Origin: an uncultured Verrucomicrobiota bacterium
GTDB taxonomy: Bacteria; Verrucomicrobiota; Verrucomicrobiia; Limisphaerales; UBA9464
Length of the DNA: 61,772 nucleotides
Direction: 5' to 3'
Assembly (NCBI GenBank): GCA_903880005.1
Contig: CAIRNV010000305.1
Location: 1-61,772, forward strand
A program made the position numbers and the translations under genes. Positions 1 through 61,772 of this stretch are shown here, piece by piece; the first letter of the stretch is position 1; each line of letters opens with the position of its first letter. Under the pieces are notes generated by a model. The model was given only the letters and a program-made list of their open reading frames with translations. It made no database searches and had not been told where the DNA came from.

Positions 1-467
1 ACGTCCTCGACGGCCTCGCGCGCGACGCGCGCGGCGGCGAGGTTCATGTCGCGGGCGAGATCGCGCAGGAAGGGGTCGTGGATGACGGCGTCGAAGTAGG
101 CGGGATCCTTTCGGCCGTCGGGATGACGGAAGAAGAAGTCGTGTTGGCCGATGGTGGTGGTGGAGAAGGTGTTGGTTTCGATGATGTCAGCGCCGGCCTC
201 GAGGTATTGGGCGTGGATTTCGCGGATGACGTGGGGCTGGGTGAGGAGGAGGAGCTCGTTGTTGCCCTTGAGGTCCTTGCCGGACCAATCCTTGAAGCGG
301 TCGCCGCGGTATTGGGCTTCGGACAGCTTGTACCGTTGGACCATGGTGCCCATGGCACCGTCGATGATGACGAGGCGTTGCTGGAGGAGGGTGGGCAGGG
401 AAGCGCCGCGCGAGACGTGGAGCGCCGTGGGAGCGGAGGGCCGCGGCAAGGGAGGGAGCACCTGCAT
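1..467 (-). CDS. metH: Methionine synthase, cobalamin-dependent (N-terminal part; runs off the left edge)
   Basis: Only the first 155 codons are inside the window; the frame is open to base 1. The protein reads MQVLPPLPRP at its start, then LVIIDGAMGTMVQRYKLSE and EAGADIIETNTFSTTTIGQ. These are the hallmark start and second conserved block of the homocysteine S-methyltransferase domain that opens MetH. The enzyme moves a methyl group from methyltetrahydrofolate through cobalamin to homocysteine in the cytoplasm. I took the ATG at 467 because homology starts about 30 residues later and no other in-frame ATG lies between. A stand-alone BHMT-type methyltransferase cannot be excluded from the N-terminus alone, but the GAMGTMVQ wording is typical of MetH. 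An AT-rich gap with a dyad lies upstream. Confidence 0.9.
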   Translation of the reverse strand, partial: MQVLPPLPRPSAPTALHVSRGASLPTLLQQRLVIIDGAMGTMVQRYKLSEAQYRGDRFKDWSGKDLKGNNELLLLTQPHVIREIHAQYLEAGADIIETNTFSTTTIGQHDFFFRHPDGRKDPAYFDAVIHDPFLRDLARDMNLAAARVAREAVED

Positions 468-513
468 GATTGGAGAAGGGTAAACAAGGCAGAACGGGGA
501 GGCCAAACAATAA

Positions 514-537
514 ATCAATTCATCATGATAGCTTGAT
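514..537. promoter_or_regulatory. AT-rich dyad between metH and the photolyase gene, candidate operator
   Basis: In a GC-rich gap, an AT-rich stretch holds a 24-bp dyad: outer arms ATCAA (514-518) and TTGAT (533-537) around a central ATCATGAT (522-529), all sharing one centre. It lies about 50 bases upstream of the metH start and could be an operator for metH. Dyads of the ATCAA-n-TTGAT type are known for ArsR-family regulators of methionine-cycle genes in other bacteria, but that assignment here is only a guess. Confidence 0.35.
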
Positions 538-722
538 TGATGGGCAGGCCTGCCACGTCAACCCGCCTCGGGCACGCGGCAGCCGTCCGGGCTTGCGATG
601 AAGGCCCACACGCGGCGGCCGACATGTTGATCCAGACCGTGGCCGATCCCTTCGCCGGTTGCCGCACGGCGTTTTGGACGAATGGTGGCCGTCATGGGCA
701 AGTCGGGCAGGACAACCGGGCC

Positions 723-2366
723 ATGAATGCAAGCCATGGCGGCGCACCCGTGCAGGTGGTGTGGTTCAAGCGCGACCTTCGCGTGGGCGACCATGCGCCG
801 TTGGCAAGGGCGGCGGAGGCCGGGCCCGTCCTCGCGCTCTACCTCTTCGAGCCCGAGCTTCTTGCGTCCCCCGAATGGGCGCCCATGCATGGCCAGTTTG
901 TTGCGGAGGCCCTTCGCGAGCTGGAGCAAGCCCTTGCAGCGCTTGGCATCCGGCTCGTCACGCGCCATGGGGAGGCGGTCGCGGAGCTCGAGCGCCTGCA
1001 TTCCGGGCTGCCTTTGGGTGGCTTGTGGTCCCATGAGGAGACCGGCAACCGCATCACCTTCGACCGCGACCTCCGCGTCGCCCGCTGGTGCCATGCCCGG
1101 GGCGTGCGATGGGTCGAGCTGCGGCAGGACGGCGTGGTGCGGCGCCTCCGAAGCCGCGACGGCTGGGCCGAGCGATGGAACCAGACCATGGGCGCCCCGG
1201 TTGTCCGGATGCCCGGGCGTGTCGTCGGCGCGAGGGCCCACGGCCACGATGGCGTGGGCATCCTCGGGCCGTCCGGGCTGGGCATGACGTCACCCGTCGC
1301 CCCGTCGGGCTCCTATCCCGTGCAGAAGGGCGGCGAACGGGTCGCGCGGGACGTCCTCGACGGGTTCCTGTCGGGGCGCGGCGTGGGCTATCGTGCGGAG
1401 ATGTCGAGCCCGGTCACGGCATGGACGGGTTGCTCGCGGTTGAGCCCGTACCTTGCGTGGGGGTGCATCTCGTTGCGGACGGTTTATCATGCGGCGACCG
1501 CGCGCCTTGACTCCCTGCGGCTGGAACGGTCCGCCGGGAACGACGTGGACCGGCGCTGGTGGGGTTCGCTGGCGAGCTTCCATGCGCGCCTGCGGTGGCA
1601 TTGCCACTTCATGCAGAAGCTCGAGGACGAGCCCCGGGTCGAGTTCGAGAACTTTTGTCGCGGCTACGACGGGCTGCGCGAGCCCTTCACGGATACCGAC
1701 GAGGGCCGGCGCAGGCTGGTGGCATGGACGGAGGGGAAGACGGGCTTCCCGATGGTCGATGCATGCATGCGCGCGGTGCGGGCGACGGGCTGGCTGAACT
1801 TCCGCATGCGCGCGATGGTGATGAGCTTCGCCAGCTACACGCTCTGGCTCCATTGGCGCCCCACGGCCCTCCACCTTGCCCGCTGCTTCCTTGACTTCGA
1901 GCCCGGCATCCATTTCAGCCAAGCCCAGATGCAGTCCGGCACCACCGGCATCAACACCCTTCGCATCTACTCCCCCGCCAAGCAGGTCATCGACCATGAC
2001 CCCCATGGCGTCTTCATCCGGCACTGGGTGCCGGAACTGGCCGACGTCCCCGACACCTACCTTCCCGCGCCCGAACGGATGTCGTTGGCGCAGCAAGGCG
2101 CCGCCGGGTGCATGATCGGGCTCGACTACCCGCGCCCGGTCGTCGATTTCCGCCTTGCCACGGCCGAGGCCAAGCGCCGGATGCACGAGGTCCGGGCGTC
2201 CGAGGCCACCCGATCGGAGGCGAGGCGCGTGTACCTGCGTCATGGGAGCCGCCGCCGCGCCGGTCACCGGGGATCGGACGCCGACGCGCGTCTTCGGGAC
2301 GGGTTGCTGGGGGATGCGAGGCCCTGCAACCCGGGCGGGTGGTTCCAGCCCGAGCTGCTCGGCTGA
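723..2366 (+). CDS. Cryptochrome/photolyase family flavoprotein
   Basis: 547 residues. The N-terminal alpha/beta domain begins with VQVVWFKRDLRVGDHAPLA, and the helical FAD-binding domain covers roughly residues 250-480. In the region that contacts FAD, the sequence is HFSQAQMQSGTTGINTLRIY instead of the W-x-AGTGTDAAPYFRIFNP pattern of class I CPD photolyases. It therefore belongs to another branch of the family, in which repair and photoreceptor roles are both known. Light-driven repair of UV-damaged DNA is the likely role, but the substrate is unsure. The ATG at 723 was chosen because the homology starts a few residues later; the same frame stays open upstream to 537, but that part looks non-coding. 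The gene stands alone, divergent from metH. Confidence 0.85.
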   Translation: MNASHGGAPVQVVWFKRDLRVGDHAPLARAAEAGPVLALYLFEPELLASPEWAPMHGQFVAEALRELEQALAALGIRLVTRHGEAVAELERLHSGLPLGGLWSHEETGNRITFDRDLRVARWCHARGVRWVELRQDGVVRRLRSRDGWAERWNQTMGAPVVRMPGRVVGARAHGHDGVGILGPSGLGMTSPVAPSGSYPVQKGGERVARDVLDGFLSGRGVGYRAEMSSPVTAWTGCSRLSPYLAWGCISLRTVYHAATARLDSLRLERSAGNDVDRRWWGSLASFHARLRWHCHFMQKLEDEPRVEFENFCRGYDGLREPFTDTDEGRRRLVAWTEGKTGFPMVDACMRAVRATGWLNFRMRAMVMSFASYTLWLHWRPTALHLARCFLDFEPGIHFSQAQMQSGTTGINTLRIYSPAKQVIDHDPHGVFIRHWVPELADVPDTYLPAPERMSLAQQGAAGCMIGLDYPRPVVDFRLATAEAKRRMHEVRASEATRSEARRVYLRHGSRRRAGHRGSDADARLRDGLLGDARPCNPGGWFQPELLG

Positions 2367-2455
2367 CCGGGCCCGCCCGTTGGCATGGGCGGGGGCCGTG
2401 TGCAGCGACCAAGCCGCGCCTTGCGCTCCGGGTGTTCCGGCGGTTGAGTCCGCCC

Positions 2456-3601
2456 ATGCGATTTCATCATGCGGGCATGCTTTGCGTGGGCCTTGCCGTT
2501 GCCGGGTGCGAGCAGGACGAGGTCAAGGTGTACGAGGTGGCCAAGGAACGCGCCGTGCAGGTGGCCGACGCCGGGCGCCCCGCCGTCGGCCCGTCGGCCG
2601 GCGCAGCAAGGCAGGACGAGCCCGTCGCCGGCGAGGCGAAGGTCCCGTGGACCATCCCCGGAGGCTGGACCGAGAAGCCCACGGCCGGGGGCATGCGCCT
2701 CGCCAGCTACGGCGTGTCCGCCCCGGATGGCCGGGCCGTGGACATCTCCGTCGTCGCCCTCGGGGAGCAGGCCGGCACCGAGCTCGACAACGTCAACCGC
2801 TGGCGGCGCGAGCTGGAGTTGCCCCCCATCGAGGAGGCCCAGCTCGGGTCCGTCCGCACCCCCGTCAAGGTCGGGCGCGCCCCGGCCTTCCTCTACGACC
2901 AGACCAGCTCCGCCGCCGTCATCGACGGCAAGCACAAGAAGCGCACGCTTGCCGCCATCCTCCCGGCCGGGGGCATGACCGTCTTTTTCAAGGCCATGGG
3001 CGAGGCCGCGCTCGTCGAGCAGGAAAAGGCCCGGTACATCGAGTGGCTTGCCTCCGTGAAGGCCGGGCCGGAGCCCGACGAATCCGGGACCTCGACGGCA
3101 TCCTCGCCATCCGCTTCATCCGTTCCCGGCGCGGCCGGCGTCGCACCCGTGTCCCCGGGAGGGAGCGCCGCCACCACGGCCGGCGGCGGCGACGGCCTTC
3201 CCACATGGAAGGCACCCGCGCATTGGAAGCCCGGCGGCCCCCGCCCCATGCGCCTCGCCAGCTTCGAGATTCCCGGCGACGGCGAGCCCGGCGACGTCTC
3301 CATCAGCAACCTTTCCGGCACCGGCGGCGGCTTGCTTTCCAACGTCAATCGTTGGCGCGGCCAGGTGGGGATGGCTCCGCTCGACGACGCCGGGCTCTCC
3401 CGCGAGACGGTCTCCATGGTGCTCGAAGGCGGACGCAAGGCCACCGTCGTGGACCTCGGTGGATCGGGGCCCAAGCGCATCCTTGGCGCCATCGTCCCCG
3501 ACGGCGACAAGACATGGTTCTTCAAGCTCACCGCCCCCGATGCCCTCGCCCGCAAGGAGAAGGAGGCGTTCATGGGATGGGTGAAGTCCCTGAAATGGTG
3601 A
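2456..3601 (+). CDS. Putative lipoprotein with two repeats of a conserved domain
   Basis: 381 residues, function unknown. The start MRFHHAGMLCVGLAVAGCEQ has a hydrophobic run ending in a lipobox (AVAGC), so it is probably lipid-anchored in the envelope. After a short linker come two related domains of about 125 residues, joined by a Ser/Ala/Gly/Pro-rich linker. Both contain a W-x-P start, MRLASY or MRLASF, NVNRWR, an ILGAI/LAAI-P-x-G strand, and TWFFK or TVFFK near the end. This is an internal duplication. The start ATG 2456 is the one that gives the signal peptide; the frame is open upstream, over the end of the photolyase gene, without making sense as protein. GNAT acetyltransferase follows 22 bases later. 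Confidence 0.75.
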   Translation: MRFHHAGMLCVGLAVAGCEQDEVKVYEVAKERAVQVADAGRPAVGPSAGAARQDEPVAGEAKVPWTIPGGWTEKPTAGGMRLASYGVSAPDGRAVDISVVALGEQAGTELDNVNRWRRELELPPIEEAQLGSVRTPVKVGRAPAFLYDQTSSAAVIDGKHKKRTLAAILPAGGMTVFFKAMGEAALVEQEKARYIEWLASVKAGPEPDESGTSTASSPSASSVPGAAGVAPVSPGGSAATTAGGGDGLPTWKAPAHWKPGGPRPMRLASFEIPGDGEPGDVSISNLSGTGGGLLSNVNRWRGQVGMAPLDDAGLSRETVSMVLEGGRKATVVDLGGSGPKRILGAIVPDGDKTWFFKLTAPDALARKEKEAFMGWVKSLKW

Positions 3602-3623
3602 CGCCCCGGCCGGAAAGCCGCCC

Positions 3624-4181
3624 ATGAACATCGCGAACGCTTCCTTCCGCGACGTCATCCCGGATGAGGCGGCCGCCCTCCAGCCCATGGCCGCCCGTAT
3701 CTGGTGGGATTGCTACCGCGGCATGATCTCCGACGTGCAGATCGCCCGGATGCTCGAGGCAATGTATGACCCGGCCCGCGTGGCCGGGGAACTGCGGGCC
3801 GGCGTCCGATGGGAATGGCTGCTGCTCGGCTGCGCCCCGGCCGGGTACCTGTCATGGGAGCTGCGCGAGGGCACGTTGCACCTGCACAAGCTGTACCTTG
3901 AGAAGGCATGGCACGGGCAGGGGCTCGGCCAACACATGTTGTCCCATGTGGACGACCGCGCCCGCGCGTCGGGGGCGTCCCGGATCGAGCTGCGGGTCAA
4001 CCGCGCCAACGACCGCGCCCTTCGCGCCTACCACCGCGCCGGCTACCACCGCGTCGCCGACGACGTTCGCGACATCGGCCACGGCTTCGTCATGGACGAC
4101 CACATCCTTGCGCGCGACCTGGGGCCAACAAGCGAGGTCGCCGGGCGGTCCGGGCCGGGTCAGGGCGGATCGGGCGTGTAG
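3624..4181 (+). CDS. GNAT-family N-acetyltransferase
   Basis: 185 residues with the GNAT fold. The acetyl-CoA binding motif is seen as LHKLYLEKAWHGQGLGQ (about residues 93-109), followed by ELRVNRANDRALRAYHRAGY, the typical strand-helix after it. The C-terminal VMDDHILARDL resembles the ending of RimI/spermidine-type acetyltransferases of many bacteria. The acceptor substrate cannot be told from sequence. It follows the two-domain lipoprotein by 22 bases and may be co-transcribed with it. The last 18 residues are low-complexity Gly/Ser/Arg and probably unstructured. Confidence 0.85.
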   Translation: MNIANASFRDVIPDEAAALQPMAARIWWDCYRGMISDVQIARMLEAMYDPARVAGELRAGVRWEWLLLGCAPAGYLSWELREGTLHLHKLYLEKAWHGQGLGQHMLSHVDDRARASGASRIELRVNRANDRALRAYHRAGYHRVADDVRDIGHGFVMDDHILARDLGPTSEVAGRSGPGQGGSGV

Positions 4182-4560
4182 CCCGTGCCGCGCCCGACAA
4201 CCCACGGATGTCCCGCGATGCCGTGTCGGGCGAGCGCTTGCCGGGACTCGCCCGCCCCGAGGGGTCGGCCTTCCCCGCAAGGCCCTTCAGCAAGAATCGG
4301 TCGGGGAGCCCACGTTCCCATTCGTGGAAGGGCCAGTGCCCGTGAGCTGTCGGGAGCGTTCCTTGCCATGCACCGGGATGGCCTTGCCAGATTGCGGTGC
4401 CGTTCATGGACATCGGCGGATGGCCGATGACCCTCGCCGGGGCCTTCATGGAACCGGCACGCGGCCGGACGGGAGGAGAGGTCGCTTCGGGGCGGGAACC
4501 GGCGCCTGCTGCGGTCCCGTCGCATGGCAACCGAGGAGGGACGTCGGGGGGGCGGAAAAG
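4182..4560. other. Intergenic stretch with no recognised feature
   Basis: About 380 bases between the acetyltransferase (plus) and the tRNA/cytidine deaminase unit (minus). I see no convincing coding frame, repeat or strong terminator. Short open frames here end with peptides such as GGEGGIRTPGSV, which are translations of the tRNA and not genes. Confidence 0.5.
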
Positions 4561-4635
<75 letters not shown>

Positions 4636-4649
<14 letters not shown>

Positions 4650-5151
4650 GCCGTGAAGGCCTAGATTGCGAGACACGGGCCGCGCCGGGCAAACCCTTTT
4701 TGGGGCGTTGGGTGCTCGTCGCCCCAGCCATGCCCCGCGCCGGACCCTTGCCTCGCGGCATCAGGCGAAACCCCATGGGAAGAAGGTCCTGCACCGGAAC
4801 GGATCGCTCGATGCCGTCGATGTGGACCACGGCGTCGGGCGCGAGCTCAAGCATCCATTGACGGCATGCGCCGCAGGGGGAACGACCCTCGGGCCCGAGG
4901 CCGGCATGGGCGTCGAGGCATGAGACCGCGACCGCAAGGATGCGCCGTGCGCCGGCCGTGATCGCCGCCGCCAATGCGGCCCGCTCCGCGCACAACGTGA
5001 GACCGTAGCTTGCGTTCTCCACGTTGCAGCCGGGGAACATTCGGCCGTCGTGGGCGAGCACCACCGCGCCCACCCGGAATTGGGAGTAGGGTGCGTGCGC
5101 AGGGACGGCGGCGGCGCGCGCGGCCGCAAGGAGCGCGTCGCGGGACGGCAT
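4636..5151 (-). CDS. cdd: Cytidine deaminase
   Basis: 171 residues. It converts cytidine and deoxycytidine to uridines in pyrimidine salvage. Zinc and catalytic motifs are clear: GCNVENASYG, then TLCAERAAL (zinc Cys54 and general acid/base Glu56), then SPCGACRQ (zinc Cys93 and Cys96). The family domain ends near residue 129 (VQDLLPMGF). The remaining 42 residues are Arg/Gly/Pro-rich, and the stop codon lies 14 bases inside tRNA-Ser. The tail may therefore be a by-product of a lost upstream stop. The start ATG 5151 gives the normal N-terminus. It follows the thioredoxin-like gene by 14 bases, so the two and the tRNA are probably one transcript. Confidence 0.93.
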
Positions 5152-5165
5152 GGACGCCTGGCCGG

Positions 5166-5612
5166 TCACTTCCCGGACTTGTTCCACTCGCCGATCTTGG
5201 CGATGAACGCGTCGGGCCCGCCCCGGAGGTAGCCGACCTGGCGGCCCAGCTCCTTCCCGTCGGCGTCCACGAGGACGAACGTGGGGAACCCGTTGACCTT
5301 GTACTGTTTCTTGAGCGCGTCGTTTTGCTTCTTGGTGGCCTCGGGGATGGCTTTCTTGCTGGGGAAGTCCAGCTCGACGAGCACGACGTTCTTGGCGGCG
5401 AACTCGGTGAACGCCTTCTGGTCGAGCGACTCCTTCTTCATCTTGATGCACCACCCGCACCAGTCGGACCCGGTGAAGTCCAGCAGGATGGGTTGGCCCT
5501 GTTTCTTGGCGAGGGCCTTGGCGGCCTCGAAGTCCGTTCCCCAACCCTCCGCGCCCAGCAAACGGGCTGCCAGCAACAGGGCGGACCCCAACGCGACGAT
5601 GTTCTTGCTCAT
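5166..5612 (-). CDS. Exported thioredoxin-like protein
   Basis: 148 residues. The start MSKNIVALGSALLLAARLLG is a signal peptide with likely cleavage near residue 20-22, so the protein acts in the periplasm or envelope. The thioredoxin-fold active site is SDWCGWCIKM (Cys52 and Cys55), preceded by PILLDFTG and followed by the cis-Pro strand NGFPTFVLVDADGKELGR. This is the thioredoxin_7/DUF255-like thiol reductase pattern common in Verrucomicrobia. Substrates are unknown. An in-frame ATG at 5660 exists, but the one at 5612 places the signal peptide at the N-terminus. Confidence 0.88.
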   Translation of the reverse strand: MSKNIVALGSALLLAARLLGAEGWGTDFEAAKALAKKQGQPILLDFTGSDWCGWCIKMKKESLDQKAFTEFAAKNVVLVELDFPSKKAIPEATKKQNDALKKQYKVNGFPTFVLVDADGKELGRQVGYLRGGPDAFIAKIGEWNKSGK

Positions 5613-5811
5613 GTTTGTCGTGGAATATGTGACGTGCGCCTCGGGCAGGGCGCCCGCCATCGCGGCCGCCCGGCCCTGCTCGTGATGACTCCATGTCGCC
5701 GCGTCGGTTTCAATGGGTTTTCACCCCAACGGCGACGGGGGACGTCGAGGGCGGATCAAGCCGCTGCCGCAGGCATGGCATGGCGGCCGTGGCGGTTTCG
5801 AGGGCACGCGC

Positions 5812-6201
5812 CTACACGGGCGGTTCCTGCCGGCTTGTTCCGCCCATGAAGGCGTCCATGCGGCGGCGGTTGCGCTTGGTGGGGCGGCCGCCGGAGGGCG
5901 GTCGAAGGGCGGCTTGATCTCGGGCGCGTTGACGGGCGGCCTCGATGGCCTCGGGCGGGGTGAGGTCCTCGGCGTACAACGGGACCCTCGGCGCACCCAC
6001 GCGGGACTTGGGGAAGCCGAGGACGCGGAGGACTCGATGGAGGAAGTCGGCGCGAATGACGACGGACTCCCCGGGCTGGAGGAAGCGCGCGGGCTTGGCG
6101 GGTAGGTCTTGGACCGTCACGCGCCCGGCACGGATGGCCGCGACGGCCATGGACCGGGTCTTGAAGGCGCGCACGGCCCAAAGCCAGAGGTCGAGGCGCA
6201 T
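5812..6201 (-). CDS. hslR: S4-domain RNA-binding protein, Hsp15 (HslR) family
   Basis: 129 residues. The N-terminal half is an S4 RNA-binding domain: MRLDLWLWAVRAFKTRSMA, then GRVTVQ and KPARFLQPGESVVI. In Hsp15 proteins this domain binds free 50S ribosomal subunits carrying a nascent chain and helps recycle them. The C-terminus is basic (RPTKRNRRR), as in HslR. It starts 2 bases after the zur stop codon and is the last gene of the znuACB-zur unit, which is an unusual place for it. Length matches the family (about 130). Confidence 0.85.
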   Translation of the reverse strand: MRLDLWLWAVRAFKTRSMAVAAIRAGRVTVQDLPAKPARFLQPGESVVIRADFLHRVLRVLGFPKSRVGAPRVPLYAEDLTPPEAIEAARQRARDQAALRPPSGGRPTKRNRRRMDAFMGGTSRQEPPV

Positions 6202-6203
6202 GG

Positions 6204-6734
6204 TCAGGGCTCCCGGCGGGGACCGGGACGGCCCGGAAGCCCGGCCGGGTCGGCGGCGTCAGGGTGCTCCTTGCAACGGGGGCAGACGCCGAAGAACTGA
6301 AGGTGATGGGCGATTTGGGAGAAGCCGTGGCGGAGGGCGAGGTCGGCCTCGAGCTGGGGCGGAAGGCAGGCGTCGATCTCGACGACGATGTTGCAAACGC
6401 GGCAGACGAGGTGGTGGTGGTGGCGCGGGTCGTCGGCGTCGGACAATTCGAAGCGGGCGGTGCCGTCGCCGAAGTCGCAGCGTCGGACGAGGCCCATTTC
6501 GAGAAGGGTGTGCATGGTGCGGTAGATGGTGGCGAGGTCACAGTCGGACTTGCCGAGGGCGTGGTGGATCTGGCGGTTGGTGAGCGGGATGGCGTGGCTG
6601 CGGAGGACGTCGAGGATGGCTTGGCGGGGGCCGGTGATCTTGCGGCTTTGGGCACGGAGCCGGGCGGTGAGGTCGGAGAGGGGCTGCTGGACAAGGCGCC
6701 GGGGGTGGGCGTGCTGAGGGCAGGGTTGGTTCAT
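6204..6734 (-). CDS. zur: Fur-family transcriptional regulator, probably zinc regulator Zur
   Basis: 176 residues. The N-terminal winged helix includes TGPRQAILDVLRSH and the recognition-helix region DLATIYRTMHTLLEMGLVRR. The dimerisation domain has the HHHHLVCRVC block and FGVCPRCKE, giving a CxxC pair at 111/114 and another at 151/154 for the structural zinc. Within Fur family members, the assignment to zinc rests on the neighbours: its ATG overlaps the znuB stop in an ATGA junction, so it is translationally coupled to the zinc importer. Zur with bound zinc represses importer genes. It could regulate the dyads seen upstream of znuA and of the DksA-like gene. Last 18 residues are Pro/Arg-rich. 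Confidence 0.88.
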   Translation of the reverse strand: MNQPCPQHAHPRRLVQQPLSDLTARLRAQSRKITGPRQAILDVLRSHAIPLTNRQIHHALGKSDCDLATIYRTMHTLLEMGLVRRCDFGDGTARFELSDADDPRHHHHLVCRVCNIVVEIDACLPPQLEADLALRHGFSQIAHHLQFFGVCPRCKEHPDAADPAGLPGRPGPRREP

Positions 6735-7549
6735 GGCCTTGCGGGGGAACGAAGCCGGGCGACCAGCAAGGAGGCCGCGAAGAGGGCTCCGAAGGTCATG
6801 GTGACGGTGGGGCCAGTGGGGAGGTTGAGCGGGTAGGAGAGGAGGACGCCGCCGACGGCGCCCGTGAGGCCGAACGCAACGGTCAGCAGGACATGCGCGC
6901 GGAGGGTGTGGACGAGCATGCGGGCGGTCGCCGGGGGAAGGACGACCATGGAGGTGACCAGCAGGATGCCCAGCGCCCGGATGCTCAGGGACACGGCAAG
7001 GGTCAGCAGGATCACGAAGCCGTAGTTGAGGAGCCGCACCCGCGCACCGGAGACATGGGCGAGGTCCTCGTGGGCCGCAAGCAAGGCGAGCGGGTTGAGG
7101 CTGGCCAGCACGGCGACGGTCACGGCCACGGCCGCGGCGGCGGCCCACGCCACGTCCGACCACCCCACCGAGAGCACGTCGCCAAGGAGGTACTTGTCCA
7201 GCTCGGCCCAGCGATTGCGCTGGAGGCTCAGGAGGATGACGCCCATGGCGACGGACACGGACAGGAGCACGGCCATGATCGTGTCGTTGAGAAGGCGCGT
7301 GCGCTCGCGCAGCCACAGCATCGTGACCGCCACCATGATGCAGAACGACAGGACCGGGAGGGTGGGGTCCTCGAATCCTGCAAGGAAGCCCGCCGCCACC
7401 CCCGTGAGCGCCGAGTGCGCGATGGTGTCGCTGAAGAACGACATGCGCCGGGCCGTGACAAAGACGCCGAGAAGGCCGCAGGCCGGGCCCAAGGCCAAGG
7501 CCATCAGCAACGCCCGTTGCATGAACGGCTCCATGAGGAAGTCCGGCAT
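6731..7549 (-). CDS. znuB: Zinc ABC transporter, permease ZnuB
   Basis: 272 residues, an integral inner-membrane protein with about eight hydrophobic segments. Family motifs are FFSDTIAHSALTGVAAGF near the N-terminus, a DKYLLGDVLSVGW loop and RALGILLVTSMVVLPPATAR near the C-terminus, as in ZnuB and MntB proteins. It forms the channel for Zn(II) delivered by ZnuA. I chose ATG 7549, which begins one base past the znuC stop; an in-frame start at 7600 would overlap znuC by 50 bases and add a polar tail. The stop overlaps the zur start. Confidence 0.92.
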   Translation of the reverse strand: MPDFLMEPFMQRALLMALALGPACGLLGVFVTARRMSFFSDTIAHSALTGVAAGFLAGFEDPTLPVLSFCIMVAVTMLWLRERTRLLNDTIMAVLLSVSVAMGVILLSLQRNRWAELDKYLLGDVLSVGWSDVAWAAAAAVAVTVAVLASLNPLALLAAHEDLAHVSGARVRLLNYGFVILLTLAVSLSIRALGILLVTSMVVLPPATARMLVHTLRAHVLLTVAFGLTGAVGGVLLSYPLNLPTGPTVTMTFGALFAASLLVARLRSPARP

Positions 7550-7550
7550 G

Positions 7551-8375
7551 TCAGCGTCGGTGAAGGGTGATGGGGACGCCCTCGGGCGGGACGGGCGCAT
7601 GGGAATGGTGATGGTGATGGTACGGCGTGACGTGGATGCCGTACGCGGCCTTCAGGGAGTTGGCGTTGATGACCTCCTCGGGGCGGCCCTCGCAGCAGAT
7701 CACGCCGTTGAGCGCATAGACCCATGAGGCCCGACGGAACACCATGCCGAGGTCGTGGGATACCAGCACGATCGTGATGCCGAGGCGGGCATGGACGTCG
7801 CCGATGAGCTGGTAGAAGTCCTGCTCGCCGGGGGTGTCCACGCCGGCCGTGGGCTCGTCGAGGAGCAGCAGCTCCGGGTCGCCCAGGAGGCTGTACGCGA
7901 TCAGCACGCGCTGGAGTTGCCCGCCGGACAGCCCGGACAAGGGACGCGACAGCAACGGTTCCATGCCAAGCCCGGGCGCGTGTCGGAGGAGGATGTCGTC
8001 GGTCGCGCGCGTGCGCCGGAAGAACCAAAGGCGGGTGTCGGGGCGGCGCAGCGCAAGGAACTCGCGGACGCAAAGCGCGAACGACGGATCGAGGGGGAGG
8101 CGCTGGGGGACATATCCGACGCGGCGGAGGACCTTGGGGCCCACGGGCTCGCCGAGGATGCGGACGTTGCCGGCGTCGAGCCTCTGGAGGCCGAGCAGGC
8201 AGCGCAGGAGGGTGGTCTTGCCCGAGCCGTTGGGGCCGATGAGGGCCACCATTTGGCCCATGGGCACGCGAAGGTTGACTCCGCGCAGCACGTCGGTGTC
8301 GCCGAGGCGCACGCGGGCGTCGTGGACCTCGATGGCGGCAGGGGCGGGGCGGGCGTTGGAGGCGCCCGGGGTCAT
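7551..8375 (-). CDS. znuC: Zinc ABC transporter, ATP-binding protein ZnuC
   Basis: 274 residues, an ABC ATPase. Walker A is GPNGSGKT (residues 47-54), the signature is LSGLSGGQLQRV, and Walker B is PELLLLDEPTAGVD, with the switch His in VSHDLG. The C-terminus carries a histidine cluster (YHHHHHSHAP), often seen in ZnuC and probably zinc-binding. It powers import through ZnuB. Its ATG overlaps the znuA stop by 4 bases and its stop sits next to the znuB start, so the operon is tightly coupled. Confidence 0.93.
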   Translation of the reverse strand: MTPGASNARPAPAAIEVHDARVRLGDTDVLRGVNLRVPMGQMVALIGPNGSGKTTLLRCLLGLQRLDAGNVRILGEPVGPKVLRRVGYVPQRLPLDPSFALCVREFLALRRPDTRLWFFRRTRATDDILLRHAPGLGMEPLLSRPLSGLSGGQLQRVLIAYSLLGDPELLLLDEPTAGVDTPGEQDFYQLIGDVHARLGITIVLVSHDLGMVFRRASWVYALNGVICCEGRPEEVINANSLKAAYGIHVTPYHHHHHSHAPVPPEGVPITLHRR

Positions 8376-9382
8376 TCGAGGGAGGAGACCAGCGCCCTGA
8401 GGTTGCGGCGCATGCCATCCTCGTAGAAGGCCGCGCCGGGCTTGCCGGTCTCAAGAACGTCCAGCTCGGCGAACTTCACGGACAAGTCCTTGGTGAGCTG
8501 GCGGACAAGGCGGGGGTTGAACTGGGGCTCGGAAAAGATGACGCGAACGCCCTTGCTGCGGATCGCGGCGGAGAGGCGAGCCAGGTCCTTGGGGGAAGGT
8601 TCCACGGCGGGGGCCTCCTCGACGACGCCAACAAGGTCAAGGTCGTAACGGCGGCAGAGGTAGGGAAAGGCGTCGTGAAAGGTGACAATCGGCTTGCGGG
8701 CATGGGGCTGGAGCGCGGACGCCAGCTCGGCATGGAGGGCATGGAGGCGCTCGGCATAGGCCTTGCCGCGCGCGGCGTAGGCTTCCTTGTGTTCGGGGTC
8801 GGCGGCGGAGAGGGCGGCCACGATGTTGCTGACGGCGTGGCGGGCAAAGATGGGGTCGAGCCAGAGGTGAGGGTTGGGCGCCTCGCCGGCCGCGTCATGG
8901 TCGTGGTCGTGGTGATGGTGGCCGGAGCCGGACTTGGGGTCGGATACGTCGAGCTCGGGGAGGTGATAGATCAACCCGGCCTTGGGGAAGCCATCGGAGA
9001 TCCGGACGACCTTGGAGGCGGCATCGCGGGCGTTGTTGCGGATGGCCTTGTCGAGCCAGGACTCGATGCCGAGGCCGTTGGCAAGGATGAGGTTGGCCTT
9101 GCGGATGCGTTGGATGTCGCGGGGCTTGAGGTGGAAGTCGTGGGGGCCCACGTCGCCGGGGAGGAGCAATTCAACATCGGCGTCGGGTCCGGCGACGTTG
9201 AGGGTCCAGGAGTGAATGGGGGCGAAGGTGGCGAGGACGGCGGGGCGCGGGGCGGCGAGGGCGCGGGGATGGCCTAGGACGAGGGAGAGCGCGAGCGCGA
9301 GGAGGAGCAGGAAGGGCGAGGGGAGGAAGCGGAGGGAGCGGAGGAAGTGCAGGGGGAGGGTGCGTGGGCGAGGGGAGGGCAT
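8372..9382 (-). CDS. znuA: Zinc ABC transporter, substrate-binding protein ZnuA
   Basis: 336 residues, cluster A-I binding protein. The N-terminus has a long hydrophobic signal segment (FLLLLALALSLVLG) followed by AAPRPAVLATFAPIHSW. Metal ligands expected from the family are visible: GPHDFH (His81), NPHLWLDP (His172) and VTFHDAFPYL, plus an acidic residue near EPQFNP. A histidine/aspartate loop (GHHHHDHDHD, about residues 154-163) is the mark of zinc-specific ZnuA and not of manganese proteins. I used ATG 9382 since it starts the signal peptide; a further in-frame ATG at 9466 would lie in the terminator region. First gene of the znuACB-zur operon. Confidence 0.93.
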   Translation of the reverse strand: MPSPRPRTLPLHFLRSLRFLPSPFLLLLALALSLVLGHPRALAAPRPAVLATFAPIHSWTLNVAGPDADVELLLPGDVGPHDFHLKPRDIQRIRKANLILANGLGIESWLDKAIRNNARDAASKVVRISDGFPKAGLIYHLPELDVSDPKSGSGHHHHDHDHDAAGEAPNPHLWLDPIFARHAVSNIVAALSAADPEHKEAYAARGKAYAERLHALHAELASALQPHARKPIVTFHDAFPYLCRRYDLDLVGVVEEAPAVEPSPKDLARLSAAIRSKGVRVIFSEPQFNPRLVRQLTKDLSVKFAELDVLETGKPGAAFYEDGMRRNLRALVSSLE

Positions 9383-9395
9383 GGAAGCTGGGGGA

Positions 9396-9412
9396 TGGAT
9401 TTGCAAATGGAT
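9396..9412 (-). promoter_or_regulatory. Candidate Zur operator upstream of znuA
   Basis: The plus-strand sequence TGGATTTGCAAATGGAT holds the perfect 10-bp palindrome ATTTGCAAAT at 9399-9408. It lies 14 bases upstream of the znuA ATG, where promoter -10 elements or the leader should be. It matches at 14 of 17 positions a perfect-arm dyad (10650-10666) found upstream of the DksA-like/rpmG/rpsR unit. Shared sites next to zur suggest a Zur box; no consensus for this phylum was available to test it. Confidence 0.5.
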
Positions 9413-9429
9413 TGCATCTTCGGGGACCA

Positions 9430-9459
9430 CAACAAACCGCCGCCCGTGGAGGGCGGCGG
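9430..9459 (-). terminator. Intrinsic terminator after rpsR
   Basis: On the minus strand a 9-bp perfect GC stem (gggcggcgg at 9451-9459 pairing with ccgccgccc at 9437-9445, 5-base loop) is followed by TTTGTTGT. It lies 15 bases after the rpsR stop and separates that unit from znuA. Confidence 0.8.
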
Positions 9460-9474
9460 CATGCATGGCCCGCG

Positions 9475-9723
9475 TTACTTGACCAAGAGCATCTGCCGGG
9501 CGCGCTTGATCGCGGTCGAGAGCCGCCGCTGGTACTGGGCAGGCAGGCCGGTGTACTTCCGCGGCAGCAGGCGCCCGTTCTCGGTCACGAACTGGCGAAG
9601 CAAGGCCGTGTTCTTGAAATCGATGGTGTCGATCGTGAAATCAACCTTCGGCTTCGGCCGCGGTGTCCGCGGGGTGTTGCTGCGACGCTTCTTCTTGTCG
9701 TCGGTGCTGGTCTTGCGGGGCAT
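9475..9723 (-). CDS. rpsR: 30S ribosomal protein bS18, cysteine-free
   Basis: 82 residues. After a basic N-terminus, the family core is present: IDFKNTALLRQFVTENGRLL, then PRKYTGLPAQYQRRL and STAIKRARQMLL, which bind 16S rRNA next to bS6. There is no cysteine in the protein, so it is the zinc-independent form; zinc-binding bS18 variants carry a CxxC near the N-terminus. It starts 3 bases after the rpmG stop and is followed by a terminator. In several other bacteria, cysteine-free rpmG and rpsR paralogues form Zur-controlled sets. Whether this is the only rpsR of the genome cannot be seen here. Confidence 0.93.
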   Translation of the reverse strand: MPRKTSTDDKKKRRSNTPRTPRPKPKVDFTIDTIDFKNTALLRQFVTENGRLLPRKYTGLPAQYQRRLSTAIKRARQMLLVK

Positions 9724-9726
9724 GGC

Positions 9727-9894
9727 TTACTTGATTTCGCGGTGGAGGGTGTGGCGGCGGAGGAAGGGATTGAACTTCTTCTTTTCAACCTTCTCCGTCT
9801 GGAGCTTCTTGTTGCGAGTGGTCTGGTAGCGGGAGGGCGGCTTGCCCTCCTTGCGGGCCTCGGTGCACTCGATGGTGACGATCTCTCGGGGCAT
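9727..9894 (-). CDS. rpmG: 50S ribosomal protein bL33, C-minus type
   Basis: 55 residues. The sequence starts [20 protein letters not shown], then [20 protein letters not shown] and ends [15 protein letters not shown], clearly bL33. Zinc-binding bL33 has two CxxC pairs; here only one cysteine (residue 10) remains, so this is the zinc-free form. It starts 12 bases after the DksA-like stop and ends 3 bases before the rpsR start, so the three genes form one unit. The adjacent zinc importer and regulator suggest a zinc-sparing role, though in some lineages the C-minus form is the only copy. Confidence 0.92.
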
Positions 9895-9906
9895 GGTGAT
9901 GTTTCC

Positions 9907-10545
9907 TTATTCCTTTTCCTTGGAAGGCTTTTCCTCGATTTCGACGTCCTCGTCGTCCACATCGACGCTGGCACCGGTCTCGACGGAGCCAAGGGAACCG
10001 AGGCGGTTGCGGGAGCGGAGGGCGCCCTCCTTCTCGAGCTGGGCCTGCGCCTCAACGGTGAACCGGGTCCATGGGATGGCGTCGAGGCGGGCCTTGGGGA
10101 TCTTGGCGTTGGTGAGCTCGCACACGCCGAAGGTGCCCTTCTCGATCCGCTTGAGGGCCTCCTCGATCTCGTAGATGGCGTCCTGGTCGGACGAAAGGAG
10201 GCTCAGGGCGAAGTCGCGGTCGAAATTGTCCGTGCCGGAGTCGCCCATGTGGAGCGAGTAATTTTCCATTTCCGCCTGGGACTCCTTGGCGAGGCCGCTC
10301 ATCTGGTTGCGGAGGCGCTCGTGGAGGTCGAGGAGGTTTTGGTAATACTTCTGCCACTCGGGCTTGACGCGCGAGACGGGCGTCCATGCCGTGGAGGCTT
10401 TGCCTGCCTTGGCTTGGGGCCGACCTAGGATGGCGGCCGCGCTTGCAGCACCGATGGTCCGCCCCTTGGCGGGAGCCGGCGCTTCCTTGGCGACGGCCGG
10501 CCCCTTGGGCGCGGCCTTCTTCGGCGTCTTCTTGTTCACGCTCAC
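9907..10545 (-). CDS. TraR/DksA-family regulator with a degenerate zinc finger
   Basis: 212 residues with a GTG start. A basic Ala/Lys/Pro-rich N-terminus (about 55 residues) precedes the coiled-coil region (YYQNLLDLHERLRNQM to DAIYEIEEALKRIEKGTFGV). The C-terminal block KIPKARLDAIPWTRFT corresponds to the DksA zinc-finger module. Of the four zinc-ligand positions, only Cys142 is kept; the other three appear to be Thr145, Thr163 and Ala166. DksA-type proteins bind RNA polymerase through the secondary channel and tune rRNA and amino-acid promoters. The pattern resembles the zinc-independent DksA2 of Pseudomonas, which replaces DksA when zinc is short. First gene of the unit with rpmG and rpsR. 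The acidic tail is unusual. Confidence 0.8.
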   Translation of the reverse strand: MSVNKKTPKKAAPKGPAVAKEAPAPAKGRTIGAASAAAILGRPQAKAGKASTAWTPVSRVKPEWQKYYQNLLDLHERLRNQMSGLAKESQAEMENYSLHMGDSGTDNFDRDFALSLLSSDQDAIYEIEEALKRIEKGTFGVCELTNAKIPKARLDAIPWTRFTVEAQAQLEKEGALRSRNRLGSLGSVETGASVDVDDEDVEIEEKPSKEKE

Positions 10546-10649
10546 GGCTTTTCCAATGTGGTGGAAGTCTCACCCCGGACCGGCGCGATTTTTTTTCGAG
10601 GCCCTGAGGGGCATGTGCACCGGAACGAAGGCCGGAAACGATACCGGGC

Positions 10650-10666
10650 TGGATTTGGAAATCCAT
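10650..10666 (-). promoter_or_regulatory. Candidate Zur operator upstream of the DksA-like/rpmG/rpsR unit
   Basis: TGGATTTGGAAATCCAT has two perfect 7-base arms (TGGATTT and AAATCCA) around GG. It lies about 105 bases upstream of the DksA-like GTG start in the gap shared with the pilB-like gene. It agrees at 14 of 17 positions with the site before znuA at 9396-9412. On the plus strand it is followed by a short T-run, so a weak terminator is the alternative reading. Confidence 0.5.
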
Positions 10667-10826
10667 CACTTTTTTCTGGGTGGCCCAAGGGCGCGCGCGC
10701 GGGCTGTCCGACGTCCTCGTGGCGCGGCCGGGGCGTCGGTCGTCGGGGCACGGTGGGCGCAGGTGGCCTGGGCGGGTGCGTGGCGCCACCGGGAAGGGTG
10801 AAATCGGCGGGCGACGTGGTACGCGT

Positions 10827-10856
10827 TTGACTTTCGGACGGGCGCGGTCGTTTACT
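10827..10856 (+). promoter_or_regulatory. Candidate promoter of the pilus motor operon
   Basis: TTGACT at 10827-10832 and TTTACT at 10851-10856, 18 bases apart, lie 38 bases upstream of the first pilB-like ATG. The pattern fits a housekeeping sigma factor, but no experiment or alignment supports it. Confidence 0.4.
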
Positions 10857-10893
10857 CACGCCCGTTCTTCCCCGGCCGCGGCGAGCGCGGAGC

Positions 10894-12630
10894 ATGGAGG
10901 GACGCATCATTGTGGCTGCCAAAGACGATTTCTTGATCGAGACCATGGTGGACATGGGTTTGCTGACCCATGACCAGGTGGATTCCTCCCGTCCCGAAGC
11001 CGAGACGAACGGCGAGGGCGTCCTGGACACGATGGTGAAGCTGGGGTTGGCGGACCCGTCGATGGTCGTGGTCGCGAAGGCGACGTACTTTGGGGTTGAG
11101 TCCATCCAGCTGGGGGACCTTCGGCTTGGGGACGAGGTGATCGCGGCGGTTCCGAGGCACGTGGCGCGCAAGTTCAATGCCGTGCCGGTGGCGCTGAACG
11201 ACGGGGCGGTGGCCGTGGCGGTGAGTGATCCATCCGACATTGAGGCGATCGACGGGTTGCAGGTGGCGATTGGCAAGACCGTGGAGCTTCGGGTGGCGTC
11301 GGCGGGCGACATCGAGGCCGCCTTGGCCAAGTACTACGGCGGCGGGGGCGGCGGTCGCGACGATGGCGGGATCGCGCAGATGATCCAGGACATCACCGAG
11401 GGCGAGGTGGAGGTGACCTCGCTCACGGGCGAGGTCGGGGCGGACGGCGAGGCGGTGGACGCGGACGCGCCCATCATCAGGCTGGTCAACCAGATCATCG
11501 TGGATGCCTTCAAGATGCGGGCGTCGGACATTCATCTGGAGCCGATGGCGAGGCGTTTTCGGGTCCGGTACCGGATCGACGGCGTGATGATCGAGCAGAA
11601 GGACCCGCCGAAGCGTTTGCAGCCACCGATTGTCGCGCGGCTGAAGATCCAGTCCGGGATGAGCATCGCGGAGCGGCGCATCCCGCAGGACGGCCGCATC
11701 CAGACCAACGTGGGCGGCAAGACGATCGACCTTCGCGTGAACTGCCTCCCGACCCAGCATGGGGAGTCGATCGTGATGCGTATCCTCGACAAGTCCGGCC
11801 TGAGGCTGGGGTTGGCGGAGCTGGGGTTCTTCGCGGACGACCAGCTGGCGTTCGAGCGGTTGATTGCCTTGCCGGACGGCATCCTGCTGGTGACGGGCCC
11901 AACTGGCTCCGGGAAGACGACGACGCTGTACTCGTGCCTGAACTACATCAACCGGCCGGACCGCAAGATCATCACGGTGGAGGACCCGGTCGAGTACATG
12001 CTGGCGGGCATCAACCAGGTGCAGGTCAACGAGGTGATCGGGTTCACGTTCGCGCATGCGCTTCGGTCGATGCTCCGCCAGTCGCCGAACGTGATCATGC
12101 TCGGGGAAATCCGCGACCTTGAGACGGCGACGATCGCGATCAACGCGTCGCTGACGGGGCACCTTGTGTTCTCGACGCTGCACACGAACGATGCCCCCGG
12201 CGCGGTGGCGCGCTTGATTGACATCGGGATCAAGCCCTTCCTCGTGGCGTCGGCCACGCGTTGCTTGATGGCCCAGCGCCTGGTTCGCCGGGTTTGCAAG
12301 AGCTGCGGGGCGCCCGCCACGCTGGACGAGTCGGAGTGCCGGTCGTTGAACATCACGCCGGACATGCTCGCGACGGCAACCCCCAAGAAGGGCCGCGGCT
12401 GCCCGACGTGCAACAAGACGGGCTGCAAGGGGCGTTTCGGCATCTTCGAGATCTTCGTGATCAACGACCAAGGCCGGAAGCTCATCTTCGAGAAGGTCCC
12501 GTCCAACGTCCTGCGCAACAAGGCCCGGGAGATGGGGATGCGCACGCTGCGCGAGGACGGGACGCGGAAGGTCCTGGCCGGGCTGACGACGGTGGACGAG
12601 GTCGTCCGCGCGACGGTCGTGGACCATTGA
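10894..12630 (+). CDS. pilB: GspE/PilB-family assembly ATPase (first copy)
   Basis: 578 residues. An N-terminal MshEN/T2SSE_N domain ([17 protein letters not shown], then ATYFGVESI and [17 protein letters not shown]) is followed by the secretion ATPase core. Walker A is [10 protein letters not shown] (near residue 335), the Asp box is [19 protein letters not shown], Walker B is [10 protein letters not shown] and the His box is [12 protein letters not shown]-terminal four-cysteine zinc module (CKSC, then CPTC about 35 residues later) is typical of GspE and PilB and absent from PilT. The protein drives pilus or pseudopilus extension at the inner membrane. It opens a four-gene motor cassette. 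A GGGGGG linker follows the N-domain. Confidence 0.92.
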
Positions 12631-12715
12631 CCCGGCAAGGGAACTGCTTTTCAAGGAGCCCAACAACCCCGAGGAGACGAGCCGTCAGGAGAGTCGAAAT
12701 CAGCGTTTTCAAGCC

Positions 12716-13819
12716 ATGTCGTATCAGATGTCCGACTTGTTGCAGTTGATGGTGTCCGAGGGCGGCGCCGACCTGCACGTTCGCGTGGGAATTCCGCCTG
12801 TCATTCGCATCCATGGTGTCCTCCAGCGGGTGGATGGCCCGGTGTTGCGCCCCGAGGACACCGAGGAACTGATGCGCTCGATCACCTCGGAGGACCACAT
12901 CCAGCACATCCGGGAGAAGGGCGGCGCGGACTTCGGGTTTGCGTTTGGCGAGGCAGCCCGCTTCCGCGTGTCCGCCTTCAAGGAGAAGGGCAACTTCGCC
13001 CTCGTGCTGCGGCAGATTCCCTCGAAGCTGCTGACGATGGAGCAGATCGGCATCCCCCCGACGGTGAAGGAATTGCTGTGGCGTCCGCGTGGCCTGGTCC
13101 TTGTGACGGGGCCCACCGGGTCGGGCAAGACCACGACGCTGGCGTCGTTGCTCAACATCATCAACGAGGAGAGCAACCATGCCCACATCATCACGATCGA
13201 GGACCCGATCGAGTACTACCACAAGCACAAGAAGGCCGTGGTGACCCAGCGCGAGGTGAACGTGGACGTCCCGAGCTTCGCGGAGGCGCTCCGGCGCGCG
13301 CTGCGGCAGGACCCGGACGTCATCTTGGTGGGCGAGCTCCGGGACCTTGAGACGATGGAGGCTGCGATCGCGGCGGCCGAGACCGGCCACCTTGTGTTCG
13401 GCACGCTGCACACGACGGGCGCGGCGAAGACCATTGACCGCATCGTCAACGCCTTCCCGCAGAACCAGCAGGAGCAAATCCGCATCCAGCTGTCCACGGT
13501 GCTGCAGGCGGTGATCTCGCAGTTGCTCATCCCCCGGGTGGACAAGCCCGGCCGCGTCGCCGTGTTCGAGGTCATGGTCAACACGCCCTCCGTGGGCGCA
13601 TTGATCCGCGACAACAAGACCTTCCGCATCCAGTCGGACATCCAGACCGGCGCCAAGTACGGGATGGTGACGTTGGACTCGTTCCTCATTGACAAGTGGA
13701 GCCAAGGGCTGATCGCGGAGGAGGAGGTGGTGACGAAGGCCCAGGACCCGACCACCATCCACCAGAAGGTGCAGGAGATGAAGCAGGCGCGCGCGGAGGC
13801 ACAGTCCCGACGCAAGTAG
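12716..13819 (+). CDS. pilT: Type IV pilus retraction ATPase PilT
   Basis: 367 residues, the normal PilT length. N-terminal PAS-like domain ([19 protein letters not shown]) and RecA core with Walker [11 protein letters not shown], Asp box [20 protein letters not shown], Walker [11 protein letters not shown] and His box [10 protein letters not shown]. The AIRNLIRE retraction motif of classic PilT is seen here as [13 protein letters not shown]. It powers pilus disassembly and twitching. It lies between two extension-type ATPases, 85 bases after the first and 35 bases before the second. Confidence 0.93.
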
Positions 13820-13854
13820 CCGGAACGCAACCCCAACCGCCAACCCCGAGACCC

Positions 13855-15555
13855 ATGCCCGACGCAGCCAACGACCCGTTGCTTGCCCTGATCCGCGAAC
13901 GCGGCCTCCTCGACGAGATGCAACTCGACGAGGTTGCCCAGGAGATGGCCCGGAGCGGGAAGCCGTCGCTCCAGGTCGTGCAGGACTACGGCATGATGGA
14001 CCTCGACACGGCCCTTCAGGTCATCGCCGATCACCTCGGCACCATGGTCACGCCGGTGGACGAGGGGCAGCTGACGCCGGACGTCTTGGCGACCGTCCCG
14101 CCGGAGACGGCGCGGATGTACCAGTGCGTGCCCGTGGCCCAGTACGGCGACACGGTGCAGGTGGCGATGGCGGACCCCTTGAACCCGGCGGCGGTGGACG
14201 AGATGTCGCTGACGGTCAAGGGGCAGGTTCAGCTGGTGGTGGCGAGCCCGGCCGAGGTGACGCGGGCGGTGGAGAAGTTCTACCCGGCGCTGGCGGGCGG
14301 CGGGTATGCGGAGATGCTCAAGGAGCTGGGTGGCGACGACCTTGTGCCGGCCACGGAGGAGCCGAAGGCCGGCCTGCTGAAGCTCGACGACGCCGTCAAC
14401 GACGCGCCCATCGTCAAGTTCGTCAACCTTGTCCTCATGCAGGCCGTGCAGGACAGGGCCTCGGACATCCACTTCGAGCCCTTCGAGGACGAGTTCAAGA
14501 TCCGGTACCGCGTGGATGGCGCGCTGTACGAGATGACGCCCCCGCCCAAGCACCTTGCCCAGCCCGTCACGTCGCGCCTCAAGGTGATGGCCAACCTGAA
14601 CATCTCCGAGCGCCGCCTCCCGCAGGACGGCCGCATCTCCGTCAACATCGCCGGCAAGCAGATCGACCTTCGCGTTTCCACCTTGCCCACGGCGTTCGGC
14701 GAGTCGGTCGTGCTCCGCGTCCTGGACCGGTCCTCCGTCAACCTTGAGATCGAGACCCTTGGGTTCCCGAAGGACGTCCACGAGTACGTGGTGGAGGCAA
14801 TCAACCAACCGAACGGCATCTTCGTGGTCACCGGGCCCACGGGCTGCGGCAAGACCACGACCCTCTACTCGTGCCTGCGCCGGGTAAACGCGATCGACAC
14901 CAAGCTGCTGACGGTCGAGGACCCCGTGGAGTTCGACATCGAGGGCATCATGCAGGTGCAGGTCAACGAGGGCGCGGGCCTCACCTTCATGAAGGCGCTG
15001 CGGGCCTTCCTCCGGCAGGATCCCGACATCATCATGCTGGGCGAGATCCGCGACCTTGAGACGGCCCAGATCGCGATCCAGGCCTCGCTGACCGGCCACC
15101 TAGTGCTCTCCACCCTGCACACCAACGACGCCGCGGGTGCCGTGACTCGCTTGGTGGACATGGGCGTGGAGCCCTTCCTCATTTCCTCCACCCTGCTTGC
15201 CGTGCTCGCCCAGCGCCTGGTCCGCCGGGTCTGCGTTCGCTGCAAGACATCCCTCGAGCCCAACGCCGAACAGCTCGCCACCGTCGGCATGTCCGCCCTC
15301 GACGTGGGCGACAAGAGCTTCTTCTACGGGCGCGGCTGCCCCACGTGCAACGACACCGGCTACAAGGGCCGCAAGGGCATCTTCGAGCTGCTGGTCGTCA
15401 CCGACCCCATCCGCACGCTCATCAACGAGCGCGCCCCGACCGTGGTGATCCGGCAGAAGGCGATCGAGATGGGGATGGTCACGCTCCGCGACGACGGGAT
15501 GCGGTCGGTCTTCAACGCGGAGACGACGGTGGAAGAAGTCTTGAAATACACGTGA
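13855..15555 (+). CDS. GspE/PilB-family assembly ATPase (second copy)
   Basis: 566 residues. It has the same architecture as the first copy: MshEN-type N-domain (ALIRERGLLDEMQLDEVAQE, then ADHLGTMVTPVDEG), Walker A GPTGCGKTTT (near residue 327), TVEDPVEFDIEGIMQVQVN, Walker [11 protein letters not shown], His box GHLVLSTLHT, and zinc cysteines CVRC and CPTC. The Walker A cysteine in place of serine is common in GspE. The ATG at 13855 starts the homologous part; the frame is open upstream through the end of pilT but that reads as nonsense. Two assembly ATPases may serve separate pilus and type II secretion machines or alternate substrates. Confidence 0.9.
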   Translation: MPDAANDPLLALIRERGLLDEMQLDEVAQEMARSGKPSLQVVQDYGMMDLDTALQVIADHLGTMVTPVDEGQLTPDVLATVPPETARMYQCVPVAQYGDTVQVAMADPLNPAAVDEMSLTVKGQVQLVVASPAEVTRAVEKFYPALAGGGYAEMLKELGGDDLVPATEEPKAGLLKLDDAVNDAPIVKFVNLVLMQAVQDRASDIHFEPFEDEFKIRYRVDGALYEMTPPPKHLAQPVTSRLKVMANLNISERRLPQDGRISVNIAGKQIDLRVSTLPTAFGESVVLRVLDRSSVNLEIETLGFPKDVHEYVVEAINQPNGIFVVTGPTGCGKTTTLYSCLRRVNAIDTKLLTVEDPVEFDIEGIMQVQVNEGAGLTFMKALRAFLRQDPDIIMLGEIRDLETAQIAIQASLTGHLVLSTLHTNDAAGAVTRLVDMGVEPFLISSTLLAVLAQRLVRRVCVRCKTSLEPNAEQLATVGMSALDVGDKSFFYGRGCPTCNDTGYKGRKGIFELLVVTDPIRTLINERAPTVVIRQKAIEMGMVTLRDDGMRSVFNAETTVEEVLKYT

Positions 15556-15593
15556 GGGCGGGAGCCTGATAGGGACGAGGACCGGAGGACGCT

Positions 15594-16925
15594 ATGCCGA
15601 AGTTCAACTACGAGGCCATGGACACCCGTGGCAAGGAGACCAAGGGGGTGCTCGAGGTCGCCAGCCAGGCCGAGGCCATCAACCGCCTTCGCGAAATGGG
15701 CTTCCATCCCACCAAGGTGGTGGAGGCGGAAAAGCCGAGGGACGCGGGCAAGGCCGGCGCGGCCAAGGCCAAGGCGAAGGGCAAGGGCAAGGGCGGCGGG
15801 ATCAACATCAACATCGGCGGCGGCGTCAAGCCGAAGATCCTGACGACGTTCACGCGCCAGTTGGCGACCCTCGTCGAGGCGGGCTTGCCGTTGCTGCGCG
15901 GGCTTCGCGTCCTCAGCAAGCAGGAGCGTCATCCCACCCTCAAGCGCATCCTCGGCGAGCTCGCCGAGTCCATCGAGGGCGGCTCCACCTTCTCCGAGGG
16001 CCTTGCGCAGCATCCCAAGGTCTTCAACAAGCTCTTCGTCAACATGGTGAAGGCAGGCGAGATCGGCGGCGTGCTCGAGGTCGTCCTCAAGCGCCTCGCC
16101 GAGTTCATGGAGAAGGCGGAGAAGATCAAGGGCAAGGTCGTCGCCGCCATGTTCTACCCCGCCGCCGTCATGGTCGTCGCCGTCGGCATCCTCGCGCTCC
16201 TGATGATCGTCGTCGTTCCCAAGTTCAAGGCCATCTTCGCGGACCTCCTCGGTGGCGACGCCGGCATGCCGGGCTTCACGGTCTTCGTCCTCAACATCTC
16301 GGACACGCTGAAGAACTACACCATCGTCTTCCCCGAATGGGCCGGCGGCTTCCCGTTGCCGGGCCCCGTCATATGGGGCCTCGTCGCCTTCGTCATCGCC
16401 TTCAAGATCGCCCTGCGCACCAAGAAGGGTGCCTACGTCTGGGACCAGGTGAAGCTCAAGTTCCCCGTCCTCGGCTCCGTCATCTCCAAGGTCGCCATCG
16501 CCCGGTTTACCCGGACCCTCGGCACCCTCGTCCAGTCCGGCGTGCCCATCCTCCAGGCCCTCACCATCGTCCGCGAGACGGCTGGCAACCTCGTCGTCGC
16601 ACGCGCCGTCTCCGCCGTCTATGACTCCGTCAAGGAGGGCGAGACCATCACCGCCCCGCTCGAGAAATCATCCGTCTTCCCCCCGATGGTCATCTCCATG
16701 GTGGACGTCGGCGAGCAAACGGGCGCCCTGCCGGAAATGTTGCTCAAGATCGCCGACAACTACGACGAGGAAGTGGACAACGCCGTGTCGGCCATGACGT
16801 CGTTGCTGGAGCCCATCATGATCGTCTTCCTCGCCGTCATCGTGGGTTCCATCGTCATCGCCCTCTTCCTCCCGCTCATCACGCTGATCGACAAGCTCGG
16901 CAGCGACGGCGGCGGCGGCGACTAG
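15594..16925 (+). CDS. pilC: PilC/GspF inner-membrane platform protein
   Basis: 443 residues. Two T2SSF domains are visible: the first around FTRQLATLVEAGLPLLRGLR to VKAGEIGGVLEVVLKRLAEF, and the second around FTRTLGTLVQSGVPILQAL to VDVGEQTGALPEMLLKIAD. Three hydrophobic segments match the family (AAVMVVAVGILALLMIVVVP, the IWGLVAFVIAF region, and IMIVFLAVIVGSIVIALFLP). A Lys/Ala/Gly linker (residues 50-70) precedes the first domain, as often in this phylum. The protein couples the cytoplasmic ATPases to pilin assembly. Last gene of the cassette; a strong terminator follows. Confidence 0.93.
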   Translation: MPKFNYEAMDTRGKETKGVLEVASQAEAINRLREMGFHPTKVVEAEKPRDAGKAGAAKAKAKGKGKGGGININIGGGVKPKILTTFTRQLATLVEAGLPLLRGLRVLSKQERHPTLKRILGELAESIEGGSTFSEGLAQHPKVFNKLFVNMVKAGEIGGVLEVVLKRLAEFMEKAEKIKGKVVAAMFYPAAVMVVAVGILALLMIVVVPKFKAIFADLLGGDAGMPGFTVFVLNISDTLKNYTIVFPEWAGGFPLPGPVIWGLVAFVIAFKIALRTKKGAYVWDQVKLKFPVLGSVISKVAIARFTRTLGTLVQSGVPILQALTIVRETAGNLVVARAVSAVYDSVKEGETITAPLEKSSVFPPMVISMVDVGEQTGALPEMLLKIADNYDEEVDNAVSAMTSLLEPIMIVFLAVIVGSIVIALFLPLITLIDKLGSDGGGGD

Positions 16926-16951
16926 CCCGGCCTTGCCTGAGTTGGCGGACC

Positions 16952-16985
16952 GCGCCCCGGGGTTTGCCCCGGGGCGCTCTCTTTT
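16952..16985 (+). terminator. Intrinsic terminator of the pilus motor operon
   Basis: An 11-bp perfect GC stem (GCGCCCCGGGG at 16952-16962 with its complement at 16967-16977, loop TTTG) is followed by TCTCTTTT. It lies 26 bases after the pilC stop. The convergent BNR-repeat gene ends just beyond it. Confidence 0.85.
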
Positions 16986-17024
16986 GGAGCCGTCGCGTCG
17001 TGGCTCCCGCCGTCGCCCCTTGGA

Positions 17025-18275
17025 TCAAGGCTCCAGCCGGGTCATCGCTACCGAATCTTCCATCGTCAGCCTGCGGAAGCCCCGGATGCGATGGAACGTC
17101 AGGAAGTTGGCATCATGTGCATTGTGCGCGCCCCCCATGCCGTCGTCGTGGGCCGTCCGGCATGCGGCCACGATGTCCGGCCCGTCAAAGTGCCAGTCCA
17201 CGTATTGGAAGCCGTGGTTGTGGTAGTCCACGTGGTGGAGCAGATGACATTGGACCTTCCATTGGCGCAGGTCGGCGCTTGAAGCCAACGCAAGGGTGTT
17301 GCGGATGCGCGCGGGCTTCCCGGCCGTGTGCCAGCCGCGCGGGACGACGGAAGCCAACGTCCAGTACCCGCCACCCGCAGGATCCGGGCGCACGGTGAAC
17401 TTCTTGGCGCCGCCCGGGAAGTCGATGAATCCGGTGTCCGGATTGAAGGCCAAGGACCGTCCGTCGGCGGCGACATCAAGGATGGCGGCCTTTTCGGGGA
17501 GCCCACGGGTGTCCACGCGCATGAGGTTCACGAGGCGGCCGTCCGGGGCGACCACGACGTTGCCCTCGAGCCACGCCCCCATGTCGCCGTGGTTCCATGT
17601 CCGGTCGCTGGGCAGGAACTCGCTGGTCGTCCAGTTCGCCGCGTCGAGAAGATCGCTGTCCGCCGGGGCGGAAAGGACCCCGGCCCGGTAGTTCACGCCC
17701 CATGCCTCGGGAGGGTTGCGCCATTCCATGGCTCGCCAAAGACGTCCTTGGTGCTCGATCACGGGCACGGGCGCGCCATGATGCTGCAACCCGGTCCGCA
17801 GCACGCCCGAGCGATCGTCCGTCGGCCGCGACCATGTCCGGCCGCCGTCGGCCGACCGTCGGATGAGGACCCGTCCGTGGTGGCGGTCTGGCCCGAGCAG
17901 GTAAAGCGCGCCGCGATGCACGAACAGGGAGGACCAGAACGCGCCCTCGACGACGGATGCAAGGCGCCATGTGCGCCCGCGGTCGGAGGACCGGAAGACG
18001 CGCGTGGTGGCGAGGTCGTGCTCCCCGGAGCGAGGCCCGAAGAAGTCATGGGACGCGACATAATCGCCGCCGGGCAGGAGGGCGAGGGATGGCGAGCCGA
18101 TGTAGAGGCCCGAGGAGGCGGGTGAATGACAGATGACGGTGCCCGGGGGCGTCGTGCGTGGCAGCGAGAACGCGCGAGGGCCTTGGCACGCGGGGGTCAA
18201 TGCAACGAGGGAGGCGGCGATCCAGTTCCTGCGGGACAGCAATGGCCCGGCGACGGGCATCGAAACGCGATTCAT
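17025..18275 (-). CDS. Exported BNR/Asp-box repeat protein (sialidase-like fold)
   Basis: 416 residues. The start MNRVSMPVAGPLLSRRNWIAASLVALTPAC has a twin-arginine-like SRRNWIAA and a hydrophobic run ending at a Cys in a lipobox-like setting, so export is likely. Two clear Asp-boxes are seen, SSDRGRTWRLA and SADGGRTWSRP, with further strand repeats such as ALASSADLRQW. Together with a six-bladed-propeller length this fits exo-sialidase-like or glycoside-binding families common in Verrucomicrobia. The catalytic Arg triad and Tyr-Glu pair of true sialidases could not be assigned. The ATG 18275 was chosen for the signal sequence; the frame is open 66 codons further upstream. Convergent with the pilC operon. 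Confidence 0.75.
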   Translation of the reverse strand: MNRVSMPVAGPLLSRRNWIAASLVALTPACQGPRAFSLPRTTPPGTVICHSPASSGLYIGSPSLALLPGGDYVASHDFFGPRSGEHDLATTRVFRSSDRGRTWRLASVVEGAFWSSLFVHRGALYLLGPDRHHGRVLIRRSADGGRTWSRPTDDRSGVLRTGLQHHGAPVPVIEHQGRLWRAMEWRNPPEAWGVNYRAGVLSAPADSDLLDAANWTTSEFLPSDRTWNHGDMGAWLEGNVVVAPDGRLVNLMRVDTRGLPEKAAILDVAADGRSLAFNPDTGFIDFPGGAKKFTVRPDPAGGGYWTLASVVPRGWHTAGKPARIRNTLALASSADLRQWKVQCHLLHHVDYHNHGFQYVDWHFDGPDIVAACRTAHDDGMGGAHNAHDANFLTFHRIRGFRRLTMEDSVAMTRLEP

Positions 18276-18461
18276 GCGTGCCTTGAATGATGCTGATGGC
18301 GACGCGGCGGTCGAAGCGTGAACTGCGGATGGGGGTGGAGAAGTTGCCATTTGACAGTCCGGTGACACGGCGGGACGGTGCCCGACACGAGCGGTGCTTC
18401 CGTTGTTCAACCATGGCCGGCATGATTGTTGCCTCATGGGTTGCGAGAGCAGGAGAATTCT

Positions 18462-19328
18462 ATGGGAACACAAGACACTTCAGGGGCGGGGTTGCGCCGC
18501 GGCCGTCGCGGCGGGTTCACGTTGATCGAGCTGTTGGTGGTGATTGCCATCATCGCAATCCTCGCGGGGATGTTGCTCCCGGCACTGGGAAAGGCCAAGG
18601 CCAAGGCCCAGGGCATCCAGTGCATGAACAACCACAAGCAACTGGCCTTGGCATGGCGCATGTACACGGAGGACAACAACGACCTCCTCCTGTTCGCCTC
18701 CGAGAACGGAACCAACCCGGACGGGCTCAAGTACTCGTGGGTGACGGGCACCTTGGACTTCAACCCGGCCAACCGCGACAACTGGGACCCGGACCGCACG
18801 ATCAAGAAGAGCCCCATTTGGAAGTACTGCGGCAACAACCTCGCGATCTGGCGATGCCCGGCCGACCTCTCGTCGATCACCGTCGCGGGCCGGAAGCTCC
18901 CCCGGCTCCGGTCCATGTCCATGAACACCTTCTTTGGCGGATGGGCCGGGACCGACGGCGGATACTCCCAGGACGTCGGGACCTTTCGCATCTATCGCAA
19001 GATGGGCGACCTGACCGACCCGGGCCCTTCGCAGACATGGCTGCTGCTCGACATGCGCGAGGACAGCATCGACATGGGCAACTTCCTCGTGAAAATGCGG
19101 GGCTTTCGCACCAACCCGGGCCTTTGGGGCTTCTTCGATCTCCCGGGCTTCTACCACGGGCGTGCCGGGGGCTTTTCGTTTGCGGATGGGCATTCGGAGA
19201 TCCGGAGGTGGGTGGACGCGCGAACGACGCCTCCCCTCAAGAAGGGCAGCATCGTGGTGGATGACATCACCACGGCGAACAACCAAGACGTGTCGTGGCT
19301 CCAGGAGCGGACGACGCGCCCGAAGTGA
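18462..19328 (+). CDS. Prepilin-like protein with H-X9-DG domain
   Basis: 288 residues. The type III signal [20 protein letters not shown] would be cleaved and N-methylated before Phe by a prepilin peptidase. The processing-associated C-terminal motif is exact: [12 protein letters not shown]. Such pseudopilin-like proteins exist in large families in Verrucomicrobia and Planctomycetes and are thought to use type II secretion-like machinery, like the cassette just upstream. Start chosen because AGGAG (18451-18455) sits 6 bases before this ATG. A possible tip or minor pilin role is only inferred. Confidence 0.88.
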
Positions 19329-19360
19329 CCGGGCACGGTTCGGGAAGCGTGGATTCGTGA

Positions 19361-19382
19361 CTGGCCTTGCTGGGAAGGCCAG
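19361..19382. terminator. Hairpin between convergent genes, possible two-way terminator
   Basis: CTGGCCTT (19361-19368) pairs with AAGGCCAG (19375-19382) around a 6-base loop, in the 55-base gap between the prepilin-like gene and the response regulator. There is no clear T-run on either side, so termination is uncertain. Confidence 0.4.
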
Positions 19383-19383
19383 C

Positions 19384-20085
19384 CTAGATCGCGTTCTGGG
19401 ACTCAACCCAGCGGACAGCCTCCCGGACGAGCTGGGTTGCATCCTTGGCGCCCAGCTTGGTCTTCAGGTTCGCGCGGTGCGCCTCGACGGTCTTGATGCT
19501 CACGTTGAGCCGGCCCGAGATCTCGCGGGTCCCATGCCCGTGGCCGATGAGTTGAAACACCTCGAACTCCCGGTCGGATAGCTTTTGAACGAGGGAATCG
19601 GGGCCCCCTCCCGGGCGCTTGGAGGGAGTGGCGTCGCGAGCCAGCGACTCCAGGATTCGGCTCGAGACCGCCGGGCTCACATGGATTCGTCCGGCAAGAA
19701 TGGTGCGAATGCCCTCCAGCACCGCCCGGCCGCCCGCCGACTTCATGAGGTAGCCCCGCGCGCCTGCCCGGATGGCGCGTTCCGCGTAGAGCGATTCGTC
19801 GTGCATGGACAGCACCAGCGTCGCGACGCCTGGGTGACGGACGGCGAGGTCCTTTATCCATTCCAGCCCGTTCCTCCCGGGCAGGCTGAGGTCGGCTACC
19901 ACAAGGTCGGGCCGCAACCTCTCCACGGCGGCCAACGCGGAGGCCGCGTCCTCGGCCTCGCCGCACACGACGAGGTCGGCCTCGTTGCCGATCATGGCGG
20001 CAAGGCCCTGCCTCGTGATGGGGTGGTCATCGACGAGCAGGATGCGCCGGGCGCGTCCGGCCCTTGACCTTGCTTCGGCCTTCAT
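19384..20085 (-). CDS. NarL/LuxR-type response regulator
   Basis: 233 residues. The receiver domain has the acidic pair in RILLVDDHPIT, phospho-acceptor Asp65 in VVADLSLPGRNGLEW, and Lys115 in GYLMKSAGG. The C-terminal LuxR helix-turn-helix reads LSDREFEVFQLIGHGHGTRE, then LNVSIKTVEAHRANLKTKLG. It acts with the histidine kinase encoded just upstream, whose 3-prime end overlaps this gene by 59 bases, so the pair is translationally linked. Another in-frame ATG at 20112 would lengthen the overlap. Target genes are not evident. Confidence 0.92.
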   Translation of the reverse strand: MKAEARSRAGRARRILLVDDHPITRQGLAAMIGNEADLVVCGEAEDAASALAAVERLRPDLVVADLSLPGRNGLEWIKDLAVRHPGVATLVLSMHDESLYAERAIRAGARGYLMKSAGGRAVLEGIRTILAGRIHVSPAVSSRILESLARDATPSKRPGGGPDSLVQKLSDREFEVFQLIGHGHGTREISGRLNVSIKTVEAHRANLKTKLGAKDATQLVREAVRWVESQNAI

Positions 20086-21286
20086 GGGTGGGGTGCGGGG
20101 TTGGGTGGACATCGACGGGCACGGTGCACGTGACGGAAGTGCCGCCGGAGGGTTCGCGCTGGATGGAAAGGTGACCGCCGATGATCCCGGCGCGGTACTG
20201 CATGATGCGAAGGCCCATGCCGGCGGAGCTGGGCAGGCTTGCCGGGATGCCCTTCCCGTGGTCCCGGACCAGAAGGCGGACCTCGCCGGGGGACCGCGAC
20301 ACATGAACCTCCACATGTCTCGCCCTGCCATGTCGAAGCGCGTTCGAGATGGCCTCCTGCGCCACCCGGAACAGGTGCGTCGCGACGGGCAGGTCGTGGA
20401 GCGCGACGGGCTCCGGGCAGTGGAAATCGACCCGGACGTCGAAGTGCCGGGCGGTGCGGACGGCCAGTTCCTCCAGCGCGGTGGCGAGGCTGTCGGGGCC
20501 GGGACGCAAGGGGGACATCCCGTGGGACAGGTTCCGGGTGTGCTCGGTGGCGGAGCGGACGAGCGCGGCGACCTCGTCGGCGGCGGCAGCCTCGGGGCGC
20601 CGGGCCTCGTGCAGGCGGGTCGCGAGCGTCTGGGCCATGAACTCGATCCCCGCCAGTTGCTGGCACAGGTCGTCGTGCAGGTCCTGTGCGATCCGTTGCT
20701 GGGCCTGCTCCGAGATGTGCAGCACCTCGGATTGCAACCGGCGCCGCTCGGTGATGTCCCGCAGGATGCCGGTGAACAGGCGCCTTCCCCCCACGCGGAA
20801 CTCGCCAACGGACAGTTCAATGGGGAACACGGTCCCGTCCTTGCGACGCCCGAACACCTCGCGACCGATGCCGATGACCCGGCGCTGGCCCGTCTCGCGG
20901 TACTGGTGCAGGTAGCCGTCATGGCGGGAGTGGTAGGGCTCCGGCATGAGGGAGTTGATGTTGCGGCCCAGCAGCTCGCCCTGCGGCCAGCCGAACATGG
21001 CCTCGGCAGCCGGGTTGATGGAGTCGATGTGGCCGCGCTCGTCGATGGTGACGATGCCCTCGACGGCGGTGTTGAAGACGGCTTGCAGGCGGGCCTCCAC
21101 CTCGGAGGCGGGCGGGGCAGCGGCGGGCGGGGCAGCGGGGCGATTCGCGCGCGGGCGGGCCCGGCCCGGGCGGGCCGTGGCGAGGTTGCGCTTTGCTTGC
21201 TGCTTCATGGACCGTGGGATGACGCCATGCGAACGGGGCATTGGAAAACCTGAATTGCTCGCGGCGAGCGGCGTGGGGTTGGCCAT
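20027..21286 (-). CDS. PAS-domain sensor histidine kinase (HisKA_3 type)
   Basis: 419 residues, with no predicted membrane span, so a cytoplasmic sensor. After a Pro/Ala/Arg-rich lead (residues 30-60) comes a PAS domain (AVFNTAVEGIVTIDERGHID to LFTGILRDITERR, about 65-180) similar to the FixL-type oxygen/redox PAS. The dimerisation/phosphotransfer block is QQRIAQDLHDDLCQQLAG with His204, and the ATPase domain has HLFRVAQEAISNALRHGRA, VRDHGKGI and GMGLRIMQYRAGIIGG. It should phosphorylate the adjacent LuxR-type regulator. Start is uncertain: 21286 is the first ATG after the upstream gene; 21208 (MKQQAKRN) is possible. Confidence 0.87.
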   Translation of the reverse strand: MANPTPLAASNSGFPMPRSHGVIPRSMKQQAKRNLATARPGRARPRANRPAAPPAAAPPASEVEARLQAVFNTAVEGIVTIDERGHIDSINPAAEAMFGWPQGELLGRNINSLMPEPYHSRHDGYLHQYRETGQRRVIGIGREVFGRRKDGTVFPIELSVGEFRVGGRRLFTGILRDITERRRLQSEVLHISEQAQQRIAQDLHDDLCQQLAGIEFMAQTLATRLHEARRPEAAAADEVAALVRSATEHTRNLSHGMSPLRPGPDSLATALEELAVRTARHFDVRVDFHCPEPVALHDLPVATHLFRVAQEAISNALRHGRARHVEVHVSRSPGEVRLLVRDHGKGIPASLPSSAGMGLRIMQYRAGIIGGHLSIQREPSGGTSVTCTVPVDVHPTPHPTHEGRSKVKGRTRPAHPARR

Positions 21287-21312
21287 GGCGCGCCGGGGCG
21301 GTGGAGGGCGGG

Positions 21313-22194
21313 TCAGGCGACCCCGACATGGCCGCGGTATTGGGTGGGAGACTTGCCCATGACGCGGCGGAAGACCCGGTTGAAGTGGGTGAGCGACTGG
21401 AACCCGACCTCGTAGGCGATCTCGGAGATGCGGAGGTGGGGGTTCAGGAGGAGTTCCTTGGCGCGCTCGACGCGTAGCCGGGAGACGTAGTCCGTGAAGT
21501 GCAGGCCGGCGTGCCTGCGGAAGCTCTTGCAGAAGTAGAACCGGCTCATGTGAACGGCCTTGGCGACGTCCCCGAGGGAGATGTCCTCCGAAAGGTGCTC
21601 GGCGATGTAGGCCTTGGCGCGGGTGATCACGGGCGGCTCCGCGTTGGCCTGCCGGATGGCGAGTTGGTTGGACGCGGCCGAAAGCTGGCTGGCGAAGTGA
21701 GCGAGCAGCTCGACCGCGCCTTGATACTGGCGACGGGTCATCGTGGGCGACTTGAGCCATGCTTCCGCAAGGGCGGCCCGGTCCCCCGGCACGCCCAGCT
21801 CGTCGAGCTTCCTCCGGACCTTTCCGAAGCGTGCCTTGCTGGGTGCCTTGAGGGCGACCTGCCCGGTCTGGAGATGCCCGATAACCTTGCTTCCCACCCG
21901 CACGGGAACGGCGGAGTCCGCTAGCCCTGCGAAGCACACGCTCGTGACGGGCTTGTCGGTGGCGTTGTCGGAGAGCTGCTGCTGCACGTGGAGGCACGCC
22001 GCGCAGCTGCGGCTCTGGGAGGCCATGAGCGCGCAGAAGGGGTTCTGGTGGCGGCTGTCCTTTTGCGCGACCTGCCATGCGTCCGGCGTGCGGAGGGTGA
22101 GCGGGAGCCCGGTGGCCTCCCCAAATGAACGTTCGTAGCCGCGGAACAGTTCCGACCCGGCCATGGTTTCGAGGATGGAATCCTTGCTGCTCAT
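21313..22194 (-). CDS. AraC-family regulator with PocR sensory domain
   Basis: 293 residues. The N-terminal half matches the PocR ligand-binding domain: ELFRGYERSFGEATGLPLTL, then FCALMASQSRSCAACLHVQQ and VGSKVIGHLQTGQV. Cysteines at 54, 64, 67 and 87 are the conserved set that may bind a metal or small ligand. The C-terminal AraC domain has two helix-turn-helices (EDISLGDVAKAVHMSRFYFC and LRISEIAYEVGFQSLTHFN). PocR domains are known from regulators of cobalamin-dependent propanediol use and, more widely, from anaerobic C1 and alcohol metabolism. ATG 22194 is preceded by AAAGGCGA. It lies 26 bases ahead of the kinase gene. Confidence 0.88.
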   Translation of the reverse strand: MSSKDSILETMAGSELFRGYERSFGEATGLPLTLRTPDAWQVAQKDSRHQNPFCALMASQSRSCAACLHVQQQLSDNATDKPVTSVCFAGLADSAVPVRVGSKVIGHLQTGQVALKAPSKARFGKVRRKLDELGVPGDRAALAEAWLKSPTMTRRQYQGAVELLAHFASQLSAASNQLAIRQANAEPPVITRAKAYIAEHLSEDISLGDVAKAVHMSRFYFCKSFRRHAGLHFTDYVSRLRVERAKELLLNPHLRISEIAYEVGFQSLTHFNRVFRRVMGKSPTQYRGHVGVA

Positions 22195-22340
22195 GCTTCG
22201 CCTTTCTTGTCGTTGCGAATGCAATCTTGGGCTGGCGCGTCGTCGTCGGGAACCCGGGTCAACCCCGAACGATGCCTCGGGCATGGCCCGCCCATCCTCG
22301 GGGAATCCCCTAGGCCTGCGGCCTCGCGTGCCCGCCTTGG

Positions 22341-23303
22341 TTACAGGGCCGACGCAAACTCCGTCGCGCGCCGCTCCGACCAGTACGACTCCGACCCGAA
22401 CGAAACGAATCCCACGTGCCCGCCATGCTCGGGGGCCTCGAGGTGCAACCACGTGCTCGCCTCCGCCTCCGCCCACGGGAAGCAACCCTCGGAAAGAAAC
22501 GGGTCGTCCATGGCGTTCACCAACAACGCCGGCACCCTGATGCCGCGGAGATGGGCGTTCGCGCTGCTCCGGGCCCAGTAGTCGTCGGCGTTCAGGAACC
22601 CGTGCAGCGGCGCGGTGTAGCGCTCGTCAAATCCCCGGAAGTCCCGGATCCCGTCGTAGCCCTCCAACGAGACGCGGCCGGGAAACTGCGCGGCCTTCGA
22701 GGTCATTCGCCCGCGAAGGTCCGACAGGAAACGCCGCATGTAGAGCCGGTTCGCGGGCCGCGCCATGCGTTCCGCCGAGCCGCGCAGGTCCGTGGGCACC
22801 GAGAATGCGACCCCGCCCACCACCGCGCGCGGCAGGTCGGACCCGCGCTCGCCGAGGTACTTGAGGGTGAGGTTGCCCCCGAGGCTGAAGCCCACCGCCA
22901 CCAGCTTGTCGTGACGGCCCGCGCCGAGCACGGCGTCGATTACCTCGGCAAGGTCCGACGACGCGCCGCTGTGGGTGAACTTGAGGAGGCGGTTGGCCTC
23001 GCCGGAACAACCGCGGAAGTTCCATGCGGCGACGTCCCAGCCCGCCGCGTTGAAGGCGCGCGCCATGCCGAGGACGTAGGGGCGGCGCGAATGCCCCTCG
23101 AGCCCGTGGGAGACCACGGCCACGCGCCGCGCGCCCACCCGCGAGTGGTCCACGTCCACGAAGTCGCCGTCCGACAGCACGACCCGCTGCCGATCGTAGG
23201 GGACGGGCGCGACCCGGCGGCTCAGCGTGGGATAGACGGTCTGCGCATGGCCGTCCCGGAGCAGCCGGGGGGCGACGTAGGTGGAGGCGAGAATGCGGGG
23301 CAA
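22341..23303 (-). CDS. Alpha/beta hydrolase, YheT family
   Basis: About 320 residues. The N-terminal LLRDGHAQTVYPTL is the hallmark of the YheT/ABHD1-3 group. The hydrolase fold shows SHGLEGHSRRPYV, the nucleophile elbow GFSLGGN, then AMDDPFLSEGCFP with the acid Asp, and PEHGGHVGFVS with the catalytic His. Members are esterases of unclear substrate, some linked to lipid or polyhydroxyalkanoate turnover. There is no usable ATG in the right place; TTG at 23303, with AGGA just upstream and 7 bases after the lysA stop, gives the family N-terminus. An in-frame ATG at 23393 would overlap lysA by about 80 bases. Confidence 0.83.
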   Translation of the reverse strand: MPRILASTYVAPRLLRDGHAQTVYPTLSRRVAPVPYDRQRVVLSDGDFVDVDHSRVGARRVAVVSHGLEGHSRRPYVLGMARAFNAAGWDVAAWNFRGCSGEANRLLKFTHSGASSDLAEVIDAVLGAGRHDKLVAVGFSLGGNLTLKYLGERGSDLPRAVVGGVAFSVPTDLRGSAERMARPANRLYMRRFLSDLRGRMTSKAAQFPGRVSLEGYDGIRDFRGFDERYTAPLHGFLNADDYWARSSANAHLRGIRVPALLVNAMDDPFLSEGCFPWAEAEASTWLHLEAPEHGGHVGFVSFGSESYWSERRATEFASAL

Positions 23304-23310
23304 GGGGTTC

Positions 23311-24606
23311 CTATTGCCACGGGGCCGTGGACTCCAGGCCCCACACGTCGGCCAACGGCTGCCGCCTTCGCACCACCGCCGCCTTCTTGCCATGCACGAG
23401 CACCTCGGCCGCGAGCGGCCGGGAGTTGTAGGTCGATCCCATCACCGACCCGTACGCCCCCGCGCTCATGAACGCGAGCAGGTCGCCCTCGCCCACCTTG
23501 GGCAACGGACGGTCCTTTGCGAACGTGTCGCCGGACTCGCAGATGGGGCCGACGACGTCCGAGGGGATCATGGCGCCGCCCTTGCGCGTGACGGGCACGA
23601 TCTCGTGGAAGGAATCGTAGAACGCGGGCCGGATGAGGTCGTTCATGGCGGCATCGACGATCACGAAGTTCTTCTTCCCGGTCTTCTTGATGTACTCCAC
23701 GCGTGACACGAGGACGCCCGCGTTGCCGGTCAGGAAGCGGCCCGGCTCGAGCAGGATGCGCAGGCCGAGCGGCCGGAGCATCGGGACCAGCTCGGCGGCG
23801 TAGGACTCGGGCGTGAGGATTCCCTTGCCCTTCGGGCCGGACCACCAACCGGGGGAGCCCGAGGCAAGGGCGTCCTGGTAGATGATGCCAATCCCGCCGC
23901 CGATGCTGAAGAACTCGAGCCCGTGACGGAGCGCGAGGCGCGTCACCAGCGGCGCCACCTTCTCGACCGCCTGCCTGAACGGCCGCACGTCCGTGAGCTG
24001 CGACCCGATGTGCATCTGGAGGCCCCTCAGCCGGATGTGGGGCAGGCGCGCGGCGCGCGCATAGACCTTCTCGATGGACTCGAAGGCGATGCCAAACTTG
24101 TTCTCGTAGGTGCCGGTCGTGATCTTCGCGTGGGTATGCGCGTCCACGTTGGGGTTCACCCGGACCGCGACCGGCGCAATCTTGCGGAGCCGGGTGGCGA
24201 CCTTCGAGATGCGCCGCAGCTCGGGCTCGGACTCGACGTTGAAGCTGTAGATCCCCTGACGGAGCGCGTAGCGGATCTCCTCCTCGGTCTTGCCCACGCC
24301 CGCGAACACGCAGCGCGAGGGATCCCCTCCCGCCGCCAGCGTCCGCGCCAGCTCCCCGGCGCTCACCACGTCGAACCCGCTCCCCAGCCCGGCCAGCGTC
24401 CGGATCACCGCGAGGTTCGAGTTCGACTTCATCGCGAAGCACACCATGCGGTCCAGCGGCTCCAGCGCCCCGTGCAGCCGCCGGTAGTTGTCCGTCAGCG
24501 TGGCCTGCGAATACACGTACAACGGCGTCCCGTGCTTCACGGCCAACGCCCCAAGCGACGAATCCTCGCAGAACAGTTCCTTTCCAACGTAGCGAAACGA
24601 ATGCAT
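23311..24606 (-). CDS. lysA: Diaminopimelate decarboxylase
   Basis: 431 residues. It makes L-lysine from meso-diaminopimelate with pyridoxal phosphate. The PLP lysine is in CFAMKSNSN; the glycine-rich phosphate loop is FFSIGGGIG; substrate and dimer motifs are LEPGRFLTGNAGVLV, VGPICESGDTF and SAGAYGSVMGSTYNSR. Length is typical. ATG 24606 was preferred over 24624, giving MHSFRYVGKELFCED as in relatives. The downstream YheT-like hydrolase starts 7 bases after the stop, so the two probably share a transcript. Palindromic repeats lie just upstream. Confidence 0.95.
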   Translation of the reverse strand: MHSFRYVGKELFCEDSSLGALAVKHGTPLYVYSQATLTDNYRRLHGALEPLDRMVCFAMKSNSNLAVIRTLAGLGSGFDVVSAGELARTLAAGGDPSRCVFAGVGKTEEEIRYALRQGIYSFNVESEPELRRISKVATRLRKIAPVAVRVNPNVDAHTHAKITTGTYENKFGIAFESIEKVYARAARLPHIRLRGLQMHIGSQLTDVRPFRQAVEKVAPLVTRLALRHGLEFFSIGGGIGIIYQDALASGSPGWWSGPKGKGILTPESYAAELVPMLRPLGLRILLEPGRFLTGNAGVLVSRVEYIKKTGKKNFVIVDAAMNDLIRPAFYDSFHEIVPVTRKGGAMIPSDVVGPICESGDTFAKDRPLPKVGEGDLLAFMSAGAYGSVMGSTYNSRPLAAEVLVHGKKAAVVRRRQPLADVWGLESTAPWQ

Positions 24607-24657
24607 CCCGGGACAGCGTGCCAAAGCAAGGCAACCCCGGGCAAGGCCGCCCCGCCC

Positions 24658-24829
24658 TTAGCCGGAGCGATGCAGTTGGATCGGTCGTGCTTGCTCGATC
24701 TGCTTGCGCAACTCCTTCGTCGTTCGCTCGTTACGGGCCTCGTACCGGCCCGCGCCTCGCTCACTCCTCGGCTTGCGCAAGCATCTGCTTCGCAATCACT
24801 TCCCTCCCAACTGGATCGTTACGGCTTAG
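24658..24829 (+). repeat. Dispersed palindromic repeat, copy A (full length)
   Basis: 172 bp with terminal inverted repeats: TTAGCCGGAGCGATGCAGTT at the left and the complement of TAAGCCGTAACGATCCAGTT at the right. Inside, TGCTTGCGCAA (24701-24711) pairs perfectly with TTGCGCAAGCA (24773-24783), and a central CGGGCC/GGCCCG pair closes a 7-base loop. Related copies lie at 24826, 30929, 38069, 47226 and 50024. It sits between lysA and the PEP-CTERM gene. It holds no gene; translations such as LVTGLVPARASLTPRL are by-products. Confidence 0.85.
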
Positions 24830-24906
24830 CCGGAACGATTCAGTTGGATCGGTCGTGCTGGCTCGATCTGCTTCGCAATGACTTCCCTCCCAACGGAATC
24901 GCTCCG
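24826..24906 (+). repeat. Dispersed palindromic repeat, copy B (short derivative)
   Basis: 81 bp, sharing its first bases with the end of copy A. It has the same outer arms (TTAGCCGGAACGATTCAGTT at the left, CCCTCCCAACGGAATCG at the right), but the central hairpin is gone. In copy A the missing part is flanked by the direct repeat ATCTGCTT, of which copy B keeps one, so it looks like a slippage or recombination deletion. Confidence 0.8.
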
Positions 24907-25043
24907 TCTTCAGCACGCTGCCCAAATCATTCTGCCGCGCAAGCGGACGTTGCCAACCCACCGCCATGTCGCGCCCGCAAGCCACCTGCCCCGGTACCCG
25001 TCGATTCGCTGGTGTCGTTGACACGGGGAAACCGCCCTCCTAG

Positions 25044-25061
25044 ATACCCACTAATGGTTAT
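25044..25061. promoter_or_regulatory. AT-rich dyad upstream of the PEP-CTERM gene
   Basis: ATACCCA (25044-25050) and TGGTTAT (25055-25061) form a 7-base inverted repeat with one mismatch and a CTAA loop, 46 bases before the PEP-CTERM start in a GC-rich setting. It may be an operator or part of the promoter. No family consensus was available. Confidence 0.3.
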
Positions 25062-25107
25062 TCCCGCCGCGTTACCCGGCGTGCGGGCGTGCCACGGAGA
25101 AGCAAAC

Positions 25108-25839
25108 ATGAAGACCGCAAACGCAGGCGCCATGGCGATGGCCATCGTCGCCGTCCTCGGTGCCCTACATCCCATCCAGGCAGGAACCCTCGCCTTCGGA
25201 TACACGCAAGGCCCCCTTCCGCCGGGCATCGGCGACGCCGTTCCTTACACGGCGACGGGTGAGTACGGCGACAGCCTCAAGTGGTCGGCGAAGGACGGGC
25301 CGCAGGCAGAATTATCGTTCTCCTACCATTCAAACTATGACCAAGCCCTCGGCATGACCGTGCGACTGTACGACCAAGACGGCCCCAGGGTCAGCGGCAT
25401 GCCCTCGCCGGGCACCTTGTTGCTGATGGAACAGATCGACGTCAGGAAAGGCGGCGGTGAAGTCAACTTGGACCTCGGCGCCGACTTCTGGGCCAAGGCG
25501 CCGTCGCAACTCGTCTTCACCGTGAACTTTGGCAAGATGGCGGACGGCCACCAGGCCGGCTTGTACGCGGCAGGCGGCCCCTTGGGCGACCAGTACCGAG
25601 ACACAAAGTATTGGCAGCGAGACTGCCCCGATGGCGGGGAATGGAACCTGGTCAAGTTCGAGGGCTTGACCACGGCGGCTGCGGAGTTCGTGACCGTCAT
25701 GCGCGTCACGCATCTCCCGGAGCCCTCGACGTGGGCCCTGGCCGGCGTGGGCGCGGCAGGAATCCTGCTCGCAGGTTGGCGTGGAAAGGCAAAGAGGGCA
25801 GCTTGCGTTCATGGAGCGGATGCGAGCGCACGTTCGTGA
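25108..25839 (+). CDS. PEP-CTERM sorting-signal protein
   Basis: 243 residues. An N-terminal signal peptide (GAMAMAIVAVLGALHPIQAG) and a C-terminal PEP-CTERM tripartite signal (LPEPSTWALAG, a hydrophobic segment, then WRGKAKRAA) mark it as a substrate for exosortase, which anchors or secretes it with exopolysaccharide. The body is a beta-rich domain (ELSFSYHSNYDQALGMTVRL, VFTVNFGKMADGHQAGLYAA) with no recognised catalytic motif. The ATG follows a GGAGAAGC ribosome-binding site. The next gene starts 29 bases before this stop. No exosortase is in the window. The tail of 20 residues past the basic cluster is longer than usual. Confidence 0.85.
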   Translation: MKTANAGAMAMAIVAVLGALHPIQAGTLAFGYTQGPLPPGIGDAVPYTATGEYGDSLKWSAKDGPQAELSFSYHSNYDQALGMTVRLYDQDGPRVSGMPSPGTLLLMEQIDVRKGGGEVNLDLGADFWAKAPSQLVFTVNFGKMADGHQAGLYAAGGPLGDQYRDTKYWQRDCPDGGEWNLVKFEGLTTAAAEFVTVMRVTHLPEPSTWALAGVGAAGILLAGWRGKAKRAACVHGADASARS

Positions 25840-27115
25840 GTGGACAAGTTGGGCAGCCTGCGCGGGGCTGGCGTGGGCGACGGCGGCGGGGGCATGGGCG
25901 GGTGACTTCGTTCACGCGCCGGCCCAACCGACGCTGGACCGGTTGCTGTACCCGTTCGCGCCGGATGGCGGCACACGGGGCATTGCGTACACCTTTGGCT
26001 CGTTCGACTCGCGCTTCGACACCCGCGACGCCCAAGTGTTGATGGGCTGGGACTTGGCGGGCACGGAGGTCCCCGTCGGCTTGAAGCCATCGCGGTACCT
26101 CGTGCGGCGGCTGCGGATCTCGGTGCAAGTGGTGTCCGACGCCTCGTTCGAGTACGACCCCACCCATGACGTCGCGTGGACCTACGCGACCAATCAGCCC
26201 GGCTACATCAAGGACATGGACTTGGGTCGGCCGGCGGAGGTCGTGGGGGCGGCGTTTCGCAATGGATTCACGGCGGAGACGTTCAAGGAGACGTCGCCCT
26301 TCGGCTTCGTGGGTTCCTTTGTCGCGTCCAACATCGCCATCCAGACGCGCAATGCCTACGCCGCCGCATTCGGGCCAGACGGCGCGTTGGTGGACATCGC
26401 CAACAATGTCGGGCAGGTGAATGCGGCGTACACGAACGGGACGTTCGAGGTGGTTCCTTGGGCGGTAGGCCGCGCCCAGGATGTTCAACCCGGCCAGCGG
26501 GTACCGTTTGGCACGTGGTTTGACTTCGACATCAACCTCTCGGACCCGCTCGTGGCCGCGTACGTCCAAGCGGGCCTCAGCGAAGGCCGCCTTCGCTTCT
26601 TCCTCACGTCGCTGCACCCGGCGGCCCAGTCCGGCTTTGGCGGGGCCGGCGCATACCCGTACTGGAGCCTTCGCGAGAACCTGCTCGGCGATCCGCCCCG
26701 GCTGGAACTCATCGGCACGGCCGTGACGGACACCGACTCGGATGGCAACGGCGTTCCGGATGACTGGGAACGCTTCTACTTCGGCCCAGCGGGATCCAAG
26801 CGTGATGCTGACATGGACCAGGACGGCGTGTCCAACGTGCAGGAGTGGCGGGATGGAACGGATCCCACGAACCCGCGGAGTGCGTTGCTGGTCTCGGGCA
26901 TGAATTGGAAGGGCTCCGGCACGGTGCTGCGCTTCCCGGTGGCACCGGGCAGGCGACATACGGTGGAGAGCAGCTCGGACCTCAAGTCATGGAGGCCAGC
27001 AACGGGCCGCATGACGTTTCGCGGGGACGGCCTTGCGGAATGGATGGAGGAGGATCCAGCCCTGCCCCCCGCGGGACCGGCGGCCCGCTTTTACCGCGTC
27101 GTGAGCACGGAATGA
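25811..27115 (+). CDS. Secreted protein with TSP3-like calcium motifs and Verrucomicrobial C-terminal tail
   Basis: 434 residues of unknown function. Signal peptide TSWAACAGLAWATAAGAWAG is followed by a large beta-rich domain (residues 40-290). Next comes a thrombospondin type-3-like segment (DTDSDGNGVPDDWERFYFG, DADMDQDGVSNVQEWRDGT) with Asp-rich calcium-binding loops. The last 75 residues hold VESSSDLKSWRPATG and end in ARFYRVVSTE, the same ending seen in the giant protein at 50452-58995. The start overlaps the PEP-CTERM gene by 29 bases, so they are co-translated and probably act together at the surface. ATGs at 25781 and 25820 are also in frame. Confidence 0.75.
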   Translation: MERMRAHVREWTSWAACAGLAWATAAGAWAGDFVHAPAQPTLDRLLYPFAPDGGTRGIAYTFGSFDSRFDTRDAQVLMGWDLAGTEVPVGLKPSRYLVRRLRISVQVVSDASFEYDPTHDVAWTYATNQPGYIKDMDLGRPAEVVGAAFRNGFTAETFKETSPFGFVGSFVASNIAIQTRNAYAAAFGPDGALVDIANNVGQVNAAYTNGTFEVVPWAVGRAQDVQPGQRVPFGTWFDFDINLSDPLVAAYVQAGLSEGRLRFFLTSLHPAAQSGFGGAGAYPYWSLRENLLGDPPRLELIGTAVTDTDSDGNGVPDDWERFYFGPAGSKRDADMDQDGVSNVQEWRDGTDPTNPRSALLVSGMNWKGSGTVLRFPVAPGRRHTVESSSDLKSWRPATGRMTFRGDGLAEWMEEDPALPPAGPAARFYRVVSTE

Positions 27116-27398
27116 TCCGGGATGATTCGGTCGGCAGGGAAATGATGGCGCCGCGGGCAAAGTGGCAGCGACATCCCGCCGCTGGACGTGATCCAACCAG
27201 AGCCGAGACGGCTCTGCCACGTTTCCGCCGGGTGCGGACACCCGGCCTACCACCCGGACCGGCCCCTTCCAACCTCACCCGCCAGGTGAGGTCTCGGATG
27301 GATCCCACAGGGCCTCTTTGCCTTGATGGGACGGCCATTTCCTTGCCTTGAAGCCCTCTTTGACTGCCGTTTTTGGGGTGAACCGTTCCGAATGATCC
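27116..27398. other. Intergenic stretch with two perfect hairpins and a degenerate repeat fragment
   Basis: Bases 27118-27150 resemble the GGAACGATTC...GGGAAGTGATTGCG arm of the dispersed palindromic repeat. Then AGAGCCG-AGA-CGGCTCT (27199-27215) and GCCGGGTG-CGGA-CACCCGGC (27227-27246) form two perfect hairpins. They may be termination or structured-RNA elements for the gene pair to the left; there is no clear T-run. I see no gene here. Confidence 0.45.
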
Positions 27399-28292
27399 CT
27401 AACGAGCCGGGGCGCCCTTCATGGCGGCGATGACGGCAGCCAGGATGAGGATGCCGCCCGCGACGCGTAGCAGGAAGGTGCGTCGGCCGACGGACGCGCG
27501 CTCGGTGTTCCCAAACCAGCGTCCGGCCCACCACACGAGCGCGAGGCTCCAGAGCCCGCGCGTGCCGTACACGACGTTGACCCCGGCCGCGTCACGCCAA
27601 TGCCCGATCGACCACGTCACCAAGATGGCCTGCAACGCGGAGCATGCCGTGGCCAAGCCAATCCACTTCCAGGCCGCCTTGGGCGCGCGAAGCGATGCCC
27701 GGCCGAGAAAGGGCAGGAACAGCAGCGACTCCCCCGCGAGCGCCAGGAACAGGAGAGGGAGGAAGTTGAAGGTGCCAAAAGGCGCGGCCCAGAGCTGGAT
27801 CAGGACGTCCGTGAGGGCGAAGCAAGCCGCGCAGCCCAAGGCGAGGAGGATCGTGAGGCCCGTCCGGCGACCACCGTGCCAGTCGGCGGCGCCCATCACC
27901 AGGACGCCGCCCGTCGCCAGCCCCGCCGCCAGGAATTGAGGTGGCGTCACCGGCCAATCGAAGACCACCCGCCCCAGCAAGGCCACCATCACCACCTTCG
28001 ATCCCAGCAACGGCGTCGCCACCGAGACATCCCCAAGCCGAAGCGACAAGACGTTGAGCAAGTGCCCGAGGACGAAAGCCGTGGCCGTGATGGCGGGCAG
28101 ATGCAGCAGGCCCCAGGGCACCGGCCTTTCCTCAAGGAGAAACAGCGGCAGGAACGCGACGGCGAGGACGACGTTGTTGAGGATGACGGCGTGGGCGACG
28201 CCCGCGCCCTCGGCGAAGGCCCGCTTGTAAACCAGCGACCCCATCGCAAAGGCCACGGCTGCCAACAACGGCACCAAAAGGTACAACGTCAT
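27399..28292 (-). CDS. EamA/DMT-superfamily membrane transporter
   Basis: 297 residues with about ten hydrophobic segments arranged as two EamA halves. The first includes GSLVYKRAFAEGAGVAHAVI and LRLGDVSVATPLLGSKVVMV; the second includes FALTDVLIQLWAAPFGTFNF and GLATACSALQAILVTWSIGH. DMT proteins export metabolites or nucleotide sugars; the substrate cannot be read from sequence. Its ATG overlaps the acyltransferase stop by 4 bases, and it is the last gene of the MBL-hydrolase/acyltransferase unit. Confidence 0.82.
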   Translation of the reverse strand: MTLYLLVPLLAAVAFAMGSLVYKRAFAEGAGVAHAVILNNVVLAVAFLPLFLLEERPVPWGLLHLPAITATAFVLGHLLNVLSLRLGDVSVATPLLGSKVVMVALLGRVVFDWPVTPPQFLAAGLATGGVLVMGAADWHGGRRTGLTILLALGCAACFALTDVLIQLWAAPFGTFNFLPLLFLALAGESLLFLPFLGRASLRAPKAAWKWIGLATACSALQAILVTWSIGHWRDAAGVNVVYGTRGLWSLALVWWAGRWFGNTERASVGRRTFLLRVAGGILILAAVIAAMKGAPAR

Positions 28293-28963
28293 GGGCCGCG
28301 CTTCCCGAGTCGGTCAATCGATGCCATGAGCGTGTCGGCCACTTCCTGGTAGATCGCCTTGAGCCGTTCCTTGCCGCAGTGGCGGGACTCGGCACGGAGC
28401 GCGGCGAAATCCATGGGGGCACCGAAAATGACGGTGATTCGACGGGGCCGCGGCCATGCATGGTGCCGTCCCCATGCCTCGAAACCACCCACCACGCAGA
28501 CCGGGATCACGGGTGCGTCCGACTTGATCACCGTCAGCCCAATCCCGGCTCGTGCGGGCTTGAGCGTGCCGTCGGGTGACCGTGTTCCCTCGGGAAACAA
28601 GAGAATCCCCTCCCCTGCGGCGAGACGGTCGAGAACGGTCTTGAGGCCGGCGCCGCCGCCGCCATCGCGATCCACCGGCACGGCGTTGAGCTGTCGAATG
28701 ATCCAACCCAAGCCGGGGATGTCGAAGAGCGACTTGCGGGCAAGGAAGTAGATGCCGCGCGGCAGGGCACAGCCAATCAGGGGCGGATCCGCGAAGCTCA
28801 CGTGGTTGGACGCAAGGATCACCGGGCCCGTGGGCGGCACGTGCTCCACGCCCTCGGCCCGGAATCGGAACCAGACCCGGGCCATGGAGGCCACCACGAC
28901 GGCGCAGGCCCGGTACAGCCATCGGGCCGGGCGCGCCTCGGTGGTTGCCTGCCTCGGGTTCAT
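28289..28963 (-). CDS. 1-acyl-glycerol-3-phosphate acyltransferase (PlsC family)
   Basis: 224 residues. The HX4D catalytic motif is SNHVSFADPP (His54 and Asp59); the acyl-acceptor phosphate motif is LLFPEGTRSPDGTLKPARAG; and IPVCVVGGFEAWG marks the fourth block. One hydrophobic helix near residues 15-30 would hold it at the inner membrane, where it adds the second acyl chain in phospholipid synthesis. The start MNPRQATTEARPARW lies one base past the MBL hydrolase stop (TGAgATG). A longer in-frame start at 28993 would overlap that gene. The stop overlaps the DMT gene start. Confidence 0.9.
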   Translation of the reverse strand: MNPRQATTEARPARWLYRACAVVVASMARVWFRFRAEGVEHVPPTGPVILASNHVSFADPPLIGCALPRGIYFLARKSLFDIPGLGWIIRQLNAVPVDRDGGGGAGLKTVLDRLAAGEGILLFPEGTRSPDGTLKPARAGIGLTVIKSDAPVIPVCVVGGFEAWGRHHAWPRPRRITVIFGAPMDFAALRAESRHCGKERLKAIYQEVADTLMASIDRLGKRGP

Positions 28964-28964
28964 C

Positions 28965-29744
28965 TCATTCGATTTCCACGCGCAACCCGTCATGGGCCAA
29001 GGTCACGCCATCCGGCATCTCCGCTTGATCCCGGTCGTGGTCGTAGTCGTGGGTGAGGTGGGTGAAGAAGGTGCGCCCCGCCCCGATTCGCCGCGCGGTG
29101 GTCAGCGCCTCGTCCAGGCACATGTGCGTCGGGTGCGGGTCGCGCCGGAGGGCATCCAGCACGACGACCTCGCAGCCCCGGGCCGCCTCGATCGCCGCCG
29201 GCGTCACCTCCTTGCAGTCGCTGTAGTACGCGAGTCGCCGACCCTCGTGCTCGAACAGGAACCCGAGCGTCTCAATGCTGCCGTGGGGAAGCGGGAAGGG
29301 CCGGACGTGGATGTCGCCCACGCGGAAGGGACCGTCGATGATGAGCGGCTTCGGTTGGAAATAGGAACGGGGGATGGGACGGCCGTCGAAGGCGTATTCG
29401 TAGATGCGTTGGAGGTCGCGCATGGTGACCTCGGAGGCATGGACGGGCAGCCCGCCACCCCGCAGGTCGCAAACCCGGCGACAATCATCCATGCCCATCA
29501 CGTGGTCCGCATGCGCGTGCGTGATGAGCACGGCGTCCAGGTAACCCAAACCTTCCCGGAGCATCTGCATCCGGAAATCCGGGGTGGTGTCCACGACAAG
29601 CCGGGTTTGGTCGGTCTCGACGTAAATGGACGACCGGAGGCGATGGTTTCGGGGGTTGGCGAGGAAGTCGGCAGGGTAGGCCTTGCCGATGATGGGGACG
29701 CCTTGCGAGGTGCCGGTGCCCAGAAACCGGAACGAGAATGACAT
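28965..29744 (-). CDS. MBL-fold metallo-hydrolase (PhnP-like)
   Basis: 259 residues. The N-terminal [16 protein letters not shown] and the metal motif [16 protein letters not shown] (His76, His78, Asp80 and His81) are typical of the PhnP and RNase Z-like branch of the metallo-beta-lactamase fold. Further ligands are in [20 protein letters not shown] and HLTHDYDHD near the end. PhnP hydrolyses cyclic phosphoribosyl phosphates, but no other phn genes are here, so the substrate may be another phosphodiester. It heads a three-gene unit with the acyltransferase and DMT transporter. Confidence 0.87.
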
Positions 29745-29866
29745 CGAGTCGGGAGGCTGCCCCAGACGTCAAGAAATGCCAGCGGTCAATCCGGGAACTG
29801 CAACGTGTACCAGCCCACAACAAAGCGTCGCCACGGGATGTCGATGCACGCGTCGCCGCGCGTCGG

Positions 29867-30025
29867 TCAGCGTCCCTCGGTCAGCCCTGCCGGGAGCCCG
29901 GACTCCCAGCTCTTGGGCGTGGACCACGGCCGGGTGCTCAACTCGTCTTCTGACTTGCAACCCACCGCGAGGAATGAGGCGGCGGCAACCAACAACATCG
30001 CAACCAGCGGACGGCTCGTCTTCAT
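29867..30025 (-). CDS. Small putative lipoprotein
   Basis: 52 residues: MKTSRPLVAMLLVAAASFLA and lipobox AVGC, then a short polar tail KSEDELSTRPWSTPKSWESG. The hydrophobic start and Cys at residue 23 suggest a lipid-anchored small protein. It starts 7 bases after the stop of the coiled-coil gene and is likely co-transcribed with it. No function is known. Similar STRPWN/PxxW tails follow lipoboxes in small Verrucomicrobial proteins, as far as I can recall. Confidence 0.65.
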   Translation of the reverse strand: MKTSRPLVAMLLVAAASFLAVGCKSEDELSTRPWSTPKSWESGLPAGLTEGR

Positions 30026-30032
30026 GGACGAA

Positions 30033-30788
30033 CTAGTACAGAACTTGGTCGTTTTCGGCAACGCGCACGTCGCCCTGCTTCCAGGCCGGAAGGATGTTGG
30101 CAATGGCGCGATTGGCCTCGACGGAGACGACGGCGGCCTTGCCGATAAGCTTGTTGCCGCGACGAATGAGGAACTCGCCGCGCTCCTTCACGCCTTGGTT
30201 CTCGCCGATGTCGAGCAGCACGAAGTCCTGGAGCGGTCCCACGGCCAGCACGTTGCCCTTGAGGCCGTCGGGCATCTTCACCTTCTCGTCGGGGGCCTCG
30301 TACTTCGCCAGCCGGTTTTCGAGGCGACCGATGCGCTTGAGGAAAATGGCCTTCTCGTCCTCGAGGGCGACCTTCGCCTCGGCGGTCTTCTTCAAGTCAG
30401 CCCGAATCTGGATGACTTGGTCGGGCTTGACGCCCAGCGCCTGCCATTGGGCGAGTTCGGCTTGGGCCTCGTTCCTCTCCTTGGTGGTCTTCGCGAGGTT
30501 GGCGTCCAGTTGATCCGCGCGCTTCTTGTTGTTGCTGGCCGCAACCGTGGCCTCCTCGAGCTGGGTCTTCGTGGTGTCGAGTTCCTTCGACCGCGCCTCG
30601 AGGTCGGACGACGTCTTCTTCAGGTCGGACTTGGTCTTGTCCAAGGCCGTCTGGGTCTCCTGCAAGTTCTGGGTGGTGGTGGCGAGGTTCGTCCGGAGAT
30701 CCTTCACAGTCGGCTCGGTGAACATGAACGAGACGACGAGGCTGCCGATGGCAGCGAGAACGGCGAGAATGAGGGCAACGCGCAACAT
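30033..30788 (-). CDS. Membrane-anchored coiled-coil protein
   Basis: 251 residues. One N-terminal membrane segment (VALILAVLAAIGSLVVSFMF) is followed by a long heptad-rich coiled coil (about residues 28-165) and a C-terminal beta-rich domain (NVLAVGPLQDFVLLDIGENQ to WKQGDVRVAENDQVLY). The NQGV-x-G and FLIRRGNKLIGKAAVVSVEA wording resembles a conserved beta-barrel module found at the end of coiled-coil envelope proteins in this phylum. It probably spans the periplasm. It is followed by the small lipoprotein 7 bases downstream. Function unknown. Confidence 0.75.
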   Translation of the reverse strand: MLRVALILAVLAAIGSLVVSFMFTEPTVKDLRTNLATTTQNLQETQTALDKTKSDLKKTSSDLEARSKELDTTKTQLEEATVAASNNKKRADQLDANLAKTTKERNEAQAELAQWQALGVKPDQVIQIRADLKKTAEAKVALEDEKAIFLKRIGRLENRLAKYEAPDEKVKMPDGLKGNVLAVGPLQDFVLLDIGENQGVKERGEFLIRRGNKLIGKAAVVSVEANRAIANILPAWKQGDVRVAENDQVLY

Positions 30789-30928
30789 GACAGGAACTGT
30801 TTGCCGCAGGCTATGGGAGGCGGAATCACGGTGTCAACGACCGGGGCGGGGAAGTTGTCGGCTTCCAACCCTTGGGATCGTTGGCCTTGGCGGACCCGTC
30901 CCGGGCGAAGCCCACCCACTCATCGCGA

Positions 30929-31044
30929 AGCCGCAACGATTCAGCTGGGAGGGAAGTGATTGCGAAGCAGATGAGCGAACGACGAAGGATGTGCCGAGGC
31001 AGAGCAAGCCCGCACGACCGATCGAATGGAGTCGCTCCGGCTCA
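30929..31044 (-). repeat. Dispersed palindromic repeat, copy C (internally shortened)
   Basis: 116 bp in the opposite direction to copy A: outer arms GCCGCAACGATTCAGCTGGG and the complement of CTGAGCCGGAGCGACTCCAT. The GGAGGGAAGTGATTGCGAAG block and CGCACGACCGATCG block are kept, but the central loop and part of the arms are lost or changed. Its right end contains the stop codon of the membrane-protein gene at 31042. Confidence 0.75.
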
Positions 31045-31584
31045 GCCACGCTCCGTCAACGACAGCAGCGCCACCGCCGCGCCAAAGGCCGCCACCGCCG
31101 CCCCCAGGCGCGTGACGCGCGACGGAGAGGCGGCCAGCCATGCCGTCAGGTCTCGTACACGCCAAGGCGACCCCACCCACCACACCGCGCACACGATCAC
31201 CGCGTAGCTCCAGAACGACAGGACCAGCGACCACGGGTTGTCGCTCGGGCGGCGCACGTCCAGCACCAGGTCGCACGCCAGCAAGGCCAGCACGCACGCG
31301 CCGCGCACCGACAGGTAGTCCTGCACGAAGATGCAGCACCCCACCCCCAGCAATCCAAAGCCCCCGTACAGCACCGGGCGCCACTCCGCGAAGTCCTGGA
31401 TCTCCGAGCGATAAAGGTTCGAGACGAACCACGCCGTCCCGGCGAGCATCAACAGCATCCCAATGCCCACCTTGCGGGGGAACGCCCTCAGCCACTCCCC
31501 GGCGGCCGCCGGCTTCAACAGCAACGCCAGCCCCGCCAACGCGTGTGCCCCGCCCACGCCCAGGTAAACCTCCGACAATTTCAT
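31042..31584 (-). CDS. Small multi-pass membrane protein
   Basis: 180 residues with about five hydrophobic segments (YLGVGGAHALAGLALLLKPA, KVGIGMLLMLAGTAWFVSNL, the VLYGGFGLLGVGCCIF region, CVLALLACDLVLDV and SFWSYAVIVCAVWWVG). I recognise no family. Its ATG overlaps the miaB stop in an ATGA junction, so expression is coupled to miaB. The stop codon is inside the end of palindromic repeat copy C, which suggests that the element inserted at or near the end of the gene. Confidence 0.72.
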   Translation of the reverse strand: MKLSEVYLGVGGAHALAGLALLLKPAAAGEWLRAFPRKVGIGMLLMLAGTAWFVSNLYRSEIQDFAEWRPVLYGGFGLLGVGCCIFVQDYLSVRGACVLALLACDLVLDVRRPSDNPWSLVLSFWSYAVIVCAVWWVGSPWRVRDLTAWLAASPSRVTRLGAAVAAFGAAVALLSLTERG

Positions 31585-32978
31585 GCGATGACGCCCTCTG
31601 ATTCCGGTTGATCCGCGACCCCCACGACGGCCGGGTCGCCATACAAGGTAAAGGTTCCCACCCGTTCCACCCGCAGGTCCATGACCTGTCCCACGTGCCG
31701 CGGCGCGCCCGGGAACACCACGATCTTGTTGCATCGCGTCCGCCCCTCCAGCCGGGCCGCGTTCCGTCGGCTCGGGCCCTCCACGAGGATCTCGACCGTT
31801 CGCCCCACCAACGCCTCGTAGCGTTGGGCCCCGATCTCGTTGACCAGGTCCAGCAGGCGTCGATGGCGTTCCTCGATCACCTCCTGGGGCCATTGCCCGT
31901 CCATCGAGGCGGCCGGCGTGTCGCGACGCTGCGAGTACTTGAAGACGAACGCGTTGTCGAAGCGCACCGCCCGGCACACGTCCAGCGTCTGCGCAAAGTC
32001 CTCCTCCGTCTCGCCCGGGAAGCCCACGATGATGTCCGTCGTGATCCCCATGCCGGGCCGCACGGCACGCAATCGCGCCACCAACGACTCGAACCGCTCG
32101 CGCGTGTACCCGCGATGCATCGCCTTCAAGATGCGATCCGACCCCGACTGGAGGGGCAGGTGGGCGCTTTCCACCAGCTTGGGCAGGCGGCCATAGGCCT
32201 CCACGAGGTCGTCGCCGTACCCCTTGGGATGCGGGGATGTGAACCGGATTCGGCGGAGGCCCTCGACGTCATGCAACGCGTCCAGCAACTGCACGAACCC
32301 GCTCCGCCCGTCGCGGGCCGGGATTTCGCGCCGCCCGAAGCTCGTCACGATCTGGCCCAGCAACGTGACCTCGCGCACGCCGCGCGCGACCAACCCCCGG
32401 GCTTCCTCGACGATCTCGTCGATCGACCGGCTCCGCTCGCGCCCGCGCGTGAAGGGCACGATGCAGAAGGTGCAGTGCTGGTTGCAGCCCTGCATGATGC
32501 TGATGAACGCCGTCACGGCCCGCGCCGCGCCCGATGCGACGTCGGCCGGCGCGAGGTGGGCGTCGATGCGCGACTGGCTTCCCTCCTCGTCCGCCGTGTC
32601 CACCACGGTCTCGGCCTGGCCCGAAAGGAGGGCGTCCAGGTGCTCGCCGGTCCGATGCGCCTTTTGGGTGCCGAGGACGAGGCGGACGCCGGGCACGTCC
32701 CGGACCAGCTCCGCCGCGCGGGACTGGGCCATGCAGCCGAGGAAGCCGAGGATCTTTCCGGGGTGATGGAGGCGCGCATGGCCGGCCACGGCGCGCATCT
32801 TGCCCAGCGCCTTTTGCTCGGCCAGGTCGCGCACGCTGCACGTGTTGAGGAGCACCACGTCGGCGCCGCGCTCGTCGTCCACCAAGACATGCCCGCGCGC
32901 GACCAACGACGCGGCGACCGCCTCGCTGTCGCGCTCGTTCATCTGGCAGCCGTAAGTCTTGATATGGACGCTCGCCAT
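31581..32978 (-). CDS. miaB: tRNA-2-methylthio-N6-isopentenyladenosine37 methylthiotransferase
   Basis: 465 residues. Three N-terminal cysteines bind the auxiliary iron-sulfur cluster (Cys11 in TYGCQMNERDSE, Cys47 in NTCSVRD, Cys82 in GCMAQ). The radical-SAM cluster motif is QGCNQHCTFCIVPFTRG (Cys165, Cys169 and Cys172), and a C-terminal TRAM domain covers the last 65 residues. It methylthiolates A37 of tRNAs reading UNN codons. NERDSE and the tryptophan-less IVPFTRGRE pattern favour MiaB over MtaB or RimO. The ATG 32978 gives the family start MASVHIKTYG. The membrane-protein gene follows with a 4-base overlap. Confidence 0.94.
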   Translation of the reverse strand: MASVHIKTYGCQMNERDSEAVAASLVARGHVLVDDERGADVVLLNTCSVRDLAEQKALGKMRAVAGHARLHHPGKILGFLGCMAQSRAAELVRDVPGVRLVLGTQKAHRTGEHLDALLSGQAETVVDTADEEGSQSRIDAHLAPADVASGAARAVTAFISIMQGCNQHCTFCIVPFTRGRERSRSIDEIVEEARGLVARGVREVTLLGQIVTSFGRREIPARDGRSGFVQLLDALHDVEGLRRIRFTSPHPKGYGDDLVEAYGRLPKLVESAHLPLQSGSDRILKAMHRGYTRERFESLVARLRAVRPGMGITTDIIVGFPGETEEDFAQTLDVCRAVRFDNAFVFKYSQRRDTPAASMDGQWPQEVIEERHRRLLDLVNEIGAQRYEALVGRTVEILVEGPSRRNAARLEGRTRCNKIVVFPGAPRHVGQVMDLRVERVGTFTLYGDPAVVGVADQPESEGVIA

Positions 32979-33061
32979 CGTGGCCGAATCGAGCCCGCAC
33001 CTTATGGAAGGTGGGCGTGCATGGGAAGGACGCCCTTGGCGAGCAAGGACGTCATGCAACA

Positions 33062-34621
33062 CTAGCCGCCGAGCGCGTGTTCCATGCTCTCGACGAGCGC
33101 ATGGAGGGAGGCGGCGATGATGTTGGAGCTGACGCCGACCGTGCCCCACTCGCGGGAGCCGTCGGTGGAGGTGATCAAGACGCGGGTGCGGGCGGCGGTG
33201 CCGGCGACGCCATCCAGGATGCGAACCTTGTAGTCCGTGAGGCGAACCTTGCTGATGCGCGGGAACGAACGGGACAAGGCGGCGCGCAAGGCGCCGTCGA
33301 GGGCGTTCACGGGGCCGTCGCCGTCGGCCACGGTGTGGTGGACGGCGTCGCCCACGCGGACCTTGACGGTGGCCTCGCAGACGGAGTCGGAAGGGTTGCC
33401 GCGCATGGAGACATGGAAGGCCTCGACGACGAAGCGGGGCTGGAGGCCGGGCTGGAGCATGCGTCGCACCAGCAAGGCGAGGGACGCCTCGGCGGCCTCG
33501 AACTCATGGCCCTCGTGCTCCAGGTCCTTCACGCGTTGCAGGATGGCCTTCACCTCGGGCTTGGTGTCGTCGAGGTCGAGCCCAAGGGAACGGGCCTTCA
33601 TGAGGATGTTGGCGCGACCGGAGAGGTCGCTGACGAGGATGTTGCGGGCATTGCCGACGAGCGAGGGGTCCACGTGCTCGTAGCTGGCGGCGAGCTTTTG
33701 GACGGCGTTGACGTGCGTGCCGCCCTTGTGGGCGAAGGCTGCGGAGCCCACCCACGGCTGGCGGGGGTTGTGCCGGATGTTGGCGATCTCGTCCACGAAC
33801 TGGGAAAGGTCCTTGAGCTTGCGGAGCGTGGCGGGCGTGACGACGCGGAGGCCCATCTTGAGCTGGAGGCAGGGCAAGGCGGTGATGAGGTTGCAGTTGC
33901 CGGTCCGCTCGCCATAGCCGTTGACCGTGCCCTGCACGTGCCGGGCTCCGGCGTCCACGGCCGCGAGCGCGTTGGCCACGCCCATGCCGATGTCGTCGTG
34001 CGTGTGGATGCCCACGGGGGCCGTGAGGCTGCCGCGCGCCGCGCGGGTGATGGCCGACACCTCGCCCGGGAGGCAGCCGCCGTTCGTGTCGCACAACACC
34101 ACCATGTCCGCGCCCGCCTTCTCCGCCGCCTGCCACGTCGCCATCGCGTACTCGCCGTCCAGCTTGTGGCCGTCGAAGCCGTGCTCCGCGTCGTAGATCA
34201 CCGTCTTCCCGTGGTCCTTCAGGTAGCGGACCGTGTCGCCGATCATGCCGAGGTTCTCGTCCGGCGAGCACCGCAGCACCTCGCGCACGTGGAGGAGGGA
34301 GGTCTTGCCGTAGATGGTGACCACGGGCGTGCCCGCCTCGAGGAGGAGCCGCACCTGCTCGTCGTCCTCGACGGCCACGCCCTTGCGACGCGTCGAGCCA
34401 AACGCCGCGAGGCGTGCCCTGCGGAACTTGCGGCGGCGCGCCTCCTTGAAGAACTCGATGTCCTTGGGGTTCGAGCCCGGCCAGCCGCCCTCGATGTAGT
34501 GGACGCCGAACTGGTCGAGCCGCTCCGCGATCCGGAGCTTGTCCGCCACCGAGAAGTTGACGCCCTCGCCCTGCGATCCGTCGCGCAGGGTCGTGTCGTA
34601 GATTTCCACCTGGGGTTTCAT
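33062..34621 (-). CDS. cimA: (R)-citramalate synthase
   Basis: 519 residues of the HMGL-like/isopropylmalate synthase family. The catalytic barrel opens with VEIYDTTLRDGSQGEGVNFS and carries GIHTHDDIGMGVANALAA (metal-binding His residues) and GTVNGYGERTGNCNL. The C-terminal LeuA dimer/regulatory domain runs from about residue 375 (FEAAEASLALLVRRML) to the end and contains DGDGPVNALDGAL. GSQGEG, the FEGGWPG-like YIEGGWPGSNPKD and the length separate it from LeuA and homocitrate synthase. It makes citramalate from pyruvate and acetyl-CoA for isoleucine synthesis. ATG 34621 starts the homology; a longer frame from 34732 reads through a terminator hairpin. Confidence 0.93.
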   Translation of the reverse strand: MKPQVEIYDTTLRDGSQGEGVNFSVADKLRIAERLDQFGVHYIEGGWPGSNPKDIEFFKEARRRKFRRARLAAFGSTRRKGVAVEDDEQVRLLLEAGTPVVTIYGKTSLLHVREVLRCSPDENLGMIGDTVRYLKDHGKTVIYDAEHGFDGHKLDGEYAMATWQAAEKAGADMVVLCDTNGGCLPGEVSAITRAARGSLTAPVGIHTHDDIGMGVANALAAVDAGARHVQGTVNGYGERTGNCNLITALPCLQLKMGLRVVTPATLRKLKDLSQFVDEIANIRHNPRQPWVGSAAFAHKGGTHVNAVQKLAASYEHVDPSLVGNARNILVSDLSGRANILMKARSLGLDLDDTKPEVKAILQRVKDLEHEGHEFEAAEASLALLVRRMLQPGLQPRFVVEAFHVSMRGNPSDSVCEATVKVRVGDAVHHTVADGDGPVNALDGALRAALSRSFPRISKVRLTDYKVRILDGVAGTAARTRVLITSTDGSREWGTVGVSSNIIAASLHALVESMEHALGG

Positions 34622-34663
34622 GTCTTGGCCGTGCTGGCCGGCGCGAGGGCGATGCCCAAATGG

Positions 34664-34697
34664 AAAACCCCGTTCCGCGCCGCGGAACGGGGTTTTT
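34664..34697 (-). terminator. Strong intrinsic terminator after the AddB-like gene
   Basis: A 15-bp perfect stem (AAAACCCCGTTCCGC and its complement) with a GCC loop, flanked by A-run and T-run on both sides, so it can stop transcription from either strand. It lies about 140 bases after the AddB-like stop and 43 bases before the cimA start. Confidence 0.88.
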
Positions 34698-34839
34698 CCA
34701 CCGGGGAAAACTCGTTCAGCGACGCCCCCCATGGGCGCCCATCACCAACGAGATGCTCCCGATCACCGGATTCACTCGTGACGTTGTGCCAAGCCACGGC
34801 CGGGGGCGGCAAGCCCGGATTCCGGCCCGCCCCCGTCCC

Positions 34840-37800
34840 TTACTCCCGCCGATCCACGCCCGCCCCCACGCGGCAGACGCCGCGATACGCGCACAGGTCG
34901 CACGGCAGGTCGTTCCCGTCCGCCACCGGCGCCACCGCCACGTCCCCCGACAACATCGCCGACGCCAGCTCCACGGCTCGGCGCACCGCCGCATCGATGA
35001 CCGACTGCAACACGTCGCCACCCACGCCATCCGACCGCGCCATCGGCGTGCCGTCCTTCTTGAGCTTCAACCGAAACGGCAGCTTGCCCCAGTCCGGCGG
35101 CCGCCCCGCCGCCTCCTGCACCAGCCCCCAGTCAAACCGGCCACGGTGCTCGTGCACGGCGGCCTCCACCGGCTCGTCCCGATGCCGCGCCCGGCTCCTC
35201 TCCGCCCGCAAGGCCGCGTAGGTCATCCCGGTGGGCACCCCGCCCGTCGCGCGGCGCGCCACCTCAAGGTACAGGGGCAATTGCAGGTCGAACCCCGCCT
35301 CGACGCGCTCCGTCTTGAAGCTGGGTTGCCCCCGCTTGTAATCCTCCACCCAAAGCCGGGGCCGCCCCTTCGCGTCCCGGCCGAGCACGTCCACGCGGTC
35401 CACCCGCCCCCGCAAGGCCAACGTCCCGCCCCCAGGCGTCGGCCATTCCACCGCGCCCCAACCCTCCCCGGCCCCCGCCACCCCGCCGAACGCCGCCTCC
35501 ACCCACTCCGGCTCCCCCGGCCAATGCGGCAGCACCGCCAACCAATGCCCCAGCCACTCCGCCACCTGTCGCTCCGCACGCGCCCAGGCAAACTCCACCG
35601 CGCCGCCCGCACGCTCCACGCCCTCCTTCCGCCGCAGCTCCCGCGCCACCGCCGCCAAGCGCTCCACCCCTTCCACCGGCGTCAACGAACGCCAACTGCG
35701 CCCCTCGCGCCGCAGCGCCCCGTGAAACTCCGCCAGCAACCCATGCGCCCACGACCCCTCCTTCCGCGCGTCCGCCACCTTGTCGTCCCGCTCCCGCAAC
35801 CGCAGCGCGTGCGCCGCAAAATACTGGAACCGACACGATGCCATCCTCTCCAACGCCGACGCCGACGTCTCCATCCGGCCCCCCCACAATGCCGCAGACG
35901 TCTCCGCCGTCAGCCGTTCCCGTCCCGTCGCCTCCAACGACGCGGGCGCCTCCGGGCGCCATCGCGTCGCGCCGGGCTCCAGCACCGAGCCGCCCGCCTC
36001 CACCGGCACCTCGGCCAACCAACGCCGGATGAGCGGCGACGCCACCCACGCCTCCCCGCGCAGGCCCTCCGAGGCCAACGTCACCACCACGCCGCGCCGC
36101 GCCCGCGTCAGGGCCACGTACGCGTAGAAGTGCTCGTGGTGCACCCGGTCCAGCGGCGTGGGACCCAGGCCAACCCCCGCCACCGCCTCCAACGCCTCCA
36201 CCTCCGCCCCGCTCAGCAAGCCCGTCGCCGGGGCCGACGCCGGAAAACCGCCCTCCACCCACCCGGGCAACACCACCCACGACAAGTCGGGGTTCCGCGA
36301 ACGGTCCACGGCCCCGATCAACACCTGGTCCAGCGTCGGCGGCACCGCCCCGGCCGTCAGGCCGCTCCACGCGCTCTCCACCACCGGAAGCCATTGCCCC
36401 GCCTCCATCGCGTGCCCACGAAACGCCCGCGCCGCCTCGTCCAGCCACCCCGACACCTCCCGGAACACCGTCGCGTGCCGCAACGCGCCCTCCCCCTCGT
36501 CGTCCCACGCCTCCAACCGCTCCTCGATCCCCAGCCCGGCCCACAACCCACGCATCGCCCCCGCCAAGCCCACGCCATCCACACCCCCGGGGACCGACAA
36601 CGCCCGGACGAAGACCCGCAAGGGCTCCATCACCCGCGCCCGCACCGGGTCGCCACCCCGCTCCCCCTCGCCCCCGCCCTCGCCCCCCCACGCCCAACGA
36701 CGCCCCTCCCAATGCGACGTCATCAACCGATTCTCCAAGGCCTCCGCCTCCCATCCCTCCAACGGCAAAAGCCCGCACTTCAACCACGCAAACCAATCCT
36801 CCTCCGACGCCGGATCCGACGCCACCCGCAGCGCCGTCCGCGTCAATTCCACCAACGGGTGATGCCGAAGCGGATGCCGCCGGTCCACGAAGCACGGGAT
36901 GCCAACCCTCCGGAACGTGCGCTCCAGCAAGGGACCGTGCTCCTCCAAGGACCGCATCAGCACCGCGACGTCCCGGTACCGCGCCCCGCCCGTCACCGCG
37001 TCGATCACCATCCGCGCCGCCACCTCCGCCTCCTCGTGCGGGTCACGGCAACGCACCACCCGTACTCCATCCGCGCCCCCCGCTGGCAACGCCCCCTCCA
37101 TCGACGCTCCCGCACGCCGCTCCAGCGCGTCCAGCACCCCGCCGGGGGCGAACCGCGTCCGGCCCGGCTCCCGGCCCAGTTCCACCACTTCCACCTCCGC
37201 GCCCCCCAGTGCCCGCAACGCCTCATGGCATGCATGGAACGTGTCCTCCACCACCCTCCACAACGGCGTCCGCCCCCCCAAGGCCGCCGCGCGATCCAGG
37301 CAAAACGCCACGGTCACCTCGTCCGACCGCCCCGCCACCGCCGCCAGCAACGCCACCTCGGCCGACGTCATCTCGGCGAACCCGTCCATCCACGCCGCCT
37401 CCCATCGGGGGCCATCCAGGCCCGCGTGGCGGAGGACATCCACGGCGCGCCAGGCACGCTCGGACGGGTCGTCCAGGCCGGCTTCCTCCAGCCACCCCTT
37501 CCAGCAGCGAAGCAGGCGAGCCCCGTCCCAGAGCTTGGCCCGCAGCACGCCAGGCAAGGCCTCCCGCGCGGACAACGCCTCCATCCGGCCCGCGTCCAGC
37601 CCATGCTCCTGGAACCGGCGCAACATCCCCGACAACTCGCGCGCCAAGCCCGCGCTGCGCGACACCCTTCCAAAGTACCGAAGCGAGCCCGACTCCCGTT
37701 CGAGCAACGCGCGCAGGACCATGGTCCGGCCCTCCTCCCCAAGGAGGTCGCGATCCAGGCCCGCCTCCTCCAGGACGCGTTGCGCCAGGCGCTCGAACGA

Positions 37801-37995
37801 CAGGATCGACAGCCTGGAAAAGCCCCCCACGGCGTCGTCCGCAAGGACCTGCCGCTCCACCTGGAAGGTTGCCTGCTTGGGCGCCAGGAACAGGAGGCGG
37901 CCCGCCCCGCCGCGCATCAACGACGCCCGCGCGCCCTCCACGCACGCCTGCGTCTTGCCCGTCCCCGCCGGACCTAGGAGGAAGCGAACCTTCAT
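34840..37995 (-). CDS. AddB-like helicase-nuclease (PD-(D/E)XK family)
   Basis: 1051 residues. Walker A is FLLGPAGTGKTQACVEGA (residues 6-23), and superfamily I-like blocks follow (HEHFYAYVALTRARRGVVVT). The C-terminal nuclease has the motif LWVEDYKRGQPSF (around residue 883). One cysteine (SCRFQYFAAHALR, about 719) plus CDLCAYRGVC near the end would hold the iron-sulfur cluster that staples AddB nucleases. AddB works with AddA to resect double-strand breaks up to Chi-like sites. No addA is next to it, which is unusual. An in-frame extension upstream to 38250 is only the translation of palindromic repeat copy D, so I use ATG 37995. Confidence 0.88.
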   Translation of the reverse strand: MKVRFLLGPAGTGKTQACVEGARASLMRGGAGRLLFLAPKQATFQVERQVLADDAVGGFSRLSILSFERLAQRVLEEAGLDRDLLGEEGRTMVLRALLERESGSLRYFGRVSRSAGLARELSGMLRRFQEHGLDAGRMEALSAREALPGVLRAKLWDGARLLRCWKGWLEEAGLDDPSERAWRAVDVLRHAGLDGPRWEAAWMDGFAEMTSAEVALLAAVAGRSDEVTVAFCLDRAAALGGRTPLWRVVEDTFHACHEALRALGGAEVEVVELGREPGRTRFAPGGVLDALERRAGASMEGALPAGGADGVRVVRCRDPHEEAEVAARMVIDAVTGGARYRDVAVLMRSLEEHGPLLERTFRRVGIPCFVDRRHPLRHHPLVELTRTALRVASDPASEEDWFAWLKCGLLPLEGWEAEALENRLMTSHWEGRRWAWGGEGGGEGERGGDPVRARVMEPLRVFVRALSVPGGVDGVGLAGAMRGLWAGLGIEERLEAWDDEGEGALRHATVFREVSGWLDEAARAFRGHAMEAGQWLPVVESAWSGLTAGAVPPTLDQVLIGAVDRSRNPDLSWVVLPGWVEGGFPASAPATGLLSGAEVEALEAVAGVGLGPTPLDRVHHEHFYAYVALTRARRGVVVTLASEGLRGEAWVASPLIRRWLAEVPVEAGGSVLEPGATRWRPEAPASLEATGRERLTAETSAALWGGRMETSASALERMASCRFQYFAAHALRLRERDDKVADARKEGSWAHGLLAEFHGALRREGRSWRSLTPVEGVERLAAVARELRRKEGVERAGGAVEFAWARAERQVAEWLGHWLAVLPHWPGEPEWVEAAFGGVAGAGEGWGAVEWPTPGGGTLALRGRVDRVDVLGRDAKGRPRLWVEDYKRGQPSFKTERVEAGFDLQLPLYLEVARRATGGVPTGMTYAALRAERSRARHRDEPVEAAVHEHRGRFDWGLVQEAAGRPPDWGKLPFRLKLKKDGTPMARSDGVGGDVLQSVIDAAVRRAVELASAMLSGDVAVAPVADGNDLPCDLCAYRGVCRVGAGVDRRE

Positions 37996-38068
37996 CCGGC
38001 GACCCTGCCCCCGGACCGCCACGCCGTGAACGCCAATTTCAACCACCCCATGGGGTCCGGCATACCCA

Positions 38069-38232
38069 GGCCCATGCAGTTGGGAGGGAAGTGATTGCGC
38101 CGCAGATTCTTTCGCAAGACGAGGAGTGAGCGAGGCGCGGGCCGGTACGAGGCCCGTAACGAGCGAAGGACGAAGCTCTTGCGAAAGAAGATCAAGCAAG
38201 CAAGACCGATCCAACTGAATCGTTACGGCTAA
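38069..38232 (-). repeat. Dispersed palindromic repeat, copy D (full length, own arm sequence)
   Basis: About 164 bp. The inner arms TCTTTCGCAAGA (38108-38119) and TCTTGCGAAAGA (38177-38188) match perfectly, but with a sequence different from copies A and E. The centre is GGGCC-GGTACGA-GGCCC. The right terminal arm reads CCAACTGAATCGTTACGGCT; the left one is worn (CCCATGCAGTTGGGAGGG). It lies between the AddB-like start and the trigger-factor stop. Confidence 0.85.
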
Positions 38233-38307
38233 ACCCAACGCCTCACCCACGCCGTGGGGTGGGTGATCCCACGCGACAGCACGGATGGCGAACCTCCGTG
38301 GCCCGGG

Positions 38308-39636
38308 TCAGGAGGCGGCAGGAGCCTCGGGCAACGGCGCGACGTCCTCGATGACGGCGTTGATCTCCAGGAACTCGAGCACCTTGCCCACCAAGATGTC
38401 CTGGCGAACCTCACCCGCCGCGTTCCGCTCCTGGATGGCCTTCACCATCTTCTCGGGGGTCGTGTTGTTCTGCTGGGCCAGCAGCAGCACGCGCTGGGTC
38501 ATCTCGCGGTCGGACACGGACAGCTTCTCCGCCGCCGCGATGCGATTGAGGATGAAGGCGCCCTTGACCCGGTCACGGGCGCTGACGGCCGCGTTCTGGT
38601 AGATCTCGTCCTTCTTCTCCTCGATGACCTCCTTGGGAACGCCGCGCTGCTGGTTTTCGTTGACGATGTTGTACACGACGGAGCGCGTCTCGCTCGCGAC
38701 GATGCTCTCGGGCAGGTCGAATTCGAGCTGGGCCATGAGGGCCTTCAGGAGCTGGTCACGGACCGCCTTCTTCTGGCGCATGTCGAGCTCCCGCTGGAGG
38801 TCGGTGCGGATGCCTTGCAGCAACACGCTCATCGTGTCGGCCCCGAAGGACTTCGCGAAGGCGTCGTCGGCCTCGGGCAGGACCTTCTGCTTCACGCCCG
38901 TGACGGTGACCTCATAGACCACGTTCTTGCCGGCGAGTTCCTTGTGGACGAAGTCGGCGGGCAACGTGAGCGGGATGGTCCGCTTGTCGCCGACCGAGGC
39001 GCCCACCAGGGGCTCGGTGAAGCCTGGGATGAAGGAACCCGGGCGCACCAGCATCCAAGAGTTCTCCTTCGCCGTCAGCCCCATGGCCGTCGGGGACAAG
39101 GCCGTCAACGGCTGGCCGTCGCACGTTCCCACGTAGCTCACGACCGCCACGTCGCCTTCCTGGATCGGGCGCTGCACGTCCTCAAACTTGGCTTGCTGCT
39201 CCCGCAGGATGCCGAGCGCGCGATCCACGTCGGCGTCGGTCGCCACGCGCAGCTCGCGCTTGGCCGCCAAGCCCTTGTAGCTCGGGAGCACGAACTCGGG
39301 CGCCACCTCGACCGTCGCGGTGAACTGAAGCGCTTGATTGCGACCAAATTGCTGCTCCTCGACGTTCAACGTCACCACCACCTCCAGCTTCTCCTGCGCG
39401 GCGGCGTCCCGGAAGCTCCCCTCCACCAGCTTCTTGCGGGCCTCCTCTCGGATGTTCGACTCATAGGACTTCTGGATCAGGTGCCGGGGGGCCTTTCCAG
39501 GGCGGAACCCAGGAAGCTGCGCGGCCTTTTGAAACTGCACCGCAACGTCGTCAAACGCGGCGTTGACCTTCTCCACGGGAACCTCCACTCGGAGGAGCTT
39601 CTTGCACGGACCCAGATGTTCGACGGAAACGTTCAC
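38308..39636 (-). CDS. tig: Trigger factor
   Basis: 442 residues with GTG start. The N-terminal ribosome-binding domain contains the signature FRPGKAPRHLI (as GFRPGK in the family). The FKBP-like domain (about 150-240) shows GDVAVVSYVGTCDG and FIPGFTEPLVGASVGDKRTI, and the helical C-terminal chaperone domain follows. It binds nascent chains at the ribosome exit and helps them fold. The GTG at 39636, with AAAGG ten bases upstream, gives MNVSVEHLGPCKKLL. The longer frame from 39720 has no homology. The gene stands alone; clpP and clpX, often next to tig, are not here. Confidence 0.94.
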   Translation of the reverse strand: MNVSVEHLGPCKKLLRVEVPVEKVNAAFDDVAVQFQKAAQLPGFRPGKAPRHLIQKSYESNIREEARKKLVEGSFRDAAAQEKLEVVVTLNVEEQQFGRNQALQFTATVEVAPEFVLPSYKGLAAKRELRVATDADVDRALGILREQQAKFEDVQRPIQEGDVAVVSYVGTCDGQPLTALSPTAMGLTAKENSWMLVRPGSFIPGFTEPLVGASVGDKRTIPLTLPADFVHKELAGKNVVYEVTVTGVKQKVLPEADDAFAKSFGADTMSVLLQGIRTDLQRELDMRQKKAVRDQLLKALMAQLEFDLPESIVASETRSVVYNIVNENQQRGVPKEVIEEKKDEIYQNAAVSARDRVKGAFILNRIAAAEKLSVSDREMTQRVLLLAQQNNTTPEKMVKAIQERNAAGEVRQDILVGKVLEFLEINAVIEDVAPLPEAPAAS

Positions 39637-39956
39637 GGTTTTGTTGCCTTTTGTCGGGGCGCGACCCCGACGGATGTTGTCGCTCGTTCCCTTTCCGACC
39701 GGACGGGCCCGGTGCGGCAAAGGGAGCGGATGCTAGAAACTTGGTTTTGATCGGGTCAAGGCGTTGTTCGGGGCAGTTCCATGGCTCATCCCATCACCGC
39801 GAGGCGATCCGCCGGATGCTGCCGATGGCTTCCAACCGTCCCGCGCTCGCCCATTCCGATGTTTCCTTCCTCCCCCGACCCGGGCCCAATGCCGTGCCTC
39901 TCCCCCGGGGGTACCGCATGAATGGCTTTCTCCATGAACTGATTTTCACGGCGTTC

Positions 39957-40013
39957 GCCGGAATGATCCGATGGGATCGATCCTCCTGGCTGGATGTGCT
40001 TCCGCGACCTTTC
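39957..40013 (+). repeat. Degenerate fragment of the dispersed palindromic repeat
   Basis: GCCGGAATGATCCGATGGGA and the following GATCGATCCTCCTGGCTGGA align with the GCCGGAACGATTCAGTTGGA-TCGGTCGTGCTGGCTCGA start of copy B, with about a quarter of positions changed. It sits upstream of the sulfatase gene in the gap after trigger factor and looks like an old copy. Confidence 0.5.
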
Positions 40014-40097
40014 CGCTTCATGCCCGCGTTCCCGCCCTCGGGGAAGGCCTCGACCGGTCCTGGTCTCGCATCGCCGCTTCGGCCCGGTGGGTTCGCC

Positions 40098-41579
40098 ATG
40101 CGCCTCGCCGCAGGCCTTGCCTTCACCCTCGCCCTGCCCGGGATGCCGGACGTCGCGGTGGCCGCCCGTCCCGTCGAGGCCCAGGCCGAACGCCCCAGCT
40201 TCCTCTTCCTGTTCGCCGACGACCAGCGGGCGGACACGATCTCGGCATGGGGCAATCGTCACATCCAAACGCCCCACCTGGATCGCCTGGCCCGCGCCGG
40301 CACGAGCTTCAAGGCCAACTATTGCGCCGGATCCAACAACGGCGCCGTCTGCATCCCCAGCCGCGCCATGTTGATGGGCGGACGTTCGTGGCGCCGCGTC
40401 GGGCCCGGGTTGGAGAATGTCGTGACCTTCCCCGAATGGCTCGGCCAGCATGGGTACCAGACCTTCGCCACGGGCAAATGGCACAATGGACAGAAGTCCC
40501 TCACGCGCTCCTTCCAGTCCGGCCGCGCCCTGTTCCTCGGCGGCATGTCGGACCACACGCGAACCCCGGTCGTGGACCTGGACGGCGGCATCGTGTCCGC
40601 GCCCCGCACCGCATCGGCGTACTCCAGCGAAGCCTTCGCGGATGCGGCCATTCAATTCCTGCGGTCCGCGGAGCCCGGCCGGCCGTTCCTGTGCTACGTG
40701 GCCTTCACCGCGCCCCATGACCCGCGCAACCCGCCCACGAACGCCGTGCTGCCCTACTACCGCAAGCGCCCGCCGTTGCCGCCCAACTTCCTTCCCCAGC
40801 ACCCCTTCGACAACGGCTGGATGCGCAACCTGCGCGACGAGGATCTCGCGCCGTATCCCCGCACGCCCGACGTGATCCGGGACCAGCTCGCCGAGTATTA
40901 CGGCTTGATCACGCACCTCGACCAGCAGGTGGGGCGCATCATGGCCGCCCTCGCGACGTCACCGCAGGCCCGCAACACCGTGGTCGTGTATGCGGCGGAC
41001 CACGGCCTTGCGCTGGGCAGCCACGGCCTCCTGGGCAAGCAAAGCCTCTACGAGCACAGCATGCGCTGCCCCCTCATCCTGGCCGGGCCCGGCATCCCCA
41101 AGGGCCGTTCCATCCATGGGTTCACCTACCTCCTCGACCTCTTCCCCACGCTGTGCGACCTCGCCAACCTCCCCGCCCCGGCCGGCCTCGAAGGACGAAG
41201 CCTTCGCCCGCTTTGGTCGCCAGCCGCCGCCACCGGTCCGTGGCGCGACTCCGTCTTCTTGGCCTTCACCGACACCATGCGGTCGTTTCGCGACGAGCGC
41301 TGGAAGCTGATCGTTTACCCGCCCACGGGCCGGCGACAATTGTTCGACCTGCGGCGGGATCCCCATGAGCGAAGGAACCTCGCCGGCTCGCCGGGCCATC
41401 GCGCCCGCGAGGAGGCGCTTCTCGCAAGGATGCGTGAAGCCCAGGAACGCGACGGCGACCCGCTGCCGTTGTCCAGCGAGGCCGCGCGCCCCTCGAGCAT
41501 CGACCTCTCCCATGGGTATCGACGCAACCCCGACAAGGAACAGCCCGCGTGGATCGTCGAGAAGTACTTCGGGCGCTGA
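40098..41579 (+). CDS. Exported sulfatase (arylsulfatase family)
   Basis: 493 residues. Signal peptide MRLAAGLAFTLALPGMPDVA is followed by the sulfatase core: PSFLFLFADDQRADTISAWG (calcium-binding Asp pair), NNGAVCIPSRAMLMGGRS with Cys85 in CxPSR to be turned into formylglycine, KWHNGQKS, and VYAADHGLALGSHGLLGKQS. The CxPSR form needs formylglycine-generating enzyme or the anaerobic maturase, neither of which is in the window. Verrucomicrobia use many such enzymes on sulfated algal or host glycans. Start 40098 gives the signal peptide; the frame upstream is open to 39651 but covers the gap and an old repeat. Confidence 0.92.
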   Translation: MRLAAGLAFTLALPGMPDVAVAARPVEAQAERPSFLFLFADDQRADTISAWGNRHIQTPHLDRLARAGTSFKANYCAGSNNGAVCIPSRAMLMGGRSWRRVGPGLENVVTFPEWLGQHGYQTFATGKWHNGQKSLTRSFQSGRALFLGGMSDHTRTPVVDLDGGIVSAPRTASAYSSEAFADAAIQFLRSAEPGRPFLCYVAFTAPHDPRNPPTNAVLPYYRKRPPLPPNFLPQHPFDNGWMRNLRDEDLAPYPRTPDVIRDQLAEYYGLITHLDQQVGRIMAALATSPQARNTVVVYAADHGLALGSHGLLGKQSLYEHSMRCPLILAGPGIPKGRSIHGFTYLLDLFPTLCDLANLPAPAGLEGRSLRPLWSPAAATGPWRDSVFLAFTDTMRSFRDERWKLIVYPPTGRRQLFDLRRDPHERRNLAGSPGHRAREEALLARMREAQERDGDPLPLSSEAARPSSIDLSHGYRRNPDKEQPAWIVEKYFGR

Positions 41580-41598
41580 TGAACCGCGCCTTCCGGCG

Positions 41599-42213
41599 CT
41601 ACTCACGAGCCAACGACGCGGGCTCGTCGCCGTGCGAGAACCACCCGAGGACCAGGTCGCGCAGGCGCTCCCATAGCCCGGGGCCTTCGTCACCCGAGCC
41701 GCTCGCCTCGTCCTCCTCCTCCACCCCATCCATCCAGTCGCTCGCGGCCGTGCGCCGCAGGAAATTCACGACTTCCAAGGCCGCGACGTAGTTCGCCCGC
41801 GTATGCCTCACGCTGGCGAGTTCGGCTTGGCTCTCCGCCGTGGCGTATCGAACCGGATCAATGCGTTGCAGCAGCCGATACAGCTCCGCCGCCAGCTTCG
41901 CGTTGAGCACGCTCCGTTCCAGCAAGGTCTCGCCCGGCCGCAGCGGCTCCTGGGCCAGGCCTTGCCGTCGTAGGCTCTCCGCGCGGATCGCTTCGTACGC
42001 GGCGACCGGATCCCGACCGACCAACCACCAGTTCGCCTCCAGCCGGGAAATCGCGTCGATGGAGTGAGCTTCCTTGAGGATGCGCTGGACGGTCCATTCT
42101 CGGGCCCGGGGCCGGAACGGGCCATCGGATGCACGCGCGGCTCCGGGGAGCATGCAGAGGATGAGCATTGCCACGGCGAGACCGGGCGCCGGGTCAAGGG
42201 ACTTGGTTTCCAT
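41599..42213 (-). CDS. Exported protein of unknown function
   Basis: 204 residues. An N-terminal signal (LDPAPGLAVAMLILCMLPGA, likely cut after ARA) is followed by a helical, charged domain (REWTVQRILKEAHSIDAISR, LNAKLAAELYRLLQRIDPVR, VRHTRANYVAALEVVNFLRR) and an acidic Gly/Ser linker before a short amphipathic end. I recognise no family. It is convergent with the sulfatase gene, with only 19 bases between the two stops, and divergent from nothing obvious. Confidence 0.65.
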   Translation of the reverse strand: METKSLDPAPGLAVAMLILCMLPGAARASDGPFRPRAREWTVQRILKEAHSIDAISRLEANWWLVGRDPVAAYEAIRAESLRRQGLAQEPLRPGETLLERSVLNAKLAAELYRLLQRIDPVRYATAESQAELASVRHTRANYVAALEVVNFLRRTAASDWMDGVEEEDEASGSGDEGPGLWERLRDLVLGWFSHGDEPASLARE

Positions 42214-42289
42214 CGTTGGGATGGAACGCCTAGGCCGACGACGCAGGACGCCGCCACTTTTCCTTCCGCCCTTTTCATGGATGCCTCAA

Positions 42290-42859
42290 TCACGTCCCGA
42301 ATCGCCAGCGAGTGCCCACCCAATCCAGGACGCGGTCCAAGCCATGACGGCCCACCAACCGTCCCAGGATTCGCGCGCCTTCCCGCGACCCGGACGGCCC
42401 ACGCTCCAGCAGCCGCGCCAGCCCATGGCGCGCACGCTCAAGGTCGGGCTCCTCCGATGCTTGCCCGCGTTGCAGGAGCTCCAGGACACGGGTCAATCCC
42501 TCCTCGCCCACGTCCGCCGCCACCTCCCGGAAGACCGTCGCCCGTGCGCCGCTATCGAATCCAGGTGGACCAAAGACGGCGTCCAGTTGGCCCAATGCGT
42601 CGGCGATGGCCGCCTCGCTCCAGTCGCCGCCCGCCGCCGACCCGAGGACCGGCGACGCGGCATCCTTCCGCTGCGCAACCCCGTGCCCCAACGCCCACCG
42701 CAACGAATGCGACGCGGGTCCGGACGCCAGCCGCCACGACCAACGCCCGTCCTCGCCGCGGTGCGCGTCAATCCCCAGCGTGACCTCCCCGTCGAACCCG
42801 GCCAATTCGTCCCGCAAGGCCTGCATCGCCTCCATCAAGTCGCCCATGCCGGCATCCAA
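42290..42859 (-). CDS. Hypothetical protein upstream of the HrpA-like helicase
   Basis: 189 residues, not recognised. The first half has a beta-strand pattern (GEVTLGIDAHRGEDGRWSWR) and the second is helical (ATVFREVAADVGEEGLTRVL, ARHGLARLLERGPSGSREGA). It lies divergent from the helicase gene with about 140 bases between the starts. ATGs at 42847 and 42835 are also possible. The opposite frame in this stretch is open as well because of the high GC content, so this call is moderate. Confidence 0.55.
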   Translation of the reverse strand: MDAGMGDLMEAMQALRDELAGFDGEVTLGIDAHRGEDGRWSWRLASGPASHSLRWALGHGVAQRKDAASPVLGSAAGGDWSEAAIADALGQLDAVFGPPGFDSGARATVFREVAADVGEEGLTRVLELLQRGQASEEPDLERARHGLARLLERGPSGSREGARILGRLVGRHGLDRVLDWVGTRWRFGT

Positions 42860-42997
42860 TCACCAAGGGCCGGCGACCGGAACCAAGAAGGCAACCGAAC
42901 CCATCGTGCCGTCGCACTCGCTCGTCTCGCGGGACGTCCGCGGTCGCGACTCGCGTTTGGCCATCGCGGGCCGGCCATGGCAGCCTCCCCCTGCGGG

Positions 42998-45900
42998 ATG
43001 AACGACGCGCGCGTGCATGAACTCCGGGGCCTGCTGCCCCGATGCCTCTTGTGGGACTGGGTCCGCATTGGATCCAGGCTCGTCCGGCTCCTGCGCGACC
43101 ACCGGCATGAGGGGCGGCACGACGCGATCCTTGACCGCCTGTTGTCCGAGGCCCGGGCCTCCGCTGAGTTGCGAGACCTGCGCGCCGCCCATGTCCCCCT
43201 GCCCACCTATCCCCCGGACCTTCCCATCACCGCCCGCAAGGACGACATCGTGGCCGCCATTCGCGCCCATCCCGTCGTCGTCATCGCGGGCGAGACGGGC
43301 TCCGGCAAGACGACGCAGATACCGAAGATGTGCCTGGAGGCGGGCCTCGGCATCGCGGCCAAGATCGGGTGCACGCAGCCACGTCGCGTCGCCGCCACCT
43401 CCATCTCCCGGCGCATCGCCGAGGAACTGGGGGTCGCCTGGGGTCGCGAGGTCGGCTGCAAGGTCCGGTTCGACGACCGGTCCGGCGACGACACCTACAT
43501 CAAGCTGATGACCGACGGCATGTTGCTGGCCGAGGTGCAGGGAGACCCGCTGTTGACCGAGTACGACGCCATCATCATCGACGAGGCCCATGAACGGTCG
43601 CTCAACATCGACTTCCTGCTCGGCTACCTAAAGCAGCTCCTTTCCCAAAGGCCGGACCTCAAGGTGCTCGTCACGTCCGCCACCATCGACACCGCCACCT
43701 TCTCGCGCGCCTTCCATGACGCGCCGGTGATCGAGGTGTCCGGGCGCATGTATCCGGTCGAGGTCCAATACCGGCCCTTCGACGCCGACTCCCAGGAGCG
43801 CGGCGAGTTCACCTTCATTGACGCGGCCGTCGAGGAAGCCAATCGCGCGATCATGGGGACGTCGTGGGGCGACGTGCTGGTGTTCCTGCCCGGCGAACGC
43901 GACATCCGCGAGGCCAGCGACCGGCTGGAGGGCCGCCTCGCCCGTGACGTGGACGTGGTGCCCCTGTACGGCCGGCTGAGTTCCGGGGACCAGCAACGCG
44001 TCTTTGCCGACACGGGCCGACGCAAGGTGGTGGTGGCGACCAACATCGCGGAGACGTCGCTCACGATCCCCGGCATCCGCCACGTCATCGACGCCGGCCT
44101 CGCTCGCATCAGCCGCTACAACCCACGGACCCGAACCCGGCGCCTGCCGGTCGAGCCCGTGTCCCAGAGCAGCGCCAACCAGCGAAAGGGACGCGCCGGA
44201 CGCGTCGCGGAGGGCACCTGCATCCGGCTCTACAGCGAGGAAGACTTCAACGCCCGACCGCGACACACGCAGCCCGAGATCCAGCGCGCCAACCTCGCCG
44301 AGGTGATCCTCCGGATGAAGGCCTCGCGCCTCGGCGAGATCGAGTCCTTCCCCTTCATCGACCCGCCCTCCCCCGCCGCCATCACCGGCGGCTATCAACT
44401 CCTCCAGGAACTCGGGGCGCTCGACGAGCAGCGGGAATTGACGCCCCTCGGACGCGACCTCGCCCGACTCCCCATCGATCCCACCCTCGGCCGCATGCTC
44501 CTCCAAGCCCAGGACGAGCACGCGTCGCGCGAACTCCTCATCATCGCGTCCGCCCTGAGCATCCAGGACCCGCGCGAGCGGCCGTTGGACCAGCGCGAGG
44601 CCGCCGACGCCGCCCACCGGCGCCACGCGGACCCACGCTCCGACTTCCTCTCGTTGCTCAAGCTCTGGGACGCCGTGCACGAGGAATGGGAGGTTTCCCG
44701 CACGCAGAATCAGCGACGCAAGTTCTGCAAGGCCGCCTTCCTCTCCTATACGCGGATGCGCGAATGGCAGGACCTCCACGCCCAGCTCACCAGCGCCCTC
44801 GCCGACATCGAGGCCATCCGCATCTCCGAAAGCTCCGCCGACTACGAGGCCATCCATCGCTCCATCCTCTCCGGCTTGCTCGGCCACGTCGCCCGACGCG
44901 AGGAACGCAACGTCTATCGCGCCCCCGGGAATCGCCTGGTCGCCGTGTTCCCGGGCTCCGCCTTGCACGACAAGGGCGAGAAACCGCAGCGCAAGACCGG
45001 CGGGCCCCGCGATGCCCGGACCCAAGGCCCCGCCCCCGAACGTTCCCGCCAGCCCGAGTGGATCGTCGCGGGCGAGGTCGTGGAAACATCGCAATTGTTC
45101 GCCCGGACCGTCGCCGGCATCGACCCGCTCTGGATCGTCCAGATCGCCCCCCACCTTTGCCGCGTCGCACACCGGCACCCGCACTGGAGCCCGCGCGCCG
45201 GGCGCGTCCTCGTCGAGGAAGTCACCACGTTCCACGGCCTCGAAGTCCGCTCCCGCCTCGTCGCCTTCGGCAACATCGACCCCGCCGCCGCCACCGACCT
45301 CTTCATCCGATCCGCGCTCGTCGAGGACGCCCTCGAACCCACGCCCGAGGAGGACGCGGAGGAGGATGGCCGCGGCAATGACCAAACCCGCCTGCGCCGC
45401 CAGGTACGCGCCGCCACCGACCAGCGCGCGCGGCCCGCCGCACGACATCCCTTCCTTGCCCACAACCGCGACCTCCGCGAGCGCATCGACGCATGGCGCA
45501 CGCGCGTCCGACGGACCTCCTTGGGGGACGTGGACCAACGAATGGCCGCCTTCTATGCGCGTCACTTGCTCGGGGTGTCGTCGCTCGACGAACTCGACCG
45601 CGCCGTGCGCGAGGCCAAGGACCCGCGCTTCCTGTTCGCCACGGAGGAGGACCTGACGGGCGGCATGGACCTTACGTACGACGCCGAGGCGTTCCCGGAC
45701 GCCGTGGCCTTGTCAGGGCAGGCCTCGGCCGTGCGCTATGCCTACGCGCCTGGCGAAGAGCACGACGGCGTCACGGTCCGCCTGGACGTCGATGTGGTCC
45801 GCAGCATCGCGCCGGCCGAGGTGGAATGGTCCGTGCCGGGGTTGCGCCCGGAGCTGGCCATGGAGCTGTTGCGGGCCTTGCCCAAGGCATTGCGCCGCGA

Positions 45901-47191
45901 CCTCATGCCGTTCCCGCCCAAGGTGGAGGAGATCGTGCGCGAGCTGAAGCCGGCGGGCCCATCCTTGCTGCACGACTTCGCGACGTTCCTTCGACGGAGG
46001 TACCAGGTGGACGTGCATCCAGAGTCGTGGCCGGCGGCGGCCATACCAATGCACCTGCGGACGCGCGTCGAGGTGGTTGCCCCCGGCGGGAAGGTCGTCG
46101 CGGCCGGGCGCGAAATGGCGGCGCTGAAGGAGCAATTCAAGTCGGCGCCCGCCCGCCCTGCGGAGCACTCGCGGGAATGGGCCGATGCGGCGCGCAGGTG
46201 GGAACGATTCGGGCTGTCCAGCTGGAGCTTCGGCGACCTGCCGGAGTCCTGGCCCATCGGCAACGTGGGCGGACTTCCCGTCGTGGCGTGGCCGGGCCTC
46301 GCCCTGGAGGAAGGCGGCGTCTCGGTGCGGCTCTTCCGGTCGGCGGCTGCCGCCTGCGAATCCAGCCGCGCGGGCCTGCATCGGTTGATCGAGCTGGCGT
46401 TGCAGAAGGACTTCGCATGGATGGAGAAGGACCTGCGCGGTTTGTCCCGTCATGGCCTTCTCTACGCGCCCTTGGGGCCTTGGGAGGAACTGGCCGAGTC
46501 CAGCGCCGTTTGGATCCGCAGGCAGGTGCTGCCGGCCGAGGCCTTCCGTCCCCTCCGCAGCGCGGCCTTCGAGCAGGAAGTGGAGGCCGTCCGCTCACGC
46601 CTGCGGGTTGCCGTGCCGCCATGGATCGCGCACGTGGGCGAGGTTCTCGAACGCCGACGGGAGGCCGCCCAGAAGATCGGCCCTGCCGCCAGCGCCCTTT
46701 CGGCCGCCCCCGGGCCGTCGGCCGCCCCAAAACGGGTCGTCTTGAACGACCTCAGCCAGCTCGGGGGGATCGCGCGGATTGCACCCCCGAGGACGGCGTC
46801 GCCCAGCGCCCCGGTGGCCAAGCCCACGACCGGGCTCGCGGCGGAATTGGAGGCGTTGGCCCCCGCCCGTTTCCCGGAGCGCATCGACGCGCTGCGCATG
46901 CCGCACTTGCCGCGCTACCTCCGGGCCCTGGCCATCCGGGCGGAGCGAGCGGCCCTGAACCCCGCCAAGGACGCCGAGCGCGCCCGGTCGGTGAACCCCT
47001 ACACCGACGCGGCCGCCCGGTTGTCGGCGACTCCGCCCTCGACGCCGGAGGGACGGTCGCTCGCGGCGGATTTTCGATGGGCCCTGGATGAATTCCGGGT
47101 GTCCGTGTTCGCCCAGGAACTGGGGACCGCACGCCCCGTGTCCGCCAAGCGCCTCGACGAGCTGCTGGCGGCGGTCAAGACGGCGGGATGA
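42998..47191 (+). CDS. hrpA: ATP-dependent RNA helicase HrpA
   Basis: 1397 residues, close to the usual HrpA length. DEAH-box motifs are all seen: AGETGSGKTTQIPKM (about residue 98), TQPRRVAATS, DEAH in IIIDEAHERSLNIDFLLGYL (about 195), TSATIDTATFS, TNIAETSLTIPGIRHVIDAG and QRKGRAGRVAEG. Helicase-associated, OB-fold and DUF3418 regions follow to the end. In Enterobacteria HrpA processes fimbrial mRNAs and rescues stalled ribosomes. The ATG at 42998 (MNDARVHELR) was preferred; 42977 is possible. The end is not followed by a strong terminator but by palindromic repeat copy E. Confidence 0.93.
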   Translation: MNDARVHELRGLLPRCLLWDWVRIGSRLVRLLRDHRHEGRHDAILDRLLSEARASAELRDLRAAHVPLPTYPPDLPITARKDDIVAAIRAHPVVVIAGETGSGKTTQIPKMCLEAGLGIAAKIGCTQPRRVAATSISRRIAEELGVAWGREVGCKVRFDDRSGDDTYIKLMTDGMLLAEVQGDPLLTEYDAIIIDEAHERSLNIDFLLGYLKQLLSQRPDLKVLVTSATIDTATFSRAFHDAPVIEVSGRMYPVEVQYRPFDADSQERGEFTFIDAAVEEANRAIMGTSWGDVLVFLPGERDIREASDRLEGRLARDVDVVPLYGRLSSGDQQRVFADTGRRKVVVATNIAETSLTIPGIRHVIDAGLARISRYNPRTRTRRLPVEPVSQSSANQRKGRAGRVAEGTCIRLYSEEDFNARPRHTQPEIQRANLAEVILRMKASRLGEIESFPFIDPPSPAAITGGYQLLQELGALDEQRELTPLGRDLARLPIDPTLGRMLLQAQDEHASRELLIIASALSIQDPRERPLDQREAADAAHRRHADPRSDFLSLLKLWDAVHEEWEVSRTQNQRRKFCKAAFLSYTRMREWQDLHAQLTSALADIEAIRISESSADYEAIHRSILSGLLGHVARREERNVYRAPGNRLVAVFPGSALHDKGEKPQRKTGGPRDARTQGPAPERSRQPEWIVAGEVVETSQLFARTVAGIDPLWIVQIAPHLCRVAHRHPHWSPRAGRVLVEEVTTFHGLEVRSRLVAFGNIDPAAATDLFIRSALVEDALEPTPEEDAEEDGRGNDQTRLRRQVRAATDQRARPAARHPFLAHNRDLRERIDAWRTRVRRTSLGDVDQRMAAFYARHLLGVSSLDELDRAVREAKDPRFLFATEEDLTGGMDLTYDAEAFPDAVALSGQASAVRYAYAPGEEHDGVTVRLDVDVVRSIAPAEVEWSVPGLRPELAMELLRALPKALRRDLMPFPPKVEEIVRELKPAGPSLLHDFATFLRRRYQVDVHPESWPAAAIPMHLRTRVEVVAPGGKVVAAGREMAALKEQFKSAPARPAEHSREWADAARRWERFGLSSWSFGDLPESWPIGNVGGLPVVAWPGLALEEGGVSVRLFRSAAAACESSRAGLHRLIELALQKDFAWMEKDLRGLSRHGLLYAPLGPWEELAESSAVWIRRQVLPAEAFRPLRSAAFEQEVEAVRSRLRVAVPPWIAHVGEVLERRREAAQKIGPAASALSAAPGPSAAPKRVVLNDLSQLGGIARIAPPRTASPSAPVAKPTTGLAAELEALAPARFPERIDALRMPHLPRYLRALAIRAERAALNPAKDAERARSVNPYTDAAARLSATPPSTPEGRSLAADFRWALDEFRVSVFAQELGTARPVSAKRLDELLAAVKTAG

Positions 47192-47225
47192 GGCCATTGA
47201 CCGGAATGAGGTATCCGAGAAACGG

Positions 47226-47398
47226 TTAAGCTAGGACGATTCAGTTGGGAGGGGAAGTGATTGCGAAGCAGATGCTTGCGCAAGCCGAGGAGTGAGCGAG
47301 ACGCGGGCCGGTACGAGGCCCGTAACGAGCGAACGACGAAGGAGTTGCGCAAGCAGATCGAACAAGCACGACCGATCCAACTGAATCGTCCCGGTTAA
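47226..47398 (-). repeat. Dispersed palindromic repeat, copy E (full length)
   Basis: 173 bp with TTAA at both tips. Inner arms TGCTTGCGCAA (47273-47283) and TTGCGCAAGCA (47345-47355) pair perfectly, as in copy A but in the other direction. The centre is CGGGCC-GGTACGA-GGCCCG. It fills the gap between hrpA and the rplU promoter and could act as a transcription stop or mRNA 3-prime hairpin for hrpA. Confidence 0.85.
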
Positions 47399-47462
47399 GG
47401 GGCATGTCATGGCACCGGAGCGACCCAGACGGCACAGGAAGTGCGTGTGCGGGAATTGCCCG

Positions 47463-47492
47463 TTGACACCCAAGGTCGGGGTTTGGTTGTAT
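47463..47492 (+). promoter_or_regulatory. Promoter of the rplU-rpmA-obgE operon
   Basis: A perfect -35 box TTGACA (47463-47468) and TTGTAT (47487-47492) are 18 bases apart, 34 bases before the rplU start. This is the best housekeeping-type promoter match in the window. Confidence 0.6.
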
Positions 47493-47526
47493 CGCCGCTC
47501 TTTCGACACGCAGAAAGCGAGAATTT

Positions 47527-47838
47527 ATGTACGCAGTTTTGGAGACGGGCGGGAAGCAATACCGGGTGGAAGCAGGGGACATGCTCGAGATCGAGTCCAT
47601 TCCGGCCGAGGCCGGTGCCGTGCACGTCTTCGACCGCGTGCTGCTCGTGAGCCGCGACGGTCAGGTTTCCGTGGGCCAACCTCTGGTCGCCGGGGCCAAG
47701 GTCACCGCCGACGTGGTGGAACACATCCGAGGCGACAAGAAGATCGCCTTCAAGTTCCGTCGCCGTAAGGGTTACCACCGCACCGTGGGCCATCGCCAGG
47801 AACTCACCGTGGTCAAGGTCCGCGAAATCACGGCCTAG
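47527..47838 (+). CDS. rplU: 50S ribosomal protein bL21
   Basis: 103 residues. [20 protein letters not shown] and the C-terminal signature [20 protein letters not shown] are those of bL21, which binds 23S rRNA near bL20. Normal length. It begins the conserved rplU-rpmA-obgE order and is preceded by a clear promoter. Confidence 0.97.
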
Positions 47839-47890
47839 GAATACAGAGGTCCACCACCCACAAGCGTCATTCAGCAGCGAGGAACATTTT

Positions 47891-48163
47891 ATGGCACACA
47901 AGAAGGGACAAGGCAGCTCCAAGAACGGCCGCGACAGCGTCAGCAAGCGTCTGGGCGTCAAGGCGTTCGGATCCGAGCTCGTGACGGCCGGCACCATCAT
48001 CGTCCGCCAACGCGGCTCCAAGTTCGTCGCCGGAGCCAACGTCGGCATCGGTCGGGACTGGACGCTGTTCGCGTTGAAGGATGGCCGCGTAAAGTTCGAC
48101 CGCGAAGGACGTCGCGTGAACATCCTGCCAGAGGTTCCAGCTGCCGCAGTCGCCGGCAACTAG
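47891..48163 (+). CDS. rpmA: 50S ribosomal protein bL27
   Basis: 90 residues. The start [20 protein letters not shown], then [20 protein letters not shown] and [20 protein letters not shown], are typical of bL27, whose N-terminus reaches into the peptidyl-transferase centre. There is no cleavable N-terminal extension like that of Firmicutes. A GAGGAA ribosome-binding site precedes the ATG. A hairpin separates it from obgE. Confidence 0.97.
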
Positions 48164-48212
48164 ACTTCATGACCGCTTTCTGCCCCTCGACGGTGCAGAC
48201 AGGCGAGAAGTT

Positions 48213-48246
48213 GGGCGAGGCCACCGGCCTCGCCCGTTTCGTTTTG
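48213..48246 (+). terminator. Terminator-like hairpin between rpmA and obgE
   Basis: GGGCGAGGCC (48213-48222) pairs perfectly with GGCCTCGCCC (48226-48235) around ACC, followed by GTTTCGTTTTG. It ends 22 bases before the obgE ATG. It probably lowers read-through, so that far less Obg than ribosomal protein is made. Confidence 0.7.
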
Positions 48247-48268
48247 AAACCATTCGCCACATCCCCGG

Positions 48269-49543
48269 ATGTTCGTTGACGAAATCAAGGTGTACGCGCG
48301 CGCCGGCCATGGCGGCCGCGGCGCCGTCGCCTTCCGTCGCGAGGCCTACATCGCCAAGGGCGGCCCCGACGGCGGCAACGGCGGCAAGGGTGGCGACGTC
48401 ATCCTGGAAGCCAGCCACGACCTCAACAACCTCATCGAGCAGTACTTCAACCCGCGTCTCATCGCGCAGCACGGCGAGGGCGGCATGGGCAAGGGCATGG
48501 ATGGCAAGGCGGGCAAGGACATCGTCATCAAGGTCCCCTGCGGCACCATGGTCTGGCGCATCAAGGACACCACTCCCAAGATCGAGTTGCTGCCCAAGCG
48601 CATCGGACCGTCCGGTGCCCCCATTGATCCAGAACGTCCCAGGCTTTCGCCCCGATCCAAACCCCAACCCCAAAACGCCACCCCCGAAGACGGGGATTCC
48701 GACTCCCGCCCCGTCTTGGGCGCCTCCACTTCCAAACGACCCGTCATCCGCACCCACGGCGGCATCCGCGCCATGGAAATTGACCTCAGCAAGGACTCCG
48801 AGTCGGTCGAGGATGCGTTTGATGCTGGGAAAGGCGAGTTGGTCTGCGACCTCACGTCCCATGGGCAGCGATTTGTTCTCTGCCAAGGCGGACGTGGCGG
48901 CTTGGGAAATCGCAACTTTGCCACCAGCCGCCACCAAACGCCCCGCTTCGCCCAACCCGGCGAGCCCGGAACCGAGGGCGAATACATGCTGGAACTCCGC
49001 ATCGTGGCCGACGTCGGCATCGTGGGGTATCCCAATGCTGGCAAGTCCACCTTGCTCACCGCCATTTCGCACGCTCGCCCCAAGATCGCGCCCTATCCCT
49101 TCACCACCCTGACCCCCCAGGTGGGCATCGTGGAGTACGAGGACTTCGCGCGCCTCGTCGTGTGCGACGTCCCGGGACTCATCGAGGGAGCCCACCGCAA
49201 CATCGGCCTCGGCCATGCCTTCCTCCGTCACCTGCGCCGCTGCAAGGTTTTGGTCCTCCTCCTCGACATGGCTGGAACCGACAATCGTCCTCCGTGGGAA
49301 GATCATCGGCATTTGCTGGAAGAACTCGGTGCCTACGATCCCTCGTTGCTGGAAAGGCCCCGAATCGTCGTGGCCAACAAGGTCGATGAACCCCAGGCCG
49401 AGGCCAACCTCAAGGCCTTCAAGCGCAAGGTCCGCAAAACCACCGTGCTTCCCCTCTCAGCCGCCTTTGGCGACGGCATCGAAGCCTTCAAGCAGGCCAT
49501 TCGCGTCGCCGTGGAGGAAGCCAGCGGTCCCCTGAGACGTTGA
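48269..49543 (+). CDS. obgE: GTPase Obg with a long insertion in the Obg domain
   Basis: 424 residues. The glycine-rich Obg fold begins MFVDEIKVYARAGHGGRGAV and contains KGGPDGGNGGKGGDV. The G domain shows GYPNAGKSTLLTAI (G1), DVPGLIEGAH (G3) and VVANKVDE (G4). Obg works in 50S subunit assembly and the stringent response. Between CGTMVWRI (to residue 98) and GELVCDLTSHGQRF (from about 189), where relatives have only a few residues, there are about 85 extra residues. Part of them (about 115-155) is Pro/Ser/Arg-rich. The frame is intact on both sides, so this is an insertion and not an error. Third gene of the operon. Confidence 0.94.
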   Translation: MFVDEIKVYARAGHGGRGAVAFRREAYIAKGGPDGGNGGKGGDVILEASHDLNNLIEQYFNPRLIAQHGEGGMGKGMDGKAGKDIVIKVPCGTMVWRIKDTTPKIELLPKRIGPSGAPIDPERPRLSPRSKPQPQNATPEDGDSDSRPVLGASTSKRPVIRTHGGIRAMEIDLSKDSESVEDAFDAGKGELVCDLTSHGQRFVLCQGGRGGLGNRNFATSRHQTPRFAQPGEPGTEGEYMLELRIVADVGIVGYPNAGKSTLLTAISHARPKIAPYPFTTLTPQVGIVEYEDFARLVVCDVPGLIEGAHRNIGLGHAFLRHLRRCKVLVLLLDMAGTDNRPPWEDHRHLLEELGAYDPSLLERPRIVVANKVDEPQAEANLKAFKRKVRKTTVLPLSAAFGDGIEAFKQAIRVAVEEASGPLRR

Positions 49544-49757
49544 CCCCAGCGCCCTGCGGCGTTCGTGTCCAACCCGGCAGCGTGGCTGCCGCGAACTTCG
49601 CGTTTGGGATCGCAGACACGAGGAGGCGTCGCGTCCGAACGGTCGTTCGGATCCCAAAATGACGTTTTCAGGTCCATGGGATGGACCTCCACCCGTTCAA
49701 GCCCCGGCCATCGCCGATTTTGCCGTCTCGCTTCATCCAAATCGCGCGATCGATCCC
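49544..49757. other. Intergenic stretch with three perfect hairpins after obgE
   Basis: CGGCAGC-GTG-GCTGCCG (49575-49591) may be the obgE stop hairpin. TTTGGGATC (49603-49611) pairs with GATCCCAAA (49650-49658), enclosing a second hairpin TCCGAACG-GT-CGTTCGGA (49634-49651). I see no gene. The nested arrangement looks like a small mobile or structural element. Confidence 0.45.
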
Positions 49758-50020
49758 CAGAAACGCCCCTTCAAGGCTTGAAAGCTCATTTTTTCTGCGG
49801 AAAACCCGCTTTCTCCCGATGGAAACGCACTTTCTCCCTGAGAAAAGCGACTTCCCACGCCGGAAAGTCTCTTTCGGCGTCGGATGAGTGGTTTTCCTGA
49901 CCTTGAAAACGCTTTTTCCAGTTCAGAAAGGCACTTTTTGACGCGAAAAACCTCCTTCCAGTGCGGAAAGGACGCTTTTTCTGAGAAAGAGGACGTTCTC
50001 CAGCCAGAAACGGATGTTCC
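49758..50020. repeat. Array of about 13 degenerate 21-bp units with phased A- and T-tracts
   Basis: AAA/AAAA tracts begin at 49761, 49781, 49801, 49823, 49843, 49864, 49906, 49927, 49946, 49967, 49986 and 50008, about 20.6 bases apart, with T-tracts near mid-phase. Each unit reads roughly AAA-n5-CTTTCT-n8. The spacing is two helical turns, so the DNA should be strongly bent. Both strands give open heptad-like peptides, but neither looks like a protein. One unit near 49885 is worn. Confidence 0.75.
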
Positions 50021-50023
50021 TCG

Positions 50024-50195
50024 CTCAGCCGGAACGATTCCGTTGGGAGGGAAGTGATTGCGAAGCAGATGCTTGCGCAAGCCGAGGAGTGAGCGAGGCG
50101 CGGGCCAGTTCCAGGCCCGTGACGAGCGAAGGACGAAGCTCTTGCGAAAGAAGATCAAGCAAGCACGACCGATCCAACTGAATCGTTACGGCTAA
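50024..50195 (-). repeat. Dispersed palindromic repeat, copy F (mixed arms)
   Basis: 172 bp with terminal arms CTCAGCCGGAACGATTCCGT and CAACTGAATCGTTACGGCTA. The left inner arm is the TGCTTGCGCAAG form of copies A and E; the right one is the CTTGCGAAAGAA form of copy D, so the two no longer pair well. The centre loop is changed too (GGGCC-AGTTCCA-GGCCC). It looks like a recombinant of two subtypes. Confidence 0.85.
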
Positions 50196-50197
50196 GC

Positions 50198-50275
50198 ATC
50201 AGCCCGGAGACGGCGATCGAGCACGAGATTGCCCACCGTTTTCGGCGGATCCTGACGCTCTATCCCCTGCTGTAG
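50198..50275 (+). pseudogene. Possible gene remnant (short C-terminal coding piece)
   Basis: Directly after repeat copy F, one frame reads ISPETAIEHEIAHRFRRILT then LYPLL and a TAG. It looks protein-like but has no start and no upstream part, and I cannot name a family. It could be the tail of a gene cut by the repeat. From 50276 to the next gene (50452) I see nothing else. Confidence 0.2.
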
Positions 50276-50451
50276 GCCGCATGCAGTCTCGCGACGGCGC
50301 TTGCCCCGTCTTGCAGTGCCGTTCACCCGACATCACGCGACCGATTCGGTCGGCCTTGGCACACGCCTCAATGGAGGAGAGGAAAGCCACCTTTTGCTCC
50401 GAGCCTGTTGCCCACCGGCCTTGGAATTGCTTCCAATGAGCCATCACCGTC

Positions 50452-53400
50452 ATGGAATCGCCATGTTTCCCCGTCTTCCGAACCCCCTTGGGTCTCGGCC
50501 TTGCCGTCGTGTTGTCCGGCCCCGTCGTCCTTGGGCAACTTTCCATGCCGCCCGACCTGTCGCCGGCGCTCGGCGGAGGACCCGAGGACGCCGTGGTGCG
50601 TCGGGGCCCGGACGCATGGGAGCTGCGAAACCGGGGTCGGGGCATCCTGACGGCCAATGCGGATCAAGCCGTCTTCGCAGGGGTTGGCTGCACCAATGAC
50701 TTCGACGTGCAGGTGCGCGTGGACGACCTGCTGGTGTCCAACCCGTTCGTCCGGGCCGGACTCATGCTCCGAAGCTCGACCAACGCCACCGCGACCTTCG
50801 CGGCGGTCTATGCATCGAGCCCCATGGCGGGCTGCTTCGCCGAGACCCGCGCCTCCACCGGCGGGGCGCCCACGCGCACCTCTAACCTGGGCGGGTTCCC
50901 TTCGGCTCCGCCCACGACCTGGCTTCGGATGCGGCGCGAAGGCGTCACGGTCACGACGTTTGCCAGCGCGGACGGCCAGGCATGGACCCGCATGGCGTCG
51001 GTTTTCCTGGATGCGGGACTGGACGCCCAGCTTGGCCTGGTCACGACGAGCCAGAATGCATGGGCTGGCACGCGGGCCCTATTCTCGGGGTTGGGCAACA
51101 CGGCTCAGACGAACGAGGTGCCGTGGTTGCATTCGAGGGAGGGAGCCACGCCCTCGTCGCGCCGGACCGGGCTGGTCTTCAGCGAGATCCAATACGCACC
51201 CGGAAGGACCGCGGGCGACCAGGAGGCCCCGGAATTCATAGAGATTGCCAACCATGGTGATGTCGTTGTGGACATGACGGGATGGACGTTGGACGGGGCG
51301 GTGGGGTTCCGCTTTCCCGATGGGTTCCTCTTGCAGGCGGGCGCGCGGGTGGTGGTGACGTCGCAGCCGGGGGCCCTGGCTCCGGGCGCGGGGCTTGCAC
51401 CGGTGCTGGGGCCCTGGACCGGGGCGCTGGACAACGCGGGCGACTCCCTGCGCCTGCGTGACGCGATCGGCGCCGTGAAGCTCAAGGTTCAATACTCGCC
51501 GCTTGCACCTTGGCCCGTGGCTGCGGACGGCACGGGGCATTCCCTGGTGTTGGCATCGCCAAGCCGCGGACAAGAGGACCCCATGGCTTGGATCGCGAGC
51601 CGCGTCCGCGGGGGCTCGCCCGGTCGGCCAGAACCGGTGGAATCCTCTCCCCTGGACTCGGTCGTCTTGAACGAGGTCCTCGCCCATACGGACCTTCCCC
51701 AGACCGACTTTGTCGAGGTTTACAACCGCGCCCCCATGGCAGTGGACCTGTCCGGCTGCATCCTGACGGACGATGTCCAAGTCCATCGATTTCGCATTCC
51801 CGCCGGGACGGTGTTGGGCGGTGGATCCGAGATGGCATGGGATGAGACGACCTTGGGATTCCGGCTCTCGGCGGCCGGCGAGGCGGTCTATCTGTTGTCG
51901 CCGGACGGCCGGCGCGTCCTCGACGTTCTTCGGTTTGACGCCCAGGAAAATGGCGTCGCCCTCGGACGATGCCCGGATGGATCCGATGCCTGGCGTCGGC
52001 TCGCGCAACCCACGCCCGGCGCCGCGAATGCGCCGCGACGACTGGAAGACGTGGTGATCAACGAGATCTTCTATAACCCGCCCAGGGGCGATGCCGACGA
52101 GTTCGTGGAACTCGCCCACCGCGGGTCAGGCGCAGTGGACCTGACGGGCTGGCGAGTGCGCGGCGGGATTTCGTTCGATTTCCCGGCCGGTGCACGGCTG
52201 GAGCCGGGTGAGTTCCTGGTCCTTGCCAAGGATCCAGTGCAGTTGCGGGCCAACCATCCCACCATCCCGGCTGCACGGGTATTCGGGGGGTATCAAGGAA
52301 CCCTGGGCAACGGCGGCGACGTCGTCCGGCTCACCAAGCCCGATGACGTCCAATCCACCAACAGCCAAGGCGTCGTCACCACGGACGTCATCCACATCCC
52401 CGTGGGTGAGGTCCGATACGCGGATGGCGGTGCGTGGGGCCAATGGTCGGACGGCGGCGGCTCAAGCCTGGAACTCGAGGATCCCAACGCCGACCCCGGG
52501 CTCGCGTCGAACTGGGCGGACTCGGACGAATCGCAGAAGGCTTCGTGGACGCTGGTGGAATGGACGGGGCGCATGGACAACGGCAACGGCACCATGAATC
52601 GCCTGTACATCGGGCTCCTCAACAATGGCGAGTGCCTCCTGGACGACGTCCAGGTGATCGGGCCCTCTGGCACCAACGTCGTGTCCAATGCGGGGTTTGA
52701 GTCGGGCCCGACGGGGTGGTTGTTGGCCGGCAACCATGCCGGGTCCAAGGTCGAGGCCTCCGCCGCTCGCAACGGCCTCCTGGGCTTGCGCGTGCTCGCA
52801 CAGGGAGGCTTGGACACCGGGCCCAACGCGATCCGAGTCGGCCTCACGGCAACCCTCCCGTCGAACAACAACGTCACCTTCCGGGCCTGGACGCGCTGGG
52901 TGGCTGGCTGGCCGGAACTCTTGTTCCGACTTCGCGGCAATCACGCCGACTACGCCGCCCCGCTGGTCGTGCCTCGCAACCTGGGAACCCCAGGCAAGGC
53001 CAATTCCCGACGCGTCGCCAACGTCGGTCCCGCCATTCACTCCATCGCCCACGCCCCGGTGCTGCCGCGCTTGGGCGAGGCCGTCCGCGTCACCGCCCGG
53101 GCGGAGGACGCGGATGGCGTGGTCTCCATGGGGCTCCGTTACCGCCTGGATCCCACGACGGCGACCACGGACGTCCCGATGCGGGACGACGGATTGGACG
53201 GGGACGACGTGGCGAGGGATGGCGTGTACACAGGGGTCATCCCGGGCCAGTCCAGCGGCGTCTTGGTGGCGTTCACGATCCGCGCCACGGACGGGCGGGC
53301 GGCCGAGTCCACATGGCCGTCCAGCGCACCCCTGAATGAGGGCCTGGTGCGATGGAACGAGCCTGTTCCCTTCACCAGCCTCCCCCACGCCCATCTTTGG

Positions 53401-56400
53401 TGCACGTCCGCCAACCGGAACGCGCCGGGTGGCAACCCCCTCAACAATGCCTACCGCCGCGGCACCGTCGTCTATGGCAACACGCGCGTCGTGCACCAGG
53501 TGATCTTTCGCGACAAGGGCAGCCCCTACCACGGCGGCTCGGGTGACATCACCGTGCGAACCCCGGCCGACGACTTGCTGCATGGCGTGAGCGAGCGGTT
53601 GTTCTCCAAGACGGGAAACGGCGGCGTGGAGGACACGGCGTTGCGCGGGCGCGTCGCCAATTGGCTGGCGTCGCGCATGGGCCTGCCTTCGCTCGAAGGC
53701 AAGCACCAGCTTTTCTATATCAATGGCGCGAGCTTCGCCAACGTCGTCGAGGACCTCGAGGAGCCCGACCACGGCTATGCCGAGGACCACTTCCCAGACG
53801 GGGACGCAGGCGATCTATACAAGATTTCCATCTGGTTTGAGTTCCAGGACGACAACCGCAACTTCGCGTCCACCTCCGCCACCATGGAGTCCTTCCTCTC
53901 GGGCGGGCAGCCCAAGCTTGCACGATACCGTTGGAACTGGGAGCGCCGTGCCCGGGAGTTCCCCGAAAGCAACTACCAGACCATCTTCGACCTCGCCGGT
54001 GCCCTCAACTCGCGCCTCGACGCGGGATTCCCCGACCGGGTGTTGCAGCAGGCCGACATCGAGGAATGGATGGGCGTCTTTGCATTCCACCGGGTCACGG
54101 GGAACTGGGACTCATGGACCTACAACGTGGGCCAGAACATGTACCTCTATCGCCAGCCGGGCCGACGCGCCGTGTTGCTGCCCTGGGACATCGACTTCGT
54201 CCTGGGGCTCGGCGACGGGACGAACGCCGGGTTTACTGGCGGGCAGGATCCCATTGCCAACGCGAGGCTATACGACCAACCACCCTTCCGGCGGATGCTG
54301 TGGCGAGCCCTCTACAAGGCTGCCAACGGCCCGCTCCTGCCAGCCCAGTTCGTCCCCGTGGTTGATGGCTATCGCCTCCTCCACCAGCAGAACAACATCA
54401 CGGGCCTCGCCGCCGTCTCCGGCGTCACCAACTACATGACGGCTCGGAGAACCTATATCCTCGGCCAGCTCAACGCCCCGGCCAACACCCCCTTTGCCAT
54501 CACCTCCAACGGCGGCAATGACTTCGCCTCCCCGCAGCCTGTTGCCACCATCACGGGCACCGCGTCGTTCCTTGTCGCCAACATCTCGGTCAACGGCGCG
54601 CGCTACCCGGTGACTTGGACGGGCCCCACGGCCTTCAGCGTCTCCGTGCCCCTGACGCTCCCCACCAATGCGCTCGCGTTCACCCCCCTGGACGCCTCGG
54701 GCAAGGCCATTGGCGCGTCCGATTCCATCACCGTCACCTATGCCGGGGCCGTGCCCCAGGCGCGGGACTGGGTCGTCCTGAACGAGGTTCATTACAACCC
54801 CGCCGTGCCCGGCACCTCGTTCGTCGAGTTGTTCAACCGAAATCCAAGCGTCCCCTTCAACCTCGATGGCTACCGCCTCGACGGGCTCGGCTACAACTTC
54901 CCCTCCAACGCCACGATCCTCCCCAATGGGTTCCTCGTCCTGGCTTCCGACCGGGCCGCGTTCGGTTCCGCTTTCGGTGCCTCCATCCCCGTCCTGGATG
55001 AGTTCACCGGCAAGCTCGACAACGACGGCGAACGCCTTGGGTTGCTTCCGCCCGGTTCCGATGTCGGCTTCAGCCACGTTCGCTACCTCGACCGCGCACC
55101 CTGGCCAACCAACGCCGATGGCTGGGGACCGTCGCTTCAATTGTTGGACCCTGCGCAGGACACGCGTCGTCCCGCAAACTGGGCCGCCACGGCACCCCTT
55201 GCCGTCAACCGTGCGACCCCTGGCGCGGCGAATTCCCTTCGTGCGTCCTTGCCCGCCTTCCCCACCGTTTGGATCAACGAGGTATGCCCGGCGCCGTCCG
55301 CGCCTATCGTGGACAACGCGGGCGACGCCGATCCGTTCGTCGAGCTGTTCAACCCCACGGATGCCGCGGCGGATCTTTCCGGGCTATGGCTTGGCGATGG
55401 CCTCGGAAGCCCCCAACGATGGCAGTTCCCACCCAATACCGTCGTGGGCCCACGCGGATCGATCGTGGTATGGCTCGACAACGAGCCCGGAGAGTCCGCA
55501 CCCGGCCAGCCGCACGCCGGCTTCCGCATCCCACCCGGCAAGGGATCCATCGTGCTGTCGCGGCTCCAAGGCAGTCCTCCCGCCGTCGCCGTGCTGGATT
55601 GGCTGGACTACGACACGCTTCCTGCAGGGCGCGGCATAGGCAGCGTCCCGGATGGCGATCCCTACGCGCGGCGGCCGTTATTCGTGGCCACGCCCGGCCA
55701 GACCAATAGCCCGCTCGTGCCGAGGGTGGAGGTGGTTATTAACGAGTTGCTGGCATCCAATACGTCCGTCCTCGCCGATCCAGCCGACGGGGACTTCGAC
55801 GACTGGATCGAGCTATACAACCCTTCCACGGCCCCCGCCGACCTGTCCGGCTACTTCCTGACGGACAACCTTGGGAACAAGACGGCTTCCGTGCTGCCCG
55901 CCGGGACCATCGTTCCACCCGGCGGATTTCTCCTGGTCTGGGCGGATGGCGAGCCGGCGCAAACCGACGTGGCGAAGGGTTGGTTTCATGCCGGCTTCAG
56001 CCTTGCCCGTGGGGGCGAGGCCGTGGGGTTGTTCGCGCCCGATGGCTCCTTGGTGGACGGCTTCACCTTCGGTCCCCAGACCAACAACGTGTCCCTAGGC
56101 CGGTATCCCGACGGGCCTGGCAACGATCTCATGCCGATCGAAGGACCAACGCCGGAAGCGTTCAATGCCGTGCCCGGAGGCAATCTCCCACCGCGCTTCC
56201 AGCCCATCTCGACGCAATCCGCCACGGAGGACAAGCCGTGGAGCCTGCGCATGATGGCGACGGACCCCGATGCCGGGCAGACGGTGCGCTATGAGCTGGG
56301 GCCCGACGCTCCGGTCGGCCTGGAACTCGACTCGACCTCGGGCGCGTTGTCATGGACTCCCACCGAGGCCCAGGGCCCTGCGCAGTTCGCCTTCACCATT

Positions 56401-58995
56401 CGGGCGATTGACTCGGGGTCGCCCGCTCGCTCGGCGTCGGCTCGGGTCACCGTGGATGTTGCCGAGGCGAATCGCCCGCCCGTGGGGGCGCCCGTCCCCG
56501 CCGCCATCGTGGACGAGGGCAAGACGTTCACGTTGCAGCTCAAGGCGACCGATCCGGACTTTCCGGCGCAGGTTCTTCGGTTCGTGAAGGCGGCCAACGC
56601 ACCCTCGGGCCTTTCCGTGGATGCCAAGACCGGCTTGCTGGAATGGACGCCCTCGGAGGATCAAGGGCCGAAGGTTCATGAGTTCGATGTCACGGTGCTG
56701 GACTCCTTCGACCCGCCGGGCGTCGCGCTGATCCGGTTGCAAGTGAACGTGGCGGAGGTGGACAACCCGCCCGTGTTCACCCAACCCCAGTTGGTCTTGG
56801 TCGCGGAAGGTACCGAGGCGCAATTCCAACTGGAGGCCCGCGACCCGGACGGCGCACCCGTGACCTATTCGATCGTCGGCGATGCCCCGCAGGGCCTGCG
56901 ACTCGACCCGGTCACCGGGGTGATGCGATGGGCGCCCACGGAACAGCAAGGGCCCGCCATCTATCCCGTGGTGGTGCGTGCCACCGAAACCACGGCGCTG
57001 GGGCAATCGGCCCAGGCCACCTTCTCCATCCAGGTTTTTGAGGCAAACCAACCGCCCCGGCTTGCCCCCATCCCCGCCGCCACGGCCTTCGAGGGGGAGG
57101 TCGTCTCGCGCTCGCTGGTGGCCGACGACGACGACTTGCCCCCGCAAAACCTCACCTTCTCCCTGGTCGGAATCGCCCCGCCCGGCGTGTTGGTCGATCC
57201 CGTATCCGGTCGCCTGACGTGGAACATTCCGGCGGACATGGGGCGTACCAATGCAGTTATACGTGTTCAGGTTTCGGACGACGCCCTCCCGGCCGGTGTC
57301 GCCGAGCGTGCCTGGGAGGTGTCAGTCCAGCCGCGCTTCAAGGTCGCCATCTCCGAGATCCTGTGCCGCCCCGTGCCCGTGGGCTCGGCCTATATTGAGC
57401 TGGCCAACGCGTCGGCCATCACGGCTTGGGACTTGTCCGGATGCCGCTTGGTCGGTCGCTCGTTGTCCTATGAATTTCCTGGTGGAACCGTCCTCGCCCC
57501 GGGACAGGCCCTTTGCGTTGCGGCCAACCTCGCTGCCTTCCGCGCCGCGCATGGCGCCAATCCACGGGTGGTTGGCCCTTGGACAGGCACGCTGGGATCC
57601 AGCGGCGATGACTTGGTGTTGTTCTCGATGGCCGGTGAAGTGCTGGATCGCGTGCCGTTTGCAATCGGTGGCGAATGGCCGGACATCGCGCCGGACAGCG
57701 GCCGGGCGTTGCAATTGATCGACTTGCTGGCGGACAACGCCTCGCCGGGCGCATGGGCCGCGACGACGGCGTTCACCAGCCCCCGCGACCTGACGACGTT
57801 GACGTCCTCGTGGCGTTATCTGGAGTCCGTCCCCGTGGGTGCCTGGACAACGGGCGAGTTCGACGACCGCGCTTGGAAGTCGGGCGGCGGCCTCCTATAC
57901 GTCGAAACGGCCGCCTTGCCCGCGCCCAAGACAACGGCGCTCAACCTGGGGCAGTGGTCCTATTACTTCAGGACGAGCTTCGTCCTGCCATCGGTCCCGA
58001 CCGGCGCGACCCTCGCGCTCACGCACGTGGTGGATGATGGCATGGTCCTATATCTCAACGGATCGGAGCTCACACGTTTCAACATGCCCGACGGCGCGGT
58101 CGGCCCCGCCACGCCGGCGTCGGTCACCGTGGGCGATGCAACGTCCACGTCCACCAGCCTGCCCGGCTCCTTGCTCCGGGCCGGCACCAACGTCCTGGCC
58201 GCCGAGGTTCACCAGTCGTCCATCTCCAGCTCGGACGTGGTCTTTGGCGTCGCGCTACGATTGGAAGGGGGCAACGTCGCAAGCAACACGCCGGGCGCCT
58301 CCAATTCCATCGTCGCCAACCTTGCATCCCTTCCCGCTGTGTTTCTCAACGAGCTGGCGACCCGACCCGGTGCCTACCGCGACGCATCGGGCCAATCAGA
58401 GCCTTGGTTGGAGCTGTACAACGGCGGGACCACGCCCGTCGTGCTCGACGGTTGGCAGTTGTCCGCCTCGGCCACGACGACCCCGTGGAATTTCCCGGCC
58501 GGCCTGTTTCTGCGCGCGGGTGAACGGCGGGTGATTGTCTTGGACGGGGAGTCCGGCCAGTCCACGCCGTCCGAATGGCATGCGTCGTTCCGGCCCACCG
58601 AGGAAAACGGCTGGATCGCGTTGGCGCGACCCGCCCCCGTGGGATCCGGAATCGTGGATTCCATCCGCTATGGCGCCGCGCCAGCAGCCTCGTCCTGGTC
58701 GAGCGTGCCGGAGGGGCAGCGGCTGGTTCGGATGTCTGGCGTCGCCACGCCCGGCCGGGCCAATCCGTCCGCCCCAGCCATGGCGCCTGCCGTGACAGGT
58801 CGTTGGACTGGGAACAGCCTGGCCGTGACGTGGCCTTCCGTCCGGTCGGCCATCTACCGCGTCGAAATGTCGGAAGATCCCACGATGGGATGGATTCGGA
58901 TGGAGAGCGTCTTGGGAACCGGCGGGACGATGGAGGTATCCGATCCCCTGCCGTCGGCCTCCGCTCGCTTCTACCGGGTGGTCATCATGCCATAG
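50452..58995 (+). CDS. Giant secreted protein with lamin-tail, CotH-like and cadherin-like domains
   Basis: 2847 residues. The hydrophobic start (LGLGLAVVLSGPVVLGQ) suggests export. Domain order by residue: a concanavalin-like beta domain (60-225); lamin-tail domains near 237, 402 and 530, each starting like VVINEIFYNPP with FVELYN; a carbohydrate-binding-like domain (695-835); a beta-sandwich (853-955); and a CotH-like kinase fold (1014-1300, with WNWERRAREFPESNYQ and LLPWDIDFVLGLGDGT). Lamin-tail domains follow near 1439, 1603 and 1760, then four cadherin/Ig-like repeats (1913-2293, with SGALSWTPTEAQGP), a lamin-tail at 2296, a galactose-binding-like domain, a lamin-tail at 2627, and a tail ending ARFYRVVIMP. 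Probably a surface or extracellular protein; biochemical role unknown. Confidence 0.87.
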   Translation: MESPCFPVFRTPLGLGLAVVLSGPVVLGQLSMPPDLSPALGGGPEDAVVRRGPDAWELRNRGRGILTANADQAVFAGVGCTNDFDVQVRVDDLLVSNPFVRAGLMLRSSTNATATFAAVYASSPMAGCFAETRASTGGAPTRTSNLGGFPSAPPTTWLRMRREGVTVTTFASADGQAWTRMASVFLDAGLDAQLGLVTTSQNAWAGTRALFSGLGNTAQTNEVPWLHSREGATPSSRRTGLVFSEIQYAPGRTAGDQEAPEFIEIANHGDVVVDMTGWTLDGAVGFRFPDGFLLQAGARVVVTSQPGALAPGAGLAPVLGPWTGALDNAGDSLRLRDAIGAVKLKVQYSPLAPWPVAADGTGHSLVLASPSRGQEDPMAWIASRVRGGSPGRPEPVESSPLDSVVLNEVLAHTDLPQTDFVEVYNRAPMAVDLSGCILTDDVQVHRFRIPAGTVLGGGSEMAWDETTLGFRLSAAGEAVYLLSPDGRRVLDVLRFDAQENGVALGRCPDGSDAWRRLAQPTPGAANAPRRLEDVVINEIFYNPPRGDADEFVELAHRGSGAVDLTGWRVRGGISFDFPAGARLEPGEFLVLAKDPVQLRANHPTIPAARVFGGYQGTLGNGGDVVRLTKPDDVQSTNSQGVVTTDVIHIPVGEVRYADGGAWGQWSDGGGSSLELEDPNADPGLASNWADSDESQKASWTLVEWTGRMDNGNGTMNRLYIGLLNNGECLLDDVQVIGPSGTNVVSNAGFESGPTGWLLAGNHAGSKVEASAARNGLLGLRVLAQGGLDTGPNAIRVGLTATLPSNNNVTFRAWTRWVAGWPELLFRLRGNHADYAAPLVVPRNLGTPGKANSRRVANVGPAIHSIAHAPVLPRLGEAVRVTARAEDADGVVSMGLRYRLDPTTATTDVPMRDDGLDGDDVARDGVYTGVIPGQSSGVLVAFTIRATDGRAAESTWPSSAPLNEGLVRWNEPVPFTSLPHAHLWCTSANRNAPGGNPLNNAYRRGTVVYGNTRVVHQVIFRDKGSPYHGGSGDITVRTPADDLLHGVSERLFSKTGNGGVEDTALRGRVANWLASRMGLPSLEGKHQLFYINGASFANVVEDLEEPDHGYAEDHFPDGDAGDLYKISIWFEFQDDNRNFASTSATMESFLSGGQPKLARYRWNWERRAREFPESNYQTIFDLAGALNSRLDAGFPDRVLQQADIEEWMGVFAFHRVTGNWDSWTYNVGQNMYLYRQPGRRAVLLPWDIDFVLGLGDGTNAGFTGGQDPIANARLYDQPPFRRMLWRALYKAANGPLLPAQFVPVVDGYRLLHQQNNITGLAAVSGVTNYMTARRTYILGQLNAPANTPFAITSNGGNDFASPQPVATITGTASFLVANISVNGARYPVTWTGPTAFSVSVPLTLPTNALAFTPLDASGKAIGASDSITVTYAGAVPQARDWVVLNEVHYNPAVPGTSFVELFNRNPSVPFNLDGYRLDGLGYNFPSNATILPNGFLVLASDRAAFGSAFGASIPVLDEFTGKLDNDGERLGLLPPGSDVGFSHVRYLDRAPWPTNADGWGPSLQLLDPAQDTRRPANWAATAPLAVNRATPGAANSLRASLPAFPTVWINEVCPAPSAPIVDNAGDADPFVELFNPTDAAADLSGLWLGDGLGSPQRWQFPPNTVVGPRGSIVVWLDNEPGESAPGQPHAGFRIPPGKGSIVLSRLQGSPPAVAVLDWLDYDTLPAGRGIGSVPDGDPYARRPLFVATPGQTNSPLVPRVEVVINELLASNTSVLADPADGDFDDWIELYNPSTAPADLSGYFLTDNLGNKTASVLPAGTIVPPGGFLLVWADGEPAQTDVAKGWFHAGFSLARGGEAVGLFAPDGSLVDGFTFGPQTNNVSLGRYPDGPGNDLMPIEGPTPEAFNAVPGGNLPPRFQPISTQSATEDKPWSLRMMATDPDAGQTVRYELGPDAPVGLELDSTSGALSWTPTEAQGPAQFAFTIRAIDSGSPARSASARVTVDVAEANRPPVGAPVPAAIVDEGKTFTLQLKATDPDFPAQVLRFVKAANAPSGLSVDAKTGLLEWTPSEDQGPKVHEFDVTVLDSFDPPGVALIRLQVNVAEVDNPPVFTQPQLVLVAEGTEAQFQLEARDPDGAPVTYSIVGDAPQGLRLDPVTGVMRWAPTEQQGPAIYPVVVRATETTALGQSAQATFSIQVFEANQPPRLAPIPAATAFEGEVVSRSLVADDDDLPPQNLTFSLVGIAPPGVLVDPVSGRLTWNIPADMGRTNAVIRVQVSDDALPAGVAERAWEVSVQPRFKVAISEILCRPVPVGSAYIELANASAITAWDLSGCRLVGRSLSYEFPGGTVLAPGQALCVAANLAAFRAAHGANPRVVGPWTGTLGSSGDDLVLFSMAGEVLDRVPFAIGGEWPDIAPDSGRALQLIDLLADNASPGAWAATTAFTSPRDLTTLTSSWRYLESVPVGAWTTGEFDDRAWKSGGGLLYVETAALPAPKTTALNLGQWSYYFRTSFVLPSVPTGATLALTHVVDDGMVLYLNGSELTRFNMPDGAVGPATPASVTVGDATSTSTSLPGSLLRAGTNVLAAEVHQSSISSSDVVFGVALRLEGGNVASNTPGASNSIVANLASLPAVFLNELATRPGAYRDASGQSEPWLELYNGGTTPVVLDGWQLSASATTTPWNFPAGLFLRAGERRVIVLDGESGQSTPSEWHASFRPTEENGWIALARPAPVGSGIVDSIRYGAAPAASSWSSVPEGQRLVRMSGVATPGRANPSAPAMAPAVTGRWTGNSLAVTWPSVRSAIYRVEMSEDPTMGWIRMESVLGTGGTMEVSDPLPSASARFYRVVIMP

Positions 58996-59051
58996 AAGCC
59001 GAGGGAGAACTCGCGGTTGCTGAGGTCGAGCACTCGCCAAAGCCCCAGCAA

Positions 59052-59120
59052 CGCGACAACTTGGCCGAGAGGGAAGTGAGGGCGAAGCAGGCTGCTCTGA
59101 ACGACGAGGAGTGAACACGG
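59052..59120 (-). repeat. Degenerate fragment of the dispersed palindromic repeat
   Basis: GAGGGAAGTGAGGGCGAAGC and ACGACGAGGAGTGAACACGG match the GAGGGAAGTGATTGCGAAGC and GCCGAGGAGTGAGCGAGGCG blocks of the full copies, with the same spacing. The right half is unrecognisable. It lies between the giant gene and the cupin gene. Confidence 0.55.
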
Positions 59121-59253
59121 CACCCCAGCCTTGCGGGGCAACAAGCTTGGGACACGCCTTCAGCTCAAAAAGGTCCACCAAAATGGTCCCGGCAACGGAA
59201 TCGTCGACAGTCTTTCTTTTCCAGATGGGCCTGTTCACCATGCATGCACCGTC

Positions 59254-59724
59254 ATGAATCCCGCCGCATCCATCGAGTCTCGTCGGTTTGTGTCCGCCTC
59301 GGAGGTCGTCACGGAGGAGACCCCTTTTACCCTAAATGCATGGATGTCGCGCCCCGACGTGGTGCCTTGCCGCGACCTGCTTATGGTGCGGGCAACGATG
59401 CCGCCCGGATCGTGTCATCCGTTCCATCACCATCCCACACGGGAGGAGATCATCTACGTGGTCTCGGGTCAGGCAGAGCAGTGGTGCGGCAACGAACGAC
59501 GGATACTGAAGCCAGGCGAAATGGTCCTCATTCCCAAGGGCGAGGTTCACGGGACCTACAACCCGTTTCGCGAGCCAGTGGTCTTCCTTGCCATCCTCTC
59601 GCCTGCCCATGCTGCACCGCCCGATGTCGTGGATGTATCAGCGGAATCCCCTTGGGCCGTGCTGCGTGAGTCCCTCGGCTTGACCCCTTGTTTCGTGCGC
59701 ATTGTCCCGGGATCCGCCTCCTGA
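59254..59724 (+). CDS. Cupin-domain protein
   Basis: 156 residues. Motif 1 is CHPFHHHPTREEIIYVVSGQ (metal-binding His-His-Glu set), and motif 2 is PGEMVLIPKGEVHGTYNP with its His. The fold is a single cupin barrel. Small one-domain cupins serve as sugar isomerases, dioxygenases or ligand sensors, and nothing here tells which. ATG 59254 (MNPAASIESRRF) is preferred; the frame runs upstream to 59131 over a worn repeat. The gene stands alone next to the IS66 remnant. Confidence 0.82.
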   Translation: MNPAASIESRRFVSASEVVTEETPFTLNAWMSRPDVVPCRDLLMVRATMPPGSCHPFHHHPTREEIIYVVSGQAEQWCGNERRILKPGEMVLIPKGEVHGTYNPFREPVVFLAILSPAHAAPPDVVDVSAESPWAVLRESLGLTPCFVRIVPGSAS

Positions 59725-59886
59725 ACAGGTGATCCTCTCACCTTGAGCCCAAAAACGGCGGTTGGCCGCCCTCCAAAAAGCGCCACGGTCGGAGTTGTTG
59801 CCGTGCTTGCTGATGCGGCCTCCCCTTTCCCCACAGGGCTCAGCCTGACAGGAGGCCCAACGCCTCCCTTGAATGCGTTCACGGCG
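59725..59886. other. Gap between the cupin gene and the IS66 remnant
   Basis: A small GGCGG/CCGCC hairpin occurs near 59755-59770 and may end the cupin transcript. The left end of the IS66 element should lie here or just inside 59887-59940, but I could not define an inverted repeat because its partner is beyond the window. Confidence 0.35.
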
Positions 59887-61554
59887 TCATGATCCGCCTG
59901 TAGAACGGCGATTGTTTGTAGCCGTCCGGCGGAACCGTTGATTCCCGGCTCTCGGCCGGGTACGGGTGTGCCGATTCGTTGCGCCGGATGGACCGGGGCG
60001 GCAGCCGACGGCTTCCCCGGGTGGGCTGACGCCCGGATCAGTCCGGCGGGACCGCAGCCCCGGCGTTCTGGGCCCGGGCGTCTCGCCAACCGCGGGCGTC
60101 AGATCCCAGATGTCCTTCCGAGGATGGCGGCCGAGTCGAGGGATGATGTCACAGAGGTATCCGTAGGGTTCCAAGGCCAGGCGACGATAGCTCCCCAGCA
60201 GGGTGAGGAGGTTCGCGGCTCGCTCGCCCCCGACCTCCTGCCCCACGTGCAGCCAGTTGCGCCGCCCCATCACCACGCTCCGCAGCGCGTGCTCGATTGA
60301 GTTGTTGTCCAGCTCCGCCTCCGGCACCTCAAGGTACCGCACCATCGCCGGCCACTGGCCCTCGGCGTAGGACATCGCCTTCGCAAACGGTGTCTTGGGT
60401 GGCCTCAGTTTGGCGAACAGCTTCAGCAGCTCCCCGAGATTCTCCATCACCGGCCGGGATTCCTCCTGCCGCCCTCGCAACACTCCGCTCCGGTCCAGCT
60501 TCTCCTCCTTGGCCCTGCGCTCGACCCGGTAGAGCTGCTGGATCAAGGCCAGCAACTGGTCGCATGCCACCGGCGCATCCTCGCGAGCCTCGAAGATCTT
60601 CCTCCGGATGTGCGCCATGCAGGCGATGTGCTCCAGGCTCAGGTGCTCGAGCACCGGTCCATAGGAGCTGCCCCCGTCGGCCTGGATGTAACGGGCGTGT
60701 CCCCCCTTCAGCCATGGCTTCGGGCCGTGGTGCGACTTGTTCGTCCGGAAGTCGAACACTACCTCCGCCCACGGCAACCCGTAGGCCCACAGCCGCGCCT
60801 TGTGCATCTGCCCGTCGCGCAACTGCATCCGCACCGGTGTCTCGTCCGACTGCACGCAGTCCCGTCGGAGGATGTGCTCCCGGATGGCCCGCACCACCGG
60901 GGCCACCTGGTCCGAACACCACCCGGTCCAGTCGCACAGGGTCTGCCGCCTGAGCGGTATCCCCACCCGCTCGAAGGCCTGTTGCTGGCGGTAGAGCGGC
61001 TTGTGCTCCGCATACTTCTGCACCACCACGTCCGCCACCACCGTGATGTCCGCCTTCAGCCCGTTGTCCGGCCCCTCCGGCATCACCACGCCGTCGTGGC
61101 ATCGTTGGCAGACGCACTTGGGGTACACGTGGTTATGCACCACGTACTTCACCGGCAGCTTGTGGAGCGTCTCCCGGATGTTCTCGCCGATCTTCACCAG
61201 GGGCAGATGATCCGGTCAATGCGGGCAGACGCTCTGGGTGGGATCGATCGGGTGCTCCACCGGGCCCGCGTCAGGTGCGCCGGAAGCGGGCCGCGTCCGC
61301 GGGGGCGGGCCTTCCCCCTTTCCTTTCCCGGGTCCTTTTGCCTCGGCTCGGGCCGCTCCTCCTCGGCCTCGGCGGGCGGTTCGTCCGGGCGCTTGGACTG
61401 GGCCACCGCCTCGGCGGCTTCTCGCGCGTGCTGGGCGATGCGGGCTTCCATCTCCTCCGCGCCGACCTTCTCGGAACGAGATCCTAAGAGGCAGGGCTCG
61501 CCTCAAGGACTCCAGTTCCTCCGGGCCCAAGTCGCCGTCGGTCGTCGGGCTCAT
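59887..61554 (-). pseudogene. tnpC: IS66-family transposase TnpC, broken
   Basis: The catalytic part is well kept: DWTGWCSDQVAPVVRAIREH, QSDETPVRM (Asp), YIQADGGSSYGP (Asp), CMAHIRRKIFEA, and NNSIEHALRSVVMGRRNWL (Glu) make a DDE transposase. The 5-prime third is damaged. From ATG 61554 (MSPTTDGDLGPEELESLRRA) the reading shifts to another frame at LGSRSEKVGAEEM, near 61490. It shifts back near 61262, before VEHPIDPTQSVCPH. It then meets a TGA at 61216-61218 in place of the second cysteine codon of the CPHC zinc motif, after which homology continues as PDHLPLVKIGENI. A GTG at 61197 could still give a 436-residue product. The C-terminal 80 residues past WDLTPA do not match the family. Confidence 0.82.
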
Positions 61555-61772
61555 GAACGCAGCCTTTCCCGGAACGCCCGGTGCAACGGGTACAGGTACA
61601 CCGCCTTCACCGGCACCTTCATGGTCCCGTGTCGGTCTCCCCGGCTGCGTCCCGCCGTCAGGCCCACCTCCGCCCAGTTGCTCGCGGCATAGCACGTGCC
61701 CTCGAAGCGGCTCCGGTCCACGAAGGTCTCCACCACCTCGATCCCGTGCCCGTACTTGGCCTTCCAGTCCGA
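61551..61772 (-). CDS. DUF4338 (DruA-like) protein, C-terminal part
   Basis: 73 codons are visible, open to the right edge. The reading SDWKAKYGHGIEVVETFVDR, SRFEGTCYAASNWAEVGLTA, GRSRGDRHGTMKVPVKAVYL and YPLHRAFRERLRS is the conserved end of DUF4338 proteins (ETFVD, GTCYxAxNW, GxTxGR, KxVYLYPL). DUF4338 is the domain of DruA in the Druantia anti-phage system; similar proteins also occur alone. Its stop overlaps the tnpC start in ATGA, so here it belongs with a transposase unit and not with druBCDE, none of which are seen. Function unknown. Confidence 0.8.
   Translation of the reverse strand, partial: SDWKAKYGHGIEVVETFVDRSRFEGTCYAASNWAEVGLTAGRSRGDRHGTMKVPVKAVYLYPLHRAFRERLRS

Follow-up and report, generated by a model that had tools for sequence, protein, structure and literature searches.

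Mom of phage Mu (PDB 8bv8, Pfam PF25680) acylates adenine at N6, and Mom domains are found fused to nucleases of the restriction fold in jumbo phages (PMC7824862). Druantia DruA, represented by the PADLOC models PDLC00001 and PDLC00002, belongs to Pfam family PF14236 (DUF4338), whose members are currently annotated as unknown or anti-phage proteins and whose domain has been called a GNAT domain in passing (PMC10853773). Elements of the IS66 family (tnpA/tnpB/tnpC) encode TnpB and TnpC, have terminal inverted repeats (TIRs) of the GTAA/GTGT type and are flanked by 8-bp target duplications. The TnpB/IscB proteins of IS200/IS605 and IS607 are an RNA-guided nuclease accessory family that is common to unrelated transposase families.

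The stretch of 61,772 nucleotides analysed here (the window) comprises an entire contig (G000:C305) from an uncultured Verrucomicrobiota bacterium, at the right end of which the 3′ part of a DUF4338 gene is followed by an IS66 transposase gene. As with Mom, the DUF4338 protein is predicted to have a GNAT fold that matches over the whole domain, with aligned H, Y, S, D and Y residues, and is carried by a mobile element that uses a DDE transposase; it differs from Mom in its extra N-terminal three-helix domain, in adjoining or being fused to the transposase, in a sequence identity of only ∼16–18% and in an activity that is predicted. Its coupling to a DNA-cutting enzyme recalls the Mom–nuclease fusions, with a DDE transposase as the partner. 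The RDxxIGW region is common to these proteins and Druantia DruA, whereas DruA has DruE nearby and no Mom match, and the proteins borne on insertion sequences (IS) lack DruE and keep Mom-like motifs. TnpB, TnpC, TIRs and target duplications are like those of IS66, and the departure from the usual layout is the additional gene between tnpB and tnpC. The likeness to TnpB/IscB, as an accessory family found across unrelated transposases, is one of role, the DUF4338 protein being a predicted acyltransferase. Within the open literature, a scope that leaves aside ISfinder and subscription papers, we found no earlier report of a link between DUF4338 and transposases; of the three papers there that mention DUF4338, none makes this connection.

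The right end of the contig

The following features were delineated:

61551–61772, minus strand: DUF4338/DruA-like, Mom-like gene, C-terminal 73 codons and stop, cut at the contig end (Pfam PF14236)
61551–61554, minus strand: ATGA overlap of the DUF4338 stop and the tnpC start, read directly from the sequence
60038–61554, minus strand: tnpC, IS66 DDE transposase, decayed (PF03050 match, DNA alignment to the relative L067, and frames; 3′ limit approximate, borrowed from the relative)
59918–59937, plus strand: outer terminal inverted repeat, GTAGCCGTCCGGCGGAACCG, at the end beyond tnpC (homology to L067 up to exactly 59918)

Because the window is the whole contig, the upstream part of its DUF4338 gene cannot be read. 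The fragment (61554–61772, minus strand, 73 aa) matches profile positions 164–224 of PF14236 with E 1.3e-5 and 24.9 bits, a score barely below the cut-off of 27, as expected of a truncated sequence, and shares 88% identity with the DUF4338 protein of L015, L039 and L067. The first-pass annotation had read a DruA-like DUF4338 gene and an IS66-type transposase gene as sharing the bases ATGA. The overlap is confirmed on the minus strand, where TGA at 61553–61551 closes the DUF4338 frame and ATG at 61554–61552 starts tnpC. Both family assignments are likewise upheld by Pfam, the stretch 59890–61197 (minus strand) matching DDE_Tnp_IS66 (PF03050) with E 1.9e-68; the correction is that the tnpC of the window is a decayed copy. 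Alignment to the nearest relative, L067 (the same as L039; 81–85% DNA identity), shows that ∼160 bp are gone near the 5′ end and that the gene is frame-shifted, and an in-frame TGA lies at 61216–61218. In L067/L039 both DUF4338 and tnpC are intact and likewise overlap by ATGA, and TnpB is encoded upstream (L067, 5575–5892); the corresponding part of the window is beyond the contig.

The terminal repeat at 59918 (GTAGCCGTCCGGCGG) is common to the window and L067, and the element in L039 ends in GTAGCCGTCCGGCGGAGCCG and GTAACCGTCCGGCGGAGCCG. Judged by the gene parts and this repeat, what the window contains is therefore the 3′ portion of a decayed IS66 element with one of its termini; with one element end visible, a target duplication cannot be read. 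The bases directly outside the TIR are similar in the window (ATTGTTT, 59911–59917) and in L067 (ATTGTCT, ∼5146–5153), which may reflect chance, a longer repeat or a target preference.

DUF4338 within transposon ends and beside transposases

DUF4338 matches and their neighbours were inspected in 58 related genomes; of the 11 full-length homologues sampled first, 10 have an ATGA shared by the DUF4338 stop and the following start codon. When public genomes were scanned by DUF4338 alignment or motif alone, 80 loci were recovered, mostly from metagenome assemblies whose contigs often stop within elements. The next gene encodes a DDE transposase in 71 of the 74 loci that extend at least 250 bp past DUF4338, with the ATGA overlap in 39 of these 71; TnpB is encoded just upstream in 46 of the 80. 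The classic IS66 layout here is tnpB–DUF4338–tnpC, the gene for the DDE transposase following directly 3′ of DUF4338. The three exceptions are a probable IS66 tnpC remnant (L083), a contig-edge fragment (L129) and a locus with the IS66 gene upstream, overlapping too (L133). A second, phylum-wide sample of 288 genomes, searched by the Pfam model alone, gave 28 new loci, and in 21 of these the DUF4338 frame contains or adjoins a transposase. The pair, which the first-pass annotation had seen in one genome, thus extends over at least 17 named phyla. Among IS66 matches in the related genomes, 11 of 52 (about a fifth, fragments included) have DUF4338 adjacent, and since many IS66 elements do without the gene it is dispensable for IS66 transposition in general. 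A tblastn search of phage records found nothing matching the IS-borne protein, and plasmid records gave only two matches, both from Thiodictyon.

Some loci depart from this arrangement. In two betaproteobacterial loci (L133:239–2907 and L136:1157–3723) the order is reversed, IS66 tnpC preceding DUF4338 with a 4-base overlap kept, and their DUF4338 genes fall on the tree near those of the Thiodictyon plasmid and the Tn5 fusions. Desulfocapsa carries two DUF4338 genes ∼2 kb apart (L083:5846–6724 and 8929–9828), the first of them followed by the probable tnpC remnant. A GNAT-only gene without a transposase domain (L166:1474–2181) is closest on the tree to an ISAs1 fusion, and its opposite-strand neighbour resembles a REP-associated Y1 transposase.

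Inspection of element ends places DUF4338 inside the transposon. The element in L040 (3333 bp) has TIRs beginning GTAAGCGGTAA and the 8-bp target duplication GCTCCACC on either side, and that in L041 (3439 bp) has TIRs matching at 20 of 20 positions (GTGTCCCTTCGGCAAGCGTG) and the duplication GCTTCATC. An automatic search recovered TIRs with 8/8 duplications in L076 (Chloroflexota), L079, L089 (Elusimicrobiota), L110, L117 and L120, and with a 7/8 duplication in L116, compared with 0 of 340 flank-shuffled controls; a further hit, L098, was an artefact of N runs and was left out of the count. Target duplications were sought and not found in L039, L042, L051, L106, L107 and L121, an absence that decay or recombination may explain. 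In one genome, an element present at four different sites (L117, L118, L120 and L121) has DUF4338 and transposase in common end to end among its copies, as do three copies in the isolate Desulfoferrobacter suflitae DRH4 (L105, L106 and L107). In a second IS66 branch, with DUF6444, elements from several phyla have the TIR GTAACT(A/G/T)(C/T)TCAGG and DUF4338 as their first gene, and a 26-bp TIR encloses the DUF4338–transposase pair of an ISL3 element in Sporotomaculum (L081). The earlier proposal, in which DruA-like proteins belong firmly to a mobile element and perhaps serve as a DNA-handling factor, is partly supported and has withstood the refuting conditions set for it: shared inverted repeats, looked for around the pair, enclose DUF4338 in several elements with 8-bp duplications, and the pair is found well beyond a single genome.

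The association proved wider than the first-pass annotation supposed, several unrelated DDE families carrying DUF4338. As a separate gene it lies directly 5′ of IS66 (two branches), ISKra4-type, ISL3, IS4 and Tn5-type (L078) transposase genes and of a DDE_Tnp_1 gene that we take to be ISNCY-like. It is also fused N-terminally, in one frame, to ISAs1, Tn5-type and IS701 transposases, the ISAs1 and IS701 fusions being without the N-terminal domain of the DUF4338 protein. The genome of the window alone has DUF4338 with IS66 (the window), with an ISKra4-type transposase (C384) and in an ISAs1 fusion (C115). On a tree of the GNAT domain the ISAs1 fusions cluster, the Tn5 fusions cluster and the separate genes are mixed, and by a quick method the transposase type must have changed at least 17 times. 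In L064 and L062 the element end and DUF4338 have 84% DNA identity that stops ∼43 bp before the DUF4338 stop, beyond which the transposases belong to distant IS66 lineages; this break is a direct case of module exchange. The DUF4338 module is thus exchanged between transposase families, and with dN/dS values of 0.10–0.25 (ten pairs) the gene is under purifying selection. DUF4338 belongs to the transposon; it is tied to the gene for the transposase, and selection conserves it.

Several GNAT–ISAs1 fusions are split into two overlapping frames (L146, L147, L149, L151, L154, L160 and L161, and L008 in the genome of the window). A run of T (e.g., CCCCCCTTTTTTG or GCTTTTTTTCCC) follows a conserved VKDNQ-like motif in 7 of 7 frame overlaps examined, making these runs candidate sites of programmed frameshifting or transcriptional slippage.

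A predicted GNAT domain resembling Mom

An AlphaFold2 model built from the L067 protein and 51 relatives (a 52-member set) has a mean pLDDT of 92.5 and consists of three N-terminal helices followed by a GNAT domain. A Foldseek search with the model returned GNAT enzymes, and the top row of a VIA-align comparison is the S124A mutant of phage Mu Mom (8bv8; Z 14.1, 169 residues, 16% identity). RimI, NatF and further GNATs fall within 1–2 Z of Mom, so that fold comparison alone fails to separate Mom from them. It is the sequence matches and the profile comparison that single out Mom. Of the 52 members, 44 match the PHROG 'Mom-like DNA modification protein' (best 1e-7) and 26 match Pfam Mom at E up to 0.1 (best 1e-6; a few reach the 27.1-bit cut-off), L067, the nearest relative of the window, giving no Pfam Mom match at E 0.1. 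Alignment by hhalign to a profile of 12 Mom proteins covers the whole domain (residues 105–291) with Prob 96.4 and E 1.1e-9. When solved structures were searched by sequence, with the protein alignment as query, nothing was significant, and among these structures Mom surfaced only by fold comparison.

Mom residues H48, Y49, S114, D139 and Y149 align with H133, Y134, S209, D/E239 and Y248 of the DUF4338 protein. Across the 52 diverse members H133, Y134, R195, S209 and Y248 are invariant and position 239 is Asp or Glu. Mom R101 falls on R195 by MAFFT and on R189 by hhalign, and secondary structure favours R195. We take H48/Y49, S114, D139 and Y149 to be the Mom active site, in keeping with the title of entry 8bv8, in which S124A is inactive; judging from the protein lengths, S114 would be S124 in the 241-aa numbering if the solved protein begins ten residues earlier. 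Structure prediction supports a GNAT fold with the active site of Mom for DUF4338. The N-terminal domain modelled alone (three helices, pLDDT 82) had no significant PDB match (best E 0.69), and a DNA-binding role for it is consequently a guess.

Among BFVD entries, the model matches phage proteins labelled homing endonuclease or endonuclease-like that have a similar GNAT domain (e.g., I7KLM9 and A0A4Y5JUX8), which suggests that Mom-type domains are paired with DNA-cutting enzymes more widely.

The name DruA is misleading for the IS-borne protein. The PADLOC Druantia DruA models match the IS-borne proteins with best E values of 1e-4 to 0.03 over ∼50 aa, and L067 itself matches PDLC00002 at E 0.033 over 50 aa and PDLC00001 not at all, compared with E 1e-190 for a true DruA (L021). 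True Druantia proteins (L021 and L168–L171) are longer, at ∼400–700 aa against ∼290 aa, and control Druantia loci on plasmids adjoin the DEAD/DEAH helicase DruE; between the ends of the IS elements there is no DruE, the neighbours being tnpB and the transposase gene. A Druantia identity was rejected on these grounds. In profile comparisons with three to five Druantia sequences, only 90 columns are common to the two groups and Druantia DruA has no match to Mom. PF14236 joins two different things, the IS-borne proteins and Druantia DruA.

A possible role in transposition

We lean towards a reading in which the DUF4338 protein is a transposase partner in the IS66 element and a Mom-like, acyl-CoA-dependent modifier of DNA bases, probably marking transposon or target DNA. 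The transposase would bring the protein to transposon DNA, where the predicted enzyme would transfer an acyl group to a DNA base, adenine N6 if it acts like Mom. A mark on the element could keep host restriction and nucleases away from an excised or copied intermediate, following the Mu precedent, or it could distinguish the element's own DNA from target DNA, a purpose proposed because the enzyme to which the protein is tightly coupled cuts and joins DNA; either purpose is a guess.

GNAT folds act on many substrates, and the domain might instead regulate transposition by acylating the transposase or a host protein. Protein acylation is a common GNAT activity, RimI and NatF fit the model almost as closely as Mom does, and fusion and translational coupling place the domain beside the transposase; we nonetheless find it unlikely, given that the best structural match, PHROG and the profile comparison all single out Mom, whose active-site residues are retained. 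Slightly less likely still is a GNAT fold serving only as a non-catalytic domain for DNA binding or target choice. N-terminal fusion to DDE transposases and the GNAT-like domains of the phage proteins labelled homing endonucleases would suit such a function, which would not by itself require five residues to be invariant in 52 members. Transposons often carry defence genes, and the Pfam family is named after Druantia, so that the gene could be Druantia-like cargo that benefits the host and has no part in transposition. A position that always adjoins the transposase gene, often as a fusion, the lack of DruE or any other defence gene and the poor match to Druantia models make this quite improbable. 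A chance neighbourhood, or insertion of an IS66 element beside DUF4338, could be imagined from the single, decayed copy cut off by the end of this contig; it is ruled out for practical purposes by the TIRs and target duplications that enclose the gene in many elements and by the recurrence of the order across phyla.

We put forward more tentatively, and with considerable doubt, a general class of bacterial transposons in which unrelated DDE transposases share an exchangeable Mom-like, DNA-modifying partner and marking is part of the transposition cycle. Such marking would carry the logic of restriction–modification over to transposition, as self-protection or as discrimination of self from target, and Druantia DruA would later have been recruited from this class. 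It is rare for one partner protein to serve unrelated DDE transposases, which suggests a requirement that they all share. Because a cultured host, D. suflitae DRH4, has several identical copies, the modification can be tested there, and so can its role.

If the transposon is the main home of DUF4338, annotation and the defence-system counts that use the Pfam DruA model need correction, and the known accessory functions of insertion sequences would gain a GNAT-family DNA modification. A GNAT–ISAs1 fusion on the Thiodictyon plasmid pTs417 (L217:2471–3805) is annotated just as 'ISAs1 family transposase', a label under which the DUF4338 part is hidden.
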